From Dicyema japonicum (taxonomy: Eukaryota; Dicyemida; Rhombozoa; Dicyemidae): a DNA stretch of 64,000 nucleotides. The stretch is taken from NCBI GenBank assembly GCA_011109175.1, contig RDEW01000013.1, positions 1,188,912-1,252,911 on the forward strand. The letters run 5' to 3'. A program made the translations under genes and the position numbers. The notes below the pieces were generated by a model. The model was not told the DNA's origin and ran no database searches. It saw nothing but the letters and a program-made list of their open reading frames with translations. How positions within the stretch are numbered: position 1 is the stretch's first letter; each line of letters starts with the position of its first letter. This document shows positions 1-64,000 of this stretch, piece by piece.

Positions 1-999
1 TTTTCTGCACCTCTCCTTGGCAAATCATATCATAGCGTTTACTGCACTGAACAGAGACTTAATCGCTAGTGATGTGTCAGATCTAATTAAAATAGATTTC
101 CTAAGAAAAATCTGTTGATGCAATCAACAAATTTGTCCTTGAGTCTCTTGTACCTATTAGTCTATTGGGAGTTCCCTTTTAACAATTTCTTAAGGGAAAT
201 GTCATCAGTCGGTTAGCAAACTCTTCAGCTTTATCATGCGGACTGAATGCCGAATTTTTAGCATTTTGCTGATTTCATTTATTTGGCTCCGAATTTTTTT
301 TAATTTTATTGCCCAAGGATCAATGTGTTAAAAGAGAAAAAATGTCCTCTGCTGACTAAGTGATCTCAAATCATTAAGAGATCGCAGATTTGAATGCATA
401 GCTAATCTATTTGCAGGGGGAACATGCTAGAATTATCAACTGCGTTTACTGTCCTCCCCTTATCAACAACGATTAATTGGTGAGAAGATTATTTCAGTAC
501 GTCTACTTTAAGTAATTAAGTTATGTGCGAAAATAATAATATGAACGGTAGGGTTTGTCAACAGACTTCTACACAGACAGCCTCACAAGAAATCAACAAA
601 ATCATGGTTATATTTGAAACTCATGGTTAAGTCTCAAATACTTTAGTTCGGTCTTTGTAACCTCGAATAAGATTTTCGATAGTTCCACCAACCTTGCAAA
701 TTTTTCCTTCCACCACAGAAAAAGGGTACACGAAAATTTACCTCGTAAGCATGCTTCAGAGCAAATTGCGAGTTTTCTCAGATTTTTTAAAAATTAACTG
801 TCTCCTTTTCGGTTCGTACCGTTGTTCTTAACCGTTGAACATTCAAGGAAATATTGGGAAGTAGATGATATTAAAAATGGTCTCCTACTCGATTTTAACT
901 TTCTAACTCATAACAGAGCGTTTGTAGCTTTTTTTTTCGTATTTCGGAATGATTCATGAAAATACCTCCCTGGTCAATTGAGAGGGCAAGGTATTTCAA
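1..999. other. No gene recognised; possible LINE debris
   Basis: No convincing coding frame is seen. A short minus-strand stretch near 200-270 reads FSPHDKAEEFANRL, which resembles the segment ahead of the reverse transcriptase in many LINEs. It lies on the wrong side of the RT motif at 1180-1300 to belong to the same collinear copy. Confidence 0.3.
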
Positions 1000-1330
1000 A
1001 GCCTTCTTCTGAGATATGTTTTGTAACGTGTCTTTATTTAATTAGCCTCCTGCTTCCATTTATCCTCACCACACTACGCTTCTCATCTGCGACTAAAAGA
1101 AAGTTTTCATTACACAAATCTTCGATCAGTTCCATATATTTCTTAAACCGTTGGGTTTAAAGAGACATGATAAGTTATGACGTCATCAGCGTACATCAAG
1201 ATTTCTGTACGTGGGTTTTCTTGGGAAGGCAATTTACTCATTACAATGTTAATAGAAGAGGACTGAGAACTGAATTCCTATCGACACCTCTGTTCAGTCA
1301 AATTTCACGAGAATCATATTTTAAAAATTA
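1000..1330 (-). pseudogene. LINE reverse transcriptase relic
   Basis: The minus strand encodes GVDRNSVLSPLL (about 1297-1261), matching the RT 'PQGSVLSPLLF' motif. It then encodes ILMYADDVITYHV (about 1200-1165), which carries the YADD catalytic box. Stops and frame changes lie between the two, so this is a fossil of a non-LTR retrotransposon and not a working gene. The RT family is clear; the clade is not. Confidence 0.75.
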
Positions 1331-1349
1331 AAAATTGATTTATTATCCT

Positions 1350-1950
1350 TATTTTTTACCACATGGTGCAATGTGGTGTTATAAGGCTAGTTTGTTACAT
1401 AATATTTTCCTTCCTTTCGATGGCGTCCTTGGAATCATTTTACTGATGAGACGCTCAATGCCTGGCCGACATCAAGAGGATCCAATTCTTCTTTTCCGGG
1501 GAGACAAGTTCTGGAATTAAATTAAATTAATTAACCCCGGATACACCGAGAAAAAAGTTAAAGTAAACAACTAATTAAGTGTATCCAGTTTCCATTTATA
1601 CAGAAACAGACTCCATTGGAAATCAGCATAAAACGAATAAGACGTCCATCCTTGCAGTTGTGGAAACCCCTCAAGTGGAGTGGGGGAGAGCAAATGATCC
1701 TTTTTTGTGCCGGCCAGGCACTGGGCGCCACCTGGACAGGTGGATCACATGACGCCACTCTAATAGAAAGAGAGATGAGAAACAGACAAACAAACATAAA
1801 ATTTAATCCATTAGGCATGCAGCACCACATGGCGCCACGCGACAAAATTTTTTTTTTCTGGAATAATGGAATGAGTCAGGATAAAGGAGTTAGTTTGTTT
1901 GGTCCCTTGATCTTTGAAATAATTTTTATTCAATTAATTTAATTATTCAA
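1350..1950 (+). repeat. SINE-like repeat M2, split by a nested M1 copy
   Basis: The pieces 1350-1517 and 1865-1950 together match M2 copies at 33917-34145 and 39610-39835. They share the head 'atggcgtc..ttggat', the centre 'cctggccg.catcaaga' and the tail '..ttagtttgg..' ending in AATT-rich sequence. The inserted 338 bp is an M1 element. M1 and M2 share their 5' half and differ in their 3' half, which suggests related non-autonomous retroelements. Confidence 0.7.
1518..1855 (-). mobile_element. SINE-like repeat M1, complete, with target duplication
   Basis: A 338-bp element on the minus strand runs from a head 'cgcgtggcgccatgtggtg' to a tail 'gtgtatccggggtt' plus AATTT repeats. It is flanked by a 9-bp direct repeat, ttctggaat (1509-1517 and 1856-1864), that lies inside M2. 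Other copies are at 37450-37775 (+) and 47803-48118 (-), with diverged ones near 28.4, 35.2 and 43.0 kb. The tail and target duplication fit LINE-driven retroposition. No clear tRNA B box is seen, so the origin of the head is open. Confidence 0.75.
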
Positions 1951-2014
1951 AAATAAAATTTCTTTTCAACAACATTCATTTTTTTAAATAGTTATCCGAA
2001 AATTAAATCTCCAA

Positions 2015-3080
2015 ATCAGCCACCTCTCGAATCCGCCGCATATTTTCGAAAATACAAAATTTCTTATGAGAAATCCTCGAATCCGCCAATTTCTCGAATC
2101 CGCCCATTTTTAAAAATATTTATTTTTTATTTTTTTAATTCAAAAATACTTCTAAATGAGACATTATCATTTTTGTCTTGTTGGTCTTAATGAAACGTAA
2201 TTGACAAGATTAAAAAATTCTGAAAAACTCCAAATTATAAAATTTATCGATCAAAATCCAGGGATTTCGCTTACAAGAGTGTTCAAAATCTTTCAGACAG
2301 ATTCAGACGTGTTATTTAAATGACCTGAGGAGCAAAAGGAATGTTTCCACCTTGTTTTTTCAGAATTATCTCGGAATCCATATTTGAAATTCAATGAAAT
2401 CGATGAGGATATCATGTCATGGATTAAACTTATGGAAACCAAAGGAGCAATTCTTAATGACGCGATTACAAAGGCGGAGGGTTTATAAAGAAACACCAAA
2501 TAGCTGATTTTAAAGCCAGTAGTGGATGGCTAGAGAATTTAAAGGACGAAATGGGTTGAAATTGATAAAAACTTTATGGAGAATCATTTTCAGAGAATTT
2601 CTCAAATTCCGAAGTTAATGATTTTTTCAATAATATAAAACCAAAAATAAAATAAATGGTCGAGATAATGTCTATAATGCAAATGAGACTAGATTATTTA
2701 AAAAACTCTTATATGCAAAAGCATTTGCAAGATAAAGAGATTCTGGCATAAATTATTGAAGGATAGAACATCGATAATGCTTTGTTAAAATTGGTACTAA
2801 TAAACTAACACCATTCATAATTGGAAAATTCAAAAACCCTAGGTGCTTTAAAAATTTTAGCTAGCAAAGTTTTATAACCCATAATAATTCCAGAAGATGA
2901 GTTTTTCTCTATTAGTATACAGAGAATAAAGAGATCCTTGAAAATTTGGATAAAATTGATGAAGACAGAATGCATTAATGGTGGAGGACAATAGAATGAA
3001 CAAGTTGTTTTAGACTGCAATGCAGTGAATGCTGTCTATACACTGAGGAAATACTTCAAACAGAAGAATGAAGTTGAACT
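2015..3080 (+). pseudogene. pogo/Tigger-like DNA transposon relic
   Basis: The plus strand holds fragments of a CENP-B/pogo transposase. DFKASSGWLENLK (about 2508-2550) matches the second helix-turn-helix of the DNA-binding region. VYNANETRLF (about 2670-2700) matches the catalytic 'NADETGLF' motif, with the first catalytic Asp changed to Asn. The stretch at 2020-2100 repeats 'tctcgaatccgcc', a typical Tigger-type terminal motif. Many stops and frameshifts make it a fossil. The right end is uncertain. Confidence 0.65.
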
Positions 3081-3590
3081 AAACTTATGGTTCTATGTTC
3101 GACTCTTGCTGCTGTATATTCAAACTGATGGTTTCACACATCTATGAATCTAAGGGTTTGACTTGCATTTACTCGTAAACGAAGCAGGGGTTAAAATTAT
3201 TTACTTCAGCAATAACTTATTTAATAACCTAAAACGGGATGACACATGTTATTAATTCATATGGGACTGAATCGAATCTTGCTGCTGTACATTCAAAGGG
3301 TTCGACTTCTACGATTCTAAGGTTTCGACGGGTGACGTCGTCATCAGTGAATTGATCGAATTAGAGGGTTAAAAAATCTCAATACTCATAGTAAAAAGGT
3401 TTTAAACAGCAAACAAAATTTTCATTATTGGATTATTGGTTTTAGAATCAGGATTGGTAATTATATTAATGTTCTCGATATCAGATAGAGTATATTCTCT
3501 AGGCTGTTTGCTGTATGAAGGCAAAATACATTTTTTAAATTTGCATGCACATCGCGTTAAATATAAAAGAACACATACGTTAGCAAATTA

Positions 3591-4031
3591 ATGTTAACTT
3601 TACTGATGACATTGGTTTCTTTAGTAATTAACAGCGTACCAATAAATTCAACTCAAAGATTACAAGGTAATTTTATAATAGTTGATTTTACTAGATCAAC
3701 AATGTGAAAGAAAGGCTATTAGGCTTGCAGTGCGAATTGACGAATGTAGGGGATAATCTTGGAATTAAAATCCAGCGTTGATGCTATCCGAAATGAGAAT
3801 GAAGATAATTCTAACGAAGAATATAATAATTTAATGTATTATTGCACATTAGGGTATCTTCGGGAACATTATGAACATTTAAAAAGGGATAACCCAACGA
3901 CTTATTGTGGCCAAATTCCCTATCTAAAGATAGCACTGTTAATGATTTACGATAACGTGAAAGCCACAAATACAAGATTAAGTGAGTACACTACATGTGT
4001 AAATAGTACACCGTCTAATCATGATAATTAG
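3591..4031 (+). pseudogene. Small secreted Cys-containing protein, copy A
   Basis: Exon 1 (3591-3666) encodes a signal peptide starting MLTLLMTLVSLVINS. A 28-nt GT-AG intron (3667-3694, gtaatt...ttttactag) follows, then exon 2 from 3695, in frame through the splice. Exon 2 encodes a charged domain with Cys in QCER, DEC, YYC, TYC and TTCVNS contexts and ends at 4031. After DEC there is a one-base deletion relative to copies B and C (9 instead of 10 bases before 'tctt'), which shifts the frame. An intact product would be about 135-145 aa and secreted. I recognise no known family. The frame is preserved over most of exon 2 in three copies, which suggests past coding use. Confidence 0.55.
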
Positions 4032-4141
4032 TTAACTAATGGATAATTTCACTTTTCCGATTAAATAGTTCTTTATTCATTAAACAATTAGAGTGGCATT
4101 AGCAATAATTCAGGCTATAGCTGGCCGGACATAGGAAACTA

Positions 4142-4354
4142 ATGAAATACTCATCCTTTAAAGATCGTTCCGTTTTGTCTAATTGTCTCTATTATATCTG
4201 GACTGAAAGAATTGGGAAACGAGTTTTAATGAAATTGGTTATTCGATTTAGAAATTTTAAAGTTCCTCGGATTTGGCGTAGTTTGTTGCTATCACAATGT
4301 CTCTTGAAAACAGAGTCTGATTTGTTGCTAACTTATTTTTCTTTGAATTATTAA
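4142..4354 (+). CDS. Conserved open frame downstream of secreted gene, copy A
   Basis: This 70-codon frame starts MKYSSFKD and contains RIGKRVLMKLVIRF. It is also open at 13119-13334 and 19597-19803, with length differences in multiples of three. That is consistent with a 3' exon of the secreted-protein gene or a separate small protein. There is no signal peptide and no recognised domain. It could also be non-coding sequence that has not yet decayed. Confidence 0.3.
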   Translation: MKYSSFKDRSVLSNCLYYIWTERIGKRVLMKLVIRFRNFKVPRIWRSLLLSQCLLKTESDLLLTYFSLNY

Positions 4355-4859
4355 AAGAGCACAAAATAAATTTTCATGCTAAATTTAACAAAATTAGATA
4401 TTAATAGTTAAATGAATCCAAAATTATCTTTACATCAGATTTTTAAGGAGAAAACGATTTATCATGAAACAAGACAATCAAAATTATCCAGCTGATCAAA
4501 TGGAATGGCTGTTTATTAGGACAACTGCCAGAGAAATCTATTGGAACAACCATTCAGTTTCCAGATGCTCATTATAGAGCATAAACTTTTTTTTGCTTTA
4601 ACTCAAAAAACAACATTTTTAGGATTTTTAGAATTGCTATTTTTATAATCTGATATGAAAATAATAATATATTCACCATTATAGCTGTTCTTTCTCTTAT
4701 CATGTTCTACTAGAGTGGTGTGTTATGATATACCTGTTTCCTGCTGCGGCCAGTGCTAGAGTATCATGATAAAGGATTATCTGTTTTCTCACACTCCTTG
4801 TGAGTGCTTCCAAAAGCAAGGATGAAAAGTCTTATTCATTTTTCATCGTTTCTAGATTC

Positions 4860-5720
4860 ACTTAAGTGGAATATTGGTACGTCTGTGTTTCATCGCTGCG
4901 GAATCGGATTTTTCCGCATTTTCCGCCCTTTATGAAAAAGTTTCCTAACTCCTTACAGATACGTTGGGACCCCTGGCGATTTATCAACGTTTCCGTTTCT
5001 GAAAAAAGACTGGGATGGATATGGTGTCTGATTGCATTTGCTACATGATCATCCGCAAGAGCGTTCACACTTGCTAGACCTACAAGGGGGAAGAGTGAAT
5101 CTCTAAGTAGAACATGCATATTCAATCGTCGTTAGTATAACTTGGAGATATAGTTTGCAGATACAAGCAGTAGCTGGAAAGGCATCTTCTTATGTAACTT
5201 TTAAGACGCTCCATTTTCGAAGACCCTTTGTTAACAGTTCTTCCTTGTTTTTTAAAACGTCATAAGAAAGTCAAATGTCACTCCAAAGATCTACTGGATT
5301 CGCGTATAAGGAATCGGAATGTTTTATGAGGAATATCTCAAGTCCACCCTTAAATCTCCTGTCTTTAGTAAATAGGCAGAACTGAGACATTGATGCAGAC
5401 ACAAACAACAAATTAACGGATAGCCAGTCACACACCTGGTTGAGGTGTGATTGAACCACCACCGCATCCCTGGAAAGAAATTCCTCCCTTGCAGCAATAA
5501 TCAGGTCGTCCGCGTAGGATAAACACATAGTGTCTTGATCTTTGGACCTCTATTAATTTCAAATGGGAAGGAATATGCTCCAACCTGATACAGCAAGTAT
5601 AAAGACATCTTAGATATTCATAGAGTGCCGGGGTGCATCATTGAAAAACTCATAGCGATCAGGAAAGAGACTATTAGCAAAGCTATCGTCCCTTCCCACC
5701 CTTGTTTTTGGAACCACTAT
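4860..5720 (-). pseudogene. Jockey-like LINE RT relic in unit X, copy A
   Basis: The minus strand reads LSYADDLIIAAREE (about 5520-5480), then SHLNQVCDWLSVN, and further downstream LYLQVILTTIEYAC (about 5155-5115). These match the RT catalytic box, the following helix and the 'LY...I...LEYA' stretch of jockey-like LINEs. Frame breaks are frequent. The same relic occurs at 13810-14650, and its 3' part at 20285-20585, so it was amplified as part of the array unit. Confidence 0.65.
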
Positions 5721-6471
5721 CGTTTTCATTAGTCTCATTTTGCTATGAGGGCCGCATTTTGTAATAATTTATATAAACTTTCTAACAATAGCCAGTGTCA
5801 ATATTGAGTACGAGCTTACCCAGGATTACCCTCGGAAACGGCTGAGACTATAAAGAAAAAGAAATACAAATGTATCGCTGGGCAGTTCATTTATGAACAA
5901 GTCGTCGTCAAATATTTGTACTCATTGGAAACAGATACTGACCCTGCTGAACCTTAATGGATCGTTTATCATGAGGAGGAAAAAATAAGAGAGAAAGGAG
6001 CTGGCTTATTAAACTCATTTCTTTCACGAATTAAAATAAATAAAAAACAAGTATTAGTGATAAATTTATGTGAAAACACAAGTAAAAAAGTTTGAAGAAT
6101 TGCAGATATTAATCAAATTATTTTTATTTTTTGTTAGATTTTTGCTTTAGGTTTGTAAAAGTATACAACTTTCGGAAGTGATTGAATGTTTAGAAGAAAG
6201 CCTGCATCTTCCACTTACCATGAAAATGAAAGAGGTGTGAGGCTCGGTAGATATAAGAAACTCTAAATTTAAGATCGAATGGAGATACGGGTTCGAATAT
6301 CGGAAAACAAAAAAAAACTTGGAAGATAAATATCAGAAACAGCATGTTTAGAATGATTCTAAGTATGTTGTTGATCATAATAAAAATAACAAAATTACGT
6401 GTTGGAATAAAGTATAACAATGAAGGACAAGTAAAGTTTATAAAAATGTAGGAATAAGCCATAATAGTCTT

Positions 6472-9074
6472 ATTATTATTATTATTATTTATTAAAGCAC
6501 TTTCACGAAAGCCACAATGATTATAGCCCCGCATGTGCAACACTCAAAGAAACAATATTTATAGTTAGTCTTTTCCATCTTCCTCTGTCGAATGCGAGTG
6601 ATCTCAATTCGTCCAGGTCGTCTCCCGTCTTTAGATTTTTTCTCACACGATTTAAGTCTTTGTTTAGGGCTGTCGGAAGTGTCGATCTAGGTCGTCCGCG
6701 GAAGGGTTTTTCGCATCTGTCAAAGTAATCTTCCATCGCTTTGTTAGCGGGTGCGTCCGGGTTCATTCTTAGTACATGCCCAAATAGCCTCCACCGGGCA
6801 TCTATCACATCCTTGCTGATGTAAGAACACATACACTTGTTGTAGATACCAGTGGTTGATATTCTACGTGGCCACTCCATTCCGAGTAAGCTTCTTAGTT
6901 GCCTTCTATGGAACGAATCCAGTTTCAATAGTTCTTTGTTGAAGGAACTTCCCCATGTCCCAGCGTTATACAGTAGGATCGGTTTCACAAACGCGTTGTA
7001 AAGCCTGCATCTGATGTCAATTCCAAGTCCTTTGGCCCTTAGCCATCCTTTCTTCAGTTTAGCCATTGCCGCATTTGCCAGTGTTTTCCTCCTTAGTACA
7101 TCTTCAGCGTCTCCTAGTAGAGAGCCGAGCTTATTAGTACGTCTCCATCTTTCATGAGTAATATCGTCTTCTCTTTTGATTTCCGTAATTTCAGTTTTGT
7201 TAACATTTACGCTGAGAAACCATTTCTCAAGCTCCGCAGGTGCATTTTCTAGCAGGTGTTGGAGTGCGGTCACATCCCGTGATACAAAATCCACATCATC
7301 CGCATAAGATGTCTCTTCTATGTCTCCTATATAGCATTTACGGAGGTCGCGGAGTGCAGATTCAAGGTATATGGTGAATAGTAAAGGGGAGAGGGAATCA
7401 CCCTGGGGTGTCCCAATCGTTGTTTTGAAACTGCGGGAAGTTGCTCCTTCTGTCCTCACAGATAGTCTTGTGTTCGCAAGTAGTAGTCTGATTATCCTAA
7501 CCGACGATTCATCCAATATTTGCTCAAGCACATTCATCAGTTTCTGTCTGTTTATTGAGTCGAAAGCTCTGGAGAGATCTATTCCCAACACGGTTGTTGC
7601 GCTCTTGAATCTTTGGTGCGTTGCGCAGCGCCATCTGTGGCTCCATACAATGTCTGCCGTAGACCTCCCTTCTCGGAACCCACTTTGACTTGCTGGTAGG
7701 TATAGATCCGCCACACCCTTTATCCGGCTTAGTGCAATGTTTGCCAGCACCTTGCGTATCGAATTCAGAAGTATTATCGGGCGGAGATTTTCTACTGGTC
7801 CTTTTGATTTGTTCGGTTTTTGTATGGGTATTAATAATCCATTTCCAAGTCCTAGATCGGTATTAGTTTCAAAGACGTCATTTAGGGTTTTTGCAATTGT
7901 GTCGCTAAGTTTTTTTGGCCCATATTTTAGGAGCTCAGGGCTTATGTTGTCCGGCCCAGCACTCTTGTTGTTCTTCAGTTTATTTATCGCTAATTCCACC
8001 TCTTCCACTGTGATTGGGATTTTTAGCGCCTTTGCTTCTCCCTGGAAAGGGGGAAAGTCATTATTTTCTTTATTCAACAGTGTTTCGAAGTGTCGTGCAA
8101 TCAATTCTGCTTTTTCTTCCGGGTTACCCACTTTGTCCTTTCTTTGTCCGCAGCAGCCGCAAAGCCGCATACATCCTTGAATTGTCTTTTAGGCATTCCA
8201 CATCTTTTAATAGGGATGTAATAATTTCCCGTGAGTGTTTTCTGTTCATCTTTTTGATTTTCCACTTTAGTTCCCTTTGTTGGATATTAAGCTCTTTTTT
8301 TTACTCTCGTCTGACGTGTTTGCCGCTTTTAGTCGTAGCTCTCTGCAATGCTTTGCCATATTTGGCACGTTCGGGTGGTGATCCAATTTTAGGGCGTGAT
8401 GATTTCGAACTCCAAGGCATATTTTGGCCGACTTGGAGATTGCCTGTTTTGTTTGATCCCACATAGTTCGTACTGATGATTCCGGTGCGGTTTTCACCAT
8501 AAGAGTCTCGATTTGTTCGTGATATTTAGCTCTACAAGTTTGCTCTAACCACAATTTTTCTGTCTGAAAGTATATATTGGGTCTTTGTCTCGCCTTCTTC
8601 GCGTTTTCAATGTATTTTTTACCAGTCAGGTGCTTTTTTACACAAAGTTTTGCAATGACGATCCTGTGGTCGCTGTCGGTTGTTGTTCCCTGGTAGGAAC
8701 GTGCATCATTTATCAGGTGTTTATCAGACTTTAGGCAGATAATGTAGTCGATTTGATTATATATATTCACGGTCTCTCCGACAGAGTTTTTTCTTTGTCC
8801 GTGCCACGTCGTCTTGTGGCAAGCTGAGTGCGTAAATGCCGTGTTGCACAGGAAAAGGCTATTTGCCTCACAGAAGTTTACCAGAGAGGCTCCAGATGCA
8901 TTTCTCCTTCCGCGTCCGTGTCTTCCAATAGAGGATTCTTCGGGCCCCATTCGCATTCCGGCCTTTGCATTCATATCTCCCGCAACAAAGACAAGAGGCG
9001 AGGAAGCATTGTTAGAGTATGTGCTTGATAGTTCTGAGTAGAATTCCTCAGTTCACCGGGGTTCTTGATTACTC
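6472..9074 (-). mobile_element. 5'-truncated EN-RT LINE with TAA-repeat tail
   Basis: This non-LTR retrotransposon is on the minus strand. It ends in a (TAA)n-type 3' tail at 6472-6495 and is 5'-truncated at 9074 inside the endonuclease domain. The direct repeat gtctt flanks it (6467-6471 and 9075-9079). The uninterrupted site is visible at about 15430-15450, where '..atagtcttccagttaa..' runs through. It therefore inserted at the border between array half-units. Its last ~60 bp are shared with the tRNA-SINEs at 27120 and 57803. Confidence 0.85.
6521..9062 (-). pseudogene. LINE endonuclease/reverse transcriptase ORF, frameshifted
   Basis: Reading from 9062 downward, the frame gives the C-terminal part of an APE-type endonuclease: VFVAGDMNAKAG, then NQIDYIIC and the SDHR motif near 8660. 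A linker leads to the RT (8170-6521), with AGPDNISPELLKYG, GIDLSRAFDSINR, GTPQGDSLSPLLFTIYLE and SYADDVDF. The tail includes WRLFGHVLRMNPDAP and FRGRPRSTLPTALN and ends in AHAGL. The frame shifts about three times: near 9045, in the A-run near 8290, and near 8140. The 549-residue RT part is uninterrupted, so the insertion is recent or the indels are assembly errors. The tail resembles RTE/CR1-like elements; I do not assign a clade. Confidence 0.85.
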
Positions 9075-9206
9075 GTCTTTCAGTTATTATACCAAAGCAT
9101 GAACATTTCTAGTTTCCAGTTATTATACCATAGCATGAACATTTCTAGTTTCATAGAAACGGACTAGCCTGGATATTTCTTAGGAATAACGTGAACGACA
9201 TTGAAT

Positions 9207-10038
9207 CATTATTATTAAAAGCACTTTCACAGAGCCAAAGAACATTATATAAACAAAGGTTCCGTTTTTACCTCACATTTCGCTATTTGCTTCACTAGGC
9301 ATCTCCATCGCCCTATGTTTTGAGAATCTGTCTGTAGATCCTCTAGTTTTGTTCCAATTCCATTAAGTTCCTTGTTTAGAGCCACAGGGAGGGTGAATCT
9401 GGGCCTTCCTCTGAAAGATGGTATGTTCTCATTGTCAAAGTAATTATCCATTAATATATTTGCAGGGACGTTTATGTAGCATGTGCCAAAACAGTCTCTA
9501 TCTTGATTAAATAATGTCGATGCTAATTGTACTCGATTTTGCCAGAGAGTAGAATTTCTTATTTGAAATCTTCTTGGTCAACCTATGCCCATTAAATTGC
9601 GTAATTGTTTTCAATGAAATACATCTATTTTCTTGAGCTAGCTCTTTTTCCTCCAACTTTCGTCAATATATTTTAATAGCCCTGTGATTCTTATCTGTTC
9701 AGCCTTTTCCTGATTAACTCGCAGAGACCAATTCTTTAATTATCACAAAGATTTTATCTAGAGCAAGTCCAAGATCATTTTCTTACATAAAATCTATGTC
9801 ATCTGCATGTATAATCTCCATCGGCATGCATCCTTTATATTATGTTCTACAAGACTCAATGGCGCTTCGAGGTATACGGCGAATAGAACCGGAGATAGAG
9901 AGTCCCCCTGAGGTATTTAAACTTTTATCCCAAAAGGCTTCGTGTTCCCAACTCGTACAATTAATTCAGTATTAGATAATATGAAACGGACAAGTCTTGT
10001 GATATCCTCATCAAGGAAACTCCCAGCAACGCACAGAA
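9207..10038 (-). pseudogene. LINE relic in half Y1, with target duplication
   Basis: The minus strand encodes the LINE C-terminus MDNYFDNENIPSFRGRPRF and, upstream, a degraded RT. The 3' end 'attattattaaaagcacttt' matches the tail of the LINE at 6472-9074, so both belong to one family. The direct repeat acattgaat flanks it (9198-9206 and 10039-10047). Unoccupied sites are seen near 28945 and, diverged, near 24865, which confirms an insertion that predates the array duplication. Confidence 0.8.
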
Positions 10039-10329
10039 ACATTGAATAACGTGATTAACATTTTTTTTAAATAAAATAATTTTAATTTTCGAATAATATT
10101 AAATTTTATATAAATGATAGAGACTTTTCTTCCTAACTCCGTTTATTATCCGATAGGTTACGGGTGCCCCCAAATGGTAAGGAAAAGTTGATGGCTCTTT
10201 TCGTTTTTTTCCTGGATGCGTGACACCTTTTGGGAGAGCCCAAAAAATCACGTTAAGCACGTGTTAATTAGATGTAATTTTTTTTCATTTCAAACCGTCG
10301 TTCGAAAGAAAATCAAAAATTTTCATTGA

Positions 10330-10660
10330 TCCTGTCTAGATACTAGTAACAAGGTCTCCCTCAATTCTTGGTTTGATGTTCGACAGGCTGTTGAATTTCA
10401 ACTCCCGTGTAAGATAGTCCTTATTAAAGACCTGCAGAAGTTGAACGTTGTATGCGTGCTTGTCTGAAGGACTTCTTTGAAATTAGATGCTTCTGTTACA
10501 ACAATCTACCTGCAAACTATCGCCCCGGCTGTGGAGTACGCCGCTGTTGCGTGGAGATTCGCGTTGTAAAATACTACGCTACACAGACTCAATTAAATCT
10601 GGAAAACTATTCGTATGATTGGCCGTCATTCTGATCAATATTTACTCCTTACTCACGTAT
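10330..10660 (+). pseudogene. RT C-terminal relic in half Y1
   Basis: One plus frame reads TIYLQTIAPAVEYAAVAW (10500-10555), then a degraded RLN.IWKTIRMI. This is the 'LY...I.PV.EYA..AW ... L...Q....RMI' pattern after the RT domain of jockey-like LINEs. A different frame gives a Cys-rich open frame (10452-10634), which I regard as a shadow. The same relic is at 16870-17190. Confidence 0.6.
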
Positions 10661-12150
10661 CCAGATTCCTTTGGGTCGGCATGGAGGATGGAACCCACTT
10701 AGCTTGTCCTTATCCAAGGCAAAAGAGATTGGATTGATTGGGAAGTTTCTTTCCCCAATCGGATCCTTTGCAGGAATGAACAAAGGCTCTCTCGCACAGT
10801 AGTGGAACAATGGTAAACCACAGACATAGGATGACTCGTATGATTGCGGAAACTGGGATTACCTAACTGTCTGACGTTTTTTATGTCTTTCTAGTTGATC
10901 CGGTTATCCTCTTTTAGGTAGCATTTTTTCTCTCAGATTTTTATAGATCTGATCAATTCTTTGTTCAATTCTCAATCATCTATGGTCATTAAGAGATTTA
11001 GTCTCACTTTTCCAATGGTTTGTGCTATCACTCGCGTCGCATTTAGCTGATGGTTCTATTCTCAGATCGATACTTACTTGGTCCAAGAATTTATTATGCT
11101 TGTTGCATTTTTCAATTCCTAGGGACGTCATTAAATCCGCCAAAATTAAATGCCTAATGTCATGGCGTCCAAAAAGAATCTTTCTCTTCTCTATTGCAGT
11201 GGAGGGTTCCCATAATAGTGGATCTTGCAAAAACGTGATGCTGGAAAAGGATAAGTCTGACCGAAGAACTGTATAAAACTTTTTTTACGTATATCTGGGG
11301 TAATTAAAAATTAAAAAAATATAAATAATTTTTTTAAATAATTACCAGTATAAATTTGGTATGAAAGTAACCTATTTCTTCTAGATTTTCTTATTTTAAT
11401 TCATAACGCAAAATTTCTCAAAATATCATTTTAGAAATAATGAGTGCTACTCTTTTTAAATTTCATTTCAGTTTATTGAGATATAAAAATTATTTTTTGC
11501 TGAATTTTTCATATTTGACCCATTTCCTAAAATAACTAACTCGTAAATCAAAATGAAAAATTAGAATATGTACGGAAATACAGTCTGCTCTTATAAATAT
11601 GCATTTATTTGTGAGAAATATGGAATCTCTTAAGCAAGTCCGACTGAATAGAGAAGAAATCCTATGTGCATTCTGTTCTCTGTTAAATTTGGTAAATTAA
11701 AACTTATTGCTTGAAAATTAAATTCTTAATTTGATATTGCTTTTAAAAAAACCTTAGAAGTTTAACTTTATGACTTGCATCGATCTGGAGAGACCTCACG
11801 TGTAGTAAAAAGAAGAAAACAAGAAATTATTGGCGAGGTGTTTTCTAGTGCGGCACAGTAGTTGAAAGGGATCTTTCTACTTTCTCCATGACCAAATCCA
11901 CTAATGAAGATTACCTTTATGAAAACTCTCCTCCGAAGATTGAAGAGATTCAGCGACGGTAGGAAGTGTGATGAAAATGTAAGAGAGTGAACCAACTCGC
12001 TATATTGTAAGCCTGGGGAAAATAAATAAAACATATAGATGCTTCTGTTACAACAATCTATTTATTTTCTTGATGAAAAAAATCAATAGTATATATAGAC
12101 TAGGTGTAACCTGTTTGGATGTGTGCAAAAAGCTGTCATTAGCTTTCTAC
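10660..12150. other. Rest of half Y1, no intact gene
   Basis: Short open frames on both strands (for example minus 11230-10976, containing KRKILFGRHDIRHLILADL) occur here and, diverged, at 17.5-17.8 kb. Frame breaks separate them. The segment recurs inverted at about 54.5 and 62.3 kb. It looks like part of an old mobile element; I cannot assign it. Confidence 0.4.
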
Positions 12151-12567
12151 CTTTAAAAACGCAGGGGTAACAATTATTTACTTTAGCAATACCTTATTGA
12201 ATAATCCCAAAACAGGATAGCCCAGTGTTATCAATACATATAGTTCTAATTTCGAATCTTGCTGCTTTTTATTCCAACTGAAGGTTTAACACATCTAAAA
12301 TGTTGAAGGTTTGACGAATGACGTTTTCATTAGTGAATGGCTTTAATAAAAGGGTTAAAAATCTCAATAGTACCAGTTTAAAGGTTTAAAGGTCAAACGG
12401 AATTTTCATTAATGGATTGTTAGTTTTAGAATTAGGATTTGTAATTATATCAATGTTCTCTATATCAGATTGGATATATTTTCCTGGCTGTATGAAAGCA
12501 AAATACATTTTTTAAATATGCATGCACATCGCGTTCAATATAATAGAACACATACGTTAGCAAATTA

Positions 12568-13012
12568 ATGTTAACTTTACTGATGACATTGGTTTCTTTA
12601 GTAATTAACAGCGTACCAATAAATTCAACTCAAAAACTTCAAGGTAATTTTATTAAAGTTAATTTTACTAGATAAACAATGAGAAAGAGAGGATATTATG
12701 CTTGCAGTACAATTTGACGAATGTAAAAGAAAAATCATAGAATTAAAAACTCTCGCTGATGTTATCCGATTCGAGAACAAAGATAATTGTAATGAAGAAT
12801 ATAATAATATAATGTATTTTCGCACATTTGGGCATCTTCGCAAACTTTATGAAGAATTTAGTTGGAACAGCACAAATGCTTATTGTGTGCAAATGCCTCA
12901 TCTAAGGTTGGCACTGCTAATTATTTGCGATAACGTGAAAGTCACAAATACAAAATTAAGACTGTACACTACATGTGTAAATAGCACATCGTCTAATCAT
13001 GAGAATAGTTAA
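12568..13012 (+). pseudogene. Small secreted Cys-containing protein, copy B
   Basis: Exon 1 (12568-12643) encodes the same signal peptide as copy A. A 28-nt intron (12644-12671) separates it from exon 2 (12672-13012). The third spliced codon position that is Cys (TGT) in copies A and C is TGA here, a nonsense change right after the splice. The rest of exon 2 stays open to CVNSTSSNHENS, with Cys at most of the family positions. If the stop is real the copy is dead, although exon 2 shows little other damage. Confidence 0.55.
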
Positions 13013-13118
13013 CTAATGGATAATTTCAATATTTCTGTTAAATAGATCTTTATTCATTAAATAATTAGAGTGACATTAGCAACAAATCAGGCTATAGCTG
13101 GCCGGACTTAGGAAACTA

Positions 13119-13334
13119 ATGAAATACTCATCCTTTAAAGATTGTTCCGTTTTGTCTAATTGTCTCAATATATCTGGAGTGACTGGAAGAATTGGGAAAC
13201 GAGTTTTAATGAAATTAGTTATTCGATTTAGAAATTTCAAAGTTCCTCAGATTTGGCGTATATTCTTGCAATTACGATATCTCTTGGGAACAGAGTCTAA
13301 TTTGTTTCTATTTTTTTATTCTTTGATTTATTAA
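13119..13334 (+). CDS. Conserved open frame downstream of secreted gene, copy B
   Basis: Counterpart of 4142-4354, 71 codons, containing GVTGRIGKRVLMKLVIRF. It is open in all three array copies. Function unknown; possibly a 3' exon of the gene just upstream. Confidence 0.3.
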   Translation: MKYSSFKDCSVLSNCLNISGVTGRIGKRVLMKLVIRFRNFKVPQIWRIFLQLRYLLGTESNLFLFFYSLIY

Positions 13335-13809
13335 AAGAGCAAAAAATAAATTTTCATGCTAAATTTAACAAAAAATAGGTTAATAAATGAATCCACAATT
13401 ATCTTTACATCAGATTTTTTATGAGAAAACGATTTATTACGAAACAAGACAATCAAAATAATTCAGCTGATTTAATGGAATAGCTGTTTACCCTGACAAC
13501 TGCCAGAGAAATCTTTTGGAACAGCCATTCGGTTTACCGATGCTCATTACAGATTATAAAATTTTTTTGTTTTAACTCAAAAAACAACATTTTAGGATTT
13601 TTAGAATTGTCGATATTTATAATCTGATTTGAAAAATTTTAAATATTAACCATTATAGCTGTTCCTTCTCTTATCATGTTCTACTATAGTGGATGTCATG
13701 ATATACATGTTTCCAGCTGCGATAAAGGATCATTTGTTTTCTCACACTATTTGTGAGTGCTTCCAAAAGCAAGGATGGGAAGTCTTATTCATTTTTCATT
13801 GTTTCTAGA

Positions 13810-14650
13810 TTCACTTAAGTGGAATATTGGTACGTCTGTGTTTCATCGCTGCGGAATCGGAATTTTCCGCCCTTTATGAAAAAGTTTCCTAACTCCTTAC
13901 AGATACGTTGGGACCCCTGGCGATTTATCAACGTTTCCGCCTCTGAAAAAAGACTGGGGATGGATATGGTGTCTGATTGCATTTGCTACATGATCATCCG
14001 CCAGAGCGTTCACACGCTAGACCTACAAGGGGGAAGAGTGAATCTCTAAGTAAAACATGCATATTCAATCGTCGTAGTATAACTTGGAGATATAGTTTGC
14101 AGATACAAGCAGTAGGTGACAGGGCATCTTCTTATGTAACTTTTAAACGCTCTATTTTTCGAAGACCCTTTGTTAACACTTCCTTTGTGTTTTTTAGAAA
14201 CATCATAAGAAAATCAAATGTCACTCCAAAGATGTACTGGATTCGCGTATAAGGAATCGGAATGTTTTATGAGGAATATCTCAAGTCCACCCTTAAATCT
14301 CCTGTCTTAGTAAATAGGCAGAACTGAGACATTGATGCAGACATAAACAACAAATTAACGGATAGCCAGTCACACACCTGGTTGAGGTGTGACTGAACCA
14401 CCACCTCAGCCCTGGAAGGAAATTCCTCCCTTGCAGCAATAATCAGGTCATCCGCGTAGGATAAACACATAGTGTGTTGATCTTTGGACCTCTATTAATT
14501 TCAAATGGGGAAGGAATATGCTTCAACCTGATACAGCAAGTATAAAGACATCTTACATATTCATAGAGTGCCGGGGTGCATCATTGAAAAAACTCATAGC
14601 GATCAGGAAAGTGACTATTAGCAAAGCTATCGTCCCTTCCCACCCTTGTT
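13810..14650 (-). pseudogene. Jockey-like LINE RT relic in unit X, copy B
   Basis: Near-identical to 4860-5720, with LSYADDLIIAAREE on the minus strand at about 14465-14425. Frame breaks differ slightly from copy A, as expected for independent decay after duplication. Confidence 0.65.
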
Positions 14651-15537
14651 TTTGGAAGTACTCACATGGAGTAGGAGAGACAAATGATTCTTTATCATGC
14701 CACTCTGGCTCTGGACGCAGCAGGAAACTGGTATATCATGACATTGCTTCGAAGCCGTATTTTTTAATAATTTATATAAACTTTCTAACAATAGCTAGTG
14801 TCAATATTGAGTACGAGCTTACCCAGGATTACCCTCGGAAAGGCTGAGACTATAAAGAAAAATAAATACAATATATCGTTGGGCAGTTTACTTTTTGAAC
14901 AAGTTGTCGTCAAATATTTGTACTCATTGGAAACTGATACTGACTTCGCTGAACCTTAATGGATCGTTTATCATGAGGAGGAAAAAATAAGAGAGAAAGG
15001 AGCTGTCTTATTTAACTCATTTTTTTCACAAAGTAAAATAAATAAAAAAAAAGTTTTGGTGATAAATTTATGTGAAAACACAAGTAAAATAGTTTGAAGA
15101 ATTGCAGATATTAATCAAATTATTTTTATTTGTAAAAGTATACAACTTTCGGAAGTGATTGAATGTTTAGAAGAAAGCCTGCATCTTCCACTTACCATGA
15201 AAATGAAAGAGGTGTGAGGCTCGGTAGATATAAGAAACTCTAAATTTAAGATCGAATGGAGATACGGGTTCGAATATCGGAAAACAAAAAAAAACTTGGA
15301 AGATAAATATCAGAAACAGCATGTTTAGAATGATTCTAAGTATGTTGATGATCATAATAAAATAACCAAGTAACGTGTTAGAATAAAGTATAACAATGAA
15401 AGACAAGTAAAGTTTATAAAATGTAGAAATAAGCCATAATAGTCTTCCAGTTAATATACCAAAGCATGAACATTTCTAGTTTCATAGAAACGGACTAGCC
15501 TGGATATTTCTTAGGAATAACGTGAACGACATTGAAT

Positions 15538-16341
15538 CATTATTATTAAAAGCACTTTCACAGAGCCAAAGAACGTTATATTAACTAAGATCCCGTTTTT
15601 ACCTCACATTTCGCAATTTGCTTCACTAGACATCTCCATCGCTCTCTGTTTTGAGCATCTGTCTGTAGATCTTCTAGTTTTGTTTCAATTCCATTAAGTT
15701 CCTTGTTTAGAGCCACAGGGAGGGTGAATCTGGGCCTTCCTCTGAAAGATGGTATGTTCTCATTGTCAAAGTAATTATCCATTAATATATTTGCAGGTAA
15801 GTTTATGTCGCATGTGCCAAAACAGTCTCTATCTTGATTAAATAATGTCGATGCTAATTGTACTCGATTTTGCCAGAGAGTAGAATTTCTTATTTGAAAT
15901 CTTCTTGGGTCAACCTATGCCCATTAAATTGCGTAATTGTTCTCTTTTTCCTCCAACTTTCGTCAATATATTTTAATAGCCCTGTGATTCTTATGTGTTC
16001 AGTCTTTTCCTGATTAACTCGCAGAGACCAATTCTTTAATTCTCACAAAGATTTTCTCTAGAGCAAGTCCAAAATTATTTTCTGACATAAAATCTATGTC
16101 ATCTGAATGTATAATCTCCATCGGCATGCATCCTTTATATTAAGTTCTAAGAACACTCAATGGCGCTTCGAGGTATACGGCGAATAGAACCGGAGATAAA
16201 GAGTCCCCCTGAGGTATTTCAACTGTTGTCCCTAAACGCTTCGTGTTGCCAACTCGTACTTTGAATTCAGTATTAGATAATATGAAATGGACAAGTCTTG
16301 TGTTATCCTCATCAAGTAAACTCCCAGCAATGTACATTACA
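15538..16341 (-). pseudogene. LINE relic in half Y2
   Basis: Same insertion as 9207-10038, bounded by acattgaat at 15529-15537 and 16342-16350. The RT motif IPQGDSLSPVLFAVYLEA is readable at about 16220-16165, and FRGRPRFTLPVALN at about 15750. Frameshifts elsewhere make it non-functional. Confidence 0.75.
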
Positions 16342-16479
16342 ACATTGAATAAACGTGTTAACATTATTTATTTTAAATTAAATATTTTTAATTTTAGAAT
16401 AATATTAAATTTTATATAAATGATAGAGACTTTTTTTTCCTAACTCCGTTTATTATCTGATAAATCCTTTAATGCTCTA

Positions 16480-16690
16480 ATGGATTGGGTCTTACTAAAA
16501 GACTTTACATCACCCCTCTTGTATTTCTTTCAAAACCCTCCCGTCCACAGAGAAGCTGTGTTGGATCTCGGAAGGTCCACCGGAAAAAGATGAGAGACCT
16601 GATGGAGGAGGCCGGGATCACCTAATTAGTTTAATACAATTAAATTAACTATTGGTGTTCTTGGGTTAAATAAATAATAGCTTACGGGAG
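16480..16690 (+). pseudogene. 3' end of a LINE with '..GIT-stop' C-terminus
   Basis: The plus strand reads MRDLMEEAGIT followed by a stop (about 16590-16625), then an AT-rich tail 'cttgggttaaataaata'. The same C-terminal pattern and tail occur at 39345-39605 (MRSLLKCIGIT) and 42600-42770 (LKRVGIT), and a variant on the minus strand near 23540 (LLREARIT). This marks a LINE family distinct from the one at 6472-9074. It is absent from Y1, so it inserted after the units duplicated or was deleted there. Confidence 0.55.
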
Positions 16691-16869
16691 GTAGGGAAAA
16701 GTTATGGGAGGTAGGAAAAGGGAAAAGTTGATGGCTCTTTTCGTTCTTTTCCTGGATGTGTGACACATTTCGGGAGAGCCAAAGACATCACGTTAACACA
16801 TGTTAATTAGATGTTAATTCCTTTTACCTCAAACCGTCGTTCATAAGAAGATCCAAAATTTTCATTGAT

Positions 16870-17190
16870 CCTGTTCAGATACTAGTAACAAGGTCTCCCT
16901 CAATTTTTGGTTTGATGTTCGACAGGCTGTTGAATTTCAACTCCCGTGAAGAAAGTCCTTATTAAAGACCTGCAGAAGTTGAACGTTGTATGCGTGCTTG
17001 TCTGAAGGATTTCTTTGAAATTAGATGCTTCTGTTACAACAATCTATCTGCAAACTTTCGCCCCGGCTGTAAAGTACGCCGCTGTTGCGTGGAGATTTGC
17101 GTTGTCAAAGACTACGCTACACAGACTCAATTAAATCTGGAAAACTATTGGTATGATTGGCCGTCATTCTGATCAATGGTTACTCCTTAT
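16870..17190 (+). pseudogene. RT C-terminal relic in half Y2
   Basis: Copy of the relic at 10330-10660, with more substitutions. The Cys-rich open frame in the other phase (16990-17172) is probably a shadow. Confidence 0.5.
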
Positions 17191-19046
17191 TTACGGATCC
17201 AGATTCCTTCGGGTCGGCATGGAGGATGGAACCCACTTAGCTTTTCCTTATCCAAGGCAAAAGAGATTGGATTGATTGGGAAGTTTCTCTCCCAATCGGA
17301 TTCGTTTGCAGGAATGAGAAAAGGCTCTCTCGCACAGTAGTGGAACAATGGAGACCACAGACGTTGGATGACTCGTATGATTGGGGAACTGGGATTACCT
17401 AACTGTCTGACGTTTATGTCTTTCTAGTGATCCGGTTATCCTCTTCCAGGTAGCTTTTTTCCCTCAGATTTTTATAGATCTGATTAATTCTTCGTTCAAT
17501 TCTAAATCATCTATAGTCATTGGGAGATTCAGACTCACTTACTTTTTCAATGGTTAGTGCTATCACTCGCGTCGCATTTAGCTGAGGGTTCTATTCTCAG
17601 ATCGATACTTGCTTGGTCCAAAAATTTATTATGCTGTTTGCATTTTTCAATTCCTAGGGACGTCATTAAATCCGCCAAAATTAAATGCCTAATTTCATGG
17701 CGTCAAAAAGAATCTTTCTCTTCTCTATTGCAGTGGAGGGTTCCCATAATAGTGGATTCAAAAAAGATGATGCTGAGAAAGGATATTTCCGACGGAAAGG
17801 TATATCTGGGATAATTAAAATAATATAAATAAAATTTTAAAATAATTACCAGTATGAATTTGGTATGAAAGTAACCTATTTCTTATTTTCATTCATAACG
17901 CAAAATAATTCTCAAAATATCATTTTAGAAATTATGAGTGCAAGGAATTTTGTGATCTCTACTCGTTTTAAATTTCATTTCACTTTATTGAGATATAAAA
18001 ATTATTTTTTGCTGAATTTTTCATATTTGACCCATTTTCTAAAATAACTAACTCGTAAATCAAAATGAAAAATTAGAATATGTACGGAAATACAGTCTGC
18101 TCTGTAGAAATATGCATTTTTTGTGAGAAATATGGAATCTCTTAAGCAAGTCCGACTGAATAAAGAAGAAATCCTATGTGCATTCTGTTCTCTGTCAAAT
18201 TTGGTAAATTAAAACTTATTGCTTGAAAATTAAATTCTTAATCTGATATTGCTTTTGAAAAAACCTTAGAAGTTTAACTTTATGACTTGCATCGATCTGG
18301 AGAAACCTCACGTGTTGTAAAAAGAAAACAAGAAATTATTGGGGAGGTGTTTTCTAGTGCGGCACAGTAGTTGAAAGATCTTTCTACTATCTCCATGACC
18401 ATTTCCACAAATGAAGATTACCTTTATGAAAACTCTTCGCCTAAAATTGAAGTGATGTCGCGACGGTAGGAAGTGTGATGAAAATGTAAGAGAGTAAACC
18501 AACTCGCTATATTGTAAGCCTGGGTAAAATAAATAAAACAATTTATTTTCTTGATGAAAAAAATCAATAGTATATATAGACGAGGTGCAACCTGTTTGGA
18601 TGTGTGCAAAAAGCTGTCATTAGCTTTCTACCATTAAAAACGCAGGGGTTAATAATTATTTACTTCAGCAATACCTTATTGAATAATCCCAAAACAGGAT
18701 AGCCCAGTAATCAATACATATGGTTCCAATTTCGAATCTTGCTGCTTTTTATTCCAACTGAAGGTTTAACACATCTAAAAGTTGAGAGTTTGACGGGTGA
18801 CGTTTTCATTAGTGAATGGCTTTAATAAAAGGGTTAAAAATCTCAATAGTACCAGTTAAAAGGTTTAAAGGTCAGACGGAATTTTCATTAATGGATTGTT
18901 AGTTTTAGAATTAGGATTTGTAATTATATCAATGTTCTCTATATCAGATTGGATATATTTTCTCGGCTGTATGAAAGCAAAATACATTTTTTAAATATGC
19001 ATGCACATCGCGTTCAATATAATAGAACACATACGTTAGCAAATTA

Positions 19047-19490
19047 ATGTTAACTTTACTGATGACATTGGTTTCTTTAGTATTAACAGCGTACCAATAA
19101 ATTCAACTCAAAAACTACAAGGTAATTTTATTAAAGTTGATTTTACTAGATAAACAATGTGAAAGAGAGGCTATTAGGCTTGCAGTGGAATTTGACGAAT
19201 GTAAAAAAAAAATCTTAGATATAAAGACTCTCGTTGATGCTATCCGAATTAAGAACAAAGATAATTGTAATGAAGAATATAATGATATAATGTATTATTG
19301 CACATTTGGGAATCTTCGCAAACTTTATGAAGAATATAGTTGGAACAGCACAAATGCTTATTGTGTGCAAATGCCCCATCTAAAGTTAGCACTGTTAACT
19401 ATTTGCAATAACGTGAAAGCCACAAATACAAGATTAAGACTGTACGCTACATGTGTAAATAGTACACCGTCTAATTATGAGAATAGTTAA
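19047..19490 (+). pseudogene. Small secreted Cys-containing protein, copy C
   Basis: Exon 1 (19047-19121) is one base shorter than in copies A and B: 'gtattaac' for 'gtaattaac'. The signal peptide is therefore followed by a frameshift and an early stop. The 28-nt intron (19122-19149) keeps its GT and AG. Exon 2 (19150-19490) is fully open, with the Cys residues QCER, DEC, YYC, YCVQ and TCVNS. Exon 2 here is the best preserved of the three and defines the family frame. Confidence 0.55.
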
Positions 19491-19596
19491 CTAATGGATA
19501 ATTTCAATATTTCTGTTTAATAGATCTTTATTCATTAAATAATTAGAGTGACATTAGCAACAAATCAGGCTATAGCTGGCCGGACTTAGGAAACTA

Positions 19597-19803
19597 ATGA
19601 AATACTCATCCATTAAAGATTGTTCCGTTTTGTCTAATTGTCTCAATATATCTGGAGTGACTGGAAGAATTGGGAAACGAGTTTTAATGAAATTGGTTAT
19701 TCGATTTAGAAATTTCAAAGTTCCTCAGATTTGGCGTAGTTTGTTCCAATTACAATATCTCTTGGGAACAGAGTCTAATTTGTTGCTATTTTTTTTTCTT
19801 TGA
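19597..19803 (+). CDS. Conserved open frame downstream of secreted gene, copy C
   Basis: Counterpart of 4142-4354 and 13119-13334, with GVTGRIGKRVLMKLVIRF. The C-terminus is shortened by a T-run difference. Function unknown. Confidence 0.3.
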   Translation: MKYSSIKDCSVLSNCLNISGVTGRIGKRVLMKLVIRFRNFKVPQIWRSLFQLQYLLGTESNLLLFFFL

Positions 19804-20284
19804 TTTATTAAAAGAGCACAAAATAAATTTTCATGCTAAATTTAACAAAAATATAGGTTAATAAATGAATCCACAATTATCTTTACATCAGATTTTTTTA
19901 TGAGAAAACGATTTATTACGAAACAAGACAATCAAAATAATTCAGCTGATTTAATGGAATAGCTGTTTACCCTGACAACTGCCAAAGAAATCTTTTGGAA
20001 CAGCCATTCGGTTTACCGATGCTCATTACAGATTATAAAATTTTTTTGTTTTAACTCAAAAAACAACATTTTAGGATTTTTAGAATTGTCGATATTTATA
20101 ATCTGATTTGAAAAATTTTAAATATTAACCATTATAGCTGTTCCTTCTCTTATCATGTTCTACTATAGTGGATGTCATGATATACATGTTTCCAGCTGCG
20201 ATAAAGGATCATCTGTTTTCTCCACTATTGTGAGTTCTTCCAAAAGCAAGGATGGGAAGTCTTATTCATTTTTCATTGTTTCTA

Positions 20285-20588
20285 GATTCACTTAAGTGGA
20301 ATATTGGTACGTCTGTGTTTCATCGCTGCGGAATCGGAATTTTCCGCCCTTTATGAAAAAGTTTCCTAACCCCTTGCAGATACTTTGGGACCCTTGGCGA
20401 TTTATCAACGTTTCCGCCTCTGATAAAGACTGGGGATGGATATGGTGTCTGATTGCATTTGCTACATGATCATCCGCCTGAGAGTTCATACGCTCGACCC
20501 ACAAGGGAGAAGAGCGAATTTCTAAGTAGAACATGCATATTCAATCGTCGGTAGTATAACTTGGAGATATAGTTTGCTGATACAAGCA
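20285..20588 (-). pseudogene. LINE relic 3' part in unit X, copy C
   Basis: This is the low-coordinate portion of the relic seen at 4860-5720. It is truncated at the array boundary near 20588, so the YADD-bearing half is missing. Confidence 0.5.
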
Positions 20589-21095
20589 GTAAATGGGTCT
20601 GGAAGCGAGAATGTCACAAATACTATATTTTACCAGTACAAGATGTGTGTGGACAGTACATAATCACCGTGAGAATTAGTTAGCTAATAGATATTTTTAC
20701 TTTCTTTGTTAAAATCGTTATTTATAAATTTTTTTATTCATTAAAATAATTTAATGGCATTATCAAAAATTTAGGCTACAGCTAGCCGAACGGAGGAACC
20801 AAAGAAATAATCATAAATTGGAGATCGTTTCGATTCGTCTAAATTATCCTCGACATTACTTAAGTGACTGAAAGACTGGGCAAACGAGTTATCAATAAAA
20901 TTTTAATGCGATTAAAAATTCACAGTTGCTAGGATTTGGCGTGTTGGTGGCAATATCTAAAGTCTCTTGCGAGCTTGAAGGTATTCTCTTCACTTTATCA
21001 GCTTTTTATGTTTTTTGGCAAAATTTTGTATGCTTTTGACAACTCAAATAATATTTTCAGGATTTTTAGAATTCCTGATATTTATAATGTCCTTT
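20589..21095 (+). repeat. Older, diverged fourth copy of the secreted-gene region
   Basis: Sequence from 20620 ('gtcacaaatac', then 'gtacataatcaccgtgagaat') to about 21090 ('aggatttttagaattcctgatattt') aligns with the end of exon 2 and its downstream region in copies A-C, with many substitutions. Signal-peptide exon and intron are absent. The array once extended further right. Confidence 0.6.
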
Positions 21096-21379
21096 CAACC
21101 TCAAAGCCGGAAAATTTTACTCCAATTCAGGATCTGACTGTATAAGGACTCCCGGGAAGTAAAAAAGGTAAATTAAGCCTCCCTTGTGCCACGTTCATAA
21201 AAATTTCGTTAATTATTTTTTTTCAAGTACATTAATCTGAACCAAAAATTTCGATGTCTTTCGTATTGTGAAGGTAATAAATATACTAATTTAAAAAAAT
21301 CTAATGTTATGCTTTATTTAATGAAGTCATAAATCGTTGTCTGTTTTTTATTCCTTTGAATTAACACTTCTAACTTCTT

Positions 21380-23200
21380 TATTGTATTTAAATTTTTCAA
21401 TGCCCCAGATTCTATCATTTTGAAAAGTCATTGATTTTTGTACTTTCTTCTATAACGTTAATTACATTTAATAATTCAATTGGCGAAAATTCTCCATTGT
21501 TCTCTCCATTTTCAGCATCAATATGTATTCGTCGACATTATAATCTACACAAAAAGGGTGACGATTTCGTTCTCGTCGAGGGTTTCTGTATGAGTTATTT
21601 TTTCCTCATTAGCAAGTTCTTCCAGTTCTTTTTGTACACATCCAAAACAGGATCTTGCATTATATCTTCATTACCTATAATTCAAGACATTTTATTGTCC
21701 CTGTCTTTTTGAAACAATTTTTTATTGTGCCTTTTTTTACTTCATTCCATGCGTGAGATATCGTGAGCCTTCCGTAAATTAACAAAAAATTTTTTTTCCA
21801 AATCAAGGCTTCCATATAATCCAAAATAAGCCTTTTTCTATGATAATCTTAAAGTTCTTGATTATTCCTACATCCATTGGTTAAAAATGAGCAGTTGTGT
21901 TTTTTGAAAGAAATACAAATTCAATGTTTTCAAAAAAATTCGTCAATTATCAATCAGTAAAAAAACTTTTTTCCGTAACATTTTAAGTCATCACTAAGAT
22001 GACTGGCCATTCTGGCTGAATGTAACGTCTGATGACGCCCTCTAATGAAGATCGCATTATGAAAACTATTCCGCTAAAGAATGAAGTGATGTCCGCGACG
22101 GTAGGACGTGGGACAAAAATGGAAGAAGGCGGACCTATTTCTCCACCTCTCTTCTGAAGCGGAAGCCTGTAATGAAATATTGAAAGATGGATTTGGTCAG
22201 CACAAGCAGATGTTTTCCCTTTGGTTCCTTCCTTGGATTAGTTATGACTGTTTGTACTGGGCTTACAATAATAAGCCTGTCTTGGTCTTTTACTATGCCC
22301 AATAACAAAAGGTTAATTTTTATTGTTCCAGTTGCATTAGCACAAAGAGCTATAGTGATCCTCACTTCTGATTGTTTAATGCCTTTTCTATCTTTATATA
22401 AAATTGTTCTCGAAGGGAAAGATTGAAAAAAGAGTCAACTTTCATCCATGTTTAGCAATACTTCAGGGTCAACTTCTTTTAACTTATCAATTATATTTTG
22501 TCTATTGAAATTAATTTCATCTTGTGTTAAGCTGTTAGCTTCTATGAATAACTATTAGTTTAAGATTAAATCTTGCTTCAAATCTGTTTAGCCTTTACTA
22601 AATTCAAGATCGTTGATTCCTAGCTTTTCACCAATTATTTTAGCTTGAAATGATGATATCTTCAGTAATAAAGCAATTGATTGCATCCATTCTTGAAATC
22701 CATTCAACAAGGGAATTATCAAGTTGATGATGTTTATCAGCTGGCTGTCTTAACTTGTTAATCATAGTTTCACAGTATTCCCATTTATCACGATTTTTAA
22801 GAATTTATGAAAGTGTTGAAATTCCCAAATAAAGGTTCATTTTTATTTCACAGATATGGGATAATTCTCTGAGAGTCATTTTTGATGTATTTTTTATTTC
22901 ACAAATCTTTCTTTTCTGAGCAATAGAAATTTCAGTCTTCTTTCTAACCATGTGGTACTGTTAAATTTTAAATTTTAATTTTAAATTAATTTAAATATAC
23001 AATAAAAACAAAATAAATTAATCCGAATTTTTTAATAAATGTCTTTCGGATTGCGGATAATGAAGTTTTGTATTATTGAAGCCTGTTTGTAAGGAATCTT
23101 CGTAAAATTTTGCTGGCTCATCAAAAAAATTCGGATTATTGAAGTTTTAGGATCATTGAAGTTCGGATTAATGAGGGTTTACTGTATTTCTGTTTTTTGC
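21380..23200 (-). pseudogene. pogo/jerky-type DNA transposon relic
   Basis: The minus strand starts MVRKKTEISIAQKRKICEI (from about 22951), a CENP-B-like N-terminal helix-turn-helix. It continues with KNRDKWEYCE, NMDES..FFQSFPSRTILY and ITIALCANATGTIKI, the pogo/Tigger DDE-domain pattern. Stops and frame changes are common. At 23150-23190 the sequence '..attaatgagggtttactg' is the inverse of a pogo terminal repeat beginning cagtaaaccctc. The left end is not certain. A piece of the C-terminal region recurs at 59085-59160. Confidence 0.7.
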
Positions 23201-23339
23201 TTTTCTCTTAAATAGTATTCGTCTTCTTCATTTAAAGTTTCTTTCAGATATTTTCAGTTTCTGGTTCAAAATAGATGGTAGTCTAGTTCTTGGCCTTCAT
23301 TGAATCTCCTCCGCAAAGCGTAAAAAATGTTTCCAATGC

Positions 23340-24320
23340 AATAATTGCAGGAGTGTCTATTTCCATTAGTAGGATATGTCCAAAGAGCCTTCATCTTGAT
23401 TTCAAGATATTTATCGATAGATCGTGAGATTTGTTACGGATATATAAATCTTAGTTTGAGATTTTCATCGGGTATCGTTTATTTTTTATAAATTTATTTT
23501 ATTGAACCAAAACCATTGTCATACCCAAAATAACAAAATTCAGGTGATCCTAGCCTCCCTCAACAGTCTCCACATCTTTTCTCGATGTTCCGACTGCGTT
23601 CCTGCGCATTTCCGATATGGACGGGGTCCGCTTACTTGACTCCTTTGCAGGGCCACTGTTCCAATTGCCTCTATCATATTTTCTAGGTTTCTTGGCAGGA
23701 TTTCCACTCGGGAATATTTTCTTAGAAGGTTTGCAGCCTTCGGTTGAATGTTGCATATCTTGTCCAAATTCGTAGCAGAAAAGTTAGATTAGTATCCCCA
23801 GATATTACATGCGTATCCTATTGTAGCCTCGATGAACTGTTTGTATATGACCACTCAGATTTTTTTTGTCTCTTAGGTTTCCCAAGATCGCCTTCAGGAA
23901 GTTGATTTTCCTCGTACAAGTCAATAACATATTTTCGACATATTTTGTAAAGGTTAAGAAGGTGTCAAAGGTAACTCCCAGGATTTTTAGGTATTTGTTT
24001 TGCGGATAATTTTCCTATCCAGTGTAACGTCAATTGATACTTTCCCTAGTCTTCTGTTTGTCGTAAATAGGATCAACACCGACTTCTTCGGGCTAGCAGT
24101 CAATTGATTTTCCCAAAGCCATAAACTTAATGTTTCAGATTGTCCTGCATTCTTTTCGTTGCTTCCACAATACTCACATCTCTCGAGGCAATCACAATAT
24201 CATCAGCATACGTTAATAATATGTCATCCCCCTGAGGGAGTGGCAAGTAATTCATCATAACGTTAAACAAGAGGGGAGATAATGGCGTGCTTTCCGTAGA
24301 AACAGGACGAAACACTAAAA
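23340..24320 (-). pseudogene. LINE RT relic
   Basis: The minus strand reads TPLSPLLFNVMMNYLPLP and LLTYADDIVIASRD (about 24285-24165), which are the RT motifs. Further on come a degraded middle region and a C-terminus ending LLREARIT (about 23545). Multiple frame breaks. The ending relates it to the 'GIT' LINE family. Confidence 0.7.
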
Positions 24321-24639
24321 ATTGAAACTAAAAAATGTTATATTTTATAAATAAAAAAATATACCAATGACAAAAAATGGAAAGACTTAAAAGGCTAGGC
24401 AATGTATATAAATAGAGAAGTGGTATACGGACAGAAATAACATTATGCCGACACCCTTGGAGATCCTAATCTACAAAATAACAGAGGAGAACGTGATCAG
24501 GATAACCCGCCCTAAACGAGCTTGCGTAAGATCAAGTAAGGACTATGAACCAACCTGAGAGCCTGGATTACATTTATCGGATCATTAATTTTGTTTATTC
24601 GGTTTAACAGTGGTATGTCGTTTGAACAACCCAAAATTA

Positions 24640-24985
24640 AAAAACATGGAGGATCAGTATCAGAAGCAGCACAATTAGTATGATTCCATGTATGTTGATA
24701 ATATAATATAGATAATCAAGTCTTATGTTAGAATAAAGAATAACAATGAGGTAAAGTTTATAAAATGTAGGAATAAGCCAGAATAGCCATCCAGATAATA
24801 TACCAAAGCATGAACATTTCTATTTTCATAGAAACGGACTAGCCTGGAAGGATAACGAGAGCAACATAAAATAGCATGCTTAACAAAATTTTATTTAAAT
24901 TAAATATTTTTTTAAATTTAGAATAATATTAAATTTTATAAAAAATCAAATATTATGACTTTGTAATTTTTAAATATTTCAAAGA
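24640..24985 (+). repeat. Solitary fragment of the array unit (X end + Y start)
   Basis: The end of half X ('aagtttataaaatgtaggaa') and the start of Y ('accaaagcatgaacatttct') are joined without the LINE insertions seen in the array. It is diverged and a few hundred bases long. It shows that the unit's sequence is dispersed and not only tandem. Confidence 0.7.
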
Positions 24986-26200
24986 TGTTCTGAGAATCCA
25001 CATGAATTTTTTTGTGCTTTTTACAAAGCAATTTTCTGAGCAAACATAATAACCTTCAATGTCTAACTCATTAATCATATTAAAGTAAACTTATCAGATT
25101 AATTCTAATGAGTAAAATTCAAGGACATTGTAATGGCATGGTTATATATTGGTTTAATTGTTTATCATAAAATACTATATTTTATTAACTGACAAAATCA
25201 TGAGAGCTACATAGCTATTAAGACTGCGAGGGAGATACGCTTATACAGCCATCGGCTTTTAGGAAATTACCGGACCGAGCTGAGATTATACTTTCGATAC
25301 TTCCAAAAAATGCGCGGGACGAAGATTTTCACAGCGAGTGGACAGAACGTCACATCATGTGGAAGTCACATATTTCAGCCGCTTTAGGTTCTCGCCTTAT
25401 TTCCAAAGCAGAACAGGCTTCGCTCGTGCTCACCTAAATATTGTTTGTCAAAAATAATCTAATTTTATATATTAATAAAATTCTATATTAATAAAAATTC
25501 TTAATTAACATAACCAGTTTTTCCTTGAATTAATTTATCATCAAAGAACAAACTTTAAGACCGCCCTCCTCGTCTTTTCCAGCATCAAGATTATTCCCCC
25601 TTCTCTGAGAGAAAAAACTACCTTTCGCAGATACAATAGTTTTAGAGTTCATTTTAATACTGTTGCATTTCCCCACATTTCTAGGATTAAATACATTCAC
25701 GTGTCCATCTAGCACAAATACCTTTGAAAACAAAGATGACTGGCTATAAAAAGTTGGTCATATCAAACATTTCTGATTTAATGGAACCTTAGTGTAAGTA
25801 TCAAACAGCCATGTTTTAACACAAGAGATTATGCTATTTCACAATTATGTAGATGTGTTGGAAAGTAGGAATTCACACAAAAAGTACTTGTAGTCATCAT
25901 TTCTACAAATAATTGTATTGACAGTTATTGAGATACTAAATTTACTTAGTGTAGTCAGACGTCGAGGTTCTTGAGGAAAAACAAGGACTTTCTACTTATC
26001 TTTCCATTTGTCGCAACAGAAATCGCATGAAACATGAGCTGTAGAGACCCTCGATACTTTTTCCCTTTAGTCTTTTCCGGAGTGAATAGCGCCTTCACTG
26101 TACTCCCATAATATTAGTTGCAGATAAAGTGTCTAAATGGCCCAGATTACAGAAAAATTATTGGGCCAAATCTTTTTGTGTTCATAGAAGTGGCTATTAG
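24986..26200. other. No recognised gene; one unexplained open frame
   Basis: AT-rich. The minus frame 25733-25530 (67 aa, containing VLDGHVNVFNPRNVGKCNS) has balanced amino-acid use, but I recognise no family and no supporting splice partners. The rest shows nothing I can interpret. Confidence 0.3.
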
Positions 26201-26405
26201 ACGGTTGTGAATTTACTAGAGAATTGATAAGAGCTACTCGAACTAAGCTAAGAAGTTTAGGAAAATCTATTTTAACCCAATAAAATGCCCCAATTTTAAC
26301 TATGACTAATTAGCAGTCGTCACTGAATAGCTTTTGCTGATCCAAGGATATCTATAAGTAAATAAACTGATCAAACATTGTCGTCCAAGTTGGTCCTCTT
26401 TGATT

Positions 26406-26690
26406 TCATCTAAAATTTTCAGCAGAATCACTAACCTTATAATAAATTTTAATAGAAATCATCACAATCGATATAAAACACAGAATTGCGAAAATTACAT
26501 AAAGAGACATATTTAAAGATTCAATATTTCGTACAATCTATTTATAAGCAACATTCATTACCCAGTCATATATCCTATCAACAAAAGATTCTAAAATCAG
26601 TCGAAAACCCAAACCTTTCTGATGAAAATGATGATTTTTACTTTTTTTCTCTTATAAAAGTTAAAAAATAATAATACTGTGTAGAGAGTT
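26406..26690 (-). pseudogene. Single-pass membrane protein family, C-terminal exons, copy 1
   Basis: Three minus exons can be read. One ends at 26615 (..KNHHFHQK), one is 26590-26562 (29 nt, ..FVDRIYDW), and the last is 26537-26406 (132 nt). The last encodes MSLYVIFAILCFISIVMIS, a membrane helix, then a short charged tail and a stop. Introns are 26614-26591 (24 nt) and 26561-26538 (24 nt), both GT-AG. Copies at 55475-56450 and 63078-63990 have the same exon lengths (29 and 132 nt). This copy lacks the middle His-rich exons, so it is partial or a short variant. Function unknown; the topology suggests a surface protein. Confidence 0.5.
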
Positions 26691-27119
26691 TAGGGTATTT
26701 TGAGCGAGCAACAGTAGAGAAATGATTATCACCTACAAAGTATACTTAATCCTACAAACCATATCTGTGTCTCATTAAAACAATACGCAATATCTATTGT
26801 GAATTTGGTTATCCGCTTCAAAATTATAAATTATTTTATTTAAATTAAAAAAATAATATATTTAATCGTTGTCTAATTTCAATCATTATAAAAATAATAA
26901 TTTCATTTTAACTCGAGGAAACTTTGCAGATCGTCCTACAATTTATGTAATAACTCAAAAAAAACACCAAGAAAGGACTTGAAAACTCTGAAAAAATTGA
27001 AATCCGCGAACGATCTGAACATTAAGATCCCTAGCGAACAATGAATGTATGTGGAAAATTTTTAATTTCCAAATTGTTTCTTTTGCTACACATACGACTA
27101 TAAGTATTATGGTTCACTA

Positions 27120-27445
27120 ATAATAATAATAAAAAAAGCTTTTTCACGAGAGCCATAGTATTTATAGCTCCGCATAGGCAGGACACACACAATAATTAAA
27201 TAAAGAACAGTTAATTTTTAACTAATCGTAGAACCAAAGAATGATCTTCATTTCTTTTTTCTCTTTCTTGTGTGTGAGTCCTTTCTAGACAATCCAGTTC
27301 CGCAGTGAGTATCCACTGATGACGGCGTCACTCGTCAAACCCTTTTTGCATCGTGGATGCGTGGAACCTTCCACCAGGTGAACAGCAGCGAGAATCGAAC
27401 CCGTAACCTAGGTTACTTTAGCTCGACACCTAACCACTACGCCAC
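27120..27445 (-). mobile_element. tRNA-derived SINE, complete copy 1
   Basis: A 326-bp element on the minus strand. Its 5' end (27445 side) is tRNA-like: A-box-like tggcgtagtggttag and B box ggttcgattc, as expected for an internal Pol III promoter. Its 3' end carries the ~60-bp tail 'gctataaat..atggctctcgtga' plus (TTA)n. Direct repeats atggttcacta flank it (27109-27119 and 27446-27456). The tail matches the 3' end of the LINE at 6472-9074, so that LINE family is the likely source of its reverse transcriptase. Confidence 0.88.
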
Positions 27446-27456
27446 ATGGTTCACTA

Positions 27457-28400
27457 GAAAGTGCTTAATAATAATTTTAACTCAAAGATGTTATCCACAG
27501 CGTTTGGGAATCGCCATCGTCCGTAGCAACATCTACTATTTTCTGGAAGCTGTATTATGATTTGTTGCAATTTTTTTAAAATTAATTAGAAACTCGAAGA
27601 TTCATCTTTGTCATACAAGATTTTTTATTGTCACGCGAATTTTTAAGAATAACCATCTCAGGCAACAAAATTCTTAACGTAGTTTTGTTACCTCCACTCA
27701 TAATCAACGACTGTCTCTTTAATCCGAATAATTGTTGCCGTTTTCAATAATTTATCTTCCATTAAATTAACGGGGTTAATAAAATATTTAGGTTTTTTTG
27801 ATTAAGTTTTTTTAGTCAAAATTGAATTTAATACAGATTGGAAAGGCAATCACTTCAAGGCTATGAGATGATGAGCGGTGTAGATCCTCGAACGCTTCGG
27901 AATTGTTACCATTCATGGCAATGCTCACTGTCTCTGGCAGCAAATGTCTGATTTTTTTGTCTAGTAAATTTGATAATTCAATTATTTTTGTTAAATCTTC
28001 AAAAAGTAAATCATTAATTTCTCTAACTTCTGGAGATTAATGATCTCAAGATACTGCACTTTTACGCAGAGTCACATCACTTAGCTCCACCAAGACAAGA
28101 CTCACAGTTATTGTAACTAACCGTAGAGGAATAACCAAAGAATTATCTTCACTTTTTTGTACTTTCTGTGCCTGTGAGTCCATCTGGAGATTAATAATGT
28201 CAAGATAGTCTAGAAATAAAAATTATCATCACATTATTATCAAAGAAATTCAGATCATCGAGAAAAATGCTAAACAACTAATTAAGTGACCCCAGCTTCT
28301 AATAGTCTCCAAACTCTCCTCGAATGTTCCTCAATTCTTAAACTGAAGATTTTCTTGGAATACCCATCGTTCCTGAAAATGACACACAGATCGAGATTCT
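27457..28400. other. AT-rich, degraded SINE pieces only
   Basis: A minus-strand relic of the tRNA-SINE 3' half is readable at about 28055-28190 ('actgcacttttacgcagag..' through 'ctgtgcctgtgagtcc'). Nothing else is recognised. Confidence 0.4.
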
Positions 28401-28640
28401 CTGTTAACAAGAATACACGGAGAAAGAAGTTAATAGTTCACGACTAATTAAATTTTGCTTTTTATATCACACAAGTTCACCCAGAACCAGCGGAAATGTA
28501 AGGAAAGATCCAGATTTGTAGCTACGAGAATCCATCCAGCATCGTAGGGCAAATCAAAAATTCCCTTTCGCGTCACCTGAGACAGTGGTCCACATGAAGA
28601 CACTCTATTAAACAAAGGAGGATAAACGGAGAAAAGGAGA
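28400..28640 (-). repeat. Diverged M1 repeat
   Basis: The tail 'acacggagaaagaagttaa' and the head-side segment 'cacctgagacagtggtccac' align with M1 at 1518-1855 with many substitutions. No target duplication is visible. Confidence 0.5.
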
Positions 28641-28789
28641 GAAATATATCAAATAGCTGTAGCGAATAGAACAGACAGAGACTTGTTAGTGAAATAAAAT
28701 TCGAAGCACTACCTGATTAAAAGACAGGAAACAGGCCATGGTATCTTGTTGATTTCTCCTACCGGAATCAAGCAGATTATTGATTTTAT

Positions 28790-29175
28790 AGTCATTATTT
28801 TATCAATAATAATAAATCTAAGTAAAGTTTATGAAAATGTAGGAATAGCCATAATAGCCATCCAGTTAATTTACCAAAGCATGAACATTTCTATTTTCAT
28901 AGAAACGGACTAGCCTGGATTTTTCATGTAAGGATAACGTGAACAACATTGAATAAACGTGGTTATCACTATTTTATTTTAAATTAAATATTTTTAATTT
29001 TAAATAATATTAAGTTTTATAAAAGTAAATGAGATTTTTTTTATTTTTGTTGACTCCGTTTATTATCTGATAGGTTACGAAAACCCCAAATGATGGGAGA
29101 AGTTATGGCTTTTTTGTTCCTTCCGGAATGGATGACACTTTTTCGGGTTAACCACAATCCACTCGCTGTTATTGG
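28790..29175 (+). repeat. Solitary fragment of the array unit with an empty LINE site
   Basis: It matches the X/Y junction and the start of Y. At 28940-28950 the sequence reads 'caacattgaataaacgtgg' without interruption, which is the pre-insertion form of the site occupied by LINE relics at 9207 and 15538. Confidence 0.75.
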
Positions 29176-29595
29176 CTAATATTTCAAACCACGGTCATAC
29201 AACTTTTCTTATACGTAAAAAATTCATTGCTATATAACAATCTCGTCATTTACAAAGGTTTAAATCGAATAAACCATGAAACTGAGTCAATTAACTTTTT
29301 TTAATATGATAATTTTACCGTAGTTTTCTTAAAACTTCATTCAAACTAATGAAAAATAATGGCCTGATTTTAATTGTATCCTGATGATGATATTTTTTGA
29401 AAAAACTGATTTTTTATTAAAAAATTTTTAACTAAAGAAAACTACGACCTTTTAACTGATTATTATGCAAAGTCAGTGGCGCTACGTCCATTATGTCAGC
29501 TGGGACCAATTGACTGGTAATCGAAGCTTAAAGTGTTGTTTCAAATAAAAGGTTTTGAGAAAAAAACTAAATTATTTATTTTAAAAATAAAATTA

Positions 29596-29812
29596 TTATC
29601 TAACACATTCATTATCATTTTCTAATTTTTCTGACTTATAAATATCTCCAGATTTCAGCATGGACAGTATTTTCGTGACACAGTGTACTTGATGATCAAG
29701 ATCATTATCCTTCAAAGTTTTTTTAGATGAACTAACTCTCTGCAAAACAAATAAAATCTTCAAATTTATATAAACATAAAATAAACCCAAAAAGACTAAC
29801 ATCATCTTCCAT
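29596..29812 (-). CDS. Possible small two-exon gene
   Basis: A start codon at 29812-29810 gives MEDD. A 61-nt intron (29800-29740, GT...ttttgcag) leads to an exon from 29739 to the stop at 29596. Together they give 51 residues in one frame, containing KTLKDNDLDHQVHCVTKIL. The acceptor is good, with a T-rich tract and cag. I recognise no family. A further minus exon may lie upstream near 29880-29960 (MKKRKTMAFISYVDI followed by a GT), but its frame does not join cleanly. It could be the end of a larger gene. Confidence 0.3.
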
Positions 29813-29899
29813 GATCGAAGCAGTTCATTATATATTTTTAAATATTAAATTTCTAATAATTTTCAACTTGAATTTCTAATTTTTTGGTAACGTACCTTG

Positions 29900-31470
29900 A
29901 CCGCACAGAATGTCTAATATCCACATAACTGATGAATGCCATTGTCTTCCTCTTTTTCATGAGGTTGGATGAATTAACGAAGCCAGAAGAAATTGAAAAC
30001 CTAATGTGTTGAATTAAGGAAGTGTCGGAAACATCGATTATTTGAATTTAAATTCGATCGGGGCTATATTCAAGGCACTTGTATGATAGTTAATCTGTAA
30101 TTGAACATAGTTATTCTGTCATTGATCCCACTGAAAGGATATAGTCAAGCGAGTAATTTAGAATTTTGATCAATAGCTGGATACTAAGGAAGTATGTTAA
30201 TCACAAATGGACGTGGAATCTGAGAATGGACTAAAGACACCACCAAATGTTATCACGGGAGACTACTTAGCGGCATCTTGGAACGAATTCAGTGGCTTCT
30301 TGAAATTTTTAATGCTGATCAGAGGCTGGTAAAGCAAGCAGTGAAAGACAATTGAGACGCAAAGACAGCAAAGACCTCGATTAATTGAAACGTTTTGTTG
30401 CTAATAATAATTAAAAAATCGATAATTTTATATAAAAATTATTTATTTTCCCCAAAGCTGTAAATTACTGTACAAGGGATATTTATGTAAGGTTAAATAT
30501 TAAGAAACTGGCATTTTAAGTACTCATTCATTTCCCTGAGCATTTTACAGGACGTTTATTCTGATATTTGTTTATTTTGATCGCCATTGCTAAGATTTTC
30601 ATTCTAACTTACGTTTTCAGTAAAGTTCAACAGTGCAAAATTGGTTCAGAATTGAAAAATAAAAAATCTGGTTGGATATCTATTGAAACCTCTCTAATAA
30701 TATCTATTTTTTATCGTACTCTTAGTCTTCTATTTTACCCCGTTTACAATTGATCCATCTTTAGATTCCAAGTGTCCGAGAATCCATAATGTTGCTATCA
30801 TATGATTGGAAGTCATAGTTTAACGATTATTGATCAAAAGTTAATGACTACTAATATTCTACGAGATTTTTGATTCAATCAAGATCGAAGAATCCTTTTT
30901 TATTAGTTATTTTAAAAATGGGACAATTTATTAAGAGGAGAAATCATCAAATCTTATTGTAGATCACAGCAAAGGTTAATCTACAAAGTAAATATCCTTC
31001 AACCATCCGAAGATTTGACTAATCGGTTTAATCGATGTACTTGTGACAAAGCTCTACTGAAATCGGCTTATTACACCTAATTCTTCACATTTTCAAGGTG
31101 GATGTAACGTCTCGCCCCTATTCTTGATAACTCAGAATCATCGGATGCATATAAATGAGGAAGCATCAATGAGCCAATGTCTGGGTAAGCCTGACCGAAA
31201 TTCGTGGAAAATAGGACAAGAACTCATTAGGAGTAACATAGAATTATTATTCGTTAATTCTTGAATTTTTAATACTAGTTGCTTATATTTCGATTTTATT
31301 TTTACCAAAACAAAAATGGCAAATTAACTGTCAATCAAAATTAACTAAGACTTTCGTGGATGGCGGAGAACTACGCTTAATCTCTGTCCGGTGAGTATAA
31401 CTTAAGCAATTCATGGAATGAGAGATTTGCGCATTATAGCAGTTTAACTTAAGACAGAGTCAATATATTC
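29900..31470. other. No gene recognised
   Basis: AT-rich. One plus frame, 30568-30753, is hydrophobic at both ends (MFILIAIAKIFILTYVF..) but has no splice context or homology I can name. No repeat family from the rest of the window is obvious here. Confidence 0.3.
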
Positions 31471-31475
31471 AATTA

Positions 31476-31676
31476 TTATAAGCTATGGAGTATATCCTCT
31501 CTGAGTGGAATAGAAATCCTGTCAAATTGCCAGCAGCGTTCGTAGAGTTCGTCTGAACAGAGTAAGATAAGATTTACAAGTTTTTTTAAAGCATAAGAAA
31601 ACAGTTTGAGAGTTATGAATGTTTCCACTGCAAACGGAACAAAAGTTAAATCAACAGAAAGCTCATCAACTTCCAA
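31476..31676 (-). CDS. Unidentified open frame
   Basis: A 66-codon minus frame (contains LFSYALKKLVNLILLCSDEL and ends REDILHSL) has unusually even amino-acid use for this AT-rich DNA. It could be the last exon of a gene. Upstream, 'ccatctaag' just before it could be an acceptor. No domain recognised. Confidence 0.25.
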   Translation of the reverse strand: MEVDELSVDLTFVPFAVETFITLKLFSYALKKLVNLILLCSDELYERCWQFDRISIPLREDILHSL

Positions 31677-31952
31677 TACTTAGATGGAACGATCGAAGAA
31701 AAACTGTCGAGTAAAGTGCGCATCTCATGGTGCCACATCAATATGCGACTAACCGCTTGGCGTGAATTAATAGAAAAATTTGCCGCTCAATTTTCGACAG
31801 TTTAATATTTTAATAAAAAATTATGTTATTTATTAGAATGTTTCGGAATTTTAATTAAACTAAATAATAAAAAATAAAATTTAAATTATATTTAACTATT
31901 GTCTTTCGTGGTTGGTTTTTTGTAAATTATAAAACTAGTTATTTTCAAATAT

Positions 31953-34900
31953 ATGACCGAAACAGCAAATGAGAAACTCCAACTATGCTTAACTACAGAT
32001 GAGTACAATTGTCTTTCTCATTCTATTAAAAAGCAAGCTTACTAATCTAGTGGATTCTAAACTACAAGAAATAGGAAAATTTAGGAACACGTTCCTTAAG
32101 AAATTCATTGAACAAAAGGTAAATTCAACTTAACATGAAAGAACAAAATTCTTTAGAGGAGGATTTCACAACACTTGAGCAGAGATTTGACTCAGGATTC
32201 TATAAGACTTGGAAAGTCAACAATTTTAGTTAATTTTCAGAGGAGGTTAAGGAAATCTGCAAAAACGCAAAAATTGACCTTGGAAAAGTATGAGTTGCTA
32301 GGAAAACTGGAAATAGCTGAAAGTGAGGGAATATCTTCAAAGTTAGTAATTTTACTCATAAAGTACCTATTTGAACGGTACGAGACTGAGACGACAAGCC
32401 TTAGAAGTCAAGTTGAATATCTGCAGACTGAATTGCATAAAATGAACAGTGAGGTGTTGTCCTCTAGGCAGCAGTACGTAGTTCTTTGTATTACTGTAGA
32501 ATGTCAACTCCATGCACGTGAAGATTGAACTGGACGAACAGAAAAACCTTAGTCATTAGTTTTTGTTTTAATAATTTGGTTAGCATTGTTAGAGTCATGT
32601 TTGTAAGAGTTTTGACTATTTCTTCCAAGAATCTGACTGAGGTGGGTTTACCTATGACTGTAGATTTACGATGAATATTTTAATATTAATGAAGCTTTAA
32701 TGAGAGAAAGAAGTGAGAATATTTGCATGACAGAGTCTGTGTTGATACTTAGCAGGTTTGTGCTTTAATTCCCTCTTTTACCGAGCTGTTAATTAACCCT
32801 TTAGTCTTGTTATTGACACAAATAATCATAGTAACTCAATCTTGCAGGGCTACTGTAAGGTTGGAGGACGCTTTTCCCTTTTGATTTGTAAGAAATTCCT
32901 CAATGAGCCACCTCCTTTATCGCTCATACCCATTCCCTTACCTTTTATTAGCCCAAATTTTTTGTCACTTTGTTGTTAATTTTTTATATCATTTTGATGA
33001 ATTGCACTTCGTATTTCTTTTTCTTATATAAGCTTATTCTGCTTTTACTTGATTTCCTTAGTTTTATAAATTTAAATCTGTTGATAGTTTACTTATGTCT
33101 CCCATTGAAGTACTCATCTTCTAATTTCTTAGCGATTTTTTATACTAACTTCTTAGTCTTACTTTAGTTTTATGTGCTTTATTGCTTATTGAATTCTTTT
33201 CCACCTCAAAGTTAATTTGTAGGAAGCTGAGGACAAGGCACTGAGTATTATGAAATTAAAGAGCATAATTAAAGACTACTGCAATCCATGAATGAGACTC
33301 AAAGAATATGGAATGTTACTTCAAGATATTCTTCTCCAATTCCATCAATTATAGCGAGTAAAGGCTAATGCTGATAAAGTGACTCAAAAGATCGACAAAC
33401 TGAAGGCTGAACGTTGACAACTTAAATATCAAAGCAACAATTTGTCACTCCAAGTGCAAATTCTTTTCAAACAAATTCACGAATTACGTGGAGGGGAAGT
33501 CGTTGAGACATTGACCATTCGGAACTGGTCATAGATTATGTGGAACATTGGTCAAATTAATGTTTGAATGATTTTTATTCAAGAATGATCGAGGAATTAC
33601 AAACCTGAAATCTTCAGTTGCTGTTTACTGTGAGAAGGTATATGAGTGAGGAACAGGGGGGAAACCGAGAAATATGAAGAAATGCTAAACGAGAGCAGAC
33701 TGAGGATTGAAGACCTAACCAAATCTAATGAGGAGTTATCCTCACTTAGAGTCCGGGACTCTGACTTGGTATTTCAGTGATTTTTACTTAAGTTTGATGT
33801 GATTTCTTAACAACTTGATCTCTTCCACTCAATGCTTTCAAAATCTAAAAGTGTTCAAAATATGGACTTTTCCGTTCACTCAGTGAACGAGATTGTTAAA
33901 AACACGTTCCTTTCAATTCGGCGCCATGTGGCTAGTTGGTCATAAATTATTTTGTTTCCGATGGCGTCATTGGATATACCTTGCTGAGGAGACGCCCAAT
34001 GCCTGGCCGGCATCAAGATAAGCGAATTATTCTCCCCCGGTGGACAATGTCGTTATCTGGAGACAAGTTCTGGAACCCTGGAGCGAGTCAGAATCTAAGA
34101 GTTAGTTTGGCTACCATTGGTCTTTGGAATAATTTTAATTTTTTTTAATTTTACAAGAAAAAGTTGACAGATTGCGAAGTATAAACATGGATTTTACGCA
34201 AAGTAACGGAGATCTGTCCTCTTGAGTATTATTCTACTATTAAAATAACTTGAATTTTACATTGAGATTAGCCACTATAGAAAACGACATAAACTTGTAC
34301 CAGGCCAATATCGAAGTACTAAGGAGACAATGAAGACAAACGAACACAGAATGTATTGCTAAAAGAAAAAATAGGAAATTGTACCGGGTTTTTTTGCTTT
34401 ATTAATATTGAAAGACATTGGTGATGTAAGAAAGCAGTTTTATGAAAGCAAATTGTCGGTAATTTCTGTCAAAATCGAAAAAGACGGCCTTATCAGTGAA
34501 AATAATAGACTTTTGTCGAAAAATTGTGCTCTCAGATCAAAACAGAGGGTCTTTAGTTCCATTGCCAACGATATTCTGGCTAGTCCGCTGTGGAAAAGTA
34601 ACTGTTATAAACAAGCAGAATTGATTCTGATGATCGTATGTTTGTAGAAAAGCGAGTCCAAGACCTTTCCTTTGCCTTGATTGAATCGAAGAATCTCCTA
34701 TCTAAAATTGACCGGGAAAACACAAAAGGCCATGGTGGTGTTTGGTCTTTATTCCATACAAGGACAGAGGAGCTTGAAAATCAACTAGCAGGGGTAGGAA
34801 AGTATTTTAAAGAAACAAGTCAACTATGATTTCCTACCAGAGTGAAGTTTCTGTTAATAAGTGAATCAAACTCCACCCTCTTGCGAAACTTACATCTCAC

Positions 34901-34960
34901 GCCATCTTTCAAGAACGATGTAGATCGTTTTATGAACATGGACCTTGAAGACCATCGAAG
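31953..34960 (+). pseudogene. TPR/Megator-like nuclear-pore coiled-coil gene, decayed
   Basis: Exons follow the N-terminal third of nucleoprotein TPR, the nuclear-basket coiled-coil protein. Readable pieces include TTDEYNCLSHSIKK and SKLTNLVDSKLQEI (31.99-32.10 kb), SLRSQVEYLQTELHKMNSEV (32.40-32.46), EAEDKALSIMKLKSIIKDY (33.22-33.28), LSLQVQILFKQIHELRGG (33.44-33.50), RMIEELQ..NLQLL (33.58-33.62) and EKDGLISENNRLLSKN (34.47-34.52). Gaps fit short introns: 32119-32156 (38 nt), 32478-32499 (22), 32642-32663 (22), 32739-33222 and 33638-33656 (19). Against function are a frameshift in an A-run near 32030, several in-frame stops (mostly TGA), a missing middle section and an M2 repeat inserted at 33917. 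I see a pseudogene or error-ridden gene. Family moderately sure, from remembered TPR patterns. Confidence 0.55.
33917..34145 (+). repeat. SINE-like repeat M2
   Basis: It starts 'cggcgccatgtggctagtt' and ends in an AATTTT-rich tail. It is similar along its length to 39610-39835 and to the split copy at 1350-1950. It sits between two coding blocks of the TPR-like relic, so it is intronic or it broke the gene. Confidence 0.7.
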
Positions 34961-34969
34961 GAGAGCTGA

Positions 34970-35235
34970 GGTCATCTAATGAGGATATATTGAATATATT
35001 TTTGACAATAATGGCAACTACAGGTCATTTTGTAGGAATTGGTATTTCTACTTTACGTTCTTAGCTACATAATAGATGAAAACCCTTTTCTTTTTCCCTT
35101 GATATGGACGAGATGACGGAAATCTGAAATTTTGGACAAATTCAGGTGCACGATAATATGGGTACAAATCTTGTTCACCCAAAATTGAAAGAACTTAGGG
35201 AACCACCAAGAAAAAAAATTTAAATAAACTAATTA
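34970..35235. other. No feature recognised
   Basis: Sequence between the TPR-like relic and the next repeat; no coding or repeat signal seen. Confidence 0.3.
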
Positions 35236-35470
35236 GATGATTATTCGATCAACCACGTGGTGCCGTGTGGCTACTTGATTAAAGATTTTTGTTTCTTTTG
35301 TTCCTTCAGTTTTAGTAGAGTCATGTGATTTACCAGTCATAGGTGTCGCCCAGTAAACTTCCAATATTTCAAATGGAGTACAATTGGACTCTTCTAAGTA
35401 TTCAAAATATCTCATTGATGAGTACCAATAGAACTCCTTTTTTTGTCCAGACAGAAAATTCAATTATAAA
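35236..35470 (+). repeat. Diverged M1 repeat
   Basis: 'gtggtgccgtgtggctactt', 'agagtcatgtgatttacc' and 'gtcgcccagtaaac' align with the head half of M1. The antisense open frame over it is a shadow. Confidence 0.55.
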
Positions 35471-35934
35471 TTGAGAAATCTTTCTTAGATTTTTTTAAAC
35501 TGATTGGTTATAAAATTTTAACAAAATCTGTGACAAAAAATCTTTAATAATTATAACGCTAAATATTAATGCTCCGAATATATTCCTAAAATAATATCCT
35601 TGCGCAGTGACGGTACCATAGTCAATGATAGTTTACTGAGGCGTGGTTAAAGATAAATGAAAACTGCAACCAATTACCGCATGTTTTTGCTTTGCTGGAC
35701 AATCCAATTTCTGTAAAATAAAAAAAAAACATACTTCATATTTCATTAACATATATTACGATTAAAGGAAATCATTGTATAGCAATCCCTAATTGTCCTT
35801 AGCCTAATCTTTGGTCAAATTGATTATCAAAAAGTTCGACGGGAGCATCAATCGACCATTATTATATTGGTGTAGACCGATGATATACGTCATAAAAGTT
35901 ACCGGCATGAATCTAATCTGTAAACTCAGAAAAT

Positions 35935-37110
35935 ATAGCAACAACGTGTCCATTCAAAATGGCCTCCAATAATTTTTTCAGGTTTTGGATAAGTTCATCA
36001 ATAAACATCACGAGATTTTAGCGAAACGACATCTTTAGGTAAAAAGTCATCTTTTTTAAATCTTATAAAAATTGATTTTACCAAGGTCCTCGACATCTTT
36101 AGGTAAAAAATCATCTTTTTTAAATCTTATAAAAATTGATTTTGCCAAGGTCCTCGACATCTTTAGGTAAAAAAGTCATCTTTTTTAAATCTTATAAAAA
36201 TTGATTTTACCAAGGTCCTCGACATCTTTAGGTAAAAAATCATCTTTTTTAAATCTTATAAAAATTGATTTTGCAAGGTCCTCGACATCTTTAGGTAAAA
36301 AAAGTCATCTTTTTTTAAATCTTATAAAAATTGATTTTAACGGGTCCTATGGGTAAGTGGAACATTTTACCAAGGACCATATCTCAATTGGAGGCTGGCA
36401 CAACGTTTTTAGAAGTACATTTGGACACTAAACAAGATTCCAAGAAATTTTGTTAAGAAATTGATAAAAGAAGAAAGCATAATGATAAACTTCTTAAGAT
36501 TACGAAATGGAGAAAAAATTCTTAGAAAAACTAAATATATCGCTTTATCTGAGAATACATTGAGATTTGTTTAAGAACAAATGTTACTTAACTTGGATCC
36601 GATAGAATATATATCAACTAAAATATATTCTATTACATTTATAATTATTTTCTATTTTTCCTTTTGAAAATAAATCTTTCATTTTAAATTTAAATAAAAA
36701 TATTTAAAAAAATAAATGTTACCTAAAATGTCGAGGACCTTTAAATGTTCCACTTACCCATAGGACCTTAAAATCAATTTTTATAAGATTTCAAAAAGAT
36801 GACTTTTTTACCTAAAGATGTCGAGGACCTTGGTAAATTGTTCCACTTACCCATAGGACCTGTTAAAATCAATTTTTATAAGATTTAAAAAAATGACTTT
36901 TTTACCTAAAGATGTCGAGGACCTTGGTAAATTGTTCCACTTACCATAGGACCTTTCTTTTTATAAGATTTAAAAAAGATGACTTTTTACCTAAAGATGT
37001 CGAGGACCTTGGTAAAATATCTCGTGATGTCTATTGATGAACGTATTCAAAACCTGAGAAATTTTATTGGAGGCCATGAATGGACCGTTTTGAATGGGAA
37101 CCAGCAACAA
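35935..37110. mobile_element. Foldback-type element with tandem repeats in its arms
   Basis: Two long inverted arms surround a ~370-bp centre. The outer parts pair 'tggcctccaataattttttc' (about 35960) with its inverse near 37060, then 'gttcatcaataaacatcacga' with its inverse near 37040. The inner arms are tandem repeats of about 64 bp ('gacatctttaggtaaaaa..accaaggtcctc'): five copies at 36028-36350 and inverted copies at about 36725-37020. This is the architecture of foldback (FB-like) elements. No open frame is seen, so it would be non-autonomous. Outer ends and target duplication are not resolved. Confidence 0.75.
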
Positions 37111-37450
37111 TCTTTTCAGACAAACTTTGATCGTTCGAAGCTTCAATAGAATCAATCATTAAGTTGCACAAAGCATTGCAGATGGTATTATAGATAGTGA
37201 CAATAATCTGGATAAATGTTTTCCCTTTCAAAATTACTCAAAAAATACATTAAATAATTAACCAACCTAGTATTCTAAACAAGAGGTCGAATTTTCTTGA
37301 ATTTTGTTAGATTTCCAATAACATTAAAAACTGGTAATAAAATACAATTATTTCCTTAAATTTTTCAAAAAAAATCTTGAATCAATCAATCCCGTAAAAT
37401 TCGACAAAGTAACACTTTTGAGGTTAATTATCTATCACAAAGAAGAAATC
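37110..37450. other. No feature recognised
   Basis: AT-rich spacer between the foldback element and an M1 repeat. Confidence 0.3.
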
Positions 37451-37775
37451 AATTAAGCCGCGCGGCGTCATGTGGTGCTGCGTGGTTAATTGGTTGAAGT
37501 TTTTTTGCTTGCTTGTCTGTTTCTCCTCTCTCTTCCTATTAGAGTGGCGTCATGTAATCCACCTGTCTATGTGACGCCCAGTGCCAGGCCGGCACGAAAA
37601 AGGATCATTTGCTCTTCCCCACTCAACTGGAGGGTTTCCACAACTGCATGTAATGGACGTCTTACCTTTTGTGCTGATTCCACATGGACTCTGTTTCTGT
37701 AGAAGTGGAAACTGGATACACTTAATTAGTTGTCTACTTTAACTTCTTTCTCGGTGTATCCGGGGTTATTAAATT
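37450..37775 (+). repeat. SINE-like repeat M1
   Basis: Near-complete copy, head 'gcgcggcgtcatgtggtg' to tail 'tgtatccggggttattaaat'. Highly similar to 1518-1855 and 47803-48118. Target duplication not clear. Confidence 0.75.
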
Positions 37776-37779
37776 AAAT

Positions 37780-38204
37780 CACAAAAATAAAACAAAGTTA
37801 TAAGAAGATACCACATAATTCTCCAAGAAAAATTACAAAATGAATCATATATCGATTCTGTTGGCTTTTTAGGCAATTTTTTTCCTTCGTAAGTTAATTG
37901 GATGCGTTGGAAGGCTTATTCGTATACTCGTTCCTGTTGCACGAAATGTCTACTTAGGTGAACCCCTTTGATGAAACTCCTTGTTTTTCGTCTCGGAAGC
38001 ATGGATGAGGTGATGGACCAATTAGTCATTGGTGACCAGCAGTTCTGAACAAATGAAGTGTAGGTATTGAAGTTCAAATTCCCCTGCACAAAACTGAAAG
38101 ATCTCAGAAGATCATCTGTCAAATTCTGCACGTGTATGCTAGTTAATACGACTCTAATAAAGAACTTTTTATTCTCAACGATCATTTAACTAATTATTTC
38201 TTAC
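37780..38204. other. Region just downstream of the CIBAR-like gene
   Basis: Contains an open minus frame (38185-37916, 89 aa, with CWSPMTNWSITSSM) directly downstream of the CIBAR stop codon. I tried to splice it to that gene and found no frame-preserving junction, so it is either 3' untranslated sequence or a separate small frame. Confidence 0.3.
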
Positions 38205-39234
38205 TTATCGCCCATACCTTTTCGGTACATCGTCTTCAGTCTCCTCTTCAGTCTCATAAGAATAGTCATCATCGTCCTCATTGTCAACATTAGAAGTATA
38301 TTTGACTTTGTTGGAATAGAAGAGGTCATGGTTTTGTCCGCCACTTCACTCCGTTTATCAAATGGGGAATTACGAGCGGATCCACTATTTCCATAAAGCG
38401 CATTTTCAAAAATCTAAATTTGAGAACGAAAAAACTCTGAAATCATGTTTTGGATCGACAATCTTTAAATTATTGTAGCAGTTCGACAAATAATCCAAAA
38501 TGCTAGTGCTGTGAGCCAATTCTATCATTATAAAGTTTTTTCAAAATTTCCTAAAATAGTAAATTCTAAGGCCAACCTGCAAGTCGCCAATTTTCTTTTT
38601 CCTCAAAGTCCAGCAATGTTCGATGAATTTTCGCGGAGGAACTTGAAGATTTCATCTTTACTTCTCGCAGCTTTCGTTCGTACTAAAATAAAGTCGATCA
38701 ATACTTTGTCTGTGTCTCCGTATTGAATCGTATTTTCAGTCACCTGATCGGCGAGTTTTCGTTCTTTATTTTTGTTTTTCAAATCTTTGTTGATTTGCGA
38801 CTAAAATCTTTATAAAGCTTGATTACCTTCACTACACTCAAAATCCCCTTATATTTCTGTAACGGATCCACTACCTTTGACTGCATTCTCTCTGCCTATG
38901 GATTAGATCCTTCAATGAACCTGAGTTGTTCTGTAATCTTGAATTGAAGCTAAGTTTTCGGCGAATTTTTCATAGGCAGCTTTTTCGGAGGGATTGGAAG
39001 CTTCTCCGTTCGAATAGGCGATTAGCTCGCTTACAATTTCGTCACCTTAAAGATAATTTTTATTATTGCCTCGATTCCTTAATTTCGTTAGCTTTTCAGT
39101 GTAAACACTAAGAGAAGTACATAATCTCCCAAAATGATTTTCTATTGCAGTGATTCGTCTCTTGGCGAATTTATTTAATATTTCTCTGCGAACGTTTACA
39201 TCTAATTTAACCCTTCAATAGTATCTCTGTCCAT
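38205..39234 (-). CDS. CIBAR1-like: CIBAR/FAM92-like BAR-domain protein, nine exons
   Basis: Exons (minus): 39234-39212, 39185-39070, 39045-38921, 38895-38827, 38800-38705, 38682-38577, 38521-38436, 38413-38350, 38305-38205. They join in one frame to 786 nt, 261 aa plus stop (human CIBAR1 is 289). Introns are 26, 24 (GC-AG), 25, 26, 22, 55, 22 and 44 nt. Family-matching stretches are AIENHFGRLC, KLRNRGDEIVSEL, IQDYRTTQAERM, SKVVDPLQKYKGIL, TLLDFEEKE, FENALYG and an acidic tail EDDDDYSYETEEETEDD. In vertebrates the protein dimerises through its BAR domain, binds Chibby and acts at the ciliary base. Phases agree at every junction, which strongly supports the model. Weak point: the 55-nt intron leaves about 12 residues fewer than the human helix there. 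The symbol is by family resemblance. Confidence 0.88.
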
Positions 39235-39344
39235 CTCTAAGACCGTTACTTGGAAACAAAATTTATCATTTATTTTAATAATTTATTTATTTAAATATCA
39301 TTTATTTTAATTATCATTTATTTTATTTTCAGATCGCGTCATGT

Positions 39345-39605
39345 GTTGTTATGTCCTTATCTTTCCATATCTTGGACAAATATGAGGAAAATTGAGGAAA
39401 TGCAAAAGAGGGCTTACAGAGTAACCCCTTATGAGATTTGACTCCAGATCACGGGAAATTGGCCCTGAAAATTCAGGCAGCCGTCCTGTACGTTCATGCG
39501 TGGGCACGAAGGAAAAACGACGGGCAAAGATGAGGTCTTTGTTAAAATGCATCGGGATCACGTGATAATTAGTTTTGTTTTACCGTGGTCTTGGGTTAAA
39601 TAAAA
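39345..39605 (+). pseudogene. 3' end of a 'GIT' LINE
   Basis: Plus strand: degraded C-terminal sequence ending MRSLLKCIGIT plus stop (about 39530-39563), then 'cttgggttaaataaaaaa'. Same family as 16480-16690. Confidence 0.5.
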
Positions 39606-39609
39606 AAAT

Positions 39610-39835
39610 AAATGTGGCTAGTAGGTCATAAATTATTTTCCTTCTGATGGCGTCATTGGATCCACCTTACTGAGGAGACCCTAATGCCTGGTCGGCATCA
39701 AGAGGATCCAACAATTCTTCCCCGGGGACAACGTCGTTACCTGGTGACAAATTTTGAAATGCTGGAACGGTCAGGATCGAGGAGTTAGATAGTTTGGTTA
39801 CCTTTGGTATTTGAAAATAATTTAATTTTAGTACT
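39610..39835 (+). repeat. SINE-like repeat M2
   Basis: 'atgtggctagtaggtcata' to 'tggtatttgaaaataattt'. Matches 33917-34145. It abuts the LINE 3' tail directly upstream, so one element may have inserted at the other's end. Confidence 0.7.
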
Positions 39836-39899
39836 ATTCAGGTGGAAAACAATTAATCTTTTAATCTGCCACAAAATAAATAAGAAGCTATTAATTTTT

Positions 39900-40680
39900 A
39901 CTAGAATAGGAGATTTTTTCCCTGGAAAGATATTTAAAAAAGGATATTCTATGGAACCTTAGAGCAGCAAATTGGTCTTGTTTGAAGAGAACATGTAGGA
40001 CAAATATCAAAATACAATCTGGTATCATTCATGGTCAATATCATAGGTATATGTTTAGAGAAGTCAAGAGAAATTTTGAAGATGATATTCGTCTTATTTT
40101 AATGTGGAGTTCTTAGATTGTGACGCTGAGAATTGTCAAAAACAATTTTGCCTGGTGTTTGACGACAACAACAGACTGGCAAATGTTTATGAGAGCGGTC
40201 TGTACACGAATTAACTACCCGTTAAAATCGAAAATCGGTATTATCTGTTTAATTAACAACAGGTTGTAAAGGAATGATAGAATTAGACGATAATTTATTT
40301 TCTAATTCTGGACGAGTAATGGATTTTTGGAGGAATTTGAAGGGAAACTAAAGATTGTTTTCTCATTGAAATAACGGATCGAACGATAGAAACTCTGACA
40401 AAAGCGATAATCGGGAATGTGGCAGTTGGTACAACACTCATATCATACGGTTGGCGAGGTTATTTGACCAGCAGTTTCCAAGATATAGGTTTCGTACATA
40501 TGACGGTCAATCGTCGTTATAACTCTATTACTAGCTCCCTTACAGAACCTATAGAAAGGTTTAATCTCTCTAAAATTATTGCAGAATATGGGGTAACCGC
40601 ACGACACAACTTGAACGCTATTTTCCAGAATTCATGTTGAGACAGAGACATTAGAACACCGATTACGAAGCTATATTGCC
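39900..40680 (+). pseudogene. Merlin-type (IS1016/ISXO2-like) transposase relic
   Basis: Readable pieces in order: IELDDNLFSNSGRVM (about 40275-40320), KDCFLIEITDRTIETL (40345-40395) and VGTTLISYGWRGYL (40420-40465), then GFVHMTVNRRYN. They match the ISXO2/Merlin DDE pattern 'VEIDES.F ... FLV.V.DR...TL ... GTTI.SD.W.AY ... G..H.TVNHS'. The second catalytic Asp (SD.W) is Tyr here, and frames shift between pieces, so it is inactive. Terminal repeats not identified. Confidence 0.72.
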
Positions 40681-40689
40681 AGCAATAGG

Positions 40690-41370
40690 GAATTTTAGAC
40701 CTTAAACAGCCAATTACTGATAAATAAAAATTTTAAATTTTTATCATTTAAATTTAACTAAAAAAATTATCATTTTGTTCAGGAAAGTGACGGTCATATA
40801 CCAAAAATCGTATAGATTAATTTTAGGCTAAGCATAATTTAAATCATTTTGAGCGTATTTTCTCAAAATTAAAAACCAAATTATATTGTGCAACGAACTC
40901 TGAAATCGCTGAAATAATACGAAGGTGTGCTTGCTAATCAAAACATCTTTTTTCAGCAAATTCCCGAATACTCCCATAATCGTGTGTAGGGTTAGGGTTT
41001 AATCCATATTATCAAAAACACAAAAATCAATCAAAGTTGTTGAAATAATAAAGATGGAGATCTAACGCAACAAATTTATCTTCTTGATTACTGATTCTGA
41101 TTTATGACTAGTGGTATATGACAATTTAATTTTTAGTCGGAAATTCAATTAAATTGTTTTTTGAACTGCATTTTCTGCCTCCGTTAAAAAACCATCACAA
41201 ATTTCGAAGATTCTCACAAAAGTTCGAAATTTTAAAACCGAGATTAGATTATAAGTTTTGTTTTCCGTGTACACAAAGTCGACCTACGAGTATTACTATA
41301 AAGTCTTCGATTTCACCTTCTACGATATTCTAACAACCAAACTTTATATATTTTTAATCCTTAATATTTG
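40690..41370. other. No feature recognised
   Basis: AT-rich; contains 'gtgtagggttagggtttaat' near 40985, a lone telomere-like hexamer pair of no clear meaning. Confidence 0.3.
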
Positions 41371-41389
41371 GAGTCGTGGCTGCTCTGCT

Positions 41390-41670
41390 TTGCCTATTTT
41401 CGAAAATTCCCTCTAGGTTCCACGCATCTAAGATGCTTTGTCTTGACGAGTGATGCCGTCATCAGTGAATATTACACTGCAGAACTGGCTCGTCTATAAA
41501 AGACTCACATCGATAAAACGAAAGAAAAAAGTGAAAAGCATTCCTTGGTTCTCCCTCATCGATTAGTTATGATAATTATTCTTTACTTAAATAAAGTGTG
41601 TGTCCTGCCTGAGAAGAGCTATAGCTAATATCGCTCTGCGTGAAGTGCATTATAAAGTGAATTAAATTAA
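41390..41670 (+). repeat. Diverged tRNA-SINE relic
   Basis: Plus strand: 'gttccacgcatctaagatgc', 'gacgagtgatgccgtcatca', 'aaataaagtgtgtgtcctgc' and a tail '..ctctgcgtgaagtgcatta' follow the body and 3' end of the SINEs at 27120 and 57803. The tRNA head is lost or too diverged to see. Confidence 0.6.
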
Positions 41671-41859
41671 TGAAGGTGAAGCGACATTCTTTGATTCCGT
41701 AAATGACCAAAAACCAGCCGATCTCCTTGACGGGGATCTCGCATGGGAGGCGTGCTAAGGTTCCGTTTTTGGGTCGTGTCTCAGAGAGATGACTTGATGG
41801 ACTACGCACGGGAGGCGTATTAAGGTTCCGTTTTACAATTCTAGTATTTAATATACAAG

Positions 41860-42090
41860 ATAAACTTTGGCTTGACGAGTGACGCCGTCATCAGTGAACA
41901 CTTCACTGCGGGCCAGATCGTCTATATAGGACATACTCTCAAGAAAAAAAACAAAAAATGAAGAGCATTCTTTGATTCTCCCTCATCGATTAGCTATGAT
42001 AACTGTTCTTTGCTTAAAATGAAGTGTGTCTGCACTTGCATGACTATAAATATTGTGGCTCTCGTGAAAGTGTTAAAAAAGATAAACTCT
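41860..42090 (+). repeat. Second diverged tRNA-SINE relic
   Basis: 'gacgagtgacgccgtcatca' through 'gtggctctcgtgaaagtgtt', collinear with the preceding relic. The spacer between them repeats 'gggaggcgt.ttaaggttccg', so the pair may stem from a local duplication. Confidence 0.6.
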
Positions 42091-42599
42091 CTATTCAACT
42101 TATTTTGCATATTTCCAAGAAGAAACCAATATTCCAAAATGTTTGTATTTAACGGAGATCTTCATGAGCGCCGCTGACTATTTGAACGAATCTTGCTCGC
42201 CATCATGAACGAAAATAACCACGCATTCTAGGTTTCTACTGTATGATCCTCGGTTGTTTTTTCTTTTAAAATAAATTTAATTGCATTTGAACGTTAAAAG
42301 AAAATCTTATGAGAGTTACAGAATAAATCAATGCAGAAAAAATAATTCTGACGCAAGTAAGGTCTACAGACAAAAAAATCTACTGCTTCTAACTAAAAGC
42401 GTTATTTAAGATTTGTCAGAAAAATCGCTCCGTTTGCATTGCTGTCTAAATGATAGTAATAATGCTTTATTAGGTTTCGATACTTAACGGCTCAGATTTA
42501 ACCGTCTAAATCGGTTAGCGTTAACTTTCGGTCATACGTTCAACGGCTTTTGAGGATAAATCGATTTTACGCCTTTTTCTCAGCCTAAACTCATTTAGA

Positions 42600-42775
42600 A
42601 CCGGTCACATTAATTATTATTTATTATTATCCTTTTCTTCTTTTACGACCTTGTGTGGACTCATATGAGGAACACCAAGATGAGTTGAGGACATATTTGA
42701 AACGTGTCGGAATCACATAGTTATCTAGTTTAGGTTTTTACTTGTAGTCTTAAAATAAATTCATTCTTAAGCCCG
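42600..42775 (+). pseudogene. 3' end of a 'GIT' LINE
   Basis: Plus strand reads EEHQDELRTYLKRVGIT plus stop (about 42667-42720), then an AT-rich tail. Only this terminal piece is present. Confidence 0.5.
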
Positions 42776-42959
42776 TCATCAGATCCGGATGAGTGAAACT
42801 CCTTAATCGTCTACATGCATTCCAGATTCAGAGCATATTCAACATATTTTATCGATCTTCCATGTTTTTTTGTGTTTTTGAAAAAAAGAAAGCTACGATA
42901 GTGGTCGTATGATTTTTCTTTGACATAATAACTATAGTCCTTCCAATGTCATGCAAGTT

Positions 42960-43115
42960 TATCAAGAAGCAGCATAAAAGGTAGAAGAGTTCCATTCCTT
43001 ACAGTTGTGGGAGCTCCTCCAGTTAAGTGGGGAGAGCAAATGATCCTTTTTGCGAGCCATGACACCTAAGACAGGAGGATCAGATGACACTATTATATAA
43101 GAAAAGGGAAATGAA
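42960..43115 (-). repeat. Diverged M1 repeat fragment
   Basis: 'agttaagtggggagagcaaa' and 'aggaggatcagatgacacta' correspond to the central part of M1. Both ends are missing. Confidence 0.55.
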
Positions 43116-43119
43116 AATT

Positions 43120-44680
43120 ATTTACGTTAAATATCTATTTTCACACTTTATTTTTAAAGAAGCAACATTAAAAATATTATATTTAATATTAATTTTGACA
43201 TTTTTGAAAATTTCTAAGTATAGACCGTCAGTGCTTTATCGAATTACACAAAGTGGTGCTACAATCAATCCTATGTCGTCTTTGACTTAAAGTTTTACAT
43301 CATTGTGAGAATATAATTGTAATGATTCTCTGATATTTTAGTTTAACGTCTCTTAATTTCAGTATTTGGACTCATTATATCCGTACGGCAGCATTTTATA
43401 GCGCTGTTAGGGTATTGGCGATTTTTGATATTTCAGCTTGACAATGTCGTGGAAAGATATTTTGTGAGGAAAATTAAGAATTACAAGACAAATCCCACGC
43501 AACTTTTTTATGTCTTCTTCGTTTTAGCTTAAGGTGGTAATTTCTCTAGAGATTATAAATACAAATTTAGAACGCAGCAAACGAAGAGGCTTTAAATTTA
43601 TTCTCTTCACCTAACTTTACACTTTGGAAATTTAATAACTCCCGATTCCTGACGTCTTCTGAGTCTGTCACCCTTCCTATGAAAGGGTTTTCGCCATAAG
43701 TGTAAATTTTGTACAATTGAGAGATTTTTATCGCAGATTGTGTATCGATGGGCCATACCAAATTTTTCTGAAATTCGCGTATGCGTCAGCATAGTCGATA
43801 TTTCGTGGCATCTTCGACATTACTAAGACTTTTGACATCTATAAAAATTCTTAGCGGTAGAGAAGTTACTAAAAATTTTGGCTCTGATTTTAATTCCCCA
43901 CTCTTCACAAAGGGCGTTTCGCCGCATAATCAATCCACCTTGTCGTATTAAAATTGGAAGGAGTTTGAAAGCATCAAATTAATTCACTATTCAGAAAGTT
44001 CATGAAAAATTATCAGCCCAAGAATTTCATAGCCCCAATGCCAAGTGGAGAGATTAAACCAAAGGTTTTTCGAGATGGAGGTTAGAGGTATTTAATTTTT
44101 AGGATTAAGGGCAAAGAACAGAAATTAGCATAATATTAGAAGAGTTTGCCATTATGTGATCATCCCCATAGCTTTTTCTTCCAGAACCCTACGTGGTCTC
44201 TCTATATTCTTATATTACAGACAAATGCTCTTGTAGACAAAATGAATCCACGTTTTCCTAAAAAGTTCTCGAAGGTTGTTGAATCCGTCACCGATCAGAA
44301 AACCTCCGTAGAAATTTAGTGGTTGTGCGTTGAAAGTCTTTGACTTTCTTTAGATTCATTTTTACCTGTCGGTTGCTTCAATCTATTGGTCGTATAAATA
44401 TAGCATGAGTCTGAATAATTTCTTGTATTTTTCAAGGTCTTAAGTTCATTTTTTGTCGTGACTCTGCTGGCTACTCGAGCGAGAGGGAATAGCCATACGG
44501 TTTGATCTTCCTAACTTAATTAATCGGATAGGCCATTTTGTTTCGCTGTAATCGAGGCTTCTTAGCGAGGCCATACGAGAAAGATCAGTTACTTGCTGCT
44601 TATTGCTCCGGTCGTCTCAGCAGGAATCGTGCGGAAGGTATATCGGTCTAAGAGTCATCTGTATATCTTTTCTTTATCTC
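43120..44680. other. Mostly unassigned; one open minus frame
   Basis: The minus frame 43761-43567 (64 aa, contains YKIYTYGENPFIGRVTDSED) has coding-like composition. It may continue upstream on the minus strand (..RIFIDVKSLSNVEDATKY, one stop between). I do not recognise it. The remainder is AT-rich without clear features. Confidence 0.3.
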
Positions 44681-44689
44681 TTTCTGCTT

Positions 44690-44960
44690 TCTCTGTAGCG
44701 GAAAGTGACAGAGTCAATAGTGATGTGCTTTATCATCCCACGGTATGATGTTTGATTTGTTCCGCGTTTCTTAAAAGGTATATTTGTTTAAATAAAACGT
44801 AGATTTCATGAACTACTCCTTCAAATAAAAGAGTTTGTTAAAGACCACAAAAATCATGCTTTGTTGAACAGTAAAGAGTGGATTACCGATTTAGTTTTTT
44901 GGATCGATCTATCCTCTCAATTATCCTCGTTAACACACTCTTAACACACTTTCAATGATC
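44690..44960 (+). pseudogene. hAT transposase fragment (ZBED5/GTF2IRD2-like type)
   Basis: The plus strand reads FHELLLQIKEFVKDHKNHAL and KEWITDLVFWIDLSSQLSSL (about 44808-44935). These match the 'EL..EI..F......L.D..WL.DLAFLVDI..HLN.L' stretch of domesticated-type hAT proteins. The same stretch occurs on the minus strand at about 59995-59760 within a longer relic. Confidence 0.65.
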
Positions 44961-44984
44961 TTGGTGGAGGAGATGGAATCGACA

Positions 44985-45249
44985 CATTGCATCTCAAAAT
45001 AACCATTACCCTTCCTCGAACAGAAAGATTGTTGGGTAGGACCGCGTATTTTTTCCGTTTCATCTTCTCGGCCTTCTCAGCGGCAAAACAGGCTCCACTC
45101 TGTAGTAGGTTGCAAGAGGCAAACGTGTCGGTGCAGGCAACGTCCCAGACAAGAGGTTTCCTGCTTCAAAAAAGAAGATTTTCATCCCATCTGGTCGTTT
45201 CCCGTCCCGCCTAAAGAGAGTGTAGAATCCTTTTTGACATAGGAGTTAC
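44985..45249 (-). pseudogene. Restriction-like-endonuclease LINE relic, C-terminal part
   Basis: Minus strand from about 45210: GKRPDGMKIFFFEAGN, then after a one-base shift WDVACTDTFASCNLLQ and AAEKAEKMKRKKYAVL. This is the 'RPDG...WDVT.PDT.A' signature of the endonuclease-like C-terminus in R2/NeSL-type retrotransposons. The element continues on the far side of the MULE (47344-47480), which split it. The clade is from memory and not certain. Confidence 0.6.
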
Positions 45250-45847
45250 GGTTGTAGGAAAAAAAGTCAAGTGGAAAAAAGGTCAAGCGGAAAAAAAGTC
45301 AAGTCCGTAAGCGGAAAAAAGGTCAAGTTGTCTTTTTTAGTTTATATCGCATTTTTGTGATACTACTAGCATCTTTTAATTTTTAAAAATTTTTTCAATA
45401 CTTGACTTTTTTTTTCCATTTTTGAAAATTTTTCCCTTATAAATTTTCGAAATTTAGCGCAAAACGGAAAAAAAGTCAAGTCCGTTAACGAAATTACGGA
45501 CTTGACTTTTTTTCCGTTTATAAATTAAGATTTTTATTCATGATCGTTTCATTTTAAAGTAAGCGAGTTTAGAATAACAAATTATTTAAATAGTTAATTT
45601 TGGCTAATGTTAATGAATTAAAATGTCCCGCCACAACTAAAACTACACGTGGTGGAAATAAATTCTAAAAATAAAACAGATTTTTTCTACTTTTAAAATT
45701 TTTTAAAATGTTATAAACATATGATTTTTATTTAACGTGAATCAAGGGATTATTTAATGTGAATCAAAAGAATATTTAATATTCCATGCAATTGCTTTTA
45801 GGGCTTCTCCTACTGTTTTTTTCCGTCCTGGCGATCCAGACATATAT

Positions 45848-46755
45848 TTAAAAGTTTTTTTGTCCATCAATCGTTTTTTTATTTGTTCTTGTTGAAATTC
45901 TTTTTCCAAAGGAATCCTGGTCAATAATAGTTTTCGTCATTTTTTCTTCTTTTTGGAATGACGATATAATATTCCATATCGATGGATGACGATATCCCGT
46001 CAAATTGTATAATTTATTGTTCCACCCTTCACAATAGTTATTTGTTCTTTGTTTATTATTGAGTGTAGCTTCATACACATTCCATAAATTTGGAGGAAAC
46101 AATGGAGCAATGTGCTGTATTCTATCAGCTAAGGGGTTTTCTTGATCATTTAAGCAACGATAATAACCGCGAACATATGTTCTATCAAAATAATCTAATA
46201 TATATTTTGGATCTGGAATATTTTCTGGCATATTATTCATTAGGAATTCTATTCCTTCTTCCATATCTTGAATGGGTAAAAACGCAAGAGCGTCTATCAT
46301 TGCGCAAAAAATGTTAAAATTAATATTTTCTTTATATTGTTTTACTAGATGCAATTCTTGAATTTTTCTCCAGGTTGACTGTCTTAGATGATAATAACAT
46401 CCTCTAATATGTATTCGTCTCCCAAATACTGCAAGGACAGCTCGAAATATCGAATCTTCAAAGTCTGCCATAATAGTTTCAAGACGAAATGGAATATCTC
46501 AGAGATCGAAAATATTTTTTGGAATATGTAGAGACAAGCGTTGATTCCTTAGTGTTCGCTTGAAAGAATCTGCAGAAGGGAGAATAATTCTGGTTGCTGT
46601 TTCACATTGAGACACAACCTTTGAATAGATTTGTAAGGGATTTTTTTGACTCGTTTTAGCAATAAGTTTTGCTTCGTTGCACAATTTCATCAGTTTTATT
46701 TGACTTTCGTCAAATTCGTGATTGTGAGAAATTCCTTCTTTGGGAAATTCAACTT
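45848..46755 (-). pseudogene. MULE transposase, internally deleted
   Basis: The minus frame runs from HNHEFDESQIKLMK (about 46725), the end of a FLYWCH-like zinc finger, through LPSADSFKRTLRNQRL (about 46580) to a TGA at 46501-46499. It then continues in the same frame with IPFRLETIMADFEDSIFRAV and GCYYHLRQSTWRKIQ (MULE domain). It ends with RTNNYCEGWNNKLYNL, the conserved C-terminal region. About 150 residues between the finger and 'ETIMADFE', which should include a catalytic Asp, are missing. The protein cannot work alone; the element needs a helper. Confidence 0.85.
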
Positions 46756-46861
46756 AAAATCCGTATATTGATTAAGTCAAAAAGATTAAACCAAAGCGAA
46801 AAAAGTCAAGGTCAAAAAGATTAAACCAAAGCGAAAAAAGTCAAGTCAATTTTATTATATT

Positions 46862-47015
46862 AGGAATCCTTGGCCCCCAAGCAGATGAGTTGGTTCGTAA
46901 GATCGGCTCCATGATTCAAGCTGTGACCAAGATCTGCGAGAGACTAGTTGGTTCCGAGAACGTATCTCGTTGGCTATTGTTAGGGGAAATAGCATGGCCA
47001 TTCAGATGCCTTAAT
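46862..47015 (+). pseudogene. LINE endonuclease C-terminal fragment carried inside the MULE
   Basis: The plus strand reads LGILGPQADELVRKIGSMIQ (from about 46861) and, after a shift, SLAIVRGNSMAIQM (about 46966-47010). This is the 'ETLG..GP.A..LV..IG..I ... LS.AIQRGN..A' end of the same retrotransposon class whose 'RPDG..WDV' part flanks the MULE. It is GC-richer than its surroundings, lies between MULE internal repeats, and is opposite in strand to the flanking relic. Confidence 0.65.
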
Positions 47016-47343
47016 TTAATTTTTATTCATTTGATAATTAAAAAAAATTTTATTATTACCTTGAAATTCTTAAATTGATTTAGTCAAAGCGATTATACCA
47101 AAGCGGAAAAAAAGTCAAGTCCGTGATTTCGTTAGCGGACTTGACTTTTTTTCCATTTTGCGCTAAATTTCGAAAATTTATAAGGGAAAAATTTTCAAAA
47201 ATAGAAAAAAAGTCAAGCGGAAAAAAGTCAAGTATTGAAAAAATTTTTAAAAATTAAAAGATGCTAGTAGTATCAAAAAAATGCGATATAAACTAAAAAA
47301 AGACGACTTGACCTTTTTTCCGCTTGACTTTTTTCCGCACTCC

Positions 47344-47480
47344 AGGAGTTACAGGCCACTAGCGATGATTGGTATGAAGGGAAAGAAACGTCCACAAAAA
47401 TCCGAACTCCAATTCCTCCGAGTCTCACTGGCAGCGTGGCTTGATTCCATGAGTAATCCTCGAACCGGACGTTAAAGATA
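47344..47480 (-). pseudogene. Restriction-like-endonuclease LINE relic, upstream part
   Basis: The minus strand reads QATLPVRLGGIGVRIFVDVS and then FPSYQSSL, matching the 'LP...GGLGIR....L..PAYLSS' stretch that precedes the endonuclease motif in this class. It is continuous with 45249-44985 once the MULE and one target duplication are ignored. Confidence 0.6.
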
Positions 47481-47802
47481 CGTTTTGCTGTTGTACGGAA
47501 GATCTCGTTAATCTGTGCGAGTTGGTCACACTAGGTGAAATGAAACATGACAAAGCTTTTGAATACTTCTATTCTGAAAGTCATCAATTGTAGATTTTGC
47601 ATTTAGTGTAATTTATTTCCAGTCCAGCATCCAACAGTGCAAGAATTATCATTTCCAAATTCCGGAAAATAGTATCCGGGGGTCCTCCGAGGACCGCATC
47701 ATCCAGATAAATTGAGGGGCAAGCGCGTAAGTTTGCTGATTTTTTCTATTGCAAGACATTTTCTAATTGTTTTTATTTTTTGACAATTTATTTTTAATGT
47801 TA

Positions 47803-48118
47803 ACCCCGGATACACCGAAAAAGAAGTTAAAGTAAACAACTAATTAAGTGTATCCAGTTTCCACTTCTACAGAAACAGACTCTATCCGGAATCAGCACAA
47901 AAGGTAAGACGTCCATTACATGCAGTTGTGGAAACCCCTCCAGTGGAGTGGGGAAGAGCAAATGATCCTTTTTCGTGCCGGCCTGGCACTGGGCATCACC
48001 TAGACAAATGGATCACATGACGCCACTCTATTAGGAAGAGAAAGGATGGAACAGACAAGCAAGCAAAAAACTTCAACCAATTAACCACGCAGCACCACAT
48101 GGCGCCACGCGGCCACAA
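47803..48118 (-). repeat. SINE-like repeat M1
   Basis: Near-complete minus copy from tail 'ttaaccccggatacaccg' to head 'accacatggcgccacgcgg'. Very similar to 1518-1855. Confidence 0.75.
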
Positions 48119-49148
48119 CACTTTTAGGATTAATAGTAAAGAACAGAAATTAGCATAATATTAGGAGATTTAATAATAAAACATATTCTGCATTTCTGAT
48201 ATGCACATTGGTCTCCTACAAGTTAGTGAGGCTGGGGTACTTAACTAACATTAAACAGATAATTTAAATGTCAAAAATTGACATTTAAAAGTCGAGAGGT
48301 AACACTTATGTTACAATGACGGGACTATGTCGACAAACTTTTTCATCTCAATATCATTCAACCACAAGTCGATATATAACATTAATCTTCCTTAATCTCA
48401 TTAATGCCACAGTAATGACTATAAATGTCGCAACCTAGGTCAATGTTATGAATGATCTCGTCTTTGATACTATTCTTGAAATGTAATAATAATCGAATTG
48501 ATCGACAAATTTTTTTGAATAAAAGAAATCAAGAGCCATCGTGTCATTTTAGGTTCGCCTACACAGTCTCGTTCCGTTCAATTAACCTGATAAACTCTGA
48601 TATGATCTGTTAATTAAAAGGAAAATCAATAAAGTCAAATTAACAAATCGTTCAAACAGCCAAGAGACAATGACCCACTCAATGGGCTGTCGAAACCACA
48701 ACGACTAAGATAGTCGTCTAACCATACCATGATAGCGTTTTTGACCCTGACAGTAACACTTTATTATATTGCCTAAACTACAACAGTAATTATCGTTACT
48801 ATGGAAACACAGTCATTAAATAAAAGGATTTAAAACGGAATTTTAAACGGAATTATAAAAGGATTTTAAACGGAAAATGGAATTATAATTAAATTAGTCA
48901 TTCATTAAAGGACGAATAACGTATCTAGTTGTGACTCGATTTATTTATCTAAGATCACCTAGGGAGAAAGGTATCTAAGCCAATTAGATAAGTGATCCCA
49001 GTTTCTACTAACTCAAGACTCAATCAATATATTTTTGAAAACAAGATTTCAACCAATTTATTTATTTAACAAAAAATATTTATGTAAAATAATTTAAATT
49101 TATTTAATATTTTTACAAATATAATTTGAATAAAATAAATTTAGTGCT
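48119..49148. other. Upstream region of the mucin-like gene
   Basis: AT-rich, no recognised repeat or coding signal. The last ~150 bases before the start codon are very AT-rich, with several TATAAAT/TTTAAAT-like runs. None can be singled out as a promoter. Confidence 0.3.
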
Positions 49149-50705
49149 ATGCGATGTTTTTTCCGTTTTCTATTTCTATTTCTCCTCCCAATTGCAAAAA
49201 CCGGTACGAGTCATTTTTTCTAAGATTTATCATTCATTCTTTATTTTCTAGATTCTGTCGGCATATTCTCAAATGAGATAACCCCCCAGTCTAGACACGA
49301 AGACTCACAGAAACCACAAAACAAGACTTCTACAATAATTTTCTCAAAATTTACTACAAATTCAAATACCACGTTTTCGGCTTATCAGAGTCACGCTACA
49401 TTAAATTTGAGTCACGTTTCGACAAATAGGGTCTCAATTCAACGCAGTCCGGCTCAGTTATCAACTCTAAGAAACTCTACGCTTAGTACTTCCGAACATG
49501 AAAACTCCCCTAAACCAGCTGTGAGCAGTCTGAATAGGCACACTGAGTCATCTACTGTGGGTGTCTCTTCTGTGAAGTATTTGAATATGCCCAATGGTGG
49601 ATTATCAGACATAGCCAATACATCCACTAGGAAAATCAATAACAATCGATATCCAACTGTGAATATTTCTACTAGAACTGAGAATATGGCTGATCACATT
49701 GTCAGTGAAACCATTACTAAGGCCACAACGATGACGCCTGAAATGATCATCAGAGATCCCACTGAGAGGATCACTAATAAATATTCAGCGAATATTACAT
49801 CCCCCAAGGATAGCGAAACCATGGATTTGTCTAGTACAGTAACACGTCAACCGAAAACCACTCAATCGTCATCCAAGAAGATCTCTTATGCTAAATCCGA
49901 AATTACTAAGGAACATACGACCCACACATTTCAACCAAATACAGAAGAGCCAAATGAAAGGATCCCCGACAGGAATTCTGAGTATTCTATAAGCCCTGAT
50001 AGGACAACGAATAAATCTACTAAGGTCGTTCTTCTACCGAAAACCAGAGATTCAAGTGAGGGGATTTTTATTAAAGGCCCAGGTGAAAGAAGAGGTAAAG
50101 CTACTGCAGTCACATCTCGACCAAAGAACAGACACCCAACTGAAAAGATCTCTGATAGGACTCTTGAAAATTCTAAAACCATCGGTAGGACAACAGCTGT
50201 ATCCACAACGCTGACTCATCTACCTAACACAGGTAATTTCTCAACGGAGAGGATTACTCAATCTAATTCGGACTTTAGTAAAGATTTTGATGATACTACA
50301 AATAAATCTACTGCGACTGGTCATCGATCCACTATTCCACATATTCATAACAAGAATACGAAATATATTGCTGATACGACAAACAGGACAATTCCACATG
50401 CAAAAAATACTACATCCTCTAAATCACCAGTTGAACAGATTTCTTCTACTACAAAGAAGCTGATAAATCAAGGAAATGAGAGTACTCATAATAAAATCAT
50501 TGGAATGAGCACCACAGGTAGTCTCAAGAATATCGAAAAATGGTCACAAAATTCAAACTCCACAACAGATGGCAGAATTTTGCCGCCAAAAGATTTAAAA
50601 TTTAAATATGAACACGAGCTTTTTAGTGTGTCTAGTAAATACGTAATAATTGGTGCGTTTACATCAGTTTTAGTCGCCGTAGGTTTTCAGTTTTTTGATT
50701 TTTAG
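49149..50705 (+). CDS. Ser/Thr-rich secreted or surface protein (mucin-like), two exons
   Basis: Exon 1 (49149-49203) encodes a signal peptide, MRCFFRFLFLFLLPIAKT. A 48-nt GT-AG intron (49204-49251) follows, and exon 2 (49252-50705) completes 1,509 nt, 502 aa. Unspliced reading hits a stop within 8 codons, so the intron is needed. The body is rich in Thr, Ser, Asn and Lys, with loosely repeated segments such as 'TE.I....EN.T...DRTT..ST' every 30-50 residues. This suggests heavy O-glycosylation. Near the C-terminus, YVIIGAFTSVLVAVGFQFF is a membrane helix or GPI-type signal, followed by two residues. No known family recognised. Unlike neighbouring genes it has no frame lesion. A role at the cell surface or in the body covering is inferred from composition only. 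Confidence 0.8.
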
Positions 50706-50789
50706 TAATGTTGTTTCTCTGCACATCCTTGTGGCGCAAAATATCAATAATTAGTCGTAAAGGACACTATAATCCTCGACAGGCTGAGT

Positions 50790-50906
50790 ATGAAGCATCT
50801 GCTTTTGTGGATATTTGCACTACTACCATGCTTGCCAGACGAGAGCGACTTGTTTGAGTTTTATAGACAATCATTTTTTAAAAATTATGCATTTTTTGAT
50901 TTGTAA
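50790..50906 (+). CDS. Short signal-peptide ORF or first exon
   Basis: The frame MKHLLLWIFALLPCLPDESD... (38 aa) begins with a good signal peptide 84 bp after the mucin-like gene. It may be a very small secreted peptide, the first exon of a gene with further mini-exons, or chance. No downstream exon could be joined. Confidence 0.3.
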   Translation: MKHLLLWIFALLPCLPDESDLFEFYRQSFFKNYAFFDL

Positions 50907-50989
50907 CCCACGTGGTTATTATCCATTAGGATCTTACTAGTGATTGTCTTTGATTGAACTAACTCGTTTGTTTTTTCTTTTTTAAACAG

Positions 50990-51620
50990 ATTAATTGACT
51001 ATCATGACAACTACTGAAGTCTAGACGGACTCTATGTGATCGATAGTTTTCAGTGAAATACCTCAATTGCTGAATCTCTACTAAGATATATTAGTGCAAT
51101 GTTAAGTATACTTAACGCTACAAAGATGTACCTGATTACGCCTAAGTGTAATTCGAAGGTATATATTTGACGATGATGATCCTCACGACGCAGATTTTGG
51201 AATTGAACTGCTTTGAAATTATAATTTTAATAAGTGATCTTGTAGAATCTATTCTGTCAACAGGTTATATTGTCCACTTATTAACAACTTTCACTCCTTT
51301 TATATGGAGATATTTTCATTGACAGTAAAAAGACGCAGTCGAATTATATGATCGATAATCTCTAATGAAATTTTTTAGTCGATAAATTTCTTGAATTTCT
51401 AGCCAACTTTTTTGACGGCAAATGGAAGTATTTGAAGTAATATATTTCACGATATTAATCATTACAACTACTTTATGTGAAGACTTAACAAATCGATTTC
51501 GGAATTCAAAGTCATAACCGTGAAGAGTCCCTGTCAAGAGACAATCAACTACTTATCAACGACTCATTTAATATACGTTACATGGAGATTTCACTTTTTT
51601 TCTTTAACGAGAGTGAGGCA
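50990..51620. repeat. Two diverged direct repeats of about 300 bp
   Basis: 51000-51310 and 51310-51600 share blocks in the same order ('atatgatcgata..tctaatgaaat', 'atatttcac/tatatttgac', 'catggagatttcac/tatggagatattttca'). On the minus strand both carry a similar short frame (51537-51316 is the longer). Nature unknown. Confidence 0.4.
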
Positions 51621-52665
51621 GACCAATAGGGCTGTCCAGGAAGGATAATCTTCATGGATTGGAAAGAATAGTGAGTCCTCATTGATTGTGAGGTAGAATC
51701 CACAACTAACCCCTATCTACTAGAAGTGGTATTTGCTATTAAAGAGTAAATCATAACAGGTCAAAACTGGTACTTTTCTGTCATCCGCCAATATGAAAGT
51801 CAATATTCAACGAGTTTTTCTGCGAACAAAAGTGGATACATTTTGTAGACAACGGAGTCCCCCTAAGAGAAATTGAAAAATTTCGTACCATGGTATCGAG
51901 AGTAGAAGCAATTTCATGATCGGATTCAACAAGTTCATTAGTCATGTCGAGATTTTCATGTGTGTTTCCTGCAAAGAGAAAACTGATTATGACTATAATT
52001 GACAGACTAATTCTCTCTCCTTACTGAGTCATGCCGGCGCTTGTTGGCTGGCTGTTAAGTCAACTCATAAGTTGGGAAGACTCGTGTTGGATTGGGAGGA
52101 CTCCATTAAATTTGACAACTTTTTAAACTACCGTTGAATAATTAGTCAAATGAATCCCACTAGTCCGCTGTTAATATAAACAGTCGTCTTTTGGTAATGT
52201 GGTTACGTGCCTAGTTTCTGATTAGCCAACAATCAGTGAAGATGCCTAAAATAAATAGTTACAAGAGGATGCTGACATCTAAAATTGGCTCTTACTGCAA
52301 ATGCGGGGATATAAGTATTAGGCTGACGTGAAACTGGTTTTTGGAATCATAGTGTAGTGAATGAAATAAAAAATTCCAAAGACCACGGTAACACGGAACT
52401 ATCAACGTGACCTCGCACGATCCAACTTGACACAATGTTTTTCCCTCGATCCCACGCAAGTGCGTATCGGCCATATAACTGGATACTCGTAGTCACAACG
52501 ACACGTTCCTCAGTTCTTACGTATAGGGACTACAGAGGCATTGAAGACTTGGACTTTCCAGAAGTTTATCTTTTCGTATTTTAAAATTTATATTAAATAT
52601 ATAAATTTATTTATTAAATAAATAAATGAATAAACGACATAATCATGTTGTTTTGCTTATCTTAT
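51620..52665. other. No feature recognised
   Basis: No coding frame with support, no repeat match elsewhere in the window. Confidence 0.3.
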
Positions 52666-52669
52666 TGTT

Positions 52670-53400
52670 TATGAATTAACAGAAATTGCTAGAAGGGACA
52701 ATGACTATGAAGTCGCCCCTCAAATGTTCCAAAGAATGCTCAATTCCTTAATCTACTGGTTAGAAGGACTACGCAAGAAGATGTCACCCATAAAATCAAT
52801 TGTCGCCTCTTCATCACGTACAGACAACATTACTCATGGAGGCCTAAGACCACGATTAACGATGTTACAATCTCTTTTACGGCCGCTTTAATCATCCTGG
52901 GAATGAAGTTTGATCAATAACTTAGATTCGCATGACATATTGAGATTCGCATGACTGTTGATCTTGAAATGATCTCAAAACCCATCAGAAGGAACGCTGA
53001 GTTCCCTTTCCGCTGTGTATCAATAATTTGTACAAGCAGCTTAACCTACGCAAGTGAATCGTGGTCGATGGTCATTTTCCACTCCTCTCTTCTGAAACTG
53101 TCCGCAATCCTGAAATCCGTCAAAAGATTTTTCGGTTGAAGCTTTTTGTCTTCTCTATAAACAATTTTTAGTGGACTACTTCGCAAGTTTGTAATGGGGA
53201 TCTACTCTGCCTAGAAGCTCCCTCATGAAGCAATGAGCAAATACCTAAAAAACCGTCCTAGATACGAGATAATCATATATATTTTCTGGAGAGCAGCTCG
53301 TCCACATCAGATAGGACCTCTCCTGTGTCGGTGTGAGTTGAGTTAGTTAGGAACTTTTTCTTTTCTTTTAACCCGGTGCCCTCGGGTAATAATAATAACA
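52670..53400 (+). pseudogene. LINE RT relic with TAA-type tail
   Basis: The plus strand reads PQMFQRMLNSLIYWLEGL and KKMSPIKSIVASSSRT (about 52715-52830), the 'L..L..W.......N..K.K....' region after the RT catalytic box. It continues with TSSLTYASESW (about 53030-53065). A 3' end 'cctgtgtcggtgtgagttg' plus 'gggtaataataataacag' (53325-53405) recurs at 61225-61320. Frames are broken. Confidence 0.6.
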
Positions 53401-56400
53401 GAAAGAAATAATTTATTCATTATTGATTTAAATTTAATGCTGTCAGTTGTAAACTACATAAAACCGTCCTACTCTTTTGCTTAAGAATGAAATAAAAGGA
53501 GGGTTTTCCGAATCATTCAATGATTTAGCTGAAGCGAAAAATCTTCAAACGGACGACTATTTCAGTGTAAACTGATCAACAAAACAAAAAATTCTTAATC
53601 CTTTTTCAAGAAGGTAAACTGCAAATATTTGGAAATAAAATCCTAACCCGTATTAGAAGACAAACTGGTAGGCTAACACAAGTTGGAAATATAAAAACTT
53701 CAACCCACGTGATAACTCAAATACCAGATTCTCAAAACTTAGAACAACTTCAATATCAAAGAGTCTATAAAACGCGTTTAACGTATTTTATATTACAAGT
53801 ATCATCTTTTATTCACAAGCCAAAATCACGGTGCATTATCCAGCACTTAACACAGAGTCTTGAGTGTTCGGTAATTTTAGAACATTACTAAGGTTTCCCC
53901 TAAACCGATTGGCAAGGACAATGATATCAGTCACTCAAAAAACTTGGATCAGTCAGAATGGAAGCCAGATATTTGGCCTTCTAATGACAAGGTTACCAAG
54001 CTACCTGGTTTTGGTTCTCATGGTCTGACTGAACTGTATTATATCGATCAAAGATTAAGTTCCTAATGGGTAAATCTAGCAAAAAAGTTGATTAGAATTA
54101 AAATGGAATAAATATAAATAAGGTCAATAAAGTCAATTTTTAGGAAAAGTCTCAATTATGGATAAAAGCATTAACACCTAAAGAGTACCCCTCATGACAG
54201 CGAGACCAATGTTCTAGAAAATCCACCGTGTCATTCTAAGCTCTCTCTTCCTACAATCCACGGCTTCCGAAAATAAATAACTAGACTCATTAATTATTTT
54301 AAACAGAAAAAACTAATAACTTGTTATTTTAAATAAAATCAGATTAAAAGACGGAAAATATATTTAAAAAATGTGGTGATTCAAGTTTACTAGTAAAAAC
54401 GAATCAGAAGGTTGAAAATCTAAATCAAGTCAACCGTAGCATTATCTACTAAGGTTTAGCAAATTTTATTTTTACTGCTTGTCTCAAATAATAATCAACT
54501 TTTCTTAATTATTGAGGAATTCTTAAATCAATTGATTTAGGATAAAATATAGAAAATGGGTCAAATATGCAATTTAAGTAAAAAATAATTTTATTTCTAA
54601 ATAAACTGAAATGAAAAGATAGAAAAAAGTAGAAATCAACATGAAATTTCGTTGCAATCATAATTTTAAAATAATTCAGGTGATAGGATATTTTAAGAAG
54701 GATTTTGCATAATGAATGAAAATAAATAAGAATTCATAAGAAAAATATCAATTTAATTCCAAATTTATACTGGTAATTTTTTTATAATTTTTTTCTTATA
54801 TTTTTTAACTATACCAGATATATCTGAAAATGTTATATCCAATTCTCAGATCGGTGTGAGACGTATCTTTTCTTAGCATCACGTTTTTGAGTATCCGCCA
54901 TTGAGAACCTTTTACTGAATTAAGGAAGAGGAGGATTATTTTTGACGCCAGCAAGACATTAGAAATATCCTAAGTTTGAAAATTTAATTACTTTCATAGG
55001 AATACAATAAAGCAAGAAGTATGAAAGAAATTCTTCGAACAAGTAGGTACCGATATGAGAATCGAGACCTCAGCTAAATGCGACTGAAAAAGCTCGTGAG
55101 ACTGAAACTTTCAATGACTATAGATGATTGAGAATTAAACGAACAATTGATAAGATCTATAAAAATCTGAGAGAACGAAATTAAGACTAAATAATAATAC
55201 TGCACTTTACGAAGAGCCATATTATGTATATCTCCTTCCAGGCAAGGCACACACTTTATTTTAAGTAAATAATTGTTATCATAACTAATCGATGCGAGTA
55301 AGACTAAAAAAAAGAGTAGGACTAAACAATTCCCATTAACCCAATAAATAGTCCAATTGTAACTAATGACTATCTAGATGTCCTGGTAATCGTTGAGTAG
55401 CTTTTTCTGATCCATAAATTCCTATAAATAAATAATTTGATCAAACATTGTCGTATAATTCGGTATTTCTCGATTTATCTAAAACTTTTACCAAAGCAAT
55501 TAACCCTTCTAAGAAATTTAACCGAAAAAATCACAGTCGATATTACGATCAAGAATGAGAAAATCGAAATGGATGCAACAATTATAGCCATTCTTTTATT
55601 ATCAATCTACTAATGAGTAGCATTTATTACCCAGTTATGAACTTTATCAGCAAAGTAGACTAAATCTCACAAAACTAGAAACCTTTCTGATGATGAATCG
55701 AATTAGCTTTCTGCTTTGCTTTATCCACATAGATGTGGTAAAGAATCTTGTTGTATTTTCGTAATGAATCTTTTATAATATTAATGAATCTTTATACTAG
55801 GATGATCATTTTTATTTAGGTCACTGTGCTCATTTCTTTCATGATAGTTAATATTTTCGGACAACTGATGTTTTTGATCTGAGTCTTCGTTTCTATGATA
55901 ATTCCTGTGATTTTCACGGGGATAAAATGCTTTATAATCTTCTTCTTATTGTATTCTTGGGGATAAAAAATCATTTTTAGTACGTTTGGCCTCATGGTTT
56001 TCATGAGGATGAATGTGATCTATATTGTGGTTTTTCTCATGGCTGTTGCGAGAATAAAAACGATTTATAAATTTATCTATACTACGAATTTCTTCACTAG
56101 TAGAATCTAGAATTAGATTGAACTTCAACCCATAGATAATTCATTTTCATAATCTGACGGTTTCACAATGCTTTTCGAAATTTTCTCTGAGTTCTGGGAT
56201 ACTTTAGTCGCTTCTTCGTTCGATTGATCCTGACTTTTTGCTGATGTTGTTGTTTTTTCTTCAGTCGATTCTTCGTTCGATTGATCCTGACTTTTCGCTT
56301 GTGTTGTTGTTTTTTTTTCAGTTGCTACTACTCTGATTGGGGCCGTTGTGGTTTTTTCTAATAGTTTGTATAGAATTAAGAATATTTGTTGAATTAAAAT

Positions 56401-56420
56401 AATCTAACCTTTCCGATGAA
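53210..56420. repeat. Segmental duplication, copy 1
   Basis: From 'atgaagcaatgagcaaatacc' to the membrane-protein gene, this ~3.2-kb stretch aligns in the same direction with 61125-63990. It spans the LINE tail, an unassigned spacer, an inverted piece of array half Y (about 54.5-55.2 kb), a SINE relic and the membrane-protein gene. Identity is clear but moderate, so the duplication is not recent. Confidence 0.75.
55190..55330 (-). repeat. tRNA-SINE 3' fragment
   Basis: 'aataatactgcactttacga' to 'gcaaggcacacactttattt', the tail and 3' body of the tRNA-SINE. The counterpart in the other duplication copy is at 62785-62930. Confidence 0.6.
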
Positions 56421-56450
56421 ATCCAAACTTACTAAATATTTTCGCTTAAA
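55475..56450 (-). pseudogene. Single-pass membrane protein with Thr- and His-rich ectodomain, copy 2
   Basis: Minus exons: up to 56409 (..FHRK), 56357-56130, 56106-55798, 55769-55683, 55659-55631 and 55606-55475. Introns are 51, 23, 28, 23 and 24 nt, all GT-AG. The ectodomain begins with a Thr-rich part holding a repeated unit around AKSQDQSNEE, then a His/Asn-rich part (HIHPHENHEAKR, YPRENHRNYHRNEDSD). The last exon encodes MAIIVASISIFSFLIVISTV, a membrane helix, then KFLRRVNCFGKSFR. Within exon 56106-55798 a T-run is one base longer than in copy 3 and an in-frame TAA follows (near 55935), so this copy is broken unless that is an assembly error. First exon not found. Function unknown; His-rich repeats may bind metal (inference). 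Confidence 0.6.
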
Positions 56451-56739
56451 TAAATTTTAAAAAATAATACAAATTAGATCTTTAATTTTGAAACTTTGAC
56501 TATTCTGAAAGAGTAGTAATAGACTCAATATTATCATCTAAAAAGTTGACTTAACAGTAAACCATTCTATCTGTGTCTCTTTAAATAATATGCTTTATTT
56601 ATTAAAATATTGGTTCTCCACTGTAAAATTTATCATTATTCATTAAATAATTCAAATAATAATAAAATACCTTTTTAGATTAGTTTTCGTAAATAAAAAA
56701 AAAGTTTTCGTTATATTATTTTAAATGCAAACGATGTCA

Positions 56740-56900
56740 TCATTCCTTTAGGAACAGTTCCCTCTATGGCGACTACACTAGTTCAGACATACCTTGATCG
56801 TATGATGAATTGGCTAAAATTCAATAAACTGTCTGTGTCATCATTAAAATCTAGTTTCACCTGTTCACGTCTTATAGTCGGTACAAAAAGTACCTGAAGT
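56740..56900 (+). pseudogene. LINE RT fragment
   Basis: The plus strand reads LVQTYLDRMMNWLKFNKLSV then SSLKSSFTCSR, the helix after the RT catalytic box in jockey-like LINEs. Only this piece is recognisable. Confidence 0.5.
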
Positions 56901-57714
56901 CTTGTCAATTAGTTCAGCATGCTGCCAGACGCAAAACCACATGGGCTTGCTACAGAAACAAAAAAATAAAATAAATATTTTAAACTAATCGATTACATAC
57001 TGTGTAATTGGACACTCAAATGACGACTAGTGGACACCCATCTCATGGAGTTACATACGCAAACAACAGTGAATAGATCATAGTCACCTAGCTAAGACTC
57101 CGAAAGGTTTATAAAATAACTTATGTGAACTGTGATAAACTCGGGAAAAAACATTATATTACTGCAAAAATCTCTGCAATTTCTGCAGAGTCCGGGATTT
57201 TTAAAATAATCCGAAGGGCACAAAGTACGGGTGACAATACTCCAATCTTTTCGACATGTTCTTAAGGTGTTTTCAAATGTTCAGTCTGATATGGTTTACC
57301 ATTTTAGACATCATTTACCATTTATTACGCCTCTCACTGTTTTGGATCACGAGACCTTTTTAATCTCTCGATGGAGTGTATTTATTCTGCATTTGAGGAG
57401 ACCTCAGCTCGCCTTAATTCATAGCCTTAATTAAGTTCCAAATTGAGAGATATTAAATAAAAAAGTTCCAATCACCACTGTAAAACCAAGTAGAATTTTC
57501 TCCTGGTGGAGTCCTGATCTTTTTCAAGTAAACTACATGCCTTTGTCACCGTCCAACGTGGAACTCCGTCAATTTTTTTGGCATTTTTATAACATTTTTC
57601 CTGACTCTAATTATTTGATTTAGTCAAATATACCAATTTTTTTAAATCCATTTGATGTCTGGTCATAATTAATCCGGAAAAATATTATATAACGATTAAA
57701 TTTTACTGTTCTAT
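56900..57714. other. No gene recognised
   Basis: One plus frame (57231-57434, 67 aa) has no family resemblance or splice support. Otherwise unremarkable. Confidence 0.3.
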
Positions 57715-57802
57715 TCAAAGGTAAGATGGCTTTCGAAAGGAAAAGCTCTAACAAGAGTTGTGGAGTTGTATGCAGCTATAATATGTATTTTAATGACCAT
57801 GG
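57715..57802 (+). pseudogene. hAT transposase fragment interrupted by a SINE
   Basis: The plus strand reads KVRWLSKGKALTRVVELYAA (about 57719-57778), the diagnostic 'RWLSRGKVL.R..EL' stretch of ZBED5/GTF2IRD2-like hAT proteins. A SINE inserted directly after it at 57803. Confidence 0.65.
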
Positions 57803-58125
57803 AAATAATAATAATAATAACAGCCTTTTCACGAGAGCAATAATATTTATAGCTCCGCATAGGCAGGACACACACTTTATTCAAGTAAAGAACAGTTAAT
57901 TTTAACTAACCGTGGAACCAAGGAATGCTTTTTACTTCTTTTTTCTTTTTCTTGTGTGTGGGCCCTTTCTAGACAATCCAGTTCGCAGTGAGGATCCATG
58001 ATGACGGCGTCACTCGTCAAACCCTTTTAGCATCGTAGATTCGTGGAACCTTCCACCAGGTGAACAGCAGCGAGAATCGAACCCGTAACCTAAGTCATTT
58101 TAGCTCGACACCTAACCACTATGCC
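57803..58125 (-). mobile_element. tRNA-derived SINE, complete copy 2
   Basis: A 323-bp minus element flanked by aatgaccatgg (57792-57802 and 58126-58136). A-box-like ggcatagtggttag and B box ggttcgattc lie at the 58125 end. The LINE-like tail and (TTA)n lie at the 57803 end. Highly similar to 27120-27445. Confidence 0.88.
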
Positions 58126-58139
58126 AATGACCATGGATA

Positions 58140-58745
58140 TCAAAATTTATCCAAATTGCTCGAATCCCCTGATAACCATCTTGTGGTCGCTGACAGTCGT
58201 CGAGCCTTCATATGAACGTGCGTTTACTAGAAGGTGTTTGTCTTTAGCCCGGCATATGACATAATCTATTTGGTTGTATATTGGGACCAGCTTTCCCTCT
58301 GAGTTCCTTCGCTTCCCATCCACGTAGTTTTGTGGCAGGCAGGATGCGTAGATGCAGTATTGCATAGGAAAAGGTTGTTTGCCATACAAAAGTGACCAAG
58401 TATTGTCCCGGGTAGGTTTCTTATTCCACGTCCATGTTCTCCCAAGAAAACGTCATCCGGGTTATTCTTCATCCCGATTTTTGCATTCAAATCCCCAGCA
58501 ATGAGTATTAGTGATGACGACTCATATTCGTTGTACGTTTGTAACAGTGTTGAATAGAAGTCGTCTAGTTCTGTCGGATCTTTCGCTACTCTCCCGCAGT
58601 GTGGCGCATAAACATTTACAATTGTCAGAAAGCTCTTCGAAGGAGGTAAGTCGTTTAGCCGGATTTGTATAACACAGATCCTGTCATTCACACTCCATAT
58701 ACGGTGGACTGCACTTGTCAACTTTGAGTATATGGCAAATCCAAT
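58140..58745 (-). pseudogene. LINE APE-type endonuclease fragment
   Basis: The minus strand reads SFLTIVNVYAPHCGRVAKD, LILIAGDLNAKIGMKNN and, after a shift near 58315, NQIDYVICRAKDKHLL then TTVSDHKMVI. These are the 'VYAP', 'GD.NA' and 'SDH' motifs of LINE endonucleases. It overlaps in content with the truncated endonuclease of the LINE at 6472-9074 and belongs to a related element. It is cut off at 58140, next to the SINE target site. No RT follows. Confidence 0.8.
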
Positions 58746-59275
58746 TTTTTGAAATAATTAATAAAATAAAGTTAAAAATAATTAACCTTACGATTTATTT
58801 TTTATCTTTTTAACTTGATAATTTTTTCTTAAATATAGAACGTTTAAAAATAATGAAAAAAACAGAATTTGTTAAATTTTAATGTAAAATATGAAAATTT
58901 AACTTTATTAACTTTATCACCCCTAGCTATAACTTATACTCAAACATAAAACTTAAACCCTAACCATAAACCTTAGTCCTAACTTTAAACCTTCACTGTT
59001 GGATTGTGACGGGAATAAATATACTAAATTCATTTTAATTAATATTTATGTTTTCACATTTAATAATAATTTCTTCATTTTCAGCATCGATAGATCCCTC
59101 GTCGACATTATAATCTTCACAAAAAAGATTTCGTTCTCGTCGAGCATTTATGTTTGAATCTTTTTACTGAAAATTGATTCACATAAATATTTAGATCCGA
59201 ACATTGAAGCGTTTTTATAAGCATTTGTAAGTATATTCGAATATTTTTCTTTGATAAGTAAACGTAAGTCAATTT
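58746..59275. other. AT-rich, with a pogo fragment near 59085-59160
   Basis: 59085-59160 ('ttcagcatcgatagatccct', 'gacattataatcttcacaaa') matches 21510-21585 in the pogo relic. The rest shows nothing. Confidence 0.4.
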
Positions 59276-59279
59276 ATTA

Positions 59280-60340
59280 AGAAGAGAGCAATTTGTCATA
59301 TAGCGGCTGACTGACTGCGTGGCTATTCCCTTTCAGGATGGCAAGCGAGATTCGCTTAAATAACCTATGAGATGAACTATAAAATTGCATTAAATTTGCA
59401 ATCTTGAGATCTGAGGTAAATTCCATATCTGATTGAAGGTCTATCAATTCCAATTGGAGTGATGGTGGAGCATTCTTAGGATTTATAAAAATTTTCATTA
59501 ATGGCAATATTTCATCAAAATTCTTAAAATAAACTTAATTTAAATAAACCTTAGAGCGTTTTTCGAATTCTACAATAAGGTGACTGATAAAAGAAGTATA
59601 ATTTTTAAAATGAACCGCTGGCTTTATTTACTCTCAAAAAGTGAAATGGGTCGTATCTTTGACTGCTATTTGATCTCTCAGAAAATTTAATTTCGATATA
59701 AAAGAAGCAATTGATCCATAGTTGATGAAAAAATTTGGATTGCCGTTGTAATTCACAATTCAACGAGGATAAATGAGAGGATAGATCGATCCAAAAAACT
59801 AAACAGGTAATCCACTCCTAACTGTTCAACAAAGCATGATGTTTGTAGTCTTTAACAAATTCTCTTAATTGAAGGAGTAGTTCATGAAATCTACGTTTTA
59901 TTTAAACAAATATACCTTTTAAGGAACGCGGAACAACTCAACCGTCAAACCGTGGTATGATAAAACACATCACTATGGACTTTGTCAATTTCCATTAATA
60001 TTTATTTTTCAGACTTCCTATGATTGAGAGATTTACCACGTATCATATTCACAGCACCGTAAATATTACATTTTGCACTTTAAGTGACTTTGCAATTATA
60101 TATCCTGATGTATGAGACAATGGTGCCAAATTACATTTTTTCCTTGAGTCTCCATGAAATAAATTGTATATCTCGGAGTGTTTCTTATAATAACGTTCAA
60201 TAGTAAAATTTTTTAATGATTTGATAACGCAGTTGCATATCAAACAAACTGCTTTACCATTCATTCTCTTCAACGAAAAATACTTTTTTTTCCATTCTGA
60301 TTTAAATTCTCTATTTTCTTGGGTAAATGTTCAATATTTT
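59280..60340 (-). pseudogene. hAT transposase relic (ZBED5/GTF2IRD2-like type)
   Basis: Minus strand, N-terminal first. EWKKKYFSLKRMNGKAVCLI and CNCVIKSLKNFTIERYYKKH (60295-60180) form a BED-like zinc finger. The middle repeats the segment seen at 44690-44960 (59995-59760). The C-terminus PSLQLELIDLQSDMEF (about 59475-59430) is the dimerisation-region motif 'LQLELIDLQCD'. Stops and deletions separate the parts. Confidence 0.72.
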
Positions 60341-60552
60341 GATGTGGGCATGAATAGACACTTTACTTAACAAATATTTACTAACACGTGTAATTACAAT
60401 TGATTTTATATATAAAATTTATTTTAAAGTTCGGAAGTCGGGGCCGCAAAAAAGATTATCTGGACCAATCTTGAGAACCCTTGATCTATACTAATATTAT
60501 TATCTAACATTAATGTTTCTCCTATCTTGACTCATCTCCGTTTGTCGTCTCG

Positions 60553-60798
60553 TTGATTTCTTACAAAAGAATTTCAAGTCTACCTGAGTTAGAATCATTT
60601 AGAACAACTATCGTTACTTTCAATATTACTGGGAAAAGAAGACCTGGCCGACCAAGGACTCGGTGGCAATCCACGGTTGAAGACGTCACGGGAATGCCTA
60701 TATCAAGGCTACTCCAAATTGCAACGGATCGGGGAGAGTGGAGGAAACTCATTCATGAGATCTCCAAGGGTCGGACACGACTAAATTGGACAACATAA
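60553..60798 (+). pseudogene. LINE RT C-terminus
   Basis: The plus frame ends with NITGKRRPGRPRTRWQSTVE, DVTGMPISRLLQIATDRGEW and RKLIHEISKGRTRLNW. This is the common '(G)KR.RGRPR.RW...V..D.......L...A.DR..WR.L' tail of RTE/CR1-like LINEs, here in an 81-codon open stretch. No RT domain lies upstream. Confidence 0.75.
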
Positions 60799-60829
60799 CA
60801 TATCGTTACTTTCAGGCTACTCTAGTACG

Positions 60830-61330
60830 TTAATTTTATGTATTGCCCCCGGAACCACAAGAATGAAAAAAAAATCACTTGACTCTCTAACGTGGAGGCA
60901 TTACTTACTTGAAGTGTTGGAAAAGAGTGCAAACCTCCTATCCCGCAATCTTGAAGGCGTGGCAGGTGTCGAATCCTTTCATGTAGTAGTATGTTATCAT
61001 TTCGTAATTTTGCGGACAGAACATAGTAAAATAGTTTTCTCGATCTTAGGGGTATCTATAGTCATTTAAGTTAACTAAAAACACTCCAGGGTCTGGGTTC
61101 GAACTTTTTATCTGCCCCTCTGTCTAACAGCCCACTCTATGAAGCCATGAAAAAATACCTTAAAACTGTCCTAGATATGAAATAACCACAGAACCGTTCA
61201 ATATTCTCGTCCACGTCGGATGAGACCTCGCCTGTGTCGGTGTGGGTCACTTAGCTAAGAACTTTCCCATTTCCTCTTAACTCAGTGATCGTTGGGTAAT
61301 AATAATAACATAAAGAAACCGAATTTAAAA
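60830..61330 (+). pseudogene. LINE 3' region matching 52930-53400
   Basis: 'atgaagccatgaaaaaatacc', 'cctgtgtcggtgtgggtcac' and 'gggtaataataataacataa' align with the 3' end of the relic at 52670-53400. The upstream part is too diverged to read. Confidence 0.5.
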
Positions 61331-62784
61331 TAATAATAACGAGTAAATTAACTAATTAAGCGTATTTTGATCCAGATTGTTGGTAATTCCTCTTCTTCTC
61401 TTAATTTAATTTGTTCAGTTTTAAATTACATAAAAAATTATATTAAATATTACAAGCATCATCTTTTATCAAACAAGGCCAAAATCATGGTACATAACGT
61501 CGAACACTAAACACAGACTTTACTGCAAGCAAGTCTGATTTAAGTATGTCAAAAAGTACCAAAGTCGAGTCCGCTGATTCATAGTCCTCTAGCAATCCTT
61601 GAGTGTCTGATACTTTTAGAACATTACAAAGATTTTCGTAAAACCGATTGGCAAGGACGATGCTGTCAGTCACTCAAAAATCCTGCCGACTTGGATCTGG
61701 CAGAATGAAAGCCAGACGTTCGGCATTCTAGGGAAAAGGTTCCAAAGCTACCTGGTTTTGGTTCTTTTGGTCTGACTGAACTGTATTATATCAATCAGAG
61801 ATTAAGCCACTATTAGCCACTTTTTTGGGATTTTTTGTTTCTAATAGCTAAATCTAGCAAGAAATTTAATTAGAATTATAAATGGAATCAATATCAATTA
61901 AGGTCAATAAATTTAATTTTTGGGAAATGGCTCAATTATGACTGAAAGCATTGAGCACCTACACGAGTTGCCCCTCATGACTGCGAGCCCACTGTCCTAG
62001 AAGATTCTAAGATTTCACTTTATGCAAGCCGTGGCTTCCGAAAAATTAATAATTGAGGTTGGCTCAGCTAATTAATCATATTGAACTGAACAACTTATAT
62101 TTTGTTTATTTGAATAAAATCATATTAAAAAGACGAAAAGTTTGAAGAAATTCAAAGATTTGAGTTTAGTAGTTAAATCTTTAAAATCTAATTCAATGAT
62201 CTATCCAACCTGAGCATTCTCTAAAAGTTAACACATTTTTTCATTGTTTGTCTCAAATAATAATTCAACTTTTCATAAATCTGAAGAAATTATTAATAAT
62301 TCATTTGATTAAGGTTAAAATATAGGAAATGGGTCAAATATGCAAAATTCAGTAAAAAAGTAATTTTTATCTCATTGAACTGAAATGAAAATTAAAAAGA
62401 GTAGAAATCAACTCGAAATGTCCTTGCAATCATAATTTTTAAATAATTTGGTTGATAAGATATTGTGAAGGATTTTGCATTATGAATGAAAATATGAAAG
62501 AATTCAAACGAAATATATAAATTTCATATTAAATTTATACTGGTAATTTTTTAATATTTATTTTTCAAAAACCATGATATACCTGAAAAAGTTTCATTCA
62601 ATTTTTTTGATCGTATCCTTTCTTAACATCTTGTATTTTAATTATTCGCCCCTATGAGAACTCATCACACGAGCGACACACGAACAACTGAAAAAATTAG
62701 AACTGAAACTTTAAATGACAATAATTTATTGAAAATTAAACGATTAATTGATAAGATCTATAAAAACCTGAGAAAGAATTAATT

Positions 62785-62930
62785 AGACTAAATAATAATA
62801 CTGCACTTTAAGAAGGGCCATTTAGTAATATCTCCTACCAGACAGAGCACACACTTTATTTTAAGTAAATATTTGTTATCATAACTAATCGATGCGAGTA
62901 AGACTAAAGAAAAAAGAGTGAGACTAAAGA
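62785..62930 (-). repeat. tRNA-SINE 3' fragment
   Basis: 'aataatactgcactttaaga' to 'cagagcacacactttatttt'; counterpart of 55190-55330. Confidence 0.6.
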
Positions 62931-63077
62931 ATTCCCATTAACCCAATAAATAATCCAATTGTAACTAAAGACTATCTAGATGTCATGGTATTCGTTGAGT
63001 AGCTTTTTCTGATCCATAAATTCCTATAAATAAATAATTTCATCAAACATTGTCGTACAACCTGGTCTTTCTCGATT

Positions 63078-64000
63078 TTATCTAAAACTTTTACCAAAGC
63101 AACAAACCCTTCTAAGATATTTAACAAAAAAAATCACAGTCGATATAACAATAAAGAAGGAGAAGGTCGAAATTAAAGCAACAATTATAGTCCTTCTGTT
63201 ATGATTAATCTACTAATAAGTAGCATTTATTACCCAGATATGAACTTTATCAGCAAAGTAGACTAAATCTCACAAAACTAGAAACCTTTCTGATGATGAA
63301 TCGAATTAGCTTCCTGGTGGTCAAGAAATTTGTGGAGTTTTCCTAAAGTAAATTAATATTTTAATAATATTAATGAATCTTTCATACTTAATGTGAGTAG
63401 AAGATCAGTTTTATTAGGTCACTGTTCTCATTTATTTCATGATAATTGATATTTTCGGACAACTGATGTTTTTGATCGGGGTATTCGTTTCTATGATACT
63501 TCCTGTGATTTTCATGGGGATAAAACTGGTCTATTTTGTTCTCATCATTGTTTTCTTGAGGATAAAAATGATTTCTACTGTACTTGGCCTCATGGTTTAC
63601 ATAAGGATGAAAATGATCCTTGTACTTCTCAGGGTTTTCATGAGGATGAATGTGTTCGTTATCATGGGTGTTGCGATTAAAAATACGATTTGTAAATTCA
63701 TCTACAGTAAGAATTTTTTCGTTTATAGAATCTAGAATTTAGATTGAACTTAAACCCATCTTTACTTCACTTTTATAATCTGATGGTTTCACAGTGCTTT
63801 TCATAATATTCTCTTGGTTCTGGGATACTTCATTCGATTTTCCGTTCGATTGATCCTTTTTTTCTCTAGTGTGGGTGTATTTTTCTTCAGTTTCTACTGC
63901 GTTGTTTGGGTCCGTATTGGTGTTTTCTAATTGTTAACATATATTAAAATTAAGAAAATTTGTTAAATTGAAATATTCCAACCTTTCTGTTGTAATGGAA
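63078..64000 (-). pseudogene. Single-pass membrane protein with His-rich ectodomain, copy 3 (runs off window)
   Basis: The last exon (63209-63078, 132 nt) encodes TIIVALISTFSFFIVISTVI and KYLRRVCCFGKSFR. A 24-nt intron (63233-63210), a 29-nt exon (63262-63234) and a 23-nt intron (63285-63263) precede it, exactly as in copy 2. Further upstream the minus strand reads VNHEAKYSRNHFYPQENN, YPHENHRKYHRNEYPDQKH and QLSENINYHE. A 56-nt intron lies at the same place as in copy 2 (acceptor near 63930). One base is missing after ..HEINENSDL relative to copy 2, shifting the frame. The 5' part lies beyond the window. Confidence 0.55.

Follow-up and report, generated by a model that had tools for sequence, protein, structure and literature searches.

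Introns of 22-26 nt as the apparent rule in a dicyemid genome, with a donor signal lying mainly on the exon side

The CIBAR/FAM92-like gene at 38205-39234 (minus strand) raises the question of whether near-minimal introns are the rule in this genome, and by which signals introns of such a size would be recognised. All positions refer to the window, i.e. the whole stretch of 64,000 nt that was analysed. In an earlier model the gene has nine exons, and when its eight introns (26, 24, 25, 26, 22, 55, 22 and 44 nt) are removed a single frame of 786 nt is left: 261 codons and a stop. With this model the protein matches the Pfam family FAM92 at 82.5 bits (E 4.1e-23, cut-off 23.6). It also matches the CIBAR1 structures 8ceg and 9uhd (E 1.1e-20). 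Used as a query for homologues, the CIBAR protein gave 668 candidates, none of which passed.

In the model with restored frame six of the introns are clearly short. Following the minus strand, they are intron 1 (26 nt, 39186-39211), intron 2 (24 nt, 39046-39069), intron 3 (25 nt, 38896-38920), intron 4 (26 nt, 38801-38826), intron 5 (22 nt, 38683-38704) and intron 7 (22 nt, 38414-38435). All are GT-AG with the exception of intron 2, which is GC-AG. Intron 8 (44 nt, GT-AG, 38306-38349) lies beyond the matched domain, and its basis is the frame alone.

Intron 6 deserves a separate comment. The 55-nt version (38522-38576) cuts out a part of the conserved domain. With a 26-nt GT-AG intron at 38551-38576 instead, and an X at each of the flanking frame shifts, the FAM92 score climbs from 82.5 to 111.8 bits (E 4.4e-32), in a version of the protein that stops before the last exon. 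Because of this increase we prefer 26 nt plus two frame shifts, and the 55-nt intron is probably a misreading. The sequence-only reading had described one frame that follows a known family, with six of eight introns at 22-26 nt. The 786-nt frame and the FAM92 match were reproduced, while the intron count would be corrected to seven of eight, in the preferred reading and together with the two frame shifts. Homopolymer errors in the assembly were suspected as a cause of the frame shifts, but elsewhere in the genome the seven junctions that are not intron-like do not clearly lie in runs, one of the seven being in a run of at least five.

A second claim about the window was that three copies of a gene, labelled secreted-type by eye, share an intron of 28 nt. 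When the copies are aligned this intron is indeed present at all three sites, on the plus strand at 3667-3694 (copy 1), 12644-12671 (copy 2) and 19122-19149 (copy 3). The coding portion of the alignment has one 1-nt gap each in copies 1 and 3, and there is an additional 1-nt difference adjoining the stop. The gene sits in repeated blocks at 3184-5713, 12161-14657 and 18642-20591, which are 85-92% identical. Two other examples from the sequence-only reading, the membrane-protein copies and the TPR-like relic, were not located. Further, the window holds a complete U4 spliceosomal snRNA gene on the plus strand (35596-35725; 59.7 bits, gathering score 46), the sole genome match among the best 41 of 4946 candidates. 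Long open frames are found on the minus strand at 6521-8188, 8267-9052 and 58147-58757; we assume that they resemble pieces of non-LTR retrotransposons.

The assembly that contains the window comprises 64,672,829 bases in 191 contigs. Searching it with four Pfam families gave 40 matches for TCP1, 142 for protein kinase, 70 for kinesin and 29 for SNF2. From these 281 family matches 172 were used, chosen by eye for having a neighbour. For neighbouring matches of one gene, the gap in profile positions was multiplied by three and subtracted from the gap in nucleotides to give the intron length, a method that is blind to lengths divisible by three. The 111 neighbouring pairs provided 64 usable junctions; the other 47 were dropped for long or poorly aligned gaps.

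As many as 54 of the 64 family-anchored junctions are 22-28 nt, with a mode of 22-23 nt and a median of 23 nt. The most frequent lengths are 23 nt (22 junctions) and 22 nt (19), followed by 25 nt (nine), 26 nt (three) and 28 nt (one), and lengths of 38, 46 and 59 nt occur once each. No junction falls at 14-21 nt. For seven of the 64 the offset lies between -1 and 13 nt, which is not intron-like. In conserved kinesin and SNF2 genes (L069, L070, L084 and L095) neighbouring matches are offset by -1 or +1, which may reflect assembly errors, alleles or decay.

The sequence was read for 52 junction stretches and for 12 more from loci already sampled. In 57 junctions, those with a predicted length of 15-70 nt, we looked for GT...AG, with about 59 start positions for each. 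At exactly the predicted length GT...AG is found in 45 of the 57, the highest count of all 256 dinucleotide pairs (mean 11.2, runner-up 29). These 45 GT-AG introns measure 23 nt (21 introns), 22 nt (13), 25 nt (eight), 26 nt (two) and 59 nt (one). Twelve junctions had no single GT-AG solution, several of them fitting at +/-3 nt, and were excluded.

What is found at these junctions, which are supported by homology and restore the frame, is the GT...AG of U2-type spliceosomal introns, and they probably are such introns. Judged by the junction lengths, introns of about 22-30 nt would be the rule, as for the mini-introns of dicyemids. The earlier suggestion that near-minimal GT-AG introns are general in this genome appears to be borne out.

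Next, we studied the splice sites, using 44 introns shorter than 30 nt from the four conserved families (TCP1 16, kinesin 14, kinase 10 and SNF2 4). On the exon side of the donor, G at -1 is found in 26 of the 44 introns (p 8.5e-7) and A at -2 in 24 (p 0.0013), both clearly above exon composition, and C at -3 is not enriched by the same comparison (9/44, p 0.37). On the intron side there is no excess over intron composition at any of four positions: A at +3 (15/44, p 0.24), A at +4 (14/44, p 0.36), G at +5 (9/44, p 0.10) and T at +6 (21/44, p 0.46).

The same picture is obtained when donors are compared with other GT dinucleotides. On the exon side, the true donors match CAG at 1.34 positions on average, as compared with 0.63 for 302 exonic and 0.36 for 61 intronic GTs, and the excess over the exonic GTs was not equalled in any of 20,000 permutations. 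For intron-side matches to AAGT the values are 1.34 at donors, 1.01 at exonic GTs (p 0.017) and 1.20 at intronic GTs; some intron-side signal may remain. Among 52 donors, i.e. the 44 plus those of six CIBAR and two LUC7 introns, a single one starts with GTAAGT or GTGAGT. The code of the 5' splice site is one-sided: -2 and -1 are kept and +3 to +6 are at background, with a weak residual in comparison with exonic GTs.

The interior of the mini-introns is rich in T (45.8%, compared with 26.6% in the exon flanks). Close to the acceptor there is an excess of A, which occupies -7 in 24 of the 44 introns (p 0.0002, uncorrected and one of ten positions tested) and -8 in 20 (p 0.011). This A is a candidate branch point. 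If length were measured, exons would be predicted to avoid chance GT...AG pairs of intron size; in 6091 nt, 105 exonic pairs 22-26 nt apart were counted against 116.8 (sd 9.6), a depletion that is not significant, as 11% of the shuffles are as low.

In the ciliate Paramecium bursaria a one-sided donor is tied to the absence of LUC7L, according to the available part of the report (PMC12862383), and for this reason the genome was searched for LUC7. The LUC7 family model finds one gene, on contig C53 (169.9 bits), together with a small piece in the same stretch (both of the two candidates were scored). A query with an approximate sequence of human LUC7L retrieves only the C53 gene; the LUC7L type was not found, in an assembly that has gaps. 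Nine of 20 relatives of the C53 protein in the protein database have a source name, and seven of these nine are "LUC7-like 3"; of the other two, one is named as a LUC7-like protein and one as a hypothetical or uncharacterized protein. The C53 protein is 45-47% identical to the named LUC7L3 proteins of animals and 32% identical to human LUC7L. By names and identity, rather than by a tree, the C53 gene seems to be nearer to LUC7L3 than to LUC7L.

Two further families are linked to the intronic class of donors. PF05971, which we take to be the METTL16 family, and PF08648 have one genome match each; controls indicate that PF05971 also includes bacterial enzymes. METTL16 and SNRNP27K families therefore appear to be present, and this counts against the explanation that we favour.

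That explanation, which we consider fairly probable, is that these are U2-type mini-introns without the intronic half of the donor, recognised by exonic AG|GT together with length, in a genome whose only LUC7 found is of the LUC7L3 type. Ordinary U2-type introns would have been reduced genome-wide to some 22-26 nt, with a mode of 22-23. In this process the intronic donor half, +3 to +6, which would be read by U1 and then by U6, would have been abandoned, while the exonic A at -2 and G at -1 would have been retained. The single LUC7, of the type tied to exon-side donors, would be what serves them, the LUC7L/LUC7L2 type being unfound; the loss of that type may have permitted donors to shed their intronic signal or may have come after this. 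In the RNA, such an intron would be defined as one unit by AG|GT, its near-fixed length and the abundance of T in its interior, and a further cue would be a branch A some 7-8 nt upstream of the 3' end.

Mini-introns are no novelty in dicyemids. Published introns have a mean of 26.2 +/- 1.9 nt in D. acuticephalum (n=16; PMC2222250) and a median of 27 nt in Dicyema sp. (PMC6543705), as given in the accessible parts of these papers. The remark of the sequence-only reading that dicyemids have introns of about such a size agrees with the literature, and the mini-intron headline is therefore already known. The most serious alternative is that this published trait is all there is, with a weak donor that results from AT-rich drift under intron definition and a LUC7L that lies in a gap or has diverged. 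We find this unlikely. It would accommodate the gaps in the sampled assembly (stretch L015 is all N, and L026 is N at 9861 of 10000 positions) and the weak intron-side signal that persists relative to exonic GTs, but the loss is one-sided, with exonic AG|GT strongly retained and +3 to +6 at background. Further, two different queries retrieve the LUC7L3-type gene only, and the pattern agrees with that in an independent lineage of the same LUC7 state, as far as the available text of PMC12862383 goes.

Given the weak intronic half of the donors, the U1 snRNA itself is of interest. It has at least 11 genome matches among the best 41 of 1105 candidates, the top one at 69 bits with an Rfam cut-off of 69.5. 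The copies L002-L011 vary in sequence and are all below the Rfam gathering score, and several of them have similar upstream sequence, as judged by eye. The 5' end was read at ten loci: nine have ACTTACCTG and one has ACTTACTTG. We take ACTTACCTG to be the canonical U1 5' end, and the sequence that matches it is presumably CAG|GTAAGT. The U1 5' end is not altered to suit the donors.

That U1 keeps a canonical 5' end though the donors mismatch it could also be understood in a different way, with the candidate branch A expected some 15 nt away from the donor: a 22-nt intron would be too small to hold U1 and U2 at once, +3 to +6 would have been lost for this reason, U1 pairing would matter little, other early factors would choose the donor, and the LUC7 classes would be irrelevant. 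The exonic positions, which also pair with U1, are conserved, and we regard this account as improbable, more so than the preceding one.

In addition to the junctions above, we parsed 18 stretches that are likewise anchored by family matches but have wider gaps, using weights trained on the first set; they were kept out of the statistics. By the first-listed parse, seven of them (L101, L102, L104, L105, L107, L113 and L115) contain introns of 22-26 nt only, eight contain introns of at least 29 nt and one (L106) has an intron of 19 nt, while two (L096 and L114) were left unparsed. The parses with at least 29 nt may represent real longer introns or failures of the parse. In L103, an all-short reading that preserves the kinase motifs ranks third among the parses. 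Candidate introns below the 22-nt floor of the junction set are those of 19 nt in L106 and 21 nt in L032. At the other extreme, no long introns were secured for a comparison of donors; the candidates are 88-nt introns in L097 and L098 (kinase and SNF2 genes; donors GTAATT and GTTTAC) and a 101-nt bridge in L110, which may conceal a small exon. C148 also has a gap of about 3 kb, with L099 and L100 at its ends.

We also analysed a free sample, consisting of 200 kb of contig C1 (with stretches of N) and the window, by gene finding with splice-site weights, which yields more genes than codons alone. In the better segments 18 of the 69 bridges measure 22-26 nt, while the lengths of the other 51 scatter from 17 to 250 nt; the long lengths were not used because many bridges cross retrotransposon-like frames. 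The share of 22-26 nt is higher in two cellular genes whose types were assigned by eye, a coiled-coil gene in L023 (8/12) and a transporter-like gene in L024 (3/4). The latter stretch also holds an 18S rRNA fragment inside the contig (L024:3455-3849, model positions 1178-1606 of 1831, 146 bits). Mitochondrial COX1 had no match in the assembly.

Gene finding from codons only, with no length prior, was discarded as too weak, as decoys nearly equal GT-AG in the number of bridges; eight segments passed, one of which (L023) is outside the chaperonin loci. When lengths are free, the parse gives 51 bridges for GT-AG and 43-47 for five decoy consensus pairs, while bridges of 20-29 nt make up 31 of the 51 for GT-AG and 10 of the 46 for TG..GA. 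It is thus very improbable that the mini-introns are artefacts of frame repair, in which indels or decayed genes are bridged by chance GT...AG, for although the 55-nt CIBAR intron is probably such a case, and the junctions that are not intron-like and the similar bridge totals of the decoys would fit the same idea, the predicted lengths heap at 22, 23, 25 and 26 nt with none at 14-21, the next dinucleotide pair reaches 29 at the exact length where GT...AG reaches 45 of 57, and short bridges favour GT-AG.

It remains to compare this genome with known systems. The closest is Dicyema, where, as here, spliceosomal introns of about 26-27 nt are the rule in an animal, with a D. japonicum genome near 65 Mb. 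As described in the available part of the report, the D. japonicum assembly is 67.5 Mb with a mean intron length of 38.2 nt, and dicyemid genes were used to train AUGUSTUS beforehand (PMC6736024). Both the size of the present genome (64.67 Mb) and its intron lengths agree with a dicyemid. The junctions analysed here are somewhat shorter (mode 22-23, median 23 nt) than the published 26-27 nt of Dicyema, by a method that does not see multiples of three. Short introns in a simplified parasite are also known from the orthonectid Intoshia linei, but their median is 57 nt, by the accessible text of PMC6543705.

The literature that was searched, which covers few subscription papers and others in part, gave no description of the donor code or of the LUC7 state of dicyemids. 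The combination of a one-sided donor with a LUC7 of the LUC7L3 type only is apparently new for this group.

Donors have been divided into two classes, U5-type and U6-type: loss of LUC7L/LUC7L2 shifts splicing off U6-type sites, and loss of LUC7L3 shifts it off U5-type sites (PMC11732430, available part). The donors described here resemble the exon-side class, that of U5 loop 1, which seems to be nearly the sole class in the introns read. In yeast METTL16 and SNRNP27K were lost, by the same partial source; since both families are present in this genome, it has not followed the yeast route of losing both. A dicyemid may be a natural animal experiment for two classes of donors that are served by different LUC7 proteins, and it helps to bound the minimum size at which an animal intron still holds a branch point.

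A similar case outside animals is that of Paramecium bursaria. In the available part of the report its short introns keep -2 and -1 and have no consensus at +3 to +6, LUC7L is absent and LUC7L3 is present (PMC12862383). Short introns, donor pattern and LUC7 state are all shared with the present genome. We propose tentatively, with somewhat less than even confidence, that an animal lineage has lost the intronic half of the donor genome-wide together with LUC7L/LUC7L2, that an unchanged U1 works there with AG|GT and 22-26 nt, and that the end state described for this ciliate has been reached independently. If the loss of a LUC7 class and of a donor half coincide in unrelated lineages with short introns, the link becomes testable by comparison. 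The two systems differ in that P. bursaria is a ciliate whose splicing was studied with expression data, as far as that report was available (PMC12862383), while the genome studied here is that of an animal.
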